Shown piece after piece: positions 1-64,000 of a stretch of 64,000 nucleotides of DNA. Source of the DNA: Gelatoporia subvermispora B. Its lineage: Eukaryota > Basidiomycota > Agaricomycetes > Polyporales > Gelatoporiaceae. Numbering within the stretch: the first letter of the stretch is position 1; each line of letters begins with the position of its first letter. Position numbers and translations under genes: made by a program. The stretch is taken from NCBI GenBank assembly GCA_000320605.2, contig KB445818.1, positions 201,079 to 265,078 of the forward strand, given 5' to 3'. A model generated the notes under the pieces. The model ran no database searches, was not told where the DNA came from, and saw only the letters and a list, made by a program, of their open reading frames with translations.

Positions 1-128
1 TTGGCGGTGGAACGGTGCCGAATAGATCACGTGTGGGCGCTCCGTGGTCCGAAATGCGAGGAGTACTTGACCAGACCTGCCTACCATTCCGAAATGTAGT
101 CACCGTATACCCACTCGCCTTACTCACC

Positions 129-1542
129 ATGACCCATATCTACCCACAAGTCCATCTATCAGAAGAATATGTCCAGGAGTGCTTTCACTCCTATCTCAAG
201 TCGTCTCTAACGCAGGCGAAGGTTGAGGGTCTGCTGGGAGCAGATGTCCTCTCGAGTGCGGAGGGAGATCTGATGATCACAGGTGCGTTTGTTCCGATGT
301 CTCCGGTTACTGGAAGCTGAAGACAATGCAGGACCCGCACTGTGCCTATACTTTGCTGCACTGCGTTCCACCACAAATCCACCGTCTGTGCCTCTTCCAA
401 AACGCCACAAGGGGCAGACGGGCGCACCCGTCGACCTCTCCTCCGAGAACTGCCCCCCGTCCTTCCGCTCCTTCTGGCTCGTCTGGTCCCAGTCCGTCCC
501 AGAGATCCAGAACCTTACTCCCGAATACCAGCATGACCTCGCGCGTATCATCTGTGGGCTTCCGCCGATATCTCAGCCGCCGAACCCACGCCTGAACGGG
601 ATCGCAGCAGACCTGCGCGCGGTGGCCATCGAGATCAGCATGCGGAGGACGTTCCAGGATCGCTATGCCAGCGATCTGCAGGCTGCACTCGACGCTGGGA
701 CCGACGGTATAAGCAGGTTCAAAGCGAGCTTCGTGCCCCCGCCCGTATACGACGCGCCGCTTCCCACGGCTGCGCCATCATCTCCACCGACACCGTCTTC
801 CTCACGCCGCAGTGTGGATTCCGCCTCCAGCCCGCGGTCAAGTACGAGCAGTGTCCCCTCCTCCCCGCGCTCGCCGAAGCGCAGTATCCTCACGCCCGAG
901 TCCCCTGCGATCGAGTTCATCCGCGAGACGCTCTACGCTGCGCTCGGAGAAGTTCTCGAGCGCACGGCCTCCCTGCGCCGCCTCCTCCGCTCGGATCCGG
1001 GTCGCGCGTACTTTGCTTCTGTGGCGTTCGCGATCCTCGACATCGCGACCAGCTCTGCGACCCTCTCTAGCGCAACAAAGTCGGACGCGGACGTTCTGCA
1101 TAGTACGGACGACGGCGAACCCGCCGTGCGTGGTGTTCTTGGCAAGACTCTCACTCTATCGGAGTGCCCGCCAGAGCTCCGACCGTTCATGCAGGAGCTC
1201 TGTGCGATCGGACGGATGGCGCACGAGATGGAAGAGGAGGATTCGGAGACCAGTGTACAAGCACTGCAGCGCGGCGAGGAGCCACCCGTACCGCGCCTGG
1301 AGCGTGTGCGCGACGTCATCTCTGGAGGAGTTGGACATGTCTTCGACGATGACCGGGAGAGTGTCAGCGGCCACGGCATACACGGCACGGAGCGGAGACG
1401 CAGACGGACGTCGACAGAGAATCGTGCAGTCGCGTTCGCGAACAGAATCAATGGTCTTGCGTTGGGAATGACGAAGCTGCGGGCATTCAGGGAACGGCAG
1501 GAATTGGTATTCAAAGTGCTTGCAGGTGTAGGAAGCTCGTAG
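129..1542 (+). CDS. conserved-looking protein of unknown function, 454 aa, 2 exons
   Basis: Exons 129-282 and 332-1542. The 49-nt intron has GTGCGT and GCAG ends and a CTGAAG branch-like site, and removing it joins the two long frames exactly. I do not recognise a domain. Residues 1-135 are mixed, probably helical; about 150-205 is a Pro/Ser/Arg linker with many SP and SSP sites (likely disordered and phosphorylated); about 210-330 is helical with regular Leu/Ala spacing; the C-terminus is basic with an RRRRRR run that could act in nuclear targeting. There is no signal peptide or membrane span. The start is the first ATG in frame, but an upstream exon outside the window is possible because the frame stays open to the left edge. 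The long GC-rich frame and clean splice argue for a real gene; its job is unknown. Confidence 0.72.
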
Positions 1543-1765
1543 TCAGTATTGGAACCCAACAAACATTGTATTCAGTACGTACCATACAATAGTGTTCCTG
1601 TCACCGCAGCATCATGCGGTTCTAATGTGACCATTTCATCCTCTCGCGTCATTGCAGTCCAGTGGCCAGGCTAGTGCGACTCTGGTTCATCCGTCCAACA
1701 TTGGTGCACCAACCAATGTGGCAATAACGAAAGTGCAAAACAAAAAGAGTTTGAACTCGGGCTAT

Positions 1766-1838
1766 GAGTCGGCCCAGGTTCGAACTGAGGACCTTCTGTG
1801 TGTTAGACAGATGCGATAACCAACTACGCCACCGACCC
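1766..1838 (-). tRNA. tRNA-Val(AAC), no intron
   Basis: 73-nt cloverleaf on the minus strand: 7-bp acceptor with one G.U pair, D arm with GTTGGTTA loop, anticodon stem TCTGT/ACAGA, loop CTAACAC (anticodon AAC), and T arm CTCAG/CTGGG with TTCGAAC. A T5 run just 3' fits a Pol III terminator. It is identical to the gene at 9377-9449, and their 3' flanks also match (a GAGTTTGAA-TC-GGCT block), so the pair arose by duplication. Confidence 0.95.
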
Positions 1839-2189
1839 ATGTGGCAGAGCTGAATTACTGCATTCCTATAAACCTGGCGCAATGAAGCCGTTGAGCTATT
1901 CAAGTTTCTCAAGTTCCAACTCCTTCAGATTCGGACTACCACTAAGAACACGCTGAGAACAAATTCAGTACTCAGCTCTAATCAGATTGTCTTCGCACCC
2001 AAGCACGTATCACTGACCGATCGCGGCAATAGCCAACCAAAGAGCTCCCTACAGAGCTTCTGCGCAAAAGTAGGCATATAGTAACGACCCTTCCTCGGCA
2101 CCAAGTACTGTGTCTCACCTTCGGCCGTCCCCGCCGGCAGAGCTCGTCAAAAGAGCCCAAATTGTTCCACACGCACAGGCATGCGCAAA

Positions 2190-2909
2190 CATGCCAACAA
2201 ACGAATTGCGCAAACCAAGATAAGACGAATATCCAGCGTCAATACATCTCAATTATCTTCTTATTCTGCTTCCGTGACCTCCTCCCCTTTGGGCCTCTGC
2301 GTCTCCGACACGACGCCTACAACCCCTCGTGCGGGCTGCAGAACCACATATCCGTGCGTACGACGTTGTGATACAGCTCTCCCGGCGCGAGGAGCGTGTC
2401 ATCGTCATCGGGCGCGCCAGCGTCTGCAATGTTGGTTTCCGCAGACGCGGCGCGGACGGCGGCGGACGGCGTCGAGGGGTGCAGCCACGCGGCGAGAGGC
2501 GCGTGGAACTCGAGGAAGGCGGCGGCTACGGCGGCAGAAAGAGGGTACATCAGCGCGTATATGCGCACACAATGTAGGAGAGCGAGAGTGGGTGTATGCG
2601 CTCAAAAGCGCAAGTGTATGCGTGAAATTCATTCGCACGCAGACACCTCGACATCGAGTCGACGGCATGAAGGACAGAAAATAACACTCACATCCAGACT
2701 CGTACCCATCCCCGACCGCGCCCGAGCCTCCATAAATCCGCTTCCTCGCCGTCTTCTCCAGGTTCGCAAACTTGTTCGTATAAAACGGCACACCCGGCTC
2801 TGCGCTACCCACATCAATCCAGATCTTATCAGCACTCCTTCTCCCGCAATCACAGAAAATCACTCACGGTTCGACCAAAACGCCACCCGCAGTCCGCTCT
2901 TCTCGCTCT
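2190..2909 (-). pseudogene. truncated copy of the aldose 1-epimerase 3' end (last ~36 nt of exon 6, exons 7 and 8, 3' flank)
   Basis: Homologous to the 3' third of the intact epimerase at 6858-8976. It keeps the FYTNKFAN block (exon 7), both flanking introns, and the C-terminal exon with FLEFHAPLAAWLHP and NVVRTDMWF, ending with a TAG at 2317-2319. Similarity stops abruptly at about 2909 inside the counterpart of exon 6, where unrelated sequence begins, so the N-terminal two thirds, including the catalytic His region, is missing. Conservative differences (Gln to Pro in the QFYTNK block, Val to Met in the last strand) and an otherwise open frame suggest a fairly recent copy. No start codon or promoter is evident; I treat it as non-functional, although a transcript from chance upstream sequence cannot be excluded. 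Confidence 0.85.
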
Positions 2910-3330
2910 ATTCTCTCAACTTCATGACTCGAAGCACTAGCTTAGACGTCCGTATTTGCTATTCGCTGAGTAAGCTTACCAGCGGGGGGACGTGGGTGCC
3001 ATGAGCCCCATGCTGCGTGAACCTCGCGCGACATTGGTGTTCGATATTCAAGCGCTTTGAAGTCGCCTCGTGCGCGCTATCATGAATACATGATGCATTG
3101 CGATCGCTCCACGTCTGCCCTGAGGGCCACAATCCAGTCCTGCTTCATTACGCCGGTAGTCCCGGGAATGAAGCAAACCAGGGGCATGCGTAGGAGCTCA
3201 CTTTCACAGCTGTCGCCACGAGAGCGGCAGTCAAGACTGGTAAGATCTATAAACGCGTGGACCATGTGATCTGCTTCCCTGACTCAAGGTGGCAGCAGCG
3301 GCACACCGCTTTCGTGTTGCTCATATCAAC
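2910..3330. other. intergenic, nothing recognised
   Basis: Between the breakpoint of the truncated epimerase copy and the ATG of the next gene I see no convincing coding frame or RNA. It presumably carries the promoter and 5' UTR of the downstream gene. Confidence 0.5.
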
Positions 3331-6178
3331 ATGCCACTACATCCAGAGAGTCCTATCGATGTCCTTGCGACCTCTCGTGCTGTACTGGAAACTGCCAAGG
3401 AAGTGTCGGACGCCGTCTCTGTAGTGCCTCTGCTCGGCATAGTGCTTGGTGCTTTCGCGAACTTGCTGAAGGCAGTTAAGGTCATCGATTTTCCTGCTGG
3501 CCTTCCTTGTGATCCTTATCTGACAAGCCTCTGTTAACAATCGCAGGACGTCCAGGGAGCCGATAGTCGCGCCAAACGCCTGAGGCAAAGAGCTGTCGAA
3601 TTCAGAGGCTACATCGAAAGGACTGTGCTAGAACATCAAGATGCAGTCAACACGGACATCTGCACTCAACTGTCCGCTCTATACGAGTGCGTGTGATATG
3701 TGGATTGCGGGGCACTGCAACCTAATCTCTCTTTGCGACAGAACGCTGCATGATATCCGGAAAGCCATAGAGAATATGCAAAAACGCAGATTTATAACAC
3801 GGCTGATACGAAAGAGCAGCATTTCCGACATGCTCGATGAACATCTTGAGACTCTTGAAAGCGCATGGCGATCATTTATGGTACATCCATATTTTTATGA
3901 GTGCTCTGAATTTGGCAACTAGCTGATGTTTACCCAGGCGTCCTGCATGATCGGCTTGGCTCGAAAGATCGATCAGGGGAGATTGGAAGCGCGCACACAA
4001 AGCACCACGATTCAGCATCAGGTAACAACTCGTGAGCCAGCGCCATGGCCCAGTATCTTTTTTCATGAAGTTATAGGTGAAGGGCCAATCCGAGAGAGCG
4101 CATGCACATGCGATATACACTAAGCAACAGGTCGGTTGTATGCGTCACATATTACCAATGAACACATGTGGATTCGATTATGACTTCTCTACTATAGTTC
4201 GACTTACAAGTGGAGCATGCCTCGATTAATGACACTTACGATAAGGATGGTGTGAGCCATGTCGCCAGACATCCATAGCTACTTTTGACCAGTCTGGGCT
4301 TCGACTATGAAGTATCGCCTCTTTCGCGTATCCGACCTTCGTCTGTGTGGAGTCAAAGGTCATTGGTACGCCGGCAGGAACGCAATCGGGGAAGAGTGGA
4401 CGGGCGAGTGGCAAGGTCGAACAGTCGTCGTGCGAATTCTTCAGAGTGACATGGAAGCGGCCGATCAGGTCAGTGAACATATAATCCCTTGACTCGCCGA
4501 GATAGACAACATGCTAGGTCGATGCCGGGGCGCTTTGTCGACAAATACCTCGGATGTGTGTCTATTCACCGCCTATGTCAAACACGCAACTGAGAGCGTT
4601 GACAGCTTCCATCCGCATGTTGCTCGTGTCCTAGGCTATTCACATCCCACGGTGCACGAAAGGTTCTATGTTATGGAAACGGGTACGTGCATCAGTACTT
4701 CCCACATTTGTTAGGTACGTTATCAAGGCATATCCAGGCTCAGTACCTCTCAATGAACTTTTTCAAACAATTCGAGATAGAAAGGCACTTCTACGTGTAT
4801 GGATGCAGACTGTAAGTTCTAACCCATCACTTTTTACTCTTCGCTTACTGCACCCAAGATGCTTGATTATAAAGTCCGTAACGTTCAGTTCTTTCGCATC
4901 TGCGGGCAACTGTAAACATTCCGTCCTGGGATAGACCGCACTCGAGTATACCAACCACCAGCAGACATACCAACAACTCGACCGTCACTCTGAATTCTCG
5001 CCTCTGTGGAACAGTGCTCTCAATAGTGATGGTAGATTGCTGCTTGACGCAGATCACCTCGCAGGCGGTAGTAATCTGAGCATGTACTGGTTCTGGGAAG
5101 ATGGCGAAAGGTCCGTATGATATTTCTGCACCGCGTCTTCACCTATAGCCCATCATCTTCGACTTAATTATGCCTTTCATACGCCACCATAGGGTACATA
5201 GGGTGGTTATCATAAATCGTCATGGCTCAACACTACCACTAATCTGCTCCTGCATACTAGGACGGGAGACGACGATGGAATGGTGTGACGCTCCCGACGT
5301 TACCAGAAGAGTACTACAACATCCTTCGCCAGGTCCTAGCTCACCTAACTGGAAAACAACAGCCATCACAATTGGGAATAAGCCTGAAGACATGGAAGAC
5401 ATGGAGAGTTGAGAAATATTACTACAAACTGCCCCGTATTAATCTCGGAGATTTCGGATACTACCAACCTGGGAGCGCCTCAGACGACGACGACGCGGCC
5501 GTTTTCGTACGCTTAGGGAACCTCTCTGAGCTGCTTCCTAGCAGTGTCTCTGCCACGATCATTTGGGAGTACAGTCCGCCTTCAGGAACACAGGCACATT
5601 CGGATAGCATCGAGCGATATCTTACCTGTAAACTTCCGCGAAGCCGAAAAACGCATATTACGCACGGCCGTGAGAGCAGTAAATCTCTGAAGCAGGAATG
5701 CGTCGACTACTGGTGGGACAACATCTTCGACATCGCATCGACATACGGCAGGGCGGTCCATGAATTAATTCTAGGTCAGCCTTCTATCTGCTGCTCCACT
5801 AGCATCGTCTCAGATCTGCACCGTCCCAGTACGCGACATATACGAGTGGGCGACAGCCGAGGCTGTCGGCAGCTGTAACACTCACCATTGGTGCGGACCT
5901 TCTACTCACATGCGACCAGACATAGAAAAGCCCTGCCTAGAGTACAAGGATGTGCCAGATCCAGGTGGGAGAGCCCGAAAGCGATTAGACTTCGCCTAGC
6001 AATTCATTACACATCCGCGCCAGGGCCCATCGACGTCTACTTCCATTTCAATATCCCGCAGGAAAGCCTCCCCCGCGAGAGCCGTGAGCCGTGGGGCTAC
6101 TGGTCGCTCGAGCCGGAGCCAAGCCCCGGGCCCTGGCCCAAGATCTCGATGCCGGGCCTCTCCCTGGATCAAGAGTGA
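3331..6178 (+). CDS. MLKL-NTD-like helical domain plus degenerate kinase-like domain
   Basis: Proposed exons: 3331-3480, 3547-3686, 3742-3880, 3938-4021, 4198-4249, 4293-4468, 4518-4555, 4597-4682, 4738-4811, 4859-4873, 4935-5110, 5269-5774, then one or two exons to 6178. The first nine joins are frame-consistent; those after 4811 are less sure, and the last two are guesses. Residues ~1-170 form an amphipathic helical bundle (VLETAKEVSDAVSVVPLLG near the start) like the N-terminal domain of MLKL and its fungal relatives. From ~190 a kinase-like N-lobe follows (WTGEWQGRTVVVRIL, HPHVARVLGYS, FYVMETG, PLNELF). No HRD or DFG motif is visible, so catalysis is doubtful. In animals MLKL is a pseudokinase whose helical bundle permeabilises membranes; such a role here is inference only. 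An acidic DDDDAA tract lies in the C-terminal part, whose function is unknown. Confidence 0.68.
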
Positions 6179-6434
6179 GCGCAGCAGCAGCTTACTTCTC
6201 GACACACGCGAGGCTAATGCATCTGCCAATTTTCTCACTCAGCTCTCTTCTGCGGTGTGAACAGCTCACGCGTCTCGAGGCCGATCTGTTCTCGCACCTG
6301 AGGGACATGCAGGAGCAGGAGCGCTGCGCGGGCGATTCTGGTGTACGGTTCGCAGAGATGGGGGATTGTTGAAACGTTGACCGGTGACATCGGGTAGACA
6401 TGTCCGCATACCATGCCAAATATTCACCTCGTCT

Positions 6435-6972
6435 ATTCATGTCTCGCGAGCGCACAAGTGATAATTCCCAGAAATGACTGTGTTGCACGAACCAAGAGAA
6501 CATGAAAATAATCCAGCATCAATACATCAGATCATATTCTTCGCCTATTTCTTCGCTTTCCTCTCTGCTCAGCTACAACCCTCCGTCGGGGCTACAGAAC
6601 CACACGTCCGTGCGTACGACGTTGTGGTACAGCTCGCCCGACGCGAGGAGCGTGTCGTCGTCATCATGCGCTCCAGCGCCCACGATGTTGGTACCCACTT
6701 CGTCGATTCATGTCTCGCGAGCGCACAAGTGATAAATCCCAGAAATGACTATGTTGCACGAACCAAGAGAACATGAAAGCAATCCAGCATCAATACATCA
6801 GATTAAATTCTTCGTCGAATCGTCACCTATTTCTTCGCTTTTCTCTCCTCTGCTCACCTACAGCCCCCCGTCCGGGCTGCGGAACCACACGTCCGTGCGG
6901 ACGACGTTGTGGTACAGCTCGCCCGGCGCGAGGAGCGTGTCGTCGTCGTCGGGCGCGCCAGCGCCTGCAATG
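6435..6972. repeat. tandem duplication, offset 271 bp, of the epimerase stop region and 3' flank
   Basis: The block starting ATTCATGTCTCGCGAGCGCA at 6435 recurs at 6706. Each unit holds the same 3'-flanking DNA followed by the antisense of the last epimerase exon. The left unit keeps only about the last 35 codons (frame equivalent to HNVVRTD and the stop), with substitutions and an in/del near 6660-6690, so it is a second, smaller epimerase fragment. The right unit is the 3' end of the intact gene. Confidence 0.85.
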
Positions 6973-8976
6973 TTGGTTTCCCCAGACGCGGCGCGGACGG
7001 CGGCGGGCCGTGTCGAGGGGTGCAGCCACGCGGCGAGGGGTGCGTGGAACTCGAGGAAGGCGGCGGCTGAGGGGAAAGCGGCGTCAGCGTTGTGTATGTG
7101 CGCGCGGAGGAAGGGAAGGGCAGTAGGGATATGTGTGAGAAGGGGGTGTACACGAAGAGCGGCGAGAGTGAATGAGGATGTATGATACTCAGAGACTGAA
7201 GTAAATGTAGATGTATGTGCTCAGGGGCGATTGTATGCGCGTAAATATGCAGGTGCGCGGCAACGTTCGAAGGCGGAAGTGCTCGTCGAGCATGCAACGG
7301 ATCAAATAAGTAAGGAAAGCAACACTCACATCCAGACCCGTACCCATCCCCAACCGCGCCCGACCCGCCATGAATCCGCTTCCTCGCCGTCTTCTCCGGG
7401 TTCGCAAACTTGTTCGTATAAAACTGCACACCCGGCTCTGCACCACACCCACATCAGCGCCCCTTCTCCCGACTCCGCAATCGCATAAAAACCACTCACG
7501 GTTCGACCAAAACGCCACCCTCAACCCGCTCTTCTCGCTCTGCAGCTCGACCTGCGGGCCCTCCGCGCCGGGCTGCCCCGCCTCGCCCTGCTCGAGCACG
7601 GGCGCGAGCAGGTCCGTGACGGGGCTGAACTCGGCGGGCGCGAGGCGCGTCGGCTGCGCGGCGATGCTCCGCGCGGTCGTCGCCATCGCCGCGGCGGGCG
7701 GGGGCGCGAAGAGGTAGTAGTTGTCTGTCCGAGGCGCGCGGTCAGCACGATGTGAGGATGACGTCACTGGAGAGGGAGGGGGGAGGACGGGGATGGAAAG
7801 GAGAGGCGAGATGGAAAGGAGAGGCGAAATGGAAAGGAGAGGCGAAATGGAAAGGGAGGGGAGGAGGGAGAAGCGCGTCACGTGTGTAGAACGAAGCGAC
7901 TGGGCGGGTCACTGAACTAAAGCTGAAGTGCGTACCGTACGGGTGGTCGCCGATGCGCGTGCCGCTGGGTGCGGCAAGCGGGGCGTGCGGGCCCTCAAGG
8001 GCAGCAAGCGTTCCGGCGGAGAGCGCGTCGGGCGTAAGCTCGAGAGTGTGGGATGCCTGCACGGCGGGGTAAGACTCCTCTCGCGAAGCCGTGCAAGAGA
8101 GAACACACCTTCATCGCGATGCGGTGGTCCGCGACGCTGACCGTGCCGTCCTGGAGCGACGCGTCGAGGTTGAAACCCCAGTGCTGCGCGCGGGTGAGTG
8201 GGTGCAGTAGACACAGAGTGTGGCGGCGGCGTACCTGGGTGAGGTTCACGGGCGTGACCTTGTCCGCATCAATGAGACGCGCACGGTAGACGAGCAGGAC
8301 GCTCCCGAGGAGCCACTCGGGCTTGTCCGCACCCGCGGCAGGCGGGGCATTGGGCGGGACGAGCCCGACGAGGACCTCGACGCGGAGCGCACCGGGGAAG
8401 CCCTGGTCGCCGTCGGGGCTCTCGAGGACGGACACGACCGCGGCGGGCACGCGCGCGGCGATGGTCTGCTTCTCGGCGTCGCTGAAGAGCTGCGCCGCGC
8501 CGATGTCGGGCAGGGGCGTCCACGCGCGCGCGTCGAAGCCCTCGGGACCGCCGTGCAGCGAGACGGTAGGCGCCTCGTTCGCGAGTGGCGCGAGCGTGCT
8601 CGTGTGCCCGCCCCGCGAGAGGGCGAGCGGCTCGGGCGTGACGGGGAGCCGGTTGGAGTAGCGGCCGACGACGGTGTTGGTGTACTTTTGGACGAGGTGG
8701 CCCGCGGGGTCCTCCGGGCCGATGACGATGTCGTGTGTCTGCACGGGGGAACAGCGTCACGAGTGGGAAGTAGATGGTAAGGGTGAGGCGCACCTTGCCA
8801 TCGGCCTGTACAAAGAGGCGGTGGATGGTGAGACCATGCGGGAGGAGCTGCACGTCGCGGTGGTCAGCAGATGAGCAGCAGAGTTATGGATGTCGATATG
8901 GACAGACCTCGAGAGCGAGCGAAGGGGTGAGAGAGGGGAGGGCGAGGAGGATGGGGGAGAAGCGTGGGTCTGCCAT
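6858..8976 (-). CDS. aldose 1-epimerase (galactose mutarotase family), 454 aa, 8 exons
   Basis: Exons (minus): 8976-8908, 8847-8794, 8738-8235, 8183-8109, 8056-7936, 7724-7500, 7437-7330, 7066-6858; all phases agree. The family interconverts alpha and beta anomers of aldoses in the cytosol. Signature blocks appear in order: VVGRYSNR (~62-70), LHGGPEGFD (~102-110), TPVNLTQHWGFNL (~203-214) with the catalytic His, DNYYLF (~275), NQPGVQFYTNKF (~350), and FLEFHAP (~391) carrying the Glu that aligns with the catalytic base of human GALM, then the closing strand NVVRTDVWF. There is no signal peptide. At 454 residues it is longer than the usual 340-380; the extra lies in inserts in the middle and near the C-terminus (APDDDD). 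Introns 5 (211 nt) and 7 (263 nt) are unusually long for this genome; intron 5 contains a minisatellite. Two partial 3' copies sit downstream. Confidence 0.93.
7791..7862. repeat. 18-bp purine-rich minisatellite, ~4 copies, inside epimerase intron 5
   Basis: Unit close to GAAATGGAAAGGAGAGGC, repeated about four times with single-base differences. It lies wholly inside an intron and probably explains that intron's length. Confidence 0.9.
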
Positions 8977-9376
8977 GGCGAGAGGGGGGAGACGTGGATG
9001 GAGGTGGAGAGGAGAGGACGATAGGATGGTATGTAGCGGTAGGCGGGGAGATGTCGGATGGAGGTCCGGGCCAGGTGAGCAGTGGCTGCCTGTGGCTGCT
9101 CGCTGTTTACAGGCTGCTCGAGGCGATCCCTGACTCGCCTCTGTCATGATCGATCGCCTTATCTTATCCGCCCATGCCGTCATCCCCCGCCATCCCCCCA
9201 CAATCGCAGCGAGCGACACAAACGGCTGTAGTTACAGCACTTTCATAGGAACAAAAATCATCAGCAGCACGCACCAGTTGTATGAAGTTATAGACACCAA
9301 GGACTGCGGCAAGTAGTACCGGCATGGCAGCTGCATGATGAAAAAATGAGCATGAGTTTGAATTCAGGCTAATACT

Positions 9377-9449
9377 GAGTCGGCCCAGGTTCGAACTGAG
9401 GACCTTCTGTGTGTTAGACAGATGCGATAACCAACTACGCCACCGACCC
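9377..9449 (-). tRNA. tRNA-Val(AAC), identical to the copy at 1766
   Basis: Base-for-base identical 73-nt tRNA in the same orientation as the gene 7.6 kb to the left, followed 3' by a T6 run. The immediate 3' flank is also similar between copies (two short in/dels), which marks a segmental duplication rather than selection on the tRNA alone. Confidence 0.95.
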
Positions 9450-10023
9450 GACATTTGATGGATCTCAGATAGCCATATAGCTACCGGCGTGCCAGGTGCC
9501 AGGTTGCTTTTCATTTAGATGTCCAGAAAGAACTGTATTTGGGTAGGCCCGCTTCGAATCAGCCCCATCCTTTTCCAGTCTGATTTAGGTTGAGCTACAC
9601 GGTTGTGAGGCATCACTGCAAATAGTGCTGCATTCGCGGGCTAAACAACTTAGCTGCCACTGGGCCCCATCGTTCCTGCAAATGCTGCATTCGAGGATAT
9701 CGCGTCTAGGGAGCTTTAAGAGGATAGAGCTTAGTTGAGAAGTTTCTTAAGAATGCTCAGCGGAGGTGAGCTCTCGAATCCACATTAATATCGAACTATG
9801 TTACAGAAATATGTCGCTTAAGAGCCTCATCAATCACGAAAACTACAGAGACCCACTAAATACCCCTTCAACATAAGGAATTGCTTCGATGCACATGGCC
9901 TACACGTTCAGACAGAGAAGCAGAGCAGATCGCAACGTGTAAGTCGCGTTCACGGTCTCAACTAAGGCCCATTCTGCAAGTTTACCTACCCAGCTTACAA
10001 CACCCGTCTTCACTTTCGCCCCC
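9450..10023. other. intergenic, nothing recognised
   Basis: No coding frame or RNA that I can support. The pyrimidine-rich stretch just before 10024 fits the 5' UTR and promoter of the next gene. Confidence 0.5.
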
Positions 10024-11638
10024 ATGTCCTGCCGCGCTGTCCGAATTTCTAACATCGACCCCGCGACCACGAAAGAAGATCTCTATGAGCTTCTCCAGAA
10101 CAGAGGCTTGTCGAACCTCTCCGGCGATCCCCGAATGTCCCTTGCTACGGGTCTCCAAGGGCTGAAAGTCGCAACAGTCAGCTTCACCGATGAGGGCGCA
10201 CTGAGCAGGGCACTCGGACTGCAGCCTCATGAGCGGCAATTGCATGGTAGATGCATAAGTCTGGACAAGTCTTTCGGTGGCTTGACCGCGCTATCTGATG
10301 GATGCGATTTTGAGTTTGTCCACACTGCCATTAGTACCGGGCTGTGGATATTGACTACCGACATTTGTGTAGCATCGTCGCTATTCATGGCCTCAACGAC
10401 CATGCTTTTGATACGTGGCAAGATGCCTCGAGCTCGTTCATGTGGTTGCGAGACAGCCTCCCGGGGAAGTTCCCTGGCGCTCGAGTCCTGCTCTACGGTT
10501 ACAATCCAGATATGCTGTCTGACACACTCACTGGTCGGCTGTGCGCTCTGGCGAGTATGTTCCTGGAACATCTCAGGCGCGAGCGGGATTCAGAAAGGGT
10601 AAGCAGATACATGAATTCCTGGCAGGATCTAACTCGAGCTTCAGCAACGGAAAAGGCCCCTCATTGTGATGGCGCACTCTCTGGGAGGTCTCATCATCAA
10701 ACAGGTATGACTATTCCGCTCCTCTCGCACATTTTTAGATAGTCTTCATTCTCTTTGCGCCCAGGTCTTGCTTACAGCTAGCAATCGCACGGACGCTCGC
10801 TTCAAAGACATCATCGAATCGATCCGTGGCATTATGTTCTTCGGGACTCCACAAAACAAGGGGAACGACGTTAGTACGACATTCCTCGTATGCGACATAC
10901 TACGTGCCTTCAACATCGACGGGCTGGTGGACGCGCTGAAGGAATGGGATGTCAAGCCGTTGTTCCTATACAACTCCACTGCAGAGTTCCGACTGATAAT
11001 CGAGCAACTCGGTATCGTCGTGCACACATTCATCGAGGATCAGAGGACCCAGATAGGTCGATGGCCACTCGAGCGCAACATCAGGGTAACTAAATATCTC
11101 GTATTCAGAGCCTGTGCTCACGTGAATGAATTCATACCAGCTTGTTGACGAAAGGTCTGCGACCCTCGGCGCTGCTCGGGAGCATAAGACAATTGTCCCC
11201 GCCAATCATGCTAGTTTGTGCAAGTTCAAGGGGGCGACAAACCCTACCTACACCACCGTATGCCAAGGAATCAGCGAACTCATTGCTGATATTAAACCCG
11301 TTGTTACGACACAAGTTGCAAGTATGGACATTCGGACTATCAAGTCGACATCTTGGTTTAGCCAATATCTCACGGCGATGAGCGGGTACCTTGCAGATAC
11401 TACTACCCATAACGCAATGTATCAGCGCAGTGAAGACTTGACTTTTCCTCACGATGTTGTTTCAGAACCACCAACATCTGAGTTCCCTGTTCTCAATGAA
11501 TCAATCAAGTCGCCTACTGAGGATGATCCCCACACGACACTTAGCCAATACAGCGCTCGCACCACATCTGCCGCCCGCACTGTCAACATGTACAAGGTCG
11601 GACCGCAGCATCTTTTATTGCGGGACCGGATGTACTGA
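10024..11638 (+). CDS. alpha/beta hydrolase (SesB-type) with RRM-like N-terminus, 464 aa
   Basis: Exons 10024-10313, 10373-10598, 10645-10704, 10765-11085, 11141-11638; phases agree throughout. Residues ~1-90 read like an RNA-recognition-motif fold (RISNIDPATTKEDLYELL, then VATVSFTDEGALSRAL). From ~97 the alpha/beta hydrolase begins with DIVAIHGLNDHAFDTW, LLYGYN, then the nucleophile elbow AHSLGGLIIKQ (Ser about residue 183) and GIMFFGTPQNKG; the later block LVDERSATLG is also typical of this group. In fungi this hydrolase type (SesB, DUF676/PGAP1-related) often forms the effector of NACHT/NB-ARC receptors; here no STAND domain follows. The C-terminal ~100 residues are Ser/Thr-rich and of unknown role. 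The next gene starts 65 bp after the stop codon on the same strand, so a shared or fused transcript is possible. Confidence 0.85.
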
Positions 11639-11703
11639 AACGTTCGCTATAGCGGTCATTCGGACAGCTGGCGTCGCTCTGCACTCACTGCGCGAATTGT
11701 ATC

Positions 11704-13490
11704 ATGGGAGAAAGTACAGGTCGGGCACTCTTCCCCATCTCCGATAACGCACTGACATCTCCGGCAGATCACGATGCAGGGGTTCTCGCGTGGTACAAAC
11801 GTACCTGCGAGTTCGCGGAGTCTAGGATCTGCGCCGACGCGGTGCGTGGCCTCCTCGGAGCCGTCAAGACCAAATATGAACTGCACGATCTGTATCGCGC
11901 GCGGCCAAATCTTGTCCGCCAGGTGTGACATACGTCCGCTGTGCATCGCGAATTTGCATATTAATCAATGACACGCATTTCCGAACCTGCCACCGGCGCT
12001 GATTGTGTACACCGCACAGCATGGTGCAGGCTTCTTCCCGACGCAGCTCACCTTCCGGCCGGACCTCGACGAGACGCTCGACGCGTTCCGCACAGCGCTC
12101 CGGTCCGAGCGCGACTTCCCGCGGCTGCTCGCGCTCGGGGGCGACGACGCGCAGCTGTTCGTGGATTACGTCGACCAGGTGCGCCCAGCCTGTCGTCAGG
12201 GAATTCCGGGCTAACGGGGCCTGCAGATGCTTGCGATCCTGGACCGGCGGGACGCGCTATGGCGTCTGGCGCTGGACGCGCTGCGGACGTTGTGCGCGCG
12301 GCACGAAGTGTGTCCTGCGTCACTCGTCCTTCCAGAGGGCGCGCTCGAGCGGCTCGGCGACGCGCCCATCGCAATGGGAGGTTTCGCAGACGTGTGGCAT
12401 GGGAAGGTGCACGACGCGGACGTCGCGATCAAGGTGTGGCGTCTCGGCGGGCACGGCGCCGATGTGCTCAAGGTGTGTATTAGCCTTCCTTACTGCGTTC
12501 TAGACCTTGGTGTATGTGCCAATGAGTCGCCGGGCTGATAGCGGTGACAGGACTTCTGCAAGGAGGCCGCGGTGCTGAAGTACCTGCGGCACCCCAATGT
12601 GACAAGGCTCGTGGGGGTCGAGACGACGGTGTTCCCGATGTGCCTCGTGTGCGAGTGGATGCCGCTAGGGACACTGAATTCCTTCCTCGAGCGGCACCCC
12701 GGCGCAAACAGGCTCGCGCTGGTCAGTATGGGTGCTCCGTCGCGCGCCGGTGCTTCCTCGTTGACACTCTTGCCTCTGGCAGCTCGTCGACGTCGCCGCC
12801 GGCTTGACATATCTGCACGCGCTGGACATCGTGCACGGTGATCTGAAGGGCGTGAGTTGGACCCGATTTTGTGTTTGTGCGTGCGTGGCGTGTCCTGACC
12901 GGGTTGCAATTTACGGCCGGGTGTATGTTGAGCAGGCGAACATCCTCATTAACGCGAGGCGGAGCGCGTGTCTTGCTGATTTCGGGCTCGCTGCTTTCAG
13001 CTACGAGAACAGAACGGCGTACATCCCTACGCGGTCTGTCAACGCGGGCACGACGCGCTGGATAGCGCCGGAGGTGATGGATCCGGAGGCGTTCGGCCTC
13101 GAGCGTGCGCGCGTGTCCAGAGAGAGCGACGTGTATGCCTTCGCGATGGTCATGTGGGAGGTGCGCTGGCATGCTTAGGGATCCTCTATTTGTAGATTTC
13201 TCTTACTGAAATCATGCCGCCAGGCATTCACGGGACGCGTGCCCTTTCCAAGCATACAGCGCGATGCGGCAGTCATGCACAAGGTCATCGGTGGCGGAAG
13301 ACCAACACGCCCGTTCCAAGCGACGGATTTGGGCCTGTCGGATGCGGTATGGGATATCGTTGAGCGCTGCTGGCAGGGAGACCGAGGCGCGCGACCTATT
13401 ATCTCGCAGGTGCGAGATCAGCTGGAGCAGGTCGTGGACGTAGTGGAGGATCTTGGTGCACCTCAGGAGTGGCCCCTCGATGTGGCATGA
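11704..13490 (+). CDS. TKL-like protein kinase, 451 aa, 7 exons
   Basis: Exons 11704-11922, 12020-12178, 12227-12472, 12551-12721, 12783-12851, 12936-13160, 13224-13490; every exon is a whole number of codons (all introns phase 0), which is unusual in this window. A ~175-residue N-terminal helical region of unknown type precedes a complete kinase domain: Gly-rich loop MGGFADVWHG, ATP-binding Lys in VAIKVW, catalytic loop HGDLKGANIL (HGD instead of HRD, common in fungal TKLs), metal-binding ADFGLA, APE in WIAPEVMD, ESDVYAFAMVMWE, and the closing RCWQGDRGARP. It is expected to be active toward Ser/Thr, with ATP as donor; substrates are unknown. Such kinases are greatly expanded in Agaricomycetes. 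Neighbour order (MLKL-like gene, hydrolase, kinase) hints at signalling or incompatibility functions, which is inference. Confidence 0.93.
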
Positions 13491-14189
13491 CTCGCGGCTG
13501 AGCGTACCTCATGACTGTTACATATTGCGAAATGTGGTAGCTATAATGTGTTGATTATAATTTGCATGTCTTAGAGCAAACGCTCTCGGACTACGATCTC
13601 CTGTGCCACATTTATCGGAATGGATGGATGAGAGACGGGAGACGGGAGACGGGGAATGTTGGTTAGCGTATCGAAAGTTCATGGAAAGAAGAAGGATATG
13701 ACGCGCTATGTGAACATCGGATATCTGGGGCGCACCCTCGACTATCCAAGTATGTTATGGAGTTCTCCACTACTTGTCACATTTCGTACGTCTTTGCGAA
13801 GACTGACACGCCGAAATCCGGCAGCGCAGTGGCAACCGAAATTGCTCAGCATGCAAACCAATAAGTGAAGGAGTCAAGAGATGAGCCTTTCAAAAGCTCC
13901 GGCGTCTTGATGATCATCCGGCAAATCCCGCGCTACACGTGGGGTCAGACGGGGTTGGTCCTCTCGCAAGTCTTCATTTTGACCTTCTACTGCTTCCACG
14001 CACGTTCGTCCATCGGGGTTTCTGCTACTGTTGTATCCTGAGATGGGCACTTGAATGAGGCACCACACTCGTGCATACACTCTGTTGAAAAAGCGACGAC
14101 ACCCATTCTCGACAGCACATGCACATAGTCATAATCGTACACCTCTGAAAGACAAATTCCTCAACAGTCGCTCGCTGTCCCTGGGTTGC
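13491..14189. other. intergenic; short (GAGACGG)n tract
   Basis: Converging 3' flanks of the kinase and the dehydrogenase. Three near-perfect GAGACGG units lie at about 13632-13654. No coding frame I can support. Confidence 0.5.
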
Positions 14190-15465
14190 TTATACAGTCT
14201 CCTGAGGTCGTGCTACGAGCTTCACGGCGCTCACTTGGTCCTTTTCCATTCTCTTCAGTCCCTCTGGGATCCCTGCCAGCCCGTTGGGGAGAAGCTCGAC
14301 TCGGTTTGGCTGTATACTTCATTAGCTGCGATGTCTGGCACGATCAGTTCGAAGGCGCACCTTAATTGCACCTTCCTCCAGCAGTGCGGTCAGCTTGGAA
14401 TACAGCGTTTGACCAGTCTTGCGTCGATCCGGAGCGTTCACGTTTCCAAAGACGTTCACGATTTGCTTGCCCGGTGCCGCGCTCTTCTTCGCTGCGTCAA
14501 TCTGATCAGGCAGCACCAAGACTAGGGTTCCTCCTGGAGCAACGATGTCGTACGCAGGATTCTGGGTAGAAGCGAGTGAGATTGCATCGTAGACGACTTC
14601 AACCACCGGTGCGATCTTCGCAACCTCGGCAACCAGCGCAGCTTCTGACAGGTTGCGATCCAGTACATGTGTTGCGCCAAAAGACTGAAGCAACTCCGTG
14701 TTCTTCAATGACGCGGTTGTGATGATCGAGGAGAAACCAGCGAGCTTAGCCAGCTGGATTGCTAAGCAGACGGTGAGCCGCTATGTGCTATCTGCGAGAT
14801 CAGAAAGTTCTGCGACTTACTGTATTGCCCCACAGAGCTTGCACCGCCGAAGATAACGATCGCCTTACCTGCATATTTGCCACGGCCGCCCTCCACCCAT
14901 GGAGGAAACAATTTAGCACTGCCCGCTGCGTACAGGTCAAACAGGCCCAATGCTGCTGTGGCGAGACCAAGGGGGATAGTCGCAGCCTCGTCAACCGTGA
15001 TGTTACTCGGAATCTGGAAACATGAGCTTTTGTACATTCACTAATGAGCGGCTGGAAACTACTCACCTTAGCAGTGACGTCAGCATTAGCTATGCCGTAC
15101 TGCTGGAACGTCGCTTGCGGGTTAACAAAGAACCCCTGGTAGACCCTAGAGCCGTTCCGAGTTAAGCATTTTGAAGTCACAACGGATATGTCATGGACCA
15201 CTTACACTTTGTCTCCCACAGCAAAGCCCTCCACGCCCTCGCCGATCGCATCCACCGTCCCCGCAGCGTCAGAACCCAAGATAGAAGGGAACTTCTCTAT
15301 GAACATGCCATAGACCTGTATCTTCCAGTCGACTGGATTTAGAGCAGTAGCTTCGATCTTGACGAGCAGTTGGCCCGGACCGGGAGTCGGCACCTCTACT
15401 GGGCCGACAATCCAGTTGCCGAACTTCTCTGGGAGTAGGAGGGCACTTTGTTGAGTTAGGGCCAT
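14190..15465 (-). CDS. zinc-type alcohol dehydrogenase-like (MDR) oxidoreductase, 350 aa, 5 exons
   Basis: Exons (minus): 15465-15206, 15145-15067, 15013-14821, 14761-14361, 14309-14190, with consistent phases. It has the medium-chain dehydrogenase/reductase layout: N-terminal GroES-like fold with PGPGQLLVKIEATALNPVDWK and LGSDAAGTV, then a Rossmann domain with FGGASSVGQY as the NADPH-binding turn, LLQSFGATHVLDR, and a C-terminal substrate lobe ending LPNGLAGIPEGLKRM. The structural and catalytic zinc-ligand Cys cluster of true alcohol dehydrogenases is absent, so it fits the zinc-independent enoyl/quinone reductase branch (ToxD-like annotations). Likely reaction: NADPH-dependent reduction of an activated C=C bond in a cytosolic substrate. 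The length matches the family. A trans-ER role beside a biosynthetic cluster is possible, but no polyketide synthase is in view. Confidence 0.93.
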
Positions 15466-18400
15466 GTTGGTTGCCTGCGTGGGTCTCGCTATGTAGATTA
15501 GGACATTCCCAGTCGTGCATATCCTCATACATATACTCTTGGCCAAGATCGCTTATCGTGACGACTGGTCAGTTCTAGAGGCTTGTCTGAGTAATCTCGA
15601 GGCCCCGCCACGGGCGCCGTTCCGTTTCCGTCGTCTCACGCTGACCAGAACGTGTATCCATGGAGTTCACATGGGCCTTTTGAGCAGGGTGAGCTATTCA
15701 TCCACTCATGAGAGACTCTTGTCGAAAGTTCGACATCCTGTGTCGTTTTCGCGACGACTGCTGCTGATGTCAGGTAACACTATAGATAGTGCTGTCCTTG
15801 CGTATACTGTCATGGCCCGCCATCCATGCTCTGTCTGACGACATCGATCGTAGAAGAGCCTAGTGTAGTGAGTCCTGGGAACGAAGTGAACTAGGTCTTG
15901 GGACCCGGTAATGTTTGAAGCGTGACGTCACTTTTGTAACAAGTTGTTTCTTATCTTTGTTAATGAATGGTGCTTACCTTTCTCCTTATTAGTATGGGCG
16001 TTTGCTGGCTGACTCCGAGTGAGTGACGGTAACATCGCGATTTGCTTGTTCGGTAACTCCGCTCGAAAATGGGTGCAAATAGCTCTGTAAGCGCCCGTTT
16101 TGCTAGGCCGAGGCCGACAAAACTGAAGCGGACGCTTTGATTTTGGCGGAGTCGGCCTTGCGAAGCGGAGTTACCGAACAGGCCCTTATCCTGTCCAGCG
16201 AGAATCCGATGCCAGTATCTTGTGAACAGAACACCAGGTTGTGTGAGGGTACATGACATAAGGATCGGGTTTCCATGTGGGCACCGATGTGCGATTTACC
16301 AGTGATGAGAACGCTGCAAATGCAGAATGTTCTAGAACGTTGGAGCCCACGCATTTTGTTGGAAATGCCTAGCGGAGCACTCGAGTGGGTATTATGAGTG
16401 TGATGACCCCTGTCGATGATGCCGCAGCAGGCAAACAAGGGATGTCAATTGCCAAGGCCGGGTGTTGCAAATGAGCTGCAATCGCAATATGCTCGCTTAC
16501 TACACTAGGGGCTCTATTCATGGGTATGCGATCCTTCAGCCATTCGAATCACAATCAGAGATGTAAACATTCGAATAACAAAGGTGTATGTAATCTTGGA
16601 GGTCCGGAAGCAAGGATCGCCGACCAGTGGAATTGCGACGGCGTTTCCGGGAACTAGTCACTCAGTACATTTTTCAGTACATGATGTTAACATCGGAGAT
16701 GGTCATTCTTCACATAGAATATGACACACGCCAACGCATCATGGTGCTCTCGTATTTCGAGTACGAAATCTCCGACTCTGAGACCAAAGTATATTTGAAT
16801 ATGTTCTCGCGGAATATTGGACTGACATGCTCAGTCTTGACAAGGCGGGCTTAGAGAAGGTCTGGTAATCGGAGAAGCTCTCTTTAAATTCATCACTGAT
16901 TGAATAGCCCGGGTAGCTGAATTATTGCATGTGAGGCGTTGTAGGGCCGAGCGACTCATTAGCAGACCTCGAAAACCAAACATCAAAGCTATGTCGAAGA
17001 TCTGGTCTCCGCAGTCGCCGTTAGGGCTTTATGTTCTCGCTGACGGAAAATGAATACATGCATGAGACCTTGGAGAATACTCCATCGAGGGTGATTATCC
17101 CGCGAACCACTTGGTTTTCGCCCATATTCTACGTTACACCACCCTGCTCTGAGCTTTAGCTGTATAACTGTACTTACTGATCATATTCACTGCAGCGTCA
17201 CACCGTTCACACCATCAACCATAGTAGTCCTGTCACCTTCGTACAGACACAGTCAACACCACTCAGTGTATTAGATGACGTGCCTTTGTTCATAGCGCAA
17301 CAAGATACATGCACAGAAACTAAGTTCCCGGCAGGTTCTACACTTGGTCGAGATTCGTGGAGACAACCTGTCTGATGTCGCGTTGGCTATGGACACTGGA
17401 TCATCTGATCATATCCCAATGGCTGACTCACATCGATTTCACAGTTCTTTCTTCGAGAGAGTGAACATAGGGACGTATAACTTCCGGGCCGTATTTGTTT
17501 GGCCCAAAGGCCTTGACTTGACGCCAACTATGGCGCCTCCTTTCATTCGATGGCGCTTTATTGGGTAACAGCGTTATTTGATGCAGGACGAGCGATGCGC
17601 TCTCCACCTCACGGGCCGAAAGGCCCATGTGAATTTTAGCGTGGTGAGATTCTGACATCATCGAACCAGTAGACCTTACAGACATCTACCGAGACTTCTT
17701 CACGCGGGTCGATTCCTTGCACCAAGATCTGACCATGCCCTACTCATGTTGGCGCCTCAAACCTGTACATATCCGACTGTTCAAACTGTCACCGCGTGGG
17801 TGAAATCTGTAATTCTGAAGCCGTGTCATCGAGGCAAATCTCTTGTCCACTCTATTAATTTCCGATCTGTTGTGGACTGTTGCAGCACACGGTGCGTCTC
17901 CCCAGTGTGTCGTTCAGCATCCTGCAATCAGCCTCATACAACAGGCGCGATACTTCATCTGGCTCAAGAAATGTGCTGCATATGACTATGCCGTGGCGTC
18001 TAGTACGCATCCTGTAAACTATGCGGGCGCTTTCAGATCGACTCGACGATATCCCCGAACCGCGAACATCCGCGCGTGTGTCATGGGCTTTTTGCGCCCA
18101 TGAGCTAGATGACCGCTCTCGGATGCTGCAACCGTCATGGACTATGGTTCCTGTCTGTGTTTACCTGTCACAGGCTGGATTGTTCAGAAATACGGCGGCG
18201 TCACCACATGAAGTGCCGTCAATCAAGGGTGCATTGCCTTTCGGGTCGGTCTTTGCAGAGACAGAGCCGCCCGACGGCGGTGGTATGAGCAAGTCGCAGG
18301 GGAATCATGTCACTGTAGCGGTGTGAGCAATACTTCTTCCACGCCGAGGCTCTGTGAATCATTGGCGGACTACAGAGCTCCGACACTGAAGCTTGATGGA

Positions 18401-19263
18401 CTATGGCTTTCTGACTCACACGAATGGGTGCTAAGGGACTGCTACCTTGAAGATGCCACCGTCGCAAGTCTATCAGTCAATATCAGAACCGACATGTGAC
18501 TATGCAGCTATGCCTGACCCTTGTACTCCTTTCTGAAAAGATCAGATTGGTGTGAAGGTTATTTAGCTGGCTGGTCTCATCATCCACTGAGCCTACCTGT
18601 CATGTCCCGAAATAAATATCATAGAGCACGGTGAACACAGAACTGTACTGACCGCGGCCAAGTCTACGGAGGACTACAAGGTCGTGTGCTTGTACCGCAC
18701 TCTTTCTCCGGATGATAGTCGGAGCCATGGTAGTTTAGCGCTAGCTACAACATATTGCTACAAGTAGCCCCGGTTCGGGGATACTCGAAACGCGAATTGT
18801 GAATGTTAAGAGTTCATTGATCGTCAATTGAACGATATGCCAACACGACTTCTGTACGTGCTCCGACCGATAAGTTCGCATCGCCGGCCAGGCGTTAGGG
18901 AGCTGAGTTCGGCTCCCGAATGCCGTGTTCAGCGTGACATACACTTTCGATGATATTGCGAGGAATCCATGTCGGATCGTGTCTCATTCTGTCGCTGATC
19001 ACGGCGGAAATGACCCGTTCGCTCTTGCTCAGGTATAGTGCACCCAAGAAGCCCATTACTGATGAATGGAGCCTGAATCACCACCACGTCAAACATGAGT
19101 GGTATAAAAACCCTAAAGGTCTATCCTTGAAATGCAGACATCCTCAATCCTCGACTGCATTGCACTTGTGGACTTCATTCGACAAGTCAACCGAGACAGT
19201 CATCCCTTAGGAAACCGCTTTATCTGATCTATCCCATTCAACATTGAGGATCATTTCTGCGCA
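15466..19263. other. 3.8 kb without a supportable gene (contains one MITE-like element)
   Basis: Only short scattered frames on both strands, none with recognisable domains or a clean exon chain. One frame near 17370 contains MDTGSSD, reminiscent of an aspartic-protease active site, but nothing around it fits that family. The DNA is less GC-rich than the flanking genes. The stretch just before 19264 is presumably the terpene synthase promoter. Confidence 0.45.
16044..16183. mobile_element. candidate 140-bp MITE with 20-bp terminal inverted repeats
   Basis: The left end GCTTGTTCGGTAACTCCGCT (16044-16063) and the right end (16164-16183) are inverted copies with a single mismatch. The interior is GC-rich and non-coding. 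No clear target-site duplication is visible directly outside the arms, so the exact ends may be a few bases off. Size and structure fit a small non-autonomous DNA transposon; a second copy was not noticed in the window. Confidence 0.5.
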
Positions 19264-20370
19264 ATGTCGTCCCCCGAGCATGTCAGTGACAGCGTCCATT
19301 TACTCATTCCCTGAATAAATTCTGACTATCTTACTATATAGGCAATTAAGGACAGTGTTAAGAACGCCCTCGACTACTTCTTGACCAAGCTTGAGGTGGA
19401 GATACCTACCTATGAGCGCGACACGGCTCTCGAACGTCGGGTGGATGAGATTATTCGGTCCTACCCCGGCGCAAAGCCGACCCACCCACACATCGTTACA
19501 GCCATCGTCATCGCCATCACCGGATACCAGCACATCCAGAGTTTCGACGCAAAGGTTCTCATCGCCGTGTATACCGCCATCGCAACCACGCTCGACTCGC
19601 CCGAAGTTCTCGATTCACTCGCGTCTCGTGATTTTCACCGTAGATTCTGTGCCGGCGCTGCCCAGCACGACGATGATATGCTTGGACAACTCGCCAGATT
19701 GATGGTCACGTTCTGGGACCACTACCCGCGATACGCCGCCAGCTCAGCAATGGCCTCTACGCTGGAATTCGTTAACATCTCCATCTTAGAAAACACCTCT
19801 CACGGCATGATCATGTCTTCTGACAGCCTGCCATTCATCGAATATCGCCGGGCGAAGAGCGGGATCCCGGAAGCCTATGCGGCGTTCATTTGGGAGCGGA
19901 GTAAGTTCCCTGATGAGAAAATCTACCTTCAGGCCGTACCGTGCGTGTTCCGCTCGGGAAGTGACCCAAGGAGTAACGCTGATTCACGTATCATTAACTT
20001 TTTAGGGACGCCATGCTATACATAGACTATGTGAAGTAAGTTGCATTGCGCGCGACAGGTGGACGTTGTTTGACGTACTTTCTTCAGTGATATCATGTCA
20101 TTCTATAAGGAGGAGTCCTCCAACGAGGAAGGCACCTATCTCAGGGACCGTGCTCGCGCCACTGGGAAGACCCCGCTGGAAGCTCTTTACGAGCTCATTG
20201 ATGAGGTTGTTACCGCGGCCAATCGTGCCCGCAAGATTCTTGGTGAAGGTCCTGCTAGGGAGGCTTGGGAATGTTTCATGAAGGGCTACATTGCCTTCCA
20301 TACCAGTAGCCCCAGATATCGCCTCCATGAGATCATGGACGTGCATTACATCATGACGACTGGTGCATGA
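19264..20370 (+). CDS. trichodiene-synthase-like sesquiterpene synthase, 309 aa, 4 exons
   Basis: Exons 19264-19281, 19342-19940, 20006-20035, 20088-20370; a 30-nt exon 3 joins in frame to form the diagnostic NSE motif. The family cyclises farnesyl diphosphate with Mg2+ in the cytosol. The second metal site is intact: YIDYVNDIMSFYKEE matches ND-x(2)-S-x(3)-E, and the upstream Arg and downstream RARKIL helix fit the Tri5 fold. The first metal site, normally D-D-x-x-D/E, reads LDSPEVLDS here, so its second Asp is Ser, while a second D(S) follows six residues later. At 309 aa it is shorter than ascomycete Tri5 (~380) but close to basidiomycete relatives. No P450 or transporter is directly adjacent; the nearest P450 is 20 kb away. 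The product is unknown. Confidence 0.88.
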
Positions 20371-21252
20371 GCAGATAGACACCGCGGTACATCGATCAAT
20401 GTTTCCTCACAGATTTCGTCGAATCTCTTCCGATGCTAGTATAGCTAAATATCGGGCTTTGGATGTTTGCATGTTGGCCGTTGAATATAGCTTGACTGAA
20501 CGACCTATCACCGTTGGAGATATGATCATCTTGCGGGAATTGAAATATGGGATAGATTAGGTGATCAGTTCACCTTCACGCACTGCGAGGCTGGAACAGA
20601 TTGCTTGTATGTCTTGGTAGACAGCCTGTCTATTGTGAAGGAATCCGACAGGCACCTGGCAGAGCTCTTTGTTCTGCACATGTAAGTCACAATGATGCGC
20701 CGGGCCGATGGCTCAACAGATGCGTACCTCCGCAATCCGCATGTTCCATTGACATTGGAGCATTGCGGCCCGTGTGTCAACTGTGTCAGATAATCACACG
20801 TCTGCGTTCCCGCCTGGCATCTTGACCGGCTCCAAGAATTCAGTCATCCATTCATCAACACTGTGACCTTGTATACTGCTGGGAGTACACACATGAGGGC
20901 TTCCATGAGTCCTCAATAAGCTTGGTACAAGGTTATTGGAAGCAACGATGACCTCGTGTGGTCTCCCTACCATGTATTTCGGCGCCTGATAGAGGGCACG
21001 TATCATTCCCGAGTCCATATGAGTTGCAACCTTCGGCCGAGAGCCGGATGTAATCCCCGCTGAGCCAGTACAGCCTACCAATGTCCGCCGCAGTGCGGCT
21101 CGTGGAACGACAAGGTACATATCAGCGATAATTCTGAATCAGACCAGCGGGGAATGATGCATAGGCTGAAGCCTCAAGGCGAATTCGTTAGCGCTTGAAC
21201 TGTCTCTGCGTCAACGATTCCACCGTTACTAAACTCAAAGAACTCACTGCCA
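20371..21252. other. intergenic, nothing recognised
   Basis: Short frames on both strands only. A 108-codon minus frame (20794-21120) has no recognisable domain and lacks a supporting exon structure. Confidence 0.45.
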
Positions 21253-22397
21253 ATGTTTTGGTTGACTTCGATCGTGTTGACATTCTCACTAGGACGACTC
21301 TCTGCATGCGGGGCTGTATCAGAAGGCGGGGCTTGTTCAACGAAGAACGACCGTATCGACCCTAATACGCGCAAGTTCATGAGCGACTGCAACGACCAGA
21401 CCTACTGCAACGCAATGACAAACGGGACTTGTCAAGCACGACAATGTCGCAAGGACGAGTTCCCTTTCGGGTACGGGCTGGGAGATACGATCCCTCCGCT
21501 ATGTTCACGGGGAAGCTTCTGTCCTGATTCCGGGAGTGGATGTCAGCCGCTCCGTCAAGCTGGTCAGTCCTGCGAGCTTAACCGCGACGATCAGTGTGCC
21601 CCGGCGCCCAACTGGCAGCAGCTTGCAAGCAGTCAGAACACCGATGGATCTCTCTGTCTTCAAACCACCTGTATGTCAGTACCTTCCACTACTGAAAGCA
21701 CCTGAACGACAAATGTTGACTGGGATCTCATGCTTGGTCCTAGCTTTGCAAATGCTAGCATCGGACAGAGCTGCATCATCGATGAAACGACATACATTGA
21801 TACTGGCGCAGGCGGGCAACAGTACAGCAACGTGATAGTCCGCCACAACTGCGAAACACCTCATCTGTATTGTGATCGCACCCACTTGCAGTGTTTCAAG
21901 GCTAAGCCAATTGGCATATCATGCAGCTCAGACGAGGAATGCTCATCGGTGGGACATCTACTCTCGGCTAGAGCGGTCATCCATGGCGACGTTAATGCGG
22001 CTCGTAGTTGAATTGTAATAGTGGTGTCTGCTCCGACCCCCCAGGAACGCCCTTGCAGGTTGCCCCATGGCAATACGCTGCAATCTCGTCCGGAGTTTTT
22101 GCGGGTCCGTGTCCTTCAGATATTTCAGTTTGACTTTCGATGCAGACGTCAGAACTTACCTGAATCTTGGGCAGCGATGATTACCATTTTGACTTTGCTC
22201 ATTCTGGTACATAAGCGGCTACGCCTAAGGCACTACCGTGCCGTACGCGAGTACTACGATGAACAGCTAAGGTGAGGAGCGCACAATTCACATAAAAGCT
22301 ACCCTGACTCGTAGATTGCAGCTTACGCGAGTCTCTGGTGGCCTTACATGCGGCGGCGGCGGAGAGGTACTCTGTAAAGTCTGCGAAAGGCCGGTGA
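21253..22397 (+). CDS. secreted or type I membrane Cys-rich protein, ~302 aa, 5 exons
   Basis: Exons 21253-21674, 21744-21948, 22008-22094, 22153-22271, 22322-22397. Total length is a multiple of three; the third junction uses a weak GTTTTT donor and is the least certain. Residues 1-22 are a hydrophobic signal peptide. A Cys-rich ectodomain follows (TYCNAMTNGTCQARQCRKDE, SFCPDSGSGCQPL, GQSCELNRDDQCAP, GQSCIID, CDRTHLQCFKAKPIGISC, GVCSDPPG). A membrane span near residue 250 (AAMITILTLLILV) is followed by a basic stop-transfer HKRLRLRHYR and a short tail with REYYDEQ. This layout resembles a family I remember as conserved in Agaricomycetes and uncharacterised. Spacing of the Cys pairs suggests several small disulfide-bonded modules. 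It presumably sits in the plasma membrane or secretory pathway; ligand and role are unknown. Confidence 0.82.
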
Positions 22398-22674
22398 CAT
22401 AGCATGGCTTCGGGATCTCAGTCCATTTGTACCCATATTGTACTTGATAAACGAGTTCCTTGGAGGCATGATACTGGTCAGGAGCCCGCGAGCCTATGGA
22501 AGTTGACGTGATGTCATAGCAGAATGTCAATGTGGAGGATAGTTTTAACGAGTTGAAACCCACGGGCGCTAATAGGGTTATTACTTCCCTCGCCGCTCGC
22601 ATCAACCGGCTGCAATAGCCTCTCGCTTTGATCCCAATTCTGGTTTTGGATCACACTGCCTTGATCTCTCAAAA

Positions 22675-23450
22675 ATGAGCGTATCTAGACCTTTCAGAGC
22701 GACAGACTTGTTCAAATTCAACCATATGTGAGTCTCATCGGCTCGCTGCAGTGTACGGTCAACTGAGGTCTATCCCCAAGTAACCTCGACATCTGGACGG
22801 AGACCGTACGCCCCTACGTTCCCCCTCCTCGCCACTGTCAATAACGTGCACGTAACAGTATGGTATTAGCTTCTACTTAAACTACCTTTCACGATGGCCC
22901 GACCTGTGCATCGCCGAGGAGTCACCAAATGGCCGGATGATGGGCTACAGCAAGTCTTCCGCTCTATCTCCTTCCGAACGCAGTTCTCTTAGGACGCCCC
23001 ATTGCAGTCATTGGCAAAGCTGAAGGCACCGGTGCAGAATGGCACGGACACGTCACCGCCCTCACTGTCGCCCCAGAGTACCGGCGCCTGTCGCTCGCCC
23101 GCAAGCTCGTCCACGTCCTCGAGCACGTATCAGACGAAGCGTACCGGGGCTTCTTCGTTGACCTCTACGTGCGCTGTACGAACTACACCGCCATCAGCAT
23201 GTACGAGGGCTTCGGGTACAGCGTGTACAGGCGCGTGAGAGAATACTACGGAAGCCTTGGGAAGGGCCGAAACGCAAAAGACGAAGAGGATGCCTTTGGT
23301 GGGTTCATTGCCTCCTTCTGTCATAAATGAATCCGGGTTTCACCTTGAAAACATACAGACATGAGAAAACCTTTGTCTCGGGACCCTCTGCGCCGGTCGG
23401 TGCGGACCAATGGACGAGAGTTCATCGTCAGCGCACATGATGTATCATAG
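22675..23450 (+). CDS. naa20: N-alpha-acetyltransferase 20, NatB catalytic subunit, 183 aa
   Basis: Exons 22675-22727, 22781-22805, 22859-22949, 23008-23298, 23359-23450; phases agree. NatB acetylates the N-terminus of proteins starting Met-Asp, Met-Glu, Met-Asn or Met-Gln, on the ribosome, together with the auxiliary subunit Naa25 (not in the window). The whole GNAT fold is present: DLFKFNHINLDIWTETYG, FYLNYLSRWPDLC, GKAEGTGAEWHGHVTALTVA, the acetyl-CoA loop RRLSLARKL (RxxGxA-type), FFVDLYVR, MYEGFGYSVYR and the conserved tail DMRKPLSRD. Length and residue order match the family closely. Intron 3 starts with GC rather than GT (GCAAGT at 22950), a minor but accepted donor class. Naa20 is normally an essential-class single-copy gene. 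Confidence 0.96.
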
Positions 23451-24678
23451 AAGCTGTGAACTTGCTATACATCATCGCTGAGCAGCCGTTCGATATCGTT
23501 TTCTCCTTTACCTTTTGCAGATGCTGAAGGTATAAGCTATGCCCTCGAGTTGACAATGCCTCTATGATTCACTCGGTGATTGCCTCGAGTTCAGACATTT
23601 GACTCGACGACTTCTGCGCAAGAGGACAATTGACTGTTGCGACCGTTTATAAGCTCCACCCATCCCTCTCAGTCTCTATTAGTTTCCTGAATGAGTGGCG
23701 GTCACACAGACCGTCTCTTCTTCGTATTGGCAGTCCTACTATGTGTCCTACTAATGTATATCGTCCAGAGAGCGCAGCGCATCGTAAGTCGTCCCGTAGT
23801 GTCATCCCTTCCATGTAATACTGAGCTCTGTGCAGATTGCTGAACATGTGGGTGTCTGGTAGTACATCATCGCGTGTGCGCTGACACTGTCCCCCAGAAC
23901 CATGACAGCGAACGCGAAGAACGCGAGCGGGACGGTTCGCGATGGCTCCCATATTGCAAGTCTTCTGTCTCACATCTTACACCTGAAAAGTACCTGATGC
24001 ACTCTTCGATCTCAGCTTTGTATCTGCATAACGAACTCGTAATGCTCTAACATAGGTCCTCCGTAATACTGTATCATTCCAGCCCACACCGTGTATCACT
24101 ATAATATCTTGCGACCGCAATCACTACTCAGTGTCTTTGTCCTTCTACAAGAGATGTCAACAGCAGCATCCTTCTAGTCTCTGGCAGTCAAACTGCAAGC
24201 CACAATGGATCCGAGGGCTTATCAGTGTGAAATGCATCGCATACACTGAGTTCGATGAACGTTTCTCTGTTACAGATTGCAGGACATTGACAGGATCAGC
24301 ATCGAAAATTGGGTGCATTGTACCTCAACCGCTTGATATATCTGTGATTTGACCGTCCCTGTCTGCATTGCCAAGTCAGCCACAGCTCGCGAAATGGAAC
24401 ACAACATGTATCGCTCAGAATGAATACAGCGCACCGAGCGCGCTCAAGCCGGACGTAAATCAATCCTCTTTCCGAGCACGCTCCCCAGCAACGCCGGCGG
24501 CCGCACTCCAAAGGGTCATATGGCCCCGGCAGACTCTCATCATAGCTCTCTGTACATCACCGAGGCAAGGCTACTCACTTGGTATCAGATCTCTCCGCTG
24601 CGGAACAGGATGATGACGTTTCAGACACGGCGGATCGGGACAGGCTGAAACCGGGAAGACGCACCGGGCGCCACCGGC
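23451..24678. other. intergenic, nothing recognised
   Basis: Converging ends of naa20 and the palmitoyltransferase. Only short frames; no coding signal or RNA gene that I can support. Confidence 0.5.
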
Positions 24679-26180
24679 CTACTCGTCGTCTTCGTCCGTG
24701 AGCTCCTCGCCTTCGCGGAGGCCTAGATGGTGTTCAAATCCGGGCCTGCGCGCCCAGTGGCGCCCGTCAGTGTAGGGCTCTGCCTTGAGCGGCAGGAGCA
24801 GCGTGTACAAAGGGCTAGCGCGCGCTGGTGAGCAGTGACAGCATCCAAGGCGAGGCGCGCACTTACTATCCGTCCATCCCGACGTTGAAGAACAGCTCAA
24901 GGTTTTTCCATTTACTACAAGGCCAATGAGCGCTTGCTCTGGAGTTGGTAGAACGAAGCGCGATCATACCCCAAGTCAAATGAGTTGATGAATGTCTGGC
25001 GGTCGCAAATAAGTCGGATAAGAATCAAAGGTTCTGGAGCACTAACCTCTCCACGGCCTTGGGCTACCTTGCGGTAATGCTCATGGTCTTGAGACTCGAC
25101 AGATGTCTCCCCACTGGCTATGCCCCAAAGGTGCCACGTGATCATAATTGTCACTGCCAAGGATAAAACAACAGACAGGATGTATACAAGTAGAAATGCG
25201 ACCGGAGGCGAGTAATATGTCCAAAGACCCTGTGGCAGTATATTAGCTCCGCGTGGTGTCGGAAGGTATCGAGATCCCTACGCCATTCCAACCAAGTGCA
25301 TCCATGGCCCGCGGCCAGCCAGACAGCGTAAAACATGTTGTTGCTATGCTCAGCCAGACACTGCAGGATTCCTCGAGCGTCAGTCACGCTGGCGTCCCAT
25401 TACATCTGTACTGACAGGAAGAGCACAAAATGGCGCTCGTTGTAGAGGCCAACGCATTGATTGATCCCTAAGCCGCGAAGCATGTTCAAGTACTGCGCGC
25501 GCACGAGATCGCCGCTCAATACTCACACTGTGAGAGCCAAATATGCCGATTAGCACCAAACCAAACTTTTCGTCATCGGACGTACCGGACAATGATGATC
25601 ATACTTGAGCACACACCGGTTGCATATGCGGCAATGGTGTGACCTCTCCGAGCGGCAGCGCGGATGAGCCTCTCTTCCACGAGACAACTCAGCCTACATA
25701 CCTCCGGCCTCATAATACCACACCGTCTGCATCGTGAAACTGACGCCTTCACGATCTGGATGTCGTCCGACCAGCGGATGCCGGTTAAAGCTCTGTTCCT
25801 CGCACTCTGTCTTTTCTTCGCCCACAGCAGCCCTGTGCCCGGTTGTCGTGGCGGGTCCTCCACAAATCCGGGTGATATTGTGCACACATAGAAGTAGTGC
25901 GCGAACATATTCGCCGCGATTAGCACGCAAACCGGTGTGAGCAGTAACTGCAGCGGGAGCGAGGGTTGTACTACCTCGACTATGTAACAGATATGATTGT
26001 GTTAGGTTCCATCCCAGTCAACGTTCAGCATCGAAAGATTTGCTCACAGAAACAGATAGCGCCTGTGCCGAGGAGGACCACCCCAAGAGTCACGAACACC
26101 GGCCCAGCAGCGCCGGTCAGTTTGTCGCCGAGGCGTTCCAACGACCGGAAGCACCGGAAGACAATACGAGCGCAAGACAT
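24679..26180 (-). CDS. DHHC-type protein S-palmitoyltransferase, 331 aa, 10 exons including a 1-nt exon
   Basis: Exons (minus): 26180-26048, 25979-25702, 25645-25586, 25527 (one base), 25467-25416, 25360-25282, 25229-25047, 24995-24970, 24914-24867, 24814-24679; the sum is 332 codons with stop. The enzyme loads palmitate on its own Cys and passes it to substrate cysteines at Golgi, ER or vacuole membranes. Visible: TM1 ([20 protein letters not shown]), TM2 ([19 protein letters not shown]), the Cys-rich domain [20 protein letters not shown], catalytic DHHCP followed by [14 protein letters not shown], a third and fourth span ([30 protein letters not shown]), a TTxE-like SGETSVE, and the [13 protein letters not shown] box. 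The acidic end is [12 protein letters not shown]. The invariant Trp after DHHCP needs the single-base exon T between two standard introns (58 and 59 nt). Confidence 0.93.
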
Positions 26181-26681
26181 TTCACAAATTATGCAAAAGC
26201 AAGAGGTTCAGGAGCAACCGTTCATATGGTCGTCAAAACGTTTGGAATAGTCGTAGACAAGCTGACAGCGGCGGCCCCAGGGCTGCGACAGAGGGTTGGG
26301 AATTGTCGTTGGCCATGAGCGTCTCCTGCGGGGCGAGGGTACGTTTGACGCCTGCTTCGGGGTTGGGGCACGCGAATGACGCACGCACCAGCGCCGAACG
26401 ACTGCGGACAGTCTGTAGTATAGCGATGCAAATACATGGTCAAGCAAAGACACAACTAGAGTTATCCAATAACAATACAGTACATGACGTTCGTAATTTC
26501 CCACTCGACTCCTAACGAGTCGGGCTCATACAAAGAGACAGTGTCCCCGTCAGAGTTAGCGGTGACGGTCGTACAAGTTGAAGGGGCAGATGGAAGCAGC
26601 CGAAATGGTTCGTGGACGAAGTGGGGATCGCCTTGGCCGAAGGGTAAGGTGTCGACAGAGATGGGCCAAGGCCACCGAAGA
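26181..26681. other. intergenic between palmitoyltransferase and dsn1
   Basis: About 500 bp holding the palmitoyltransferase promoter and the dsn1 3' end (both genes run on the minus strand). No further gene seen. Confidence 0.6.
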
Positions 26682-28813
26682 TCATCGGCCTCTGCCTGGT
26701 GTAGTAGCTCTTCGTGGTGTCCCTGGTGGTTTGCGCGGTGTCGGCGGAGGTACACCCGTCAACTTCCGCTCCGCCAGTCCCCCTGACGCGTCTGCGGCCC
26801 GCTGTACTTCCCGAACCGCCCGTCGTGCAGCATCGCCCACCTGCGCCTGTGGCCGCGACGCATCGATCCGCGAGAGTGCACGTAGGAGATCCTGCGGATC
26901 TGTTGTAGGATGTGGCCGTGATAATGTTGGTGGAAGGTAGGAGGAAAGTGCGGAGGTGGAGGGTGGTGCAGACTGGGATCTGGATACGAGGGATATATTG
27001 AGGAGGGCGAAACGGCGGTCGAGGTCGGCCTGAGAGACTCGTGTTGACTCCAGTGCTGAGTTGGCGAGACCGTGAAGGTGATCGAGCTACAGTAATATCA
27101 GCACGAACCCGCTCGAATCTGACGCAAGACTCACCTTGAACTCCAGATCTCTGAGACGAGCACGAAGTGGAGACTCGTCGTCAGGCGTCGCTTGTATGAC
27201 GCTTCTGGCCAGTTCGATCTGGCCTCTGCCACGAAAGTGTTCTGGGAGGTACCGCTCCTCGACTTCCCAAGCATCCAGGTCATCCACCGTCGCGCGCTGC
27301 TTGCCCTTAGCCCTCGCAGAGACGAAATTCTGATGTCGCTTCTCGAGTCTCTCGCACTCGGTAAGGATACTCGACCGGTAAGCATTGAAGGTGTTGGAAA
27401 TCTCGAGCCACGCGTCTTCCTCAGCCTTCATCCTACGAGTGCCGTGCTCTTCATGAGCACAAGACAAACAGCGCCGAATAGACCACTGACCGCTGGATAT
27501 GAGCATTGAATCTCGCCTCGCGAGCTCTATTCTTGACATTCTGCTCATTCTGCTTTAAATGTGTTGGAGGACGAGAGCTAGCATCCTCGGGGCTGTAGAC
27601 ATTGGTATCTATCTGCTTCTCCGCTAGCATCCGAATGACCCGATCCTGCACTCTCTTCAGCAATTGCGAGCCTGTCTCCGACAGCGGCGGTGGATCTTTG
27701 CCCGACTTTTTTGATGATCGTTTTGATGTCGATGCTTGAGACGACGGATCGGAAGTTGCGTTCATGGCGCGGTGTGAACACCAAATAAGGAGTTGTCGTG
27801 CTCGCTGGGGCTCAGGAAGTTCGCAATCGATGTGCTTGTAGAAGCTGGTATCGGAAACTGACGTGTGTGGTTGGGCTGCGCGAGGTGAGTGCCGAGCCTC
27901 TGGGAACAAAGAACACACGCACCTATGACACCGGTGGCCTCGTAACTCGAACTTATTCGCTTGCCCCGGCTGAGTGAGCTCCTCCGCCTATGATGGCCGC
28001 CTTCTCGCATCATCTTGTTCCGTTCAATCTGCGGAGTCTCCTGTAACGGTAGCGGATGCGAGGCATCGTGCACTCGGTGATTTGACGGAGGTAGATGTGG
28101 TTGTCGATGCAATGGCAGCTTTGGGGGAGGAAACTGGATATCTGAGTTTAGATTTCCAACTGCATTCTCCGCAGCCTGTGATTTACGACGCAACGTATCC
28201 GTCTCAGACTGCATCTGCCGGACGTCCTCGTCTACCTCTGGGTCCGCACGCGTACTAGTGTATACGTTCCTGTCCTTCCCCTTTCCTACTGTGCGGCCAG
28301 ATGTACTGACATCTGCGGCCTTGAACTTCTTGGAGGGCGGTTTCGAGAGATCTGGTGGGCGATTTGACGGCGCGACGGAGGGTGGCCGCGAGGTGGCTCG
28401 GGGCTGTGGGAGATCAGGACGGAGGCTATGGCCATTCGGTTGTGATGTTGGTTGCACGGACGCTGGACGGGCAGAGGGTGCGCGGACGATGACAAGGCCG
28501 CCTGGTTGCTCCTCGCCATTGACTGTCCCGTTTGCATGAGCATCCGAAATCGCATAACGTGTGTATCACGTACATTTCCGCTTATTTGGGCCTGCCGACT
28601 TCAATGATGCCTTTGCACAATATGTCAGCAATCATCCGCGCGTGATCTGCTTTGGGAACGCACCTCCTTCTTCAATTTCTTGGACGCGGTGGCGAGGGGA
28701 TTGCTGTCATCCGCGCCTTTCCGCTTGTTAGCTTGAGGCTGCGCATGAGACGGTGCTACCGGCTCTTCGACGCCGCTTGACGCAAGGCGCGATGGCGGCC
28801 GGTTGCCGTTCAT
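26682..28813 (-). CDS. dsn1: kinetochore protein Dsn1/Mis13 (MIND complex), 607 aa, 5 exons
   Basis: Exons (minus): 28813-28664, 28508-27923, 27875-27491, 27432-27135, 27086-26682; total is whole codons. Dsn1 is a subunit of the Mis12/MIND complex that links CENP-C and inner centromere to the Ndc80 complex. The first ~210 residues are disordered, Pro/Arg/Lys-rich. Then comes RRRSSLSRGKRISSSYE, the stretch that in other species contains the Aurora B-regulated sites before the conserved core, followed by the Mis13 signature YKHIDCELPEPQRARQLLIW and CSHRA (~residue 280), a long coiled-coil region (ARARLRDLEFKLDHLHGLA), and a Pro-rich C-terminus. The start is the first ATG of the open frame; the exon 1/2 acceptor (GGCGAGGAG) is the least certain join. 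The upstream gene on the same strand is 500 bp away and functionally unrelated. Confidence 0.92.
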
Positions 28814-30284
28814 GGGTGCGTCGTCTTGCTTGACGCCGCCGACAACGAGCGCGATGGGCGAGGATAGAGGTGGGTTCGCGGCGCGGGCGCGCGCGACGAT
28901 AACGCAAAGCCAACTCGCGTGTCGGAGCTGGAAATCGGTTCCCACGAGCGCGTTTGTTATCACTTTCACACAATCATGTGACGGACTCGGGAAGCGTCGG
29001 CTTACGCCAACAGCAACCTTGCTTGTCTACCCAGTAGATGAGTAGGGACGGTTAGGCAACTGTGTAATAGATTTCAGTATCGATTTCAACCCCGCATGTT
29101 CAAATACAATCGGAGGTTTATCTTGAACAGCGGGACCCGCAGACATTCTGAACTCAACCCGTAATGCCGATGATCTATTTAGAACTCAGTCTTCAGATAA
29201 ATGATCGCGGGCAAGGTACCGGGACACGTACTGTGTGGGGAGTACAAATAGCAATGATTGCACCTCAAGTTCACAATGGACAATATTGACCTTTTGATGG
29301 ACTTCGGATGTGAAGGTAGTGGCACCATGTCATGCTACGACTTGTTACTTCTGCGATCTGGAGTCCTGGACTGAGTACTCTGTTTCGAAGCGCCCAGGCT
29401 GTTGCTTGGTTGTGTTTGTCAGAAATGGCTCGGCGCTTGTGAATTATATGGGGGTGCACAACAACCTTGACAAGCAAGGTAATTTTAATCTGCAAACCGG
29501 CTGAAGATAGCAATCCAAGTCGACGTTGAATCGCCTCAATCTCTGTCTTCATTCCATGGAAGAATCTTTGCTTGACTTGCACAGACTCGACTTTGACCAG
29601 GAAATGCCACTAAAGGAACTGGTTGCTTACCCGAAGCTGGTTGCTTACTCGAAGTGGCTGCTCACTCTGCTCTGGTATTGCAATATCGATGCTGTCTTGT
29701 CAACATCAGACATACTGCTTGGCGAGATCAAGCACACGTGCTATCTGGAAAGAGATATCTGCCAACGGCACCACGTACCATGCTTGGTGCTCAAGAACTC
29801 GCTTACTTCTCGATGTGTCTGGCTTTGACTGTCTGTATTGCAGTTCGTATGCGCGAACTCTTTGCACCCGTACCCTCAGACCTCGCTCATATACGATGCT
29901 CTGTGACGCGTTGCATCCACCAGCTCGCTTCTGATATGCGGTGGGAACATGTCTCGCTCACTGGTATGCTCGAGTCTTTCGCACCTTGCGTCTATATCGT
30001 TGCTTGAAGCATGAATGCAGGTCAAAGTCGAATGTTCACTCTACACAAGGTCCAACATGCCACGTCTATGTTATGCGCAGGGAGTATGCTGCAACGCGTG
30101 TGGAGCATGATTTCAGTCATATTCATTGCTACTAGAGTAGTACAAGACAAAGTGATAGCTAAAAGTACTAAATTTCAAGGAACATGGGAGTTGTTGGGAC
30201 ACGGCGCAAGAAGACGCACGAGTTCAGTTGGAAACTGCGCAGACAGATCATATTGGTTATAAATGTCCAATCTTTCTATGCACA
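28814..30284. other. intergenic, nothing recognised
   Basis: The dsn1 promoter lies at the left. A plus-strand frame at 29526-29828 contains a short internal duplication (KLVAYPKLVAYSKW) but no recognisable domain or exon chain. Confidence 0.45.
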
Positions 30285-30962
30285 TCAATGCTCCTCAGCA
30301 TCTTCCGTCGCCTGTTCGAAACCCAGATATATCCGCGCAAGCTCCGACTTCCATACCCAGAAGAGCCGCAGGTTGATCATGATTGTCGCAATTTGTCCGC
30401 CACTGGCGGCGTTGGTTGCGTCGCTTGCTGGTTGGTCCATGATGTATACAAGTATAGGGCCGAGGACGATGCCCAACCGTGCTGCATCGCGGGCATCCAC
30501 GAGCATGGTCCTGCACGCGTCCCGCAGGCTGACTTGATCCCACTCGTCCGCGGTGCGGATGTTGATACGCAAGCCCCGATGGAACCCTAAAACTGCCACG
30601 ACAAGAGGCATGATTGATATCGTCGCGCTGATGCCACCCATGACCATCGACGCGACTGTGCGCGGGTACACGGAGTATAGGGGCTCCGCGAGGACGGCCG
30701 CCGTTTTGCGGTTGAACCGCGAGATGAAGAAGCAGAATGCGGTAAACGCGAGCGCCACCCCGAGCCCTGTTCCGAGAACTTTGGGGATGGAAGGAGGCTG
30801 AAATAGTACGTCGGGCTGCTGGGGTGTGGCGCATGGCGAACTCTTCGAGAGCTCGGCCGTGATTGGTGAAGGACACACTGTGGCGACATCGTCGAGCTCT
30901 GGTAGTTCACGTGTACTTCGTTGCGCTGCCTTTGGGTCCAGCCGATATATCGATTCCATCAT
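30285..30962 (-). CDS. small multi-pass membrane protein of unknown function, ~225 aa
   Basis: Single open frame from a double ATG (30962) to TGA. Residues 1-60 are polar and Pro/Ser-rich, presumably cytosolic. Three hydrophobic segments follow: VLGTGLGVALAFTAFCFF, TVASMVMGGISATISIMPLV with VVAVLGF, and LGIVLGPILVYIM. The loop after the second span is charged (RTADEWDQVSLRDACR) and may cap the membrane. The C-terminus is acidic. The frame is open further upstream (to 31196), so an additional 5' exon or an earlier start is possible. It resembles in layout, though weakly in sequence, the membrane proteins at 48059 and 52334. I do not recognise a family. Confidence 0.6.
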   Translation of the reverse strand: MMESIYRLDPKAAQRSTRELPELDDVATVCPSPITAELSKSSPCATPQQPDVLFQPPSIPKVLGTGLGVALAFTAFCFFISRFNRKTAAVLAEPLYSVYPRTVASMVMGGISATISIMPLVVAVLGFHRGLRINIRTADEWDQVSLRDACRTMLVDARDAARLGIVLGPILVYIMDQPASDATNAASGGQIATIMINLRLFWVWKSELARIYLGFEQATEDAEEH

Positions 30963-31820
30963 TTGTGTACGCTCTACGGGAGAGGAGGATAAGACGTATG
31001 TGGATAGACGAGGACGAGACGACGAACAAAGGCACTTTGAGATTGGCCACACGTGAGCTTGGAAAAGCGCCCCTGAATGGGCAGAGTCTCCCAGCGTCCG
31101 TGCACGAGAGCCTGAATCTCTATTGACAAGGCGTTTGCTATGCTTGAGCAACACTGTGAACCCCGAGCTGTGTTTGATGTAGCAAGATATCAGCATAGTA
31201 GGGGAAAGGCAACTCTCATGAACGCCGGATAAACCTAATTGGGGTTAGACATCAGATGCTTTAACGCACATGCGCAACGCGTATTACAGGGACCCAGAGG
31301 GTCCTATAAGGCCAAAGGATGCTAATATCGCTAGACAAGGAGTATGTGCTCGACGTAGTTCGTGGGAAATAGGATACGAGACGGGCTGTGCAAGGGGCCG
31401 AGCACAGCTTATGCAATTGAGTTCCACTGCAAGCGCCCGGTAGTCACATATCTAATGAGCTTCAGGCATCGCAGGTCTAAGTACAATCCTCGAAGGACTG
31501 AATAACAGCCAAAATTGCGCATACAGTCATGAGTCAAGGCACCATTCAACCCCAGCCAGTCGGAGGAACGAGCAGACTCCACTGCTCCAGTGGCATCCAC
31601 GATGCGCGCCGAAGCTTATGTGGCGCTTGAGTACGACAATTCCGGAGCAAGCGGTGTTCTGCGATGTTGCATAGCTTCAGCTAACAGGCGTCGATACATT
31701 GTCGTTACAGACAAAATATGAATGAAAAGGAAAGGTGTGTGTAGAAAAGTACACAAACGTAGTACATATCATACAAGTAATCGTCTCGTAAGGAATAAAA
31801 GACATCACGGATCATCTCTC
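30963..31820. other. intergenic, nothing recognised
   Basis: The left part may still belong to the 5' region of the membrane protein gene; the rest is AT-richer and non-coding as far as I can see. Confidence 0.45.
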
Positions 31821-34800
31821 CTACCATTTAGTGGGACTGCGTAGAGTACGATCAGAGCCTTGTATCGCATTACAAGTGTATAGGAACTCACCCGAAGGCC
31901 TCTCCAGGTGCAAGTTTCCTCAGCGGCAGTGCCAGGCCATCCGCATTGTTGAACGAAACCGTGTTGCCCCACCATGTCTGAATAGTGTCTGCGCCGATCG
32001 TATTGTTCTTCGGATATTGCAAACAGAAGAAGATAATGATAGCGGAAACGGCGAGACCAGAATCCAACGCAGCGGATAGGACATCTATGGAAGGGTGTAT
32101 GCGTCAGCCGCCATGGGAATACACCGAGACAGCTAACTTACAGTTGTACTTCGTCCACCAAGAGAAATGACGGCGGCGGATGACATAGTTGAACACGAAG
32201 CCAACAATAGTCCACGGGACGTAGTTGAATGCGGTGGCGGGCGGGATGGCACCGGTTCCGCTGAAGATGACTGGGAAGTTGATGTACTTGATCCAGGAGT
32301 TCGGCCACCGGAAGGAGATGAGATAGCCTCCCAATGGGCAAAGAGCACCAATGAGGAAGAAGAAGATTAGACCACTACGGGAATCGCCTGAATGTCACGT
32401 TACACAGATAGAAGAAGTAACGCGTACTAGTAGATCTGTCCCTTGGAGAACTGACGAGCGGGACCGATGACACCCCAGATGATGGACGCAGTGCCGAACA
32501 CCTCAGTTGACGGACACTATTGCCAATGCGTCAACACTTGAAACCAAGAGATGAGACACAAATACCGACAATGAAGCCGTTTGGCTGACTTGGCGAACAA
32601 ATATCCGGAATGTGGGTGAACATCCAGGCCTGCACACCCAGTTGCACTGTACCCGCGACGATGGTCGCCACGACCTGGCCCCAGAACATGGGTCTTGGGG
32701 GCACCTTCATGTAGTGGCCGAGCTTGAAGTCCGAGGCGAAGGTGAGAGCTTGCGCCATGGTGATGTAGCCCCAGGTCTTGAACATCATCATGGCAATGGG
32801 TCTCCCAGGGAGCGCATAACCGATTATCAGCTCGGTAATGACGCTGGATGCCACACGTCAGTGACCATGGCAAACCATCCATGAGGCGACGTACTTCAAT
32901 CCAATCTGCTGGTTCGTGATGGCCTGGATCATACCAATTGGGATCGTATATACGAAGGCTGACAAAGGATGTACTCAATGATAGGGATCCTCTATGAACA
33001 AAGAAGGCACTTACAGACGATCAAAGCGAGTACAAATGCCCAGACCGGGAACTGTGTCTTCCAGACCTCAATAGAGATGATGCCAAAGACGAACATAGTG
33101 ACTGAAAAAGACATCAACACGAGCAAAAAATATATGCATCTGAAAAACGCACCAAAGATCACACCGTACCACCACTCCGGCACTTGCGGATACTTGGACA
33201 TCAGGCGAGCATGGATATCCGGCTGCTCAGACATGGAGCGACGAGACTGCACCCAGATTTGCTTCCGGAAGTACAGGAACGTGTGCGTGAGTGTGGCAGT
33301 GATGGACGCGAAGGACAGGCCGTATGACACCGCGAACGTTGTGGAGAGGAACAGTGGGCTGTATGCTTCGTATTTCGCGACGTTAAGACTGGCATCCTCA
33401 TTAATGATGGCAGTAACATTATAGCTGTTGCCGAAGCGGTCGAACGAGTTGCGAGATGAGATACTAATAACAGTGACCTCATGATCAGCACTCATGCCTA
33501 ACATGTGTAAAGAAAATACTCACGGCATGAACGTGCTGAACCATGTATTGGTGTAGTAGAGTATCGGAACGACGAGCCCTGGAAATCCTTAAGTAACAAA
33601 GGCATACCGCCGTGCCTGAATACCTACAGAAGAAGAACACGAAACCACCAGCAATGTTGGCTTCGGCCCACCACGGTGTTGCGAGGGGGGAGCCGATGTA
33701 TGCGATCTAGAGAGGTTGGTGAGACTGGGCACATGTATACAGCCAGTAAACATACCTGAGCCCAGTCGAATGTGACAAGTGACATTCCCTTCATGTTCCA
33801 GGTTAGCAGACGCCTTGCGCGATCTCACATACATGCACGCACCAGACCACTGCTATAACCGAACAGCTGGTTGACTACAACGTTGTTCGGCGCAATCCAG
33901 CAAACCCAATTGAAAAAGGATAGAGCCTGGAACAGATAGCCCGGGAAGAAGTACCATGCGACCGAGCAAGCAAATGCAATAAAGAAGAACTTCTCGCGAC
34001 TCATACCACCGCGGCTGCCCATACCCGCATACACCTGCTGGTGTAGAGTATTGAACAATGCGCAGGTGACCAGATTCGCAGGCCAAACTAAACATGTGGA
34101 TCAGAATGATCAATCTCGAGATGGCCGAGCTCCACTCACTCATTGACGGAGGCTGCACAAGGAATCGACGGCAAATACCTCCGATAGAGAAGCCGATCTA
34201 TGACAGATTCTTTCAGATATGATCTGTGTGCATCACGGAGTAGACGCACAAGTTGAGTACTCATCACAACCATCCATTGGTCTATACCAGGATATCAGTG
34301 ATGTCATCAAGTCGACTGCGGAGAAGAGCGCACATGAGAAGTTATACTGCTGGTTATAGTAGACCCTTTGGACGGCCACGATATCCGTCTAAACAACGTC
34401 AACGTCGAAGCTCTCGTGAGGGCGTCATCACTTACAGCATATGCTGATCCTGAGCCGACACTAGCCATGATCGTAATCAAGACATGCTCCTTAACGTTGA
34501 ATGGGCCGGGGTTAAGCTGAACCCCAAAGATCTTCTTGCGAGGCATGAACTTGGCCCAGGCACGGCCGATCGGGAATGAGATCAGCTGGGCAACAATCTG
34601 CAGCCAGGACTAGGTAAGACATGGTCCATTGAGTGGATGGTGAAAACCTACACCGGACACAGATACCGAGGGGAACCGGAAGAAGAAGAATTGATTCATT
34701 CCCGGGATGATGATTGCCCAGATGAGACCGAGGACCCATACGCGCAGGGAGGACACGGGCATGGTCGGGTCATCCGTGTTTGCCACGGCAGACCGAACCT

Positions 34801-35089
34801 CGGGGTATGGAGAGTCATCCTCTGTGGTGAATAAATACATCAGCATCGACGACGGTCGTACACCACAAGGTCAACGATGTCGCACCGAAGACTATCGCAT
34901 CCTTGTCGATGTTGGGGTCGTCGAACTCCGCGATGGGCACGACCTCATTGCCTTTGAGCCCTGGGCAATAGCAATGAGGACAGATCTCGCACATCAATCA
35001 TAGAGGTGCTCACCTGTCTTCTCAACGTCGACCTTCTCAGTGAAGGACTCGGAGTGGTTGCTCTGGAGGTCCTCGACAGAGCTCGCCAT
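31821..35089 (-). CDS. OPT-family oligopeptide transporter, 768 aa, 19 exons
   Basis: Exons (minus): 35089-35014, 34960-34886, 34821-34652, 34609-34436, 34388-34334, 34281-34250, 34197-34140, 34087-33843, 33788-33756, 33706-33628, 33578-33524, 33463-33165, 33101-33015, 32958-32895, 32843-32570, 32516-32428, 32374-32142, 32084-31892, 31836-31821; total 769 codons. The protein imports tetra/pentapeptides or related small peptides with protons across the plasma membrane. Landmarks: acidic N-terminus (EFDDPNIDKD), SPYPEVRSAV, MNQFFFFRFP, LNPGPFNVKEH, YYNQQYNFSYQW, GICRRFLVQPPSMIWP, FFPGYLFQALSFFNWVCW, VPEWWY, IGYALPGRP, MFKTWGYITM, CPSTEVFGTASIIWG, WTKYNYVLSAALDSG and the C-terminal GPTKW. About 15 hydrophobic spans are evident. 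Length and motifs are typical for fungal Opt1-like transporters. The last exon codes for only five residues. Confidence 0.95.
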
Positions 35090-38000
35090 GATGGGATGTG
35101 GGCGGGTCAAGACGTGGGACACTCCACCTGCTCGGTTCTTGTACGATTGCGGGACAGGGAGACTGCTGTTTTTAGGCGATAAGACAGCACATTGGTGTCA
35201 GTGGACAGTGTGGTGCCTTATGTCTTATCATTCCACTGAACCCGGTGCACCCGCCAAGCGCACAGCGCACACGACATAACTCCAGAACTGAGCGGGGCAC
35301 ACGTCAACATGTCCCGCTGTCACGTTGCCCGATGAAGCTGTGAGTCTCCGATGTTGAACCTCTTGTTCGTGTGAGAGAAGATTGCGATCCCCCGAAGGGA
35401 ATCGTTGCACTCTTGAAATTGCAGATGTGCTGCCTGTATGGTTCGGATCACTATGTCAGGACATATAGCTGTTGTACAGACATACAGCTTATCCCACCGA
35501 TGGGCCGTAGGTTCTCAAGAGTGTCCATGCGGGACGGGGAGAGGAAGGCCAAACTATTGCTGGATTTGGCGAGAATTTGCCATGTCTGCGCAGGAATAGC
35601 TCGGCCGTGTAGCTTGGTCTGGTGGACTACCCCATGCATAAACCGTGATATCGTGACACTTCGTCGGACCTCGGGTTGGCCGAGATCGGGTGTTTCTCCC
35701 GCAGAAGGTTCCCCTTTAGATTTGCGATGTAGTGTTTAGTGATTGAACTACTGGAGCCAGAAGCCGGGGCCGGATTATCGTTCTCTAGGCCAGGTCGACG
35801 CTAGACGGACGAAGGCATCAAGGTGATGATCATGCAGACAGCATCCAGCTCACGTCCCGAGCTTACGAGTGCATTCGTCTCGTGCGCGATAAGCGTGTGA
35901 CTACGCTGCTCGACGGGACAAGAATAGGCGTGAAGTGGTGAATTGCGAGAGTGTTCTCCACGTACTCACCGTGGCCAATAGACGTTCTCGGAGTTGCCTA
36001 ATGCGGCTTTTCACCAATTAGTCCTGAGAGGTGTGCTGCGGCAAGATCGGTCATACCCAATCCGATTAAATATCGTTCTCACCTCCTCTCCAGGCTCAGC
36101 GGTCTGACTCGGCAGACATGTGGGGAGGCAAAATATCGCGACAAGACTTGATAGGCGCAGGCACATTGCAATTTGAATATTGAGATTGCCTGTCTTGACT
36201 GAATTCCTCCCAAGGTCAATTAGCGAGACTCTGGATGTCATGCAATCTGCATGACCTACTGCACAAGCGTCCAGGGACAGCCTGGGCAGATGATAACAAC
36301 GTGCTCCGCAGCACATGCGACATAGAGTTCCCCACAGGCGCTACCGGACGAGCGCCGCTTGATACGCACATCTATTCCCACACCCTCGGCGGAATGGCTT
36401 CTCACAGACGATAAAATTGTTCCGTCGAAATGCAGCCATGTAGCCACATTGCGCTGGCAGATACCGAATTGGGCGGAGTGACGGATGGCTTACCTGCCAT
36501 ACATCAATGGCGTCTGCGGCGCCCAAATCCAGTATCGCAACACTGCCAGTGATGTTGTCGGGATCCGACGTGTGAGGAGGATGACTTTGATGCATTAGAT
36601 CGCCTTAGACAGCCCCAGGCATTGCCGTAGTAGAGGATAGCTCATCGAAGCTTCATAGTTGCGATCGATGTCGGGAGCAAGCGTTCGCTCGTGTCGTGTT
36701 CAGTGTCGATAGCCGTGCACAGGATCATGACTAGATTGAAGGACCAAAGTCTGACATCGCTAGCGACGACGCGTCCATGAGAACTACGGGTGTTATTGGC
36801 AATCGGGGCCCTTGCAACGACATCTCAGAAGACCTGAGAACCAAGATTGTGGTCATTCCGGACAGAAAGTGCATTACAGGGACACCTACTGATCAGGAAT
36901 TTGTCGCCGTATCAGCCGGTACGTGACTCTTTGTAATTCATGTGCGCGTCACATTCTATATGTCGGAGACGCTCATTGACTATGTGATATCCGTACCTCA
37001 CGGTTGAGCGCCTCAGAGCACAAGAGGTTGACATGAGTGGAGAATGTTGGATGTCCTGCGCGCGTGTTCAGTCTACCGGAAAGAGGCTATAGATCTACCT
37101 CCTCGGACGTCAATGAACTCGCATATCAGAAGTTCTCTTGCAGTCCAGAGGCAATGAAAGCCTGCGCTCTCGCGCGAGAGTCACTCGTGCCGCTCTTGTG
37201 CCATAAGCACCTGCTGTTAGGCAAGACCATATGCCACGTTACTCACAGAAATCGCCTTCACCTGAAGAGCCCGCCATCAAGTATACACCAGAAAATCCAT
37301 AGATCAGGATTGTAACGGAGTCGTGCATAGGGTCTGGAGGTGGTCGCGATGAGAACGACTGACGCTTGAGTCGCCGGCATCTGGATTGACTGAAGTCCAC
37401 CATTCTCGCGATCGGTCACGAGATGGTTGGCTTGCTTCATCTGGAAACAAAATTACCAGCTGAATGATGTATATTCGACTAGAAACGTTGGGCCAGATTC
37501 CTGGCACGGAGCAAGGCAAGCATCAGGTGCGAACTTGAAGTTGATTGATCTAGGTTTAGCGCCCCAAGTTGTAAGTTAGCGCCCTTCCAAACACGAGCGC
37601 CCAGATTGGACCGTGAGTCTGCCGAGCGTTTCCGGCCACACCTCCGGACGACCCCTCCCCTCAGCCTTGCTATATTTCTGTTATCACCAACGGCCTCAAC
37701 CCAGAATAATCAGCGAGAACTAGTAGGTGCTCCAAGTATGCTATCTGCTGTGAGCACACAAGTCTGCTTGTCTGTCCAACATCAGATGACTTCAAAGAGA
37801 CCAGACTGCCATGCGCTTCGACCTTGCGAACGCGCTAAGTGTGTGTCGCCTCTACCACGCTGGGACGGTCAGCGACTGAGTCGCGGTTCAACGCTTTAGC
37901 ACCCAATTGTAGCTAATACTGCTCATAATATGGCGATAGCGACGGTCGTCGGTCAGCTCTGCATCCTCAGCACACTGGTTCAGGAGCAAGTTGCTCCCTT

Positions 38001-38491
38001 GATTCCACGATTATGGCTGCAGTATCCTCAAATTATCACAAGTCTGCGGCCCTATCCTGTGTTTTGGGAGAAATCGCATCTAGTGTTCGTATAGGTCTTT
38101 CGCCTACGATCGCACAAGGTAGTCGATCTGATATGTCTGGGCCGCCGGTATGCTCATCGTATGTTTTCAGGCGGCGACCCTACACCCAGCCATCCTAGAC
38201 TGGCTGAGCAAATTTGAGTTCCTTGAAGTCTACGTGTAGGTGGTCTTCGCTTTACGCTTACCGTGCGTCGGAATTGTATATCCTGCCAAGCACTTAGGCT
38301 CGAGACTGCAATTATCAATGGATTCGGTCATGGCTCCCCGATATGATAAGTGACTTTGCGCGCATGTTCTACATAAGTAGTCCAAACCGTGACCCGAACT
38401 CGCTCTGCGCGGCCAGCGAGATCCGACACTGTGAGAACACATTCTGAGTCCTTTGGGACTCAGCACCAAGTGATGTCGGCCATACCTAGGA
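35090..38491. other. 3.4 kb without a supportable gene
   Basis: The OPT promoter lies at the left edge. Short frames only; one at about 37130-37260 (FSCSPEAMKACALARESLVP) faintly recalls an F-box helix and could be a relic, but it has no exon partners. No RNA gene seen. Confidence 0.45.
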
Positions 38492-38944
38492 CTAATCCAC
38501 CAAGCTACACCCATACAGAACATATCCTTCGGCTGTAAGGCTAAGAGTGAGTACAAGAGGACTGCGAATCATGTGTGGGATGTCACGTAAGGGCTTACCG
38601 GTAGAATTAGTGCATCCCGTAACCATCGTCCCCGAGGTGCTAACAGGTTCATATGAGCAACAGTAAAAGACCGGAAGGATAGCGGGAACATACCATGCGC
38701 TGCTGGTCGCCGCCGCGCAGTCGACTGCCACCAGCATCGAGGCGTCGCTCGCAAGTGTGACGATGTCGCTAACTAAGGTGAATATGTCGCTGACGACCGT
38801 GAGGGTGTCGGTAAGAACCATGGTGATGTCGTCTTTGTTTCCGACGGCCGCACAACACTGTGCATCGGAGATGGTCTGGGATGTGGGGGTGGCAGCAGCA
38901 CAGACCGCAAAGGCAGTGAGGGCGGTGAGAGTGGAGACCTTCAT
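38492..38944 (-). CDS. small secreted hydrophobin-like Cys protein, 110 aa, 3 exons
   Basis: Exons (minus): 38944-38694, 38639-38599, 38532-38492. A 19-residue signal peptide ends in the AAATP region. The mature part is hydrophobic and Thr/Val/Ser-rich. Cys arrangement in the spliced form: QCC, DC, AC, GC, GC. Class I hydrophobins have eight Cys as C-CC-C-C-CC-C; here the first single Cys and the second doublet are missing. Intron 1 is 54 nt, a multiple of three with no stop, and if retained it adds FYCC, restoring a CC doublet at about the expected place. Thus either the protein is a diverged hydrophobin-like product or splicing is optional. Hydrophobins coat hyphae and spores at air-water interfaces. 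A clear repeat, TLVSDIVTL-like, lies between the first Cys pair and the next. Confidence 0.6.
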   Translation of the reverse strand: MKVSTLTALTAFAVCAAATPTSQTISDAQCCAAVGNKDDITMVLTDTLTVVSDIFTLVSDIVTLASDASMLVAVDCAAATSSAWYVPAILPVFYCCSYEPVSTSGTMVTGCTNSTGKPLRDIPHMIRSPLVLTLSLTAEGYVLYGCSLVD

Positions 38945-40145
38945 TGCAGAGAGTTGGGACGTGTTTGACCGGCGAACAGACAGTGTATCCTGGTAGTCCT
39001 TTAGATCGATACTCTTTTATACGGCTGCGCTAACCGCCACATCCTCCGCAATATCCTTACTCAGAAGGCACAGAGAAATTAATGAGTCAAACAGTATGTC
39101 TTGCGTCTTGCGGAGTGCATGCCAATTCTGAAGGACGGCAAGCTATGAGAGAAGACCACGAAGAGCGTGGCGTTAGACAGCATCGATCGCCACCTCCGCC
39201 ATCACCATAGACCTAAGACCCCCCAAAATCCGCCTCGTACCGGTTCAGAATTTCCAGTGGATATATTCGATGTCCAGCTCTGCAATGGAACTCGAAAAGG
39301 TCGCCTCAATCGACCAGTTGTCGAGAATGGTTAGTTCACGGGCACCATTTCCCGTGTGTAATCGTTAAGTAGCACAGAACGATCATGGTTATGACGTCGA
39401 ACCCCGGAAGACAGCAAGAAAAGTCAATGGAGCACAGTGGAGAGCCGAAGACGAGCAAAGGTCCCTAGCATGTACATAGCAGAAAGATGTCAGAGGCTAA
39501 CAAATGTATCATCACGTTTGGAAGGCGCACACGGCTTTGCGCAGTCCCGCTCGATGCAGAAGGGGCGATGGGACCTCCCGCCGAGTGGTGCCGAGAAACA
39601 TCATACATCTGCTCGCCGGGCACCTGCAAAGGGAAGAGACCAGCACGCAGCGCGGTAAGACACAACTTTGGGAAAAGGTCAGAGAGAAGCGCTGTTCGCC
39701 ACACCACGCACTCGCACCATCCACCATCCGCACTACTCCATCGGGCCCGAACAAGAGCCGCCCGGCGCTCAAATTCAATGTGCTCGTTTCTCTCGGGCCC
39801 GCAAACACCACCGGCTAGCTAGCAGCTCAGAGTCGAGCTTCAAGCCTCCATCGCTATCTCGACCTCTGTTGCGGTCGTCACTGTCCGAGTGCTGTGCTCT
39901 GTCAATACACAGGCCACTTGTGGTAGTAATTTAGACACCCCATGAATTGTTCCGAATTTTCCTGCGTATCGGACCTCGGGTGGGTATGGATGTGAATGAG
40001 CGGTACGTGACCATCCTCGCTAGCGGATGTGCAGATGAATGTACAGCTCGGAATAACGTTCCGACTGTTGTTACGGCCGTATCACGGGAGACATCGGTGA
40101 CATCCATGTAGTAATGTACGGACGCTCGTCAAACGATGAAGCTTC
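38945..40145. other. intergenic, nothing recognised
   Basis: Contains the promoter of the hydrophobin-like gene. Overlapping frames at 39437-39934 on both strands carry no recognisable domain or codon pattern favouring one of them. Confidence 0.45.
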
Positions 40146-41915
40146 CTAGACCAAGGTCGAGAATTCCCTCTTGCGAACAATGACATCAATATCTCCGCGA
40201 GGCTGCATAATGCCGCTACCGAGGCGGCTCCAGTCGAACTCCGGTCTCACACCAGATCTGTCCGCGAGCTCGACGGTGGCGTAAGTCAAGATGAGAGCAA
40301 CCAGCGTCTTCAGCTCTCCGATAACAAAATGCCTAATCCATTTCGCTTAGTGATTGCTTGAGACTAAACAGAGGACAAACGCACCTGCCCTCGCAGATGG
40401 ACACGCCACCGCCGAACGGCATGGAATGGTTCGGCACGGACCTCCCATCCTTTGTGAATGTCTTACCCTCGCAATATCGATCTACGCGGAACGCCGCAGC
40501 ATCAGGGTGAATTTCGTCATCCAGATGCACCGCGCGTGTGACCGCGATCACAACGTCATCCTTTTGAAGACTATAGCCACCAAGCTCGACGGGCTCAACG
40601 ACGCGCCGGATGGGCATGACACTGCTGCTTATTCTGAGCGACTCCTGGACAGCGGATGCCAATAACGGCATCGCCTTCGTGGAATCTGCCATGAACTCGT
40701 GGAACGTCGTGGCATCGAGGGTCTTTTCTGGGTGCTGCGATACCCAACTTGTGCGGGCGCGGTCGATTTCGGCGACGAGCGGCGCAAGTCCGTTAGGCTC
40801 AAAAAGCATGAAGGCCATGACCCAATACGCAGCCCAGAGTCCATTTGTTTGTGACGCCCACATGTCGGCTGCCATCACGATAGCAGCAGTGCGTGCATCC
40901 TAATGTGCGTCAGTACTGTACTCCGCGGTTTCCTTATCGCCAACTTACCCATCCCCCTTGCTGCTTGACGTCGAGTGTCAACTTGGCGAGCGGTGGGACG
41001 TCGACGTCCTCGTCAAGCTCGACCTCTTTTACGTAGTCTTCTAGCACGCTGATAACGTTCCACCAAGCACGACGCGCCTTTGCGAGCATAAAGCCTGGCG
41101 CACCCGCAGCCATAAGCGGAAAATCGCGGTCGAAGCGTTGGAAGTTCGCAAGCGTCTGTCGGGCTGGGAACAGCTCGCCAAAAAGCGCCTTGCCAGTGGC
41201 TTCGTAGGCTGTCGGAACGATGAAGTCCGCCATACGAGTTTTCCGGCCAGACATCTCAGCAATGCTGGCTAGCACGTTGTGGTGGGCGTGATGGGTATAA
41301 TGTTTGAGCATCTCGGGCACGCTGGTCGGGGCGAGCACCCTGTGGTGCGCCAGGAACCAGCTTTTGACTAGATCAGGTGGCATCGCAGCGCCCGGAATGA
41401 GGAAAACTTCCTCGTTCATCTTCATCCGGATATCGTGGAAATCGTAGTGCTATAAATCGGGGTCGGCGCAGGAAGAAAGGGAGCGAAGGACTAATATGTA
41501 CCTTGCTATCCCGAAATATAGACTGTATCAACTGAGAAAGGCGTGGGTCATGTCAATGCGGATCAGATAAGCAAAGTGCAATGCTCACTGTAGGAGATGT
41601 CACATAGATCATGCTCTTGCCTACCGTCTTCAGCTTGAAGACCGGGCCGTACCTTTGACTAAGTCCGAGGCTTCGTTACTACTTTACGACATGCTTTCAC
41701 GATTTCAACACGCACGTCATCTTCTCAAAGAACGCGTCCGGGTTCCTTCCCATCTCGATCGCAGAACCAAGCCATGGAATCCAATATGGCACGCGAGGCG
41801 GTCTATGAAGTCCAGATGATTGTTGCTTCACGTAGAAGAAAAGGACTCCAGCGACAAAGAGCACAAGTGCAACAGCATACTGGTGGTCTGCAAGCTGTTC
41901 GCAAAGGCTGTTCAT
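40146..41915 (-). CDS. cytochrome P450 monooxygenase, 498 aa, 6 exons
   Basis: Exons (minus): 41915-41716, 41652-41589, 41531-41502, 41449-40949, 40899-40385, 40332-40146. An N-terminal membrane anchor (YAVALVLFVAGVLFFYV) and proline hinge RPPRVPYWIPWLG place it on the ER facing the cytosol. The I-helix has MWASQTNG, with Ser at the usual AGxxT acid/Thr area; ESLR is the ExxR of the K-helix; the heme loop MPFGGGVSICEGR carries the axial Cys; then HFVIGELK. Overall pattern resembles the CYP7/CYP8-like group (oxysterol 7-alpha-hydroxylase/prostacyclin-synthase relatives) found in fungi, but I cannot assign a CYP family by eye. Substrate is unknown, probably a sterol or lipid. It needs a P450 reductase encoded elsewhere. 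The nearest neighbour is an MFS transporter, 1.6 kb to the right and transcribed away from it. Confidence 0.95.
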
Positions 41916-43535
41916 TCTGAGGTAGGCTGTACTTCTTGGACGATCGGGGCGAAAAGTCCTGGCTTAGAAGCTCATCAAGTCTCGAGTAATTGACTCGTCG
42001 CTGAATGCAGGTGTCAAGTAGCTTGTGGGAGGTATGAACAAGTGTGCCCGGTGGTGGCCGTGGTGAAACGCTATGGCGCGCTGGATAACCATTATAAATG
42101 GTGGACACTTTGCAGTCGATTCCGCCAACGCACTAAAGCCTGAGAGCGACCCTGAACAAGCGCTATAGGCGCTAATTTGCCACGCGCCTATTGGAGCGGT
42201 AAGCGCGCAAACTTCTGCTGAACTTCAACAGACTTCAACCTCACGGAGGATTCAGGTTTTTTGCGAGAAAGATTGCCCATAATCTTTTTTGCATTTATCT
42301 GCACTTCTCTGCACAGAGAAACCAATGGTCACATTAATCACGAAGAAGCTGGAACCCATAGGAGATCTCCTTACTGTCAAATTTTAGCGCTTCAGCCTTG
42401 GGTGTGAACTTGCTTGGGATACCCCTATAATTCAGTTGACCGAAAAGCATCTCTGCGTTGACTCTCTGTGCTGACTGATATATGACCCTCTTATTTGGTA
42501 ACTTCTGACGCACTTGTGTGCTACGTGCACCGCTGCATAGTAGGTCCTCCCCTCCAATTTGCTACGCCATAGTTATTGATACTTTGGCCGTCAGTAAGCA
42601 GGCGGATCGCTCCTGTGTGTCCACAGTCAACTCATCGAGGAGTCAACTAATCATAGCTCGCGTACCTAGTGTCTGCTCCCTATAACATGTGCACACTTGA
42701 ATGGGCGATGCCAATTTCGGCTATATCTCGTGGCTGCGAGCTGACGCTCCGTTCCGTCTTTTCTACGCCAGAGTGGGATCTAGGCTGCGGGATCCCGGTA
42801 TTTTCATGACGGCCGGATTATCTGCACTGAACCTAGGTCAGGTCAGATCAGGACATGTTGGAGCTTTCATCGAACCTTTGCCTTTTGTGGCTCTCACAGA
42901 GGCTCGGGCACTCCCTCGGGCACACCAGTAAGCAGCACGAAGACAAGGCGAGTCTCGCAAAGCACCATCGTGGGTACCTCAGTCCTTCCGGCTATGAAGC
43001 TCACCTACTCCGGAGATAATTTGATCGCCACTTACCGCGGCCGAAAAGCGGCTCGCTGGCGTCTAGCCTCGCACGACAGTCGAATTTGCTCCGGGTTTTT
43101 TGGTATGTGCTCTACTTCTGCATCGCTGAACGCCAAACGATAGAATGGTTATTGAATGCAGATGATAGCTTATCCTGATTGTCTATGTATCTACGGCATC
43201 TCTGTCCGGTGGGAGGTCCAATTGCCGGACGTTCCGTACACCCTACCGAGCACCGCAAGTCGTACCTGTCAATGCCACGTTACCTACGTCTCCACTGCGG
43301 CTCTTCCCAGTAGGGTGATGGCCTCACTCACTGGCCGAAGCCCGAAGCTTCTTTCCTTTCCTGTCCTGCAGTATTACAGATCCGCGTACAAACAACCTTA
43401 CATCAAGATTGCGGAATGATGCCAGATGCACAGCAGCCGGCCCACGCTGGGGAAGTGCGTCGCTAGTGACCTCTTATACAGGGATGCGAAGAATGCACGG
43501 AGGCCTTCCTCCTCCCCTCTATCGCACGCTCGGCC
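41916..43535. other. 1.6-kb bidirectional promoter region, nothing recognised
   Basis: Sits between the divergently transcribed P450 and MFS genes. No frame with support. GC-rich patches near 42130-42210 contain short imperfect palindromes around GGCGCTAATT. Confidence 0.5.
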
Positions 43536-46033
43536 ATGACATTGTCCGACCATCATGTGGAGTTGGTCGTCTTTGCTCACGATGACCCAGACGACCCGAA
43601 GAATTGGTCGCACCCGAGGAAGCTGACGACCATGGCCACGCTTTGCCTCTTAGTTTTCTGTGCAGTCTTTGGATCATCAGTCTATGTATGTCGACTCCTC
43701 TTTCCAGGCGAAGACTATCCTGACCATATCGTCCAGGCCCCAGGACAACAAATGATTCGAGAACGTTACGGAGTTAGTGCCGACGTCGCAAGCATAGGAC
43801 TCACTCTATATGTTCTCGGCTTTGGCTTCGCACCGCTGCTATGTGCGTCTCATTCTCCTGTGGCACTCATTCGCTCGTTCTGACTGCGGTTGCAGGGGGT
43901 AACTATCTCCCTTTACTCCCTCTTAATATCCCAGCCGATCGTCAATGTACAGGTCCTCTGAGCGAGATGTACGGACGTAAACGTCCATTGATGGTGTCAT
44001 GGGTCCTCCTCATGGGTGAGTCGAATGACGTACGGGCTGATGTCTCGTTAACCGTTGTATGTTATCACCTAGCCGCTACAGTCCCATCCGCATTTGTTGA
44101 CAACATTGCAGTGATACTGGTCTGTGCGTATAAGTCTGTCCGCAACCTGAACACAATTCTTAATCTATACAGTCAGATTCTTCTCCGGCTGTGCGGCTGC
44201 ATCCGCATTGAACAGGTTCGTCATGTTACCGTTCTCCTGCGCATCGGTATTGACGATCCTTCCGCAGTGGTCCTGGTGTCTTAACTGAGTTCGATGACTG
44301 ATTCCCTGTGTGATGACCACGCTGATATGTTGTGCAGCCTATGGCCGAACGACTTCCACACCCTGGGTAGAAGTGCGTTTCTGTTCATCTCTCCTGGACT
44401 ACGATGCTGACTTCCCTTCAGTGAATTCTTATTTGTATGACCCGCTTGTAACAATCTTTTCGTCTCCTCTGACGACCGAGTCATTTCAGCGCGTTCTCCG
44501 CTCTGTCTGGACCATGTTTCGGCTCGCTCGTTGGTTTTTTCGTCGCCGCGCACTCGGGGCAGACGTGCGCCGTTCCCACCCATATTTTATCTTCGGTGAT
44601 AACTCATCTACTGCATAGTCTCTGGGTTCTACGTCTACACCTATTCTTTTGCGTCGCATGCTGGCCGCTGGTCTTCCTCCTGCCAGAGACATATTCGCCG
44701 ACTATCCTCGCACAGCGCGCCGGCCGTCTGAGGAAGGAGGGCAATACGCGTGCTCGTGCTCCCGTTGAACTACATGCGAAGAGCACCATGCAAATCCTGA
44801 AGGGTCACATCGGTAGACCCATAGGTTCGTTGAGGACGCATTGTCTAGCACCTCGAGCCTAACAGTCCCACGCAGCGATGCTCGCTTACGAACCAATCGT
44901 CCAGGGTGCCGCGCTGTGGATCACAATCACGTATGGTATACTCTAGTATGTCCCTCTTCATCCGATGGTGCCTGCATCCCCCAACTCTTCCGCACAGCTT
45001 CTTCTTCGAAGTATATCCTATCGTGTTCATTCAGCAGGTATGCGACCGTCCAGGATACTGCATAGCGCGTACTGAATCACTTATCTGCAGCACGGCATTC
45101 CATTCCAGCTGTGCGGACTGATGTTCCTCGGAGTTAGCCTGGGCATGGTGATTGCGATTGTAGTGCATCCATACCTTGTGCGATTATCAGAGCGTATTCC
45201 TCTACCTGGTATTGAAAGGTCTGGCGCGGATCGGCACCCTGAAGAGACACACCTCAAGGTCGTGCTACTTGCTTGGTACGTCACTTCTGCTTGTCATTAG
45301 GAGTAGGAACATTACCTACGATATTTCATTATGTAGCATCGCCCTTCCTGTATCGCTCTTCTGGTTTGCGTGGTTAGTCTGACTACTTAGCTTTCATCCC
45401 TCCCAAAGGACTCACTTAGACCTCCAAGGACGAGTGAGAGGGGGACTCCATGGATCGCTCCTGCACTTGCTGGCGTCGTCTTCGGCTACTCCAACCTGAC
45501 TCTGTTCTTCTGTTTCATTGCATAGTGAGCCCCTTCGAATGCACACTAGCTCCATGCTATCTAACATATGCTATTTAGTACTTCGCAAACATTTAGTATA
45601 TACGCATCCAGCGCTGCAGCGGCAAACACGCTCTTCCGCTCCGTCGTCGCTTCTATCTTCCCGATTGTCGCTCAAACCATCGTCAACAGACTCGGAACAA
45701 CATGGGGAGGTATGTGCACTCAGAATAAGCCTCGCTTGCCCACTGTTGACATGACCGCACTCGTCAGTGACCCTCTTCGGCTGTATCGCCTGCCTGTTGC
45801 TCCCCATTCCCCTTATCTTCATTCGATACGGCGCGTCCTTGCGTGCACGCTCTCGCCTGGCGAGAGAGGCGAGAGAGCTGCGCGAACGGATGCACACGCA
45901 GCACGCGAATGAGAAAGAGACGATCGATGGAACGGAATCGTCCGATAGCACTGAAACCAGGCATGTCGATCTCGAGTCGGGAGGAACGGCCAAAGAGATA
46001 GACGAGGCTCCAGTGCATACCAAGAGTCTCTAA
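43536..46033 (+). CDS. MFS multidrug-type transporter (DHA1), 528 aa, 17 exons
   Basis: Exons 43536-43685, 43737-43842, 43953-44015, 44073-44123, 44173-44215, 44268-44288, 44338-44372, 44422-44434, 44490-44564, 44619-44824, 44876-44945, 44998-45037, 45091-45275, 45337-45372, 45429-45524, 45579-45709, 45768-46033; all phases agree. Proton-driven efflux at the plasma membrane is the family role. N-terminus DDPDDPKNWSHPRK is typical of DHA1 carriers; then SIGLTLYVLGFGFAPLL, the loop 2-3 motif PLSEMYGRKRP, FRFFSGCAAASALNSGPG, DLWPNDFHTLGRM, SGPCFGSLVGFFVA, LLPETYSPTILAQRA, LAYEPIVQGAALW, and WTSERGTPWIAPALAG. Twelve spans can be counted. Exon 8 has just 13 nt and exon 6 has 21. The acceptor of exon 3 follows a 110-nt intron, where a missed mini-exon is possible. 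The tail is charged and acidic. Confidence 0.92.
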
Positions 46034-48058
46034 ACAGGTCACGGCATCATACAATGTAAGTCGAGAAGACACGTTGCTGCCCTGTGGTCACGCTTATGCT
46101 TCGCGGACAGGACTAATGATGCACACAGCATCAGGGCCTTATAGCATCATGTATTCGTAATTATCAGTACTTGCATGGACGAAACCATAACCTCATGTTA
46201 GACTTCGATCACGTCACGTATTTGAGTATGACCCACAAGCTGATGTTGATGAGACACAGACCTGTCATAGATAGATGATGATAAGCCCTACTCTCGAGCT
46301 TGGATACAAGTAGCCTATATGGGAGCCTGCATGAGCGGTGCACTGAGGCTGTGACGCAGTCGCAGAGCGTCCAACAAGGAGCTGAATTGTCGCATATTAG
46401 GGCTGTCCAAGGATTAAATAGAAAACACGGGAGCAACAACTCACTTGGGGACGGCCCGAAGGGTTACAGCATCCCCTAAGCAGTGAGTCCGCGCCCTTCA
46501 ATCGGCACCCGCCACTTCGCTCAACTGCTCGATGACGGCGTCCTAGCCAAACAAGTTCTCGTTCGTCTCACGCATGCTACGATGAATCGCCCCCTACATT
46601 GGCTCTGGAAGACATCTTTAGACTACCAAATCCCGCTCTGACTCGCCCTGCCGGCGATGATTGTGACGCGCTTGCTGACATACAGATGTCCGCTGTACAA
46701 CGTGCCGGAATGGATTGCTCTACCTTCGTACTTCGCTTAATCATCAAGATAGGTATACGTGGATCTCCAACAGCGCCAGGTACACTTGCACAGGTCAACA
46801 CGCAAATAGAGAAGGCAGCCAAGTGTGTACGACCCGTTCCGGACCATTGACCGTGCCAACAACTACAGTAGCTACTGCCAGCATGGCGGTGTTGATTAGT
46901 ACGGCGCGACTCTTCTCCGGGAGTCATGGCAAGCTCCCAATTCATATTCTCTACCGTCATGTCTGGCGTCATGGCGGTAGCTTCCGCAGAGAAATTCAAT
47001 AAAGGAGCTTCCCAGAAGTGAACAACGAATCAAATGATACAGAAAACAGGGAGAAGCAGGCCCACGAGCGTCTAAGCGCGTGCCTTGAGTGAGGCCTTGA
47101 GGCGGCCGCATAGGATTCAATCGGGCGCCGAAATTACGCGTCCAATAGGAGCGTCTGCGGCGCAGCTCTTGGAAGTCTTTACTCTATCCTCTTGCAGTCC
47201 TACCGCAGTTCTGCCTTGCAAACTCTTTACGGTCATTGCATTGCAGAGATTTGCTGTTTATTACGTATAAAACTCAAGAGCGAATAATGCAATACTCAGC
47301 CAAGACCTCAGGTTTACGACCAGACCATCCACTAGCTCTCTGCTTCAACGTCGCCATAGATGTGTTGGATGAAGATAGGGTGTATGGTCGCATCTCAAAC
47401 GACTTGTCAACCATGTTCAGGGAATATGCGAATTGCAAGCTTCTCATCATGTTGTTCGACAGAACTGGGACAGAACCCTATCATAGTCGGCGCCTTCGAT
47501 CCTACGCAGTGACAAGAAATAAGCCGTGCGAGTTTTCAGGCTGTTGTGAGTATTTCGTTCGACGTGTCCTTGTAAAGCTTCTTTGCAGACGCTATGCCAC
47601 CCCTCAACTCCTTCGATTATACTCGCGCATAACCACATCATATCACGTTCCGTCGTGCAAGGTGTTTCACGCCACGTTGAGGGCGAATCCGGCGATGTGT
47701 CAACCGAGGCGCCCATCCCGTTCAATGAGCCTCATACGTTCATGAGGTCAATCTTCAATACCAAGCAGACTGCGCTATGTCTCCCATAGTTGAGTATTCT
47801 GAGATATTTCGGGGCGTTACAGTCTGGACTGACGGAAAGATATTGGATATCTGAAGGCAGTGTCGTAGAAACAACCCGTCTCGACAGCGGAATCGACGGG
47901 CAGGTTATCGAATCTGGCGATTTGTCGGGATCAGCTGAGTATGGTTTACGAGGACAATGGTAGGTATGTTACGAATAGATTCAACTAAAATCTGAGATGA
48001 CACTATCCGCACTTGATCAACAAAGACTGAAGTCAAGTGGTCGATGAATACTGCGTAC
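46034..48058. other. intergenic; one doubtful 153-codon frame
   Basis: A plus frame 47287-47745 (starts MQYSAKTSGLRPDHP) is open but shows no known domain, no splice partners and a Cys/Arg-rich end that looks like chance translation; I do not call it a gene. Frames near 46580-47000 are equally unsupported. Confidence 0.4.
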
Positions 48059-48975
48059 CTAACAATGCAACAATTGCAGGAAGAAGTCTTGAATGTCGGA
48101 AAAGCACCATACCAACGGTGCTATGGGGATCATTCCACAGCTCGCCCCGACAATCGAGAAGTCGAACGCACGGCGTATGTCGTGTCCCCCGTGAATGGGA
48201 ACGCGCAGAATGGTGACTCCCAGTGGTAGCGCGCAAAGACCAGTTAAAAAAATGAGAATAGTCGATGCACGGTACACCACGAGGAGAATGCCCTCCAGTT
48301 CTCCCGCGCGTTTCCGTGTGTGAATCTCGACTTTCGGCCAAGTAATACAGTACATCACCAGACCAGCAGTACTCCCTATGGCAACGGCTCCCAGAAGTGT
48401 GGTAGACAGAACCCTAGTGAAAGGGACCATCACATAGTCGCTAGCACCAGAGATCCCATACCCGAGCCAGGAGACCAGAAGACACCAAAACGACCAGAAT
48501 GCCGCCAGCGCGGCGAACGACAGCGTGCTATGTAGTGGCCACACGTGGAATTGCAAGCTCCGCAGAAATTGAGCCGTGGGTGTGCGCAGGACGCCGCGAC
48601 CGTCGACCTGACTTGGACGACGAAAGTTAAGAGGCGTGCTGGCAGGCATCGGAATGAGGGTATCGCTTGACATCGTGGATCGGGAATGAGCTGGGTTGGG
48701 GTGGACGCGCGGCCACTTCTGCTCCTGCTGTGGCAAGCCAACTTGGGCGCCTGTCTCGTTCGTGAAATCGTACGTGTAGTAAGCCCGGACTACATACCTT
48801 CTTGAGAAGAGACATGCTCATCATAACCAACGTTGACCCACGGCGTATTCTCATTCGACGACCTGTTCAAGACTTGAAGGCCAATGTCACAAGTCAGATA
48901 TGTGGCGTCGACGTTTGTGTTTTCGGGTGCGGTGACACCTGAGGGTAAAGTTGCTGATGGGACTGGATTGTGCAT
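48059..48975 (-). CDS. four-span membrane protein of unknown function, 289 aa, 2 exons
   Basis: Exons (minus): 48975-48798 and 48750-48059, with a 47-nt intron. The first ~125 residues are polar and Pro/Ser-rich without a signal peptide. Four hydrophobic segments follow: FAALAAFWSFWCLLVSWLGY, VLSTTLLGAVAIGSTAGLVM, ASTILIFLTGLCALPLGVTI and SIVGASCGMIPIAPLVWCF. The third-fourth region (CALPLGVTILR, then a short polar loop with H/R, then a Gly-rich span) matches the same region of the protein at 52334 (VSLPLGAVMLRH), so the two are likely distant paralogues. I do not recognise the family; the pattern may be specific to Agaricomycetes. Location is probably plasma membrane or vacuole. Confidence 0.72.
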
Positions 48976-51900
48976 GGTACGCCAAAGTCAATGCTGGGAG
49001 GTAAGATAAGGAACAGTGGAGATCCTGCAATTATACACGCCAAGGAGGCTGTGTGAAAGGCTGGAAGAGAGCGCGAGGCGAGATGAGTGCTCGGTGGGGG
49101 CATCATGGTTAGAGCACTTTATACAGTTAGGCAGCTTGGCTGTGCACAATAGACAGCGGGTGTAGAGATATTGCATATACGTAAATAGGAGACTCTGAGG
49201 TGAAGAAGCGGAGTATAAGATGCTGCGCAATGGGACCGCGAGAATGTTCCGTGGACCTCTAAATGGATTAAATACAAATGCGGGGCCATCGCAAAATGTC
49301 CGCGAACCACCGTTGACCTCGGCCCTAGGACAAATCGAGGAAGGTATAGATGCGATCTGACATAGCCACAACTATAGTTACTCAATAGGACTTCATAGAC
49401 CGTGACGCTTACCGTGGCTTACGCACATACCGATAGCTCAGGGCCTGGATTGGGTCCACAGATGCCAGCTAAAGCTGTGAGCGCTCTCGAGTTTAGGCCA
49501 TGCGCAGGTCTCGAGGTCCAAAGCTATGCATGATTGTCCAGCCCTGTTTCATACCCATACTCATGCGTACGCGGGCTGCCATCCGGGTGCAAGACACTCA
49601 GTCCTCGGGTATGATCATCGGGTCATGATCCTAGAAATGATAGGTAAGACACATATCATCGCATGTATCAAATATGTATCGCCATCCCTTCCACTCACAG
49701 GATAACGCGTAGGGAACCTAGAGAATGAGGCCCTGCTACTCTATAGGGTGTCCGGTAAGGCCTGCCTTAAGTAAACCACAGTGATCTCGAAGTACGGAAC
49801 CCGTCCATATTGTTCGCTCAGCAAATCAAGTTGAGCAAATATCTAACAAGGGTCGTGCATGTCAGCCTCTGAAGTGCCGCGCAGACAGCCTGAAGACACG
49901 GGTATTACTCAACGGTCCCAACACACCATCAAGTCCCAATGGGCTTTAAATGGGCATTATCGAAATATGGGTGCGGTGCGTAAGCAATAGATATCTGGGC
50001 GATATGACTCATATCTACTTGATTCCTGTGGATGTGATTAGATACATCAATCCTTGTCAATATAGCTGTCAAGCGCATTCGAACCAAGTACCACTCGATC
50101 GACCGGCTTCCGAGGGTCCTCGAACACGCAGTCCGACAAGAGAAACGTAGTGTCAGAAGTACTGGGGGATGCGTCATGATGCTCGGAACTGTGACACGTA
50201 TTGACTCGACGAGGGCGTGGTCGATAGCAAGCACCTCGCGACTTGGCTTCCACTAGCAGTAAATTAGCAGAGCGAGCGTCGAGCTCTGACCGATATACTC
50301 TGTAAGTTGTCGAGAAATTCGATCGGGTGCATTGTCCCTTCTTGGAGCCTTGTTTTTGCAGTCAACAAAACTGAAAAACAACTAACGGCAACAGATGTGA
50401 CCAGTGGGAGAAAATGTGTATCCGGATGTAATTAGTGTGACGCCCAAGTCGCCTCGAGTTTATCACCTAGCACGAACTGTGCGTAGTAGCGAGTGTTGAA
50501 CGTTGACGCAGCGACTTGAACTGCGTATCTACAAGCCGACGCCTGTGACGAAATGCAACCGTGAGAAATGGCTCTTACCGAGTTCAACGTTGTTCTCATC
50601 TCTTATAGCGCCTTTGGCGCCGACAGCATTCGCGGCTGTTAAATTTTCAAGTTGTCATGTCGAGTAAACATACGCGCGGAGTACTGCACAGGCCTACACT
50701 GAGAAGAGCCAGCTCCATGGAGTCCGATGTCGAGGTGTAGTGCCACCAGTTGTAATTGTGAGTCTCAATTATTGTCTTGCAGGCGCCTTCTGCACCAAGA
50801 AAAATAGCAGCACTCATTCATGTACAAGCAATTGGGGTCAGGTGCTGACGTTGATGGGAGCTATCTCACAGTCCTCGAGACTGTCAATAGATTCCAGGTA
50901 TAATTCCGTTGTTCCTGGCTTACCCGTGATCGTCGGATTATCCAGTCCACTGGAGATGGATGGCGTGCGTCACTGTTCAATCTCGTGGATCGATATATCT
51001 GACAGCCCGGTTCCGCCAGAGAGATTACGTATTCGGCATATTGAGTAGAGGGTCCCGCAGGATGTCAGCTGGCATTCGACGCGGGATACAGCCTCATTGC
51101 CTTGGTGGGCCATTCGCGGATGACTACGACGGGTCTAGGGCTGTGCGATTCAGCTTATACAGTCTGACGTGTAGCAGTCTCGCGCGCCAAGTCTCACACC
51201 ACAGGAGCACGACAGCCAAGTTCGACGAGCGCATCAACACTCCTGGACGTCATGAGACTCCTACAATGTGAGCGAGCATTTCCTCCCACTTTGTTTGTCG
51301 CTGACGCAAGTTCTAGGCTTAGCCATCCATGGATCTACATAATAACTTCAGCAGCAGCACACAAGCAAGCCGCAGTAGTTGAGAGCAGGGTGTGTATAGT
51401 CAAGTTTCATCTGCACATTCCTCGAATGTACACAGAACCGCAATTTCCGGAATATCGAGGTCTATCATCGGACCGTGAGGGGTCCTCTACTGCCTTAACA
51501 GAGCGCAAGTTGGCGAAGAGTGGACAGGATTCCGGGTGGTATGAGAGCTGTAGCTACTTGAACATCGCGAAACAAGATTACGCTCGAGGTATTTCTGACG
51601 TTCTAGTTGACCTCCGACGGTAATCACCACAGGAAAATTCTGTGTCACTGTGTCTGCGTGTTTCTCAAATCTGAGCGTACACTTCCAATATCCAGCGAGA
51701 TATCTACTCGAATCTTGGCAGCTTCCGCGTCCAGCAAGCAATCACAAGAGGCCGCGCTTTTGTTTCGGGAGTGTTGCGTTCTTTGGACCTCACGAACTCA
51801 GCCATACTATCATATCGAATGTAAAGAAGCACCGTGCCAGGGATGCTCAACCAACCTAGGTGAATCTGGAGCGTCTTTCACCCCTGGCCAGTAGCACAAA

Positions 51901-52333
51901 CTCAGCTCCAGTCGACCTGCCATCGTCTTATCGACAAGTAAAGCCTGCCTTCGCGGCCACAGCTCCCTACCTGGCCAAGCATGTCTCCGCCTAGAATCAG
52001 TCTGGAGCAAGCATCGCCCTTCGTATCTTATATGGGGGGAGCACGCAATCTCCCTCGAGGTGCAGTTGTTGAATAGTTACGGCATCGGCGAGGAGTGGCG
52101 AGTAAAGAAACATTACATTTCGAGGTGGTCGAAATGTCTTAGTCCACCGCGATTACACAGAAGTTTAAGGAGAACCGGACACTTATGTTATCTGGGGAGG
52201 TGCATTCACTGTCGATGACGGCGGTAAGTCCGTCTAATTGGTTATATACATATCGGGTATGATCGTGTAAAGGAGTGATTGAAGAACAAATTATCGTAAG
52301 CCATGCGAGAAATGAAGTGATCGAAAAAGTCTG
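48976..52333. other. 3.4 kb without a supportable gene
   Basis: Many short frames, for example 50740-51048 and 51252-51623 on the plus strand, but none with a domain, exon chain or codon bias. It could contain decayed sequence. No RNA gene or inverted repeat stood out. Confidence 0.45.
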
Positions 52334-53194
52334 TCAACGAGCGCTGTTACATTTCAGAAGTGACACGAGAATACCAACTGCGGTGCTCCCTCCACCAGCT
52401 GCAGCGAACATTGCCAAGTGGCGCATGTTGACTCCCTGAGCCAAGCTGCAGTGGCGAAGCATTACTGCGCCCAGAGGTAGTGACACGAAGCCTGCTGCCA
52501 ATATGCATATCACCGCCAAGCCCAAAGTCATGGTGCAAACGGCGTCCCGCAGCTGCTTAAGGTCAAAGGTACGGCATAGATGGCTGCGGGAGCGTGCGGA
52601 CGATGTTTCTAGGTCGAGCCCGCTGAGGACATACGCGGCGAGGAACCACAACGTGCCGGCAAGGGAGCCGGGTACGATGCTTCCCAGCGAGGCGAACACG
52701 ACGAGTGAGCGAGCACGTGCGCCCGTGAAATCGTCTACGTGGTGTACATGCCAGATGGCGGAGAAGAAGAGGCTGAGGAGCGATAGCAATATTGCAATAG
52801 AAGTGAAGCCAACGGTGTGTATGATGAAATGGCAGATAGGGATCAGGGGGATGCGGATCCATTGCCACAAGGCGTCGGCCGTTTCCTGGAGGTAGTTTGG
52901 GCGGTCACGACGTGCATCGGTTGTGCTCTTCTCCAGAATGATGTTCACGGACTCGGTATTGGGGACGAGGGTCCGCTCTGAACAGAACGATGTCCGCGTC
53001 CATATGGGATCACTGTCTTGGACGAACAGTGGTAGGGTATCGTCATGTGGTCTGAATATTGGCGACGGCCGTGCTGGATTCCCCGAAAGCGTATCTGGGA
53101 GTATAGTAGGCGTTGTGGGGAGTGGATGGCTTGCAATGTGACTTTTCTCCTCAGACTGAAGGTTGGACGGCAACTCACGTCCCCGCAGTGTCAT
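52334..53194 (-). CDS. four-span membrane protein, paralogue of the one at 48059
   Basis: Open frame to TGA at 52334. The ATG at 53194 is a conservative choice: the frame continues upstream to 53440, but that part is Cys/His/Pro-rich, and a GTGAGT donor just inside the start suggests a 5' exon may be missing from this model. Polar N-terminus with P/S/T, then hydrophobic segments FIIHTVGFTSIAILLSLLSL, ASLGSIVPGSLAGTLWFLAA, LGLAVICILAAGFVSLPLGA and LAMFAAAGGGSTAVGILVSL. The motif PLG-V/A-x-M/I-LR after the third span and the following Gly-rich span are shared with the gene at 48059. No family recognised; no active-site pattern seen. Confidence 0.68.
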   Translation of the reverse strand: MTLRGRELPSNLQSEEKSHIASHPLPTTPTILPDTLSGNPARPSPIFRPHDDTLPLFVQDSDPIWTRTSFCSERTLVPNTESVNIILEKSTTDARRDRPNYLQETADALWQWIRIPLIPICHFIIHTVGFTSIAILLSLLSLFFSAIWHVHHVDDFTGARARSLVVFASLGSIVPGSLAGTLWFLAAYVLSGLDLETSSARSRSHLCRTFDLKQLRDAVCTMTLGLAVICILAAGFVSLPLGAVMLRHCSLAQGVNMRHLAMFAAAGGGSTAVGILVSLLKCNSAR

Positions 53195-54240
53195 GTGCGT
53201 AGGAAGGACGGTGGGCGGGGTGTGTGAATGTGAGAAGCCTGCGCAATGAGAACATTGGCACTGAAATCCCCATGACCGTGGCGTAGAAGGAGGAGGTCTG
53301 GAGAGCGTTACTGGCATCATTAGGAGCGAAGGAGAAACTGAATAACAGTGAGAGTAGCCTGTCTGGTATAGACTCATGAGGGCGGTAGCCTGCATGCCTT
53401 CATATACATAGTCTCTGAGCCACGTGCATCCCGTGTACAAGCTTACTAGGAAAGAACTTGTGTCTGGTAGGAGGACAGCCCTACAGGACTTCTACGCGAA
53501 CAAGTGACAGGGGCAGTGTATCCTTTGAGCGGAGGACAAGGATGAATGGATCAGACGCTAGGAACTCGTGTTCGTATTCGCAGTGCAGGCTTAGCTCGGA
53601 ACAGCTCGATAGAGGTGTATATGCCTCAAGGCTTGAGCGGAACGCGAGGAACAGCAGAATGCGATGACAGCTGCCATATATACTAGTAGCCATAGATAAC
53701 CAAAAGGATAAGAGACATGCATAGCCACAACGTACAGCCACAACGTACACCAAGGCCCGAACCTGCAAATACCACGACTATTGATCATCCAGACGCCGAG
53801 CACTGACATGGGAGAGGTGTATGGCAAGGATCGTTGGGTGGGAATCCGTCGTCATCGAATTGAATAACGGGTCAAAGTGCATAGTAGTGGCGCAAACAAA
53901 AACTCTATGGAGAGTCAGCGAGACGGAAGCCGAGAGCTTCTGCCCAGCCTCGACATACGTGTGGCAATCGTTGAATTGCGTTGAAAGTCCCCGATTTGAG
54001 CGTCTACGGTATATCCAAGAAAGGCAACCCTCCAGCTGCTAGGCGCTTAGAGCACGATGTTGTGGCGGGAAGGATAAAAGTTGGGCCGTTATTTAACCGG
54101 GAGAATGTGAAGTGTAGCGCATCAGTCTGAAGAATTAAAGAATGGTAATGTCTACCGTTCTACTACGGTCTAGTACCAAACCGAATGAATGATCAGTACG
54201 TATGCAAGTAACTGTGCCACTTTTACAGAGTTTGGAGTCG
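53195..54240. other. intergenic, nothing recognised
   Basis: May include 5' sequence of the membrane protein gene on the left. The rest shows no supported feature up to the direct repeat. Confidence 0.45.
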
Positions 54241-54500
54241 GGTTGGAAGTCTCCATGTCCTCATACCCGAGCTGTGTTGGAAAACTCCTTCAATATCATT
54301 TTCGCAACGAGAGATGCGGTTTCGATAGCATCTTGTTTGAGTCCGAAGGGTATCACACGTACACAGCTTGAAATACTACCTTCTATGAATTCCGCGAGTT
54401 CCAAGCATTTTCAGCGCATCGATTTATGTTCCTCTGGTCCAAAAGGATCACTAGCCATATAAAATACTCTCTGTCGGGGAATTGAACCCCGCTTTCCGCG
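54241..54500. repeat. 260-bp direct repeat, left copy (partner 57299-57558)
   Basis: Starts GGTTGGAAGTCTCCATGTCC and matches the right copy at a constant offset of 3058 bp with no in/dels that I can see and only about eight substitutions. The end of the repeat is the 3' part of a tRNA-Asp gene (minus strand), complete only in the right copy. It does not begin TG or end CA, so it is not an LTR. Confidence 0.92.
54468..54500 (-). pseudogene. tRNA-Asp remnant: T arm and 3' acceptor only
   Basis: The T arm (CGGGG TTCAATT CCCCG) and the acceptor 3' strand ACAGAGA are identical to the intact tRNA-Asp at 57526, but similarity breaks off within the anticodon-stem 3' side. No D arm or anticodon is present nearby, so it cannot make a tRNA. 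Confidence 0.88.
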
Positions 54501-54551
54501 TCAAAAACGTGGTTCCACTCCCCGCCAGGGGAGGAGAACCGCATTTTTGTA

Positions 54552-54702
54552 CCATTTTCCGCGGAGCGGGTGCGGGTGTGGGACCATCTACCGCGGAGCG
54601 GCGCAGGGGCCGTGCCATATTCCGCGAAGCGGGTGGGGTGGGGGTCCGTCTACCGCGGAGCGGCGCAGGGGTCGTGCCATTTCCCGCGAAGCGGGCGGGC
54701 GT
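54552..54702. repeat. GC-rich tandem repeat, ~62-63 bp unit, ~2.4 copies
   Basis: Repeated TCCGCGRAGCGGG blocks (54558, 54621 and 54683), each followed by GGG-rich DNA, CTACCGCGGAGCGGCGCAGG and CGTGCCAT. Each unit contains two CCGCGRAGCGG cores, giving a higher-order array just upstream of the first LRR-like gene. A near-perfect hairpin (GGTTCCACTCCCC / GGGGAGGAGAACC) lies immediately left, at about 54510-54540. Confidence 0.85.
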
Positions 54703-54918
54703 GCACGTCGGCGCCTATAAGCACTTTCCTAATCTGCCAGTTCAAACCTCCTCCCCGCCACAATCCCACCTTCCCAATCCGGCAGTCCTTCCCGACTCCC
54801 CGCTGCTCGTAACTTTATACTTACGCTGCCCATCCACCCGGGACTCTCCGCAGATTCTCCGCCAGATACTCCCGCTGCAATATATAAGACCTCTGTTCAT
54901 GTCTTTAACGACCCCATT

Positions 54919-55638
54919 ATGTCTTACCCGAAATACATCGAGATCGGCGTCTCGCGCGACCACCTCTACGTTTTCTGCTCCAAGCACAATGGGCTCTCTA
55001 CGTGCAACTACGAATCGCTCCAGCGCCCTCACGAGCCCTCTGAAATCATTGCGCACGTCCTTGAAATTATAGATGGCTCCGCTCTCGAAGCTCTTGTCCT
55101 CCACAAGATCCATGTAGCATTTACCCTCGAGCTCGCATTCTCTCCATGGGCCGAACTCACCCATCTCGACCTTTCTGGCTGCACAGGAGTCTCCTGGTGG
55201 TATACTGCACTCACTACGCCAGCATTCCTCGTTCTACAACGCCTCACGCTCACTGGCGCCGACGTGGCCGTCACCCAGCTCACCAGTGCCCTTTACACCC
55301 ATGGGCGCTCCGCCAGCTGCCTCACGCTCGCCCAGCTCGACATTGACCTCCTTCCGGGCGCCATCGCATACAATCTGCTCCCTTCCACCTGGTGCCGTGA
55401 CGCCATCAATCCCCCGCGCACCATCACACTTTTTCTCCTCGCCTGGCTCTGCATTCACTTTTCCGTCCGTCTCGTGCTTTTTCCCGACGAGCCCTACTCC
55501 GATTGCGACACTGATAGCCAACCAGTCGACCACGTCGCCGCCTTCAGCTCCGACCGCAGCTCGCTCGCCACTGTCCCGACCACACTCGCTCGCAAGAACC
55601 GCCGAGCGCACGTCCCTGTTGCAGTCACCCGCATATAG
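54919..55638 (+). CDS. LRR-like (F-box/RNI-type) protein, 239 aa, intronless
   Basis: Continuous frame from ATG to TAG with a TATATAAG box about 40 bp upstream. Residues ~30-150 show irregular Leu-rich repeats of the RNI/F-box-associated kind: ALVLHKIHVAFTLELAF, ELTHLDLSGCTGVSWWYTAL, LVLQRLTLTGADVAVTQL, LTLAQLDIDLLPG. No F-box helix is seen at the N-terminus. A hydrophobic stretch (ITLFLLAWLCIHFSVRLVLF) is followed by an acidic, then Ser/Ala-rich tail. It is a paralogue of the next gene (same order PWAELTHLDL / PFSQLTYR, W-W-Y, LRQLTI). Lack of introns contrasts with all flanking housekeeping genes. Such LRR proteins usually mediate protein-protein contacts; the partner is unknown. Short length suggests a truncated or minimal version. 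Confidence 0.72.
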   Translation: MSYPKYIEIGVSRDHLYVFCSKHNGLSTCNYESLQRPHEPSEIIAHVLEIIDGSALEALVLHKIHVAFTLELAFSPWAELTHLDLSGCTGVSWWYTALTTPAFLVLQRLTLTGADVAVTQLTSALYTHGRSASCLTLAQLDIDLLPGAIAYNLLPSTWCRDAINPPRTITLFLLAWLCIHFSVRLVLFPDEPYSDCDTDSQPVDHVAAFSSDRSSLATVPTTLARKNRRAHVPVAVTRI

Positions 55639-55864
55639 TCACCTAGTTCCGCGTCGCACCCGCCCTTCCTAAGCCCACTGTATTAGTATACGAGCATGTA
55701 CCACTAGCCCCTTTGTACGCGCATCCAATGTATTTTTGTCCGGCCTACCAGATGTAATATCCATATGCATACATCGTCCCGACTCCCCGCCCGATCGCCA
55801 AAATTCAAGACCCCACACACATATAAAGGCCCGGTTCACTCGCTCGACACGCAACCTGCTCAAA

Positions 55865-56845
55865 ATGCCCCCCACTTTTGATCCTGAGCGTGTCACCTGC
55901 GAATACCGCCAAGGCCGCGTCTTGGTCCATCTCTCCGCACACAGTCCCCTGCTCGTGAGTACGCTCACGCTCCCATGCCCGGACGAGCCCTCTGACATCT
56001 CTCATGCGCTTTCGAGCCTCTTGACTCAGTTCACGCCCTCTGCAGTGCACACTCTGCACTGCTGTGACCTCTACATTGCTATTTCCGGGCCGCTCTTCAG
56101 CCAGCTTACCTATCGCTGGACTTATCTTCAGACACTCGAGCTCGTTGCATGCGTCGGCCTCTGGCCTTGGTACTCTCTCCTTGGCGCATCTGCTTTTCCA
56201 ATGCTGCGCCAGCTCACCATCTCGGCCTGCGAAGTCGACATCTCCGACCTTGGCGCCTGCCTCTATGAACGCCATCGTGTTTGTAAATGCGAGTGTTTGG
56301 ACCTTCTCGTGCTCGACACCCACCTCACAGGCGCCATTGACCCCCTCGACATACCGGACCTCTACCCCGCTGCCAAGTCGCGCAAAGACATCTTCTCTGT
56401 CACCGGCCTCGCTCGCGCGTGGACTCAGATCAACACGGCTGTCACCTGCCTTCACTTTGACAACGACACGGACAGCGATACGGCCAGTTTCCCCGACGTA
56501 TTTACCGAGCCCAATTCTGACACACTCGCCCTCGAGGCATATCTTCAAGAGACTCCCCTCCCTCACTCTCGGCCGCCTTCTTCGTTCGAAGAGTACGAAG
56601 ACTGGATTGCGCACTGCGCACACCTACAAGAGACTCCCGTTCCTCCAGCTTGGCCGCCTTCACCGTTCGAGAACTACGAAGAATGGCTCGCGTACTGCGC
56701 CGAGTGGCACCCCCTTCTGTTTCTCCCTCGTTCCCATGCATCCGACCGGCTGAACTTCTCTCCCTCCAAGTCGTTTATGTTCTTACGTGTCATTTTGTAC
56801 GACTGCATTCGCTTGTACCTCAGCCCGCCCGCCGGGTCCCTGTAG
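55865..56845 (+). CDS. LRR-like protein with C-terminal tandem repeat, 326 aa, intronless
   Basis: ATG to TAG with a CATATAAAGG box about 45 bp upstream; promoter layout is like its left paralogue. Residues ~40-165 form irregular LRRs: AVHTLHCCDLYIAISGPLF, LQTLELVACVGLWPWYSLLG, MLRQLTISACEVDISDL, ECLDLLVLDTHL. After an acidic segment (DNDTDSDTASFPD) there are two adjacent ~27-residue repeats beginning LQETPLPHSRPPSSFEEYED and LQETPVPPAWPPSPFENYEE. The end is hydrophobic and basic. No F-box is visible. The open frame extends upstream of this Met, but the Met after the TATA box is the natural start. Function is unknown; an adaptor or recognition role is a guess from the LRRs. Confidence 0.75.
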   Translation: MPPTFDPERVTCEYRQGRVLVHLSAHSPLLVSTLTLPCPDEPSDISHALSSLLTQFTPSAVHTLHCCDLYIAISGPLFSQLTYRWTYLQTLELVACVGLWPWYSLLGASAFPMLRQLTISACEVDISDLGACLYERHRVCKCECLDLLVLDTHLTGAIDPLDIPDLYPAAKSRKDIFSVTGLARAWTQINTAVTCLHFDNDTDSDTASFPDVFTEPNSDTLALEAYLQETPLPHSRPPSSFEEYEDWIAHCAHLQETPVPPAWPPSPFENYEEWLAYCAEWHPLLFLPRSHASDRLNFSPSKSFMFLRVILYDCIRLYLSPPAGSL

Positions 56846-56931
56846 CTTTCCATGCACGCTTTGTAACACAATAAGACGCGTCGTGTTTGAATCAGCCTTT
56901 GCAAAGAACGTCTCGTCATGCACTGCGTAGC

Positions 56932-57110
56932 ATTTCGCCCCCGCATATCCCGGACGAAAAGTATTACTAAGCACATCTTCTTATTTCGCCCCCGCATTCC
57001 CCGGGCGAACAATATCACTAGGCACGTCTACTTATTTCGCCCCCGCATTTCCCGGATGTTACTAGGCACGTCTCATTATTTCGCCCCTGCATTTCCCGGA
57101 TGAAATAGTA
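56932..57110. repeat. ~51-bp tandem repeat, ~3.6 copies
   Basis: Units begin ATTTCGCCCCCGCAT at 56932, 56983, 57034 and 57078 (spacings 51, 51, 44). Each has a palindrome-like CCCGCATTCCCCGGGCGAA core followed by ACTAGGCACGTCTACTT. Located just after the second LRR-like gene and followed by a CTCCTC pyrimidine tract. Confidence 0.88.
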
Positions 57111-57298
57111 TATCTCCTCCTCCTCCTTCTCCTCCTCCTCTCCTCCCGAACAGGTGCTAATCGGTCCTTCTTCCTTATGGCCCCGTCAAGCACGTTCTTT
57201 CATGTGAATCCCTCTAGCCACCCTCCACAATGGGCAGAACTGTACAGCTGCACAGCTCGACCACCTTATAAGTCTCTGAAAGCCACTGATTTTTTCTT

Positions 57299-57558
57299 GG
57301 TTGGAAGTCTCCATGTCCTCATACCCGAGCTGTGTTAGAAAACTCCTTCAATATCATTTTCGCAACAAGAGATGCGGTTTCGATAGCATCTTGTTTGAGT
57401 CCGAAGGGTATCACACGTACACAGCTTGAAATACTACTTTCGATGAATTCCGCGAGCTCCAAGCATTTTCAGCGCATCAATTTACGTTCCTCTGGTCCAA
57501 AAGGATCACTAGCCATATAAAATACTCTCTGTCGGGGAATTGAACCCCGTTTTCGCGC
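57299..57558. repeat. 260-bp direct repeat, right copy (partner 54241-54500)
   Basis: Same sequence as the left copy at +3058 bp with about 3% divergence. Its right end runs into the intact tRNA-Asp, whose 3' half is inside the repeat. The two copies therefore bracket the LRR-like gene pair. Confidence 0.92.
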
Positions 57559-57624
57559 GTTCAACTATCAGGATTACTCCCGGAACATGACAAGCACGTG
57601 TACTAACCGATATACTAACAGAGA
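57526..57624 (-). tRNA. tRNA-Asp(GTC) with a 28-nt intron
   Basis: Minus strand: acceptor TCTCTGT pairs fully with ACAGAGA; D arm GTAT/GTAC; anticodon stem CGTGC/GCGCG; loop TTGTCA then C with anticodon GTC; T arm CGGGG TTCAATT CCCCG. The intron (TGTTCC...GTTGAA) begins one base 3' of the anticodon, the canonical place. The mature tRNA would be 71 nt. A T4 run lies just 3'. The Ty3-type LTR begins 286 bp upstream of its 5' end. Confidence 0.93.
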
Positions 57625-57909
57625 ATATATCTGTGGCCAAAAGGCAAATCCCATATGTTGATTAGTCTTGAAGTGATCCTGGAAATAACATGGACGAATA
57701 TACCATGAAAACTAAGCGAGATGCCCTTCAATAGACGAGATTTTGATACGGAGAGACCCGTAGAGTGGAATTCCACCTGCGAAAGGTGCAAAGATGAGAT
57801 GAGTGCTTGCACTGTCTCGCTCCCTCGGATGGCTCGTGAATGTCAAAACTACGATCTTCATCTTACGCGGATTGCTCAATAGGCGAAAAAATGAAGGGCG
57901 AACTGTATC

Positions 57910-58355
57910 TGTTATGAACGCCCACGCGAGCGCCTGATCAGGTGACCTGGCCGGATGAGGAAGGCACCAGCCACAGAGGCGGATCCACAGCCACCCAGAG
58001 CTCGACGCCTGCAAGAGGCAAGGAGGAGGACGGCAGATATGAATACCAGGACAAGTAGGCATGGGAACGGCGAGGGAAAGGACAAGAGGCAGTGAGTGAC
58101 AGGCGCAGGTTCGATAGGGGCACCATAGGTAGTGGACCGGACAATTGTTTTCTTTTCTTTCTCGCATAGCTACGCGCTGCCGCACGCAGCCTCTGTACAT
58201 TAGTATATAAGGAGGACCTCTGAGAGCTCAGAGTCCTCAGAACAATTCTAGTTTGTACTTGGTCTAAGCCACTACAAGCCCTAGCACGAGTGCAATCCGC
58301 ATAGCGCGTCCATTGCTCATGATAAGCTCTCACGTGACATTCTGAGATTGTAACA
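57910..58355 (+). repeat. 5' LTR of a Ty3/Tf1-type retrotransposon, 446 bp
   Basis: Bounded by TGTTA at the left and TAACA at the right (5-bp inverted ends, TG...CA). Contains a TATATAA box at 58204 and, 35 bp later, a predicted transcript start AGAACAATTCT at 58239, so U3 is about 57910-58238 and R/U5 follows. The 3' LTR is outside the window, so the boundaries rest on end structure and the adjacent primer-binding site. Confidence 0.72.
58204..58210 (+). promoter_or_regulatory. TATA box of the LTR promoter
   Basis: TATATAA, 35 bp before the 11-nt sequence that pairs with the primer-binding site. Confidence 0.6.
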
Positions 58356-58357
58356 GA

Positions 58358-58368
58358 AGAATTGTTCT
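58358..58368 (+). other. self-priming primer-binding site
   Basis: AGAATTGTTCT is the exact reverse complement of AGAACAATTCT at 58239-58249. It lies two bases after the LTR end, as in Tf1/sushi elements, which prime cDNA synthesis with the first 11 nt of their own mRNA instead of a tRNA. The match does not extend beyond 11 nt on either side. Confidence 0.72.
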
Positions 58369-58989
58369 CTACCCCGACCACCTACAATCCCATCCATATC
58401 CATCCATTCTCCACACCATCCCACACTCCATCATTCCAACCCCGTGAGTCGTGCTCCAACTTAAACTGAGCGTATAGCCGGACCGTAGGCTTAAGCGGCA
58501 AACACGAACCCTGAAAGCCGGTGCTACCGGTGGCATACAGACAAGTCCTTGACAGGCAAGGCGTAGATACACAGAGGTCTACCATGAAACGAACTCTTGA
58601 TAGGCGCACCTTCAGTGGTGGTCTATTGGTGTTGTGATACACCCTTGTGCGCAGATTCCTGACGGATAATAACCAAAACCGTTATTGGGTCCACGAGCAA
58701 CTGCGAATTGTGGTATTCTGCTCTCCGTAGTTAGATTAGTACAATTAGCTACGACGACGAACGGGCACGAGCACTAAGAAGGGTCAGTGTACTGCCGACG
58801 AGAGAAGACCTCGTAGCTCCGCAGAGTACGAGAAAACGTGATCACACCCCCTCCGAGTAGTAGGGAATCACGGATTTCGGACCTTACCGAGAACGCCCGA
58901 ATAGCGAATCATCATCCGAGGCTACAACCCCTGTCAGCGGACTGCCCATCATTACCATTACCCCTGCCCACCCCGAACCAATCACACTC

Positions 58990-59951
58990 CAACCCCCGGT
59001 CCTCATCTGCCAACCGCCTCAGGAAGTGCACAGACGGCAACCCCGGCTCCGGCCCCCGCACCACGCAGCAACGGAAGAGTGACCTTAGCCGGGTCGCCAA
59101 GCGTCTTTGACGGTAACAAGGAAAGCTTCCAGAAGTGGTGGAAGCAAGTTAACCTGTACATTAGCGCGTACGAGGATGACTTCGATGTTGAGCCAAGCAA
59201 GGCTGACAGACAAAAAGTAATCTTTGCCCTCTCGTTCACGACAGAGGGGCAGGCCAAGCTCTGGGCTGATGAATACTGAGAGCAAGCAATTGCGCAGTTC
59301 CCCCCAAACTGGGGCATGTGGGACGTCTTTGTCACAGCGCTCAAAGGGTGTTTCCAGGACACGCAGCTCAAGGAGCGTGCACAGTGGAAGCTTAACACCT
59401 TCTGCCAGAACAAGATGACGGCAGAGGAGTGGTTCCAGGGGATGGACCTTCTCCAGCGACAAGCCGGATACACGACGGCTCATGATTCAATCATGATTGC
59501 CAACATCCGCATCAACGGCAACGCCACGCTCGTTGATAAAGTAATCGGGCTCGATGTGATGCCCACAACGTACATCGACTGGAAGAAGAAGATGATCCAG
59601 TTCGACAATCAGTGGCGGACACGCGAGGAGAAAAAGAAGCTCTTCACCCAAGGACACGGCATAGCAATCCCACGGTCGTACACGCCACAACAGAACAGCG
59701 CTCCCCACCAAGAGAAGCAGGCAGAGCGCCCAGCAGCAGTCCCGGCATCCCAAGGAGGAGGGAGCCGCATGGACATTGACAGGCAGAGGCAGCCACGAGG
59801 AAGAAACTGCCACCGATGCGGCAAAGAAGGGCACTTCGTGCGAGACTGCACAGAACTGAAGCCCAACAAGTTCGCCAAGGTACGAGCCCTTGGCATGACA
59901 AAGGAAGACCTCGAGAACTTCCTCAAGGAGGGTTTTCAGAAGGATCAGTGA
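58990..59951 (+). pseudogene. retrotransposon gag, interrupted
   Basis: The N-terminal Pro/Ser-rich part has no clear ATG and seems to shift frame near 59010. The capsid-like region follows (FDGNKESFQKWWKQVNLYIS) and is broken by a TGA at 59277-59279 after ADEY, where a Trp would suit the context. The frame then stays open through WDVFVTALKGCF and the nucleocapsid zinc knuckle CHRCGKEGHFVRDC (C-x2-C-x4-H-x4-C) to TGA. Gag normally packages the element RNA. Confidence 0.88.
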
Positions 59952-60108
59952 AGGAGCGGCGCTCCGCTGATCAGGACTCGGACAATGTTGTTACACCAAC
60001 TGGAAAATATGTAGTACCCACGAAACAATCTAAGGTATCTATTTTCCGCGTAACACATCGACCAAGTCAAAGCTGCATACACCCTCAGAACGGAGGGCAA
60101 GGAAGAAA

Positions 60109-63100
60109 GTGTCTAATGAAACGATAGCACTTCTTCGGAGCATGCTCAATGACGAGCCAGAGGAGCAGGGCAAGATCGAGGAGGTGAAGGAGGACGGCAC
60201 CTCTCTCACGGATCTAGAATCAGTGATTGAGCTGTCTGAGGAACCGCAGACAGGGGCTGCAGAAGAATCAGATGAAGCTCCACTGACGGATCAGGAAGTC
60301 GACCACGAGGAGTGGTTTGACGCTGAAGAAGACCAGGAGGAGAAAGAACCCGAGGAGTTCTTCGATGCACCGGAGATACCCGAGAAGGAAGGACCTCGGC
60401 CAGAGCAACAACGGTATGCCGCTTGGACATGCGGCTGGATGGCAAAGCAGATCGACTCGGACAAGGACTACGTACTCGCACAGTTCAAAACCTGGTGCCA
60501 CGAGGACCGACGGCCCGAAGCAATGATTGAGACGATTGCCCAAATTCGACGACTTAGCTGGGACCACAGGATCGCGGCACTATCAGAACTTCGAGAACAG
60601 CCAAAATACGCAATGGGACGAAAGAACCAGTGCGAACTCGAAGTAAACTGCACGCTCCAAACAGTCAGCGACGGACGGACCCTAGACACCAAGGCGCTCA
60701 TTGACTCCAGATGCACCGGCACAATGATAGATAGCAAATACGTTGAGAAGCACAGATTAGAAAAGGATCCAGTGCTCCGACCAATTGCAGTCTATAATGG
60801 CGATGGCATGGTGTCCAAAACAGGAGTCATCAGGTACACGGTCACATTGTGTCTACGCGTCGGCGAACACAAGTCATGGGAGATCTTCGGAGTCACCGAC
60901 CTGGGAAAGTCAGACGTCTTCATCGGACATGATTGGTTATCGTTCCATAACCCAGAGATCGATTGGGCCACGCAAGAGATTAAGTTCTCCAAATGCCCCG
61001 AACTCTGTGGTTTCAAACCAGAATGGAACCGCACCATCGACGAAGACAATGACGGGGATCGACTATTCCTGTTCAATGTACCCGGATACTGTCAGCGTGA
61101 GGAGATCATCCGAAGAGTCACCACGTCTTCAGAATTGGCACAAGCGGTGAATGCGACCAAACCGAAGCGGCACTGGAAGGACATCGTACCCAGTCGTTAT
61201 CATGAGTTTGCAGATGTCTTCACCAAGGAAGGCTTTGACAAACTACCACCACATTGGCCATGGGACCACGCTATCGAGCTTAAACCGGGAAGTGAACCAC
61301 ATGACTGCAAAGTCTACCCAATCTCCCCGAGCGAGGACCAGGCGCTGAGAGATTTCATTGACAAGAACCTGAGAACGGGACGCATTCGACCGAGTCAATC
61401 ACCAATGGCCTTTCCTTTCTTCTTCATCAAAGAAGGATGGATCACTGCAACCAATTCAGGATTATTGGAAGCTCGATGAGATGACAATTAAAAACCGTTA
61501 TCCTCTTCCGCTGATCTCAGAGATCATGGATAAGCTCAGCGGCGCTAAGTACTTCACCAAGTTTGATATCCGGTGGGGGTACAACAACGTGCGGATCAAA
61601 GACGACGTTGTCTGGAAAGCGGCCTTCAAAACAAAGTATAGATTGTTTGAACCGCTGGTCATGTTCTTCGGCCTATGCAACGCCCCGGCCACGTTTCAGT
61701 CCATGATGAATGGCTATTTCCATGATATGATCGCTAGCGGTGAGGTCCTTGTGTACATTGATGACATCATTGTCCTTGGCAAGACGCTGGAAGACAACCG
61801 CTGGACCACACGCAAAGTCCTAGAACAGCTCCGAGAACACAATCTCTTTGTCAAACCAGAGAAGTGTGAATTTGAGATGCAAAAGACGGAATACCTCGGC
61901 CTAATCATCTCAGAAGGACGACTGGAGATGGACCCGGTTAAGATTTCTGGTGTCCGCGACTGGCCCATGCCCACGTGCAAGAAGGAAGTACAGGCCTTCC
62001 TAGGCTTCTGCAACTTCTACCGACGGTTCGTCAAAGGGTATTCGAAGGTCACTCGCCCGCTCAATGACCTCACTGGCAACGTCCCCTGGGAGTGGACTCC
62101 TAAGGCGGAGATGAGCTGAAAAAATGGCTTACGGAAGCACCTGCGTTGGTCATCCTGAACGAGAGTGACCCCTATTGAGTCGAAGTTGACGCATCAGATT
62201 ATGCAATTGGGGGAGTTCTGAGCCAAAAACAGGATGGCGTCTGGCATCCAGTAGCATACATCTCACACTCAATGACACCAGCAGAGCGGAACTACGAGAT
62301 CTATGACAAGGAACTGCTCGCAATCATGATCGCGATAGAACAGTGGCGACACTATCTATTGGGTGCGAAGCACACGTTCGAAGTCTACACGGATCACAAG
62401 AACCTCGAGTTCTTCTGGCAACCGCAGAAGCTGAACCGACGACAAGCGCGATGGCTTACGGAGCTGGCAGACTACGATTTCGCGTTAGTCCACAGGCCTG
62501 GGTCAACCAATACCAAGGCCGATCTCTTGTCCCGTTGAGCAGATCATGCAGACGGAAAGGAAGACAACCGAGAGGTGGCACTACTCCGCGAAGAATTCTT
62601 CAGAGTCCGACACGCGATTGACGATGTCAACTGGGTAGCTTCGATCACAAGGAAGCGGCTGGATGAGTGCTTGGTGCAAATCCGCAATCAGGAAAAATGG
62701 ATACTGGAGAAAGCCGATCAGAATCAGGACAGATTCTCATGGGAAAACAGATTTGTAATGCTCAATGAGCGCTACGTCATCCCGAAGGACTGGAAATTGC
62801 GACTTCAGATCATCTAGGATCATCACAACACCCCTGAGGCGGGACACCCGGGACAAGCACGCACATGGGAACAGGTCTCACGATCGTATTGGTGGCCAGG
62901 AATGCGGGCACAAATCAAGCAATATGTCACCACTTGCGTCACGTGCCAGCAGAACAACACCGTGAGGAAAGATTGAAGCACGCTCCGCCCAAATGAGGTG
63001 CCCAGATTCCCATTTGAAGTGATCACGCTCGACCAGGTCACAGGCATACCGGTATCACAAGGATACGATGCGCTTCTAAACTTCGTGTGTCGGCTGACAA

Positions 63101-64000
63101 AGAACCTCATCTCCGTACCATGCAACAAGGAGCTCTCGGCGGAAAACACAGCTAGGCTCTACATGAAGCACATGTACTGGCACTACGGCCTATCCCGCAA
63201 GGTGATCTCAGATCACGGACCGCAATTCATTGCCGGCTTCATGAAGGCGCTATTCAAATCCATCGGCATCACGGGAAATCCCTCCACGGCGCACCACCCT
63301 CAGACCGACGGTCAGATGGAGCGAGCTCATCAGGACATTGAGAAGTACCTTCGCACATTCTGCAATTACCAACAGAACGACTGGGCGGAATGGCTCCCGA
63401 TCATGGAGTTTGTGTACAATGACTCAGTCCACACGAGCACAGGGTATACACCACATTTTCTGCTGCAAGGGTTCCATCCGTGCAAAGGAAACGCACCGGT
63501 ACAAACGGGACTTGAGTGGACTGATTCGTTCTTGAAAAAAGTCAAACGGATCAGGGAAGATGCCATCGCCACGCTGGAACACGTGAATGAAAAGATGCGA
63601 AAGCCAAGCACCGGCCCGAAGTACAAGCCGGGTGACAAGGTCTGGCTCAACACAAAGCACGTGAACCTTCACCAGCCATCCAAGAAGCTCAGTCCGCAGC
63701 GAATCGGACCCTTCGAGATCGTGAAAGCCGAGGGGAGCGAGGAGGTCGCGTGGAGATTGAAACTCCCCGCGAAATATCAGATACACCCGGTGGTCCACGA
63801 ATCCCGGATCCTCCCATACATTGCGGATCAAAGCGAAATCCCACGCCCAGGGCCACGCAACATGGACAATCTCATGGATGAACCATCAGACGCCGAATCC
63901 ATTGCCGAGATCGTGGGACACCGTGTGCACGAGACCCCAGATGGACGAAAATTGGTCCAGTACCTTTGCCAATGGGCCGGAAAGTCGGAAAGCGAAGCAA
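60109..64000 (+). pseudogene. retrotransposon pol (PR, RT, RH, IN, chromodomain start), multiple breaks
   Basis: An acidic N-terminal stretch precedes the aspartic protease, whose D-S/T-G active site reads DSR (AGA at 60709-60711). A frameshift near 61430 separates the protease frame from the RT, which has FDIRWGYNNVRI and the catalytic YIDDI. A second frameshift lies near 62105 before RNase H (VEVDASDYAIGGVLSQ). Stops: TGA 62176, TGA 62536, TAG 62815, TGA 62974. Integrase keeps the HHCC finger (GHPG, CVTCQ) and D, D, E catalytic residues (TLDQ, ISDHGPQF, ERAHQ). From 62977 to the window end the frame is open and reaches a chromodomain. The protein is not producible as one product. Confidence 0.93.

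Follow-up and report, generated by a model that had tools for sequence, protein, structure and literature searches.

A one-nucleotide exon in a fungal gene was published in 2026 for CYP621A of Fusarium, described by its authors as the first from any fungus (PMC12940212). As presented in that paper, the exon belongs to an ascomycete P450 of one genus, consists of a G in the middle of a glycine codon, and is backed by SRA reads in two species. It is flanked by two introns within a strongly conserved motif (PKG), joins otherwise incompatible phases, and is missing from public gene models, which are wrong at this point. In plants, the one-nucleotide exons of APC11 and VPS55 are reported to be absent from annotations and retained in most land plants; APC11 has undergone intron loss in some lineages, and sequential splicing has been proposed (PMC4674806, PMC8831610). 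Read mappers can miss such an exon, as in the soybean APC11 example (PMC8831610). A placozoan mitochondrial one-nucleotide exon is also mentioned in the literature. Very small exons of more than one base are described in filamentous fungi, for example in Phanerochaete P450 genes, where they lie beside introns of 45–55 bp and the shortest given is 6 bp (PMC1184071), and in Trichoderma Xlr2 (PMC11121469).

The gene described here, from Gelatoporia subvermispora B (Polyporales), shares with CYP621A a single base between two introns, the position within a highly conserved motif, the joining of incompatible phases and the incorrect public models. It differs in being a basidiomycete acyltransferase, in the identity of the base (T), in an apparently class-wide occurrence, and in being known from DNA and the proteins of relatives. 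Annotation missed the exon here as it did those of APC11 and VPS55, which are other genes in another kingdom. The plant exons are reported to have been demonstrated with RT-PCR, RNA-seq and reporter constructs; the Gelatoporia exon is predicted from sequence. Among the papers listed from open-licence PubMed Central, we found no one-nucleotide exon in a DHHC gene or in a basidiomycete. The original prediction knew of one plant example and of none in fungi; the Fusarium gene is a published fungal case (PMC12940212), and at least two plant genes have such an exon, APC11 and VPS55 (PMC8831610).

The gene is located on the minus strand at positions 24680–26180 of the window, the 64,000-nucleotide stretch of DNA that was analysed. 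Spliced translation, Pfam and an alignment to human DHHC20 support a model of ten exons encoding 331 residues. Exon 1 (26048–26180, 133 nt) and exon 2 (25702–25979, 278 nt) are followed by exon 3 (25586–25645, 60 nt), whose 3′ end completes DHHC-Pro (TGT CCG). Intron 3 (25528–25585, 58 nt, GTACGT...CTAAT...CACAG) and intron 4 (25468–25526, 59 nt, GTGAGT...CTTAG) are separated by a single T at 25527, which forms exon 4 and the first base of the Trp codon, with a canonical acceptor before it and a canonical donor after it (CACAG-T-GTGAGT). Exon 5 (25416–25467, 52 nt) begins with GG-ATC-AAT, followed by CAA TGC, and the translation continues through exons 6 (25282–25360, 79 nt), 7 (25047–25229, 183 nt), 8 (24970–24995, 26 nt), 9 (24867–24914, 48 nt) and 10 (24680–24814, 135 nt as modelled). 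The nine introns of the model measure, in order, 68, 56, 58, 59, 55, 52, 51, 55 and 52 nt, so that introns 3 and 4, both with GT-AG ends, are of the same size as the other seven (51–68 nt). Intron 3 contains a CTAAT branch motif; a by-eye reading found no CTNAY motif in intron 4, which counts against the model. Omitting the T shifts the frame right after DHHCP. On re-reading, the coordinates originally predicted for exon 3, both introns, the T and the next exon proved exact, and the T does supply the Trp of DHHCPW and restore the frame, as had been claimed, giving 331 residues free of internal stops.

The gene encodes a predicted DHHC protein S-acyltransferase. The spliced protein matches the Pfam DHHC domain (PF01529) with 110.8 bits against a cut-off of 28.7, and its translation and alignment to DHHC20 place the DHHC motif within a Cys-rich domain, followed by PW. 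In sequence comparison, human DHHC20 (PDB 6bml) aligns across the junction with its Cys-rich domain and its DHHCPW-[VI]N-x-CVG; ZDHHC9 (8hf3) and ERF2 (8hfc) are other structurally solved DHHC palmitoyltransferases. A search of NCBIfam with the protein returned no name. The source database of one relative, P0026, names that protein ZDHHC16. Three DHHC paralogues in the same genome (L001, L002 and L004) carry continuous codons through the equivalent junction (CPWVNN, CQWVNN and CVWLGY, respectively). Two further hits (L006 and L008) are repeats of L001 and L004, and scans of L003 and L007 found no readable DHHC motif, which is uninformative either way. Elsewhere in the window, two tRNA genes are found on the minus strand at 1765–1838 and 9376–9449, 7.6 kb apart and scoring 59.1 bits each with Rfam; Rfam at gathering thresholds gave nothing else in the window.

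The possible ways of joining exon 3 to exon 5 were enumerated, using GT-AG, GC-AG or AT-AC ends, introns of at least 40 nt, micro-exons of at most 40 nt, and acceptors up to 12 nt beyond the start of exon 5. The frame is kept to the end in 22 of the resulting 97 combinations (56 with a single intron and 41 with two), and DHHCPWINQ is obtained from only one, consisting of intron 25585–25528, exon T and intron 25526–25468. The closest competing in-frame products are DHHWINQ, in which the Cys of DHHC is gone, CPVRINQ, which uses a donor at +4, and a form with an upstream acceptor. Against the Pfam DHHC domain, the form with the T scores 110.8 bits, the +4 donor form 98.3 and the upstream-acceptor form 82.0. 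Among the 97, neither a single intron nor a micro-exon of another length yields both the frame and DHHCPWINQ, and these solutions were rejected.

The 118 nt between exons 3 and 5 contain the pattern AG-N-GT a single time. When this stretch was shuffled 20,000 times with its dinucleotides preserved, 623 shuffles had AG-T-GT flanked by 45 nt or more on either side; 42 had it with YAG and GTRNG, and none with YAG and GTRAGT as observed. The 12-mer CACAGTGTGAGT occurs nine times in the 37.7-Mb genome and its reversed pattern twice. Each of the other eight places with CACAGTGTGAGT was read, and a one-nucleotide exon was not seen at any of them. Two of these surveyed loci, L009 (G000:C3:1404400-1405900) and L011 (G000:C7:354900-356400), are near-identical around the 12-mer and are perhaps copies of a dispersed repeat. 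Two other loci that resemble each other, L013 (G000:C11:7400-8900) and L014 (G000:C16:20500-22000), contain a candidate 11-nt micro-exon, ACCTTCACAGT, between two short introns, with an in-frame join reading ...Q-TFTV-TNVTLRVGSGY.

Relatives of the spliced protein fall into two types. Among the best 120 of 377 matches, 20 proteins come from contigs of at most 2,393 bases (sources lgn, jgi and ena) and 100 from contigs of at least 5,554 bases (NCBI). Contig size and source suggest that the 20 are transcript-derived, since each reads as one protein across the sites of nine introns and 12 of their contigs, with less than 450 nt outside the open reading frame, are too short to hold nine introns of 50 nt. 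DHHCPW is present in 20 of these 20 transcript-like proteins versus 3 of the 100 genome proteins (Fisher P = 6e-20, with the rows related rather than phylogenetically independent). In a FastTree tree, the 20 are interspersed among the 100 (17 label changes, compared with a mean of 18.8 and a range of 14–20 in 200 shuffles) and therefore do not form a separate lineage. For example, the transcript-like P0087 is 86% identical to a Lactarius model that reads CPVGINQ. Of the 97 other genome models among the listed matches, 53 read CPV[RGW] and 22 have an insertion that ends in G; the rest read CP/CA-G (10), other insertions (4) or DHHW (3), skip WINQ (3), or are unclassified (2). The CP/CA-G, WINQ-skipping and unclassified models count against the main reading.

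A more distant query gave a second set, in which 63 proteins of the best 120 of 191 matches were new. From these, 18 Agaricomycete genome proteins, 9 short-contig proteins and 16 genome proteins from outside the Agaricomycetes were picked by name and identity. The 20 left uncounted (P0128, P0129, Malassezia-like, Podila-like and animal-like proteins, Giardia and Ciona) all read DHHCPW too. Among the matches listed, the motif is present in 1 of the 18 Agaricomycete genome proteins, in 10 of 10 short-contig proteins (the 9 plus P0121, from the junction-fragment search described below), and in all 16 genome proteins of Wallemia, Malassezia, Pucciniomycotina, Naganishia and Podila. DHHCPW is absent from 114 (97 plus 17) of the 118 listed Agaricomycete genome proteins examined. 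The four that have it (P0011 of Taiwanofungus, P0048 of Tricholomella, P0100 of Mycena latifolia and P0130 of Flagelloscypha) possibly reflect intron loss, correct annotation or another structure.

No Gelatoporia transcript was found. A 95-residue fragment across the junction gave five matches, none close to this species and the best being 65% identical along most of the fragment; the top entry among the best 120 of 377 whole-protein matches is the gene model itself. Of the remaining fragment matches, P0122 reads DHHCPW, P0124 starts differently and then reads CPW, and both P0123 and P0125 read DHHCPV. P0125 (166 residues, contig of 1,162 bases, DHHCPVSLSL...) is the only short-contig protein seen without DHHCPW and lies outside the counted sets. 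We judge it to be probably genomic or unspliced sequence, because it continues into intron-like residues, as P0123 also does. The public model, CERSUDRAFT_89027, is the best match of the spliced protein (100% identity, rounded, over 79% of the query) and reads CPGINQ at the junction, a product given by none of the 22 in-frame solutions. This 263-residue model begins at an internal Met, so that the first 68 residues of the 331-residue protein are absent in addition to the wrong junction.

The incorrect models carry a common signature. If the exon after the T opens with GG in phase 1 in the relatives too, as it does in Gelatoporia, any false in-frame junction must leave Trp, Arg or Gly (codons NGG) ahead of [IVL]N[QG]. 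The residue at this position is W, R or G in all 111 readable cases of the 114 wrong models among the listed matches, compared with a background of 17.6%. For the class of insertions ending in G, an exon following AG would require the codon of the preceding residue to end in A. All 22 fit, 21 with a pyrimidine before the AG and one (Gln) without, as read from the code; one more insertion model in the second set (Glu, Sistotremastrum) fits only without the pyrimidine. The CPV[RGW] class would imply an intron starting with GTNNGT, an ordinary donor shape. The signature is present in models of Sebacinales, Cantharellales and Geastrales as well as in those of better-known orders. Among the listed matches, indels within 3 residues of the junction are found in 86 of 100 genome models versus 0 of 20 transcript-like proteins. 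At the other intron sites, the genome models show indels in 0 of 99 and in 12, 1, 54, 2, 4 and 0 of 100, the site with 54 lying in a stretch that is variable in the transcript-like set as well (7 of 20). Judged from these alignments, the annotation error is specific to the DHHCPW junction.

We are therefore highly confident that the Gelatoporia gene contains a constitutive one-nucleotide exon, with the Trp codon after DHHC-Pro split by two introns, and that the arrangement is likely old, Agaricomycetes-wide and misannotated. That frame and conserved residue together call for such an exon, as originally argued, agrees with a solution unique among the 97 combinations and with the Trp in all 20 listed transcript-like relatives. 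A single intron, either spliced from the +4 donor (DHHCPVRINQ) or ending at the upstream acceptor, would give an enzyme without the Trp. It would also keep the frame and have GT-AG ends, and CPV[RGW] is the most frequent form in the listed genome models of relatives (53 of 100). It is nevertheless very improbable, given the lower Pfam scores of both forms, their occurrence in none of the 20 listed transcript-like proteins, and the Trp in 16 of 16 genome proteins from outside the Agaricomycetes. A T missing from the assembly ahead of GGATC, the true genome having one ordinary intron followed by TGGATC, would likewise restore the frame, and the public model and the window come from the same assembly and are not independent. 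However, the models of numerous further species fail at this very residue, and it is not credible that one base error recurred in all those assemblies; two good introns around a rightly placed T would, in addition, be a coincidence seen in 0 of 20,000 shuffles. We reject this reading as vanishingly improbable. Nor is there a realistic chance that the frame rule does not apply because this copy is decaying or has lost its function: the sole support is the broken contiguous frame at the junction, while all other exons keep the frame and conserved residues over 331 residues, and full-length orthologues with up to 71% identity are among the listed matches.

A further alternative accepts the exon in Gelatoporia and regards it as local, other Agaricomycetes having some other awkward structure, such as a non-canonical splice site or a longer missed micro-exon. 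The relatives are known here from protein models rather than DNA, and four Agaricomycete genome models do have DHHCPW. This alternative has a small but appreciable chance. Against it, the false junctions of relatives need an exon starting with GG in every readable listed case, and 53 of 100 listed models would be explained by an intron starting with GTNNGT after the Pro. Between the exon edges only the T is missing, so any longer exon would lengthen the protein, and the transcript-like relatives have no such extra residues. The architecture is most likely old and common across the Agaricomycetes, although the arrangement of the relatives' DNA, as well as the splicing of the Gelatoporia exon, its order and its constitutive nature, is what we infer from these comparisons.

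Intron definition is the usual view of how short fungal introns are recognised. With two spliceosomal introns leaving only the first base of the Trp codon between them, intron definition would most likely excise the short introns in turn, because CACAG and GTGAGT are a single base apart and spliceosomal complexes on both would clash. Removal of intron 3 first would give CCG-T|GTGAGT, and removal of intron 4 first CACAG|TGG; either order would lead to CCG-TGG-ATC. Skipping of the T would produce a frameshifted mRNA, and annotation pipelines with no model of a one-nucleotide exon would put false junctions in its place. The Arabidopsis study likewise argues for sequential removal and cites a potato micro-exon whose second intron is removed first (PMC4674806).

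The proteins of outgroups fit a starting point with a contiguous or differently split codon. Two Tremellomycete proteins (Naganishia) read DHHCPW, so the structure may postdate the Tremellomycete split. It could have arisen by two intron gains, or, in the way suggested for CYP621A (PMC12940212), by losing a base and recruiting a cryptic exon. It is also conceivable, though in our view improbable, that the exon arose once in the ancestor of the Agaricomycetes and was kept as an active-site splice switch, tuning palmitoylation through splicing fidelity. Inclusion of the T would then give an active enzyme and skipping a frameshifted product, while the +4 donor would give a Trp-less product and a donor inside the Cys codon a Cys-less one.

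The DHHC gene of Gelatoporia, with its predicted single-T exon, may be the first basidiomycete gene known to contain a one-nucleotide exon. Its inferred class-wide presence would provide natural material for testing how splicing copes with one base between two introns. The case also indicates that annotation goes wrong systematically at a catalytic motif: 114 of the 118 listed Agaricomycete genome-derived proteins examined have no DHHCPW. As wrong models are common and include the public model of this gene, alignments built on them carry a false change in the active site.
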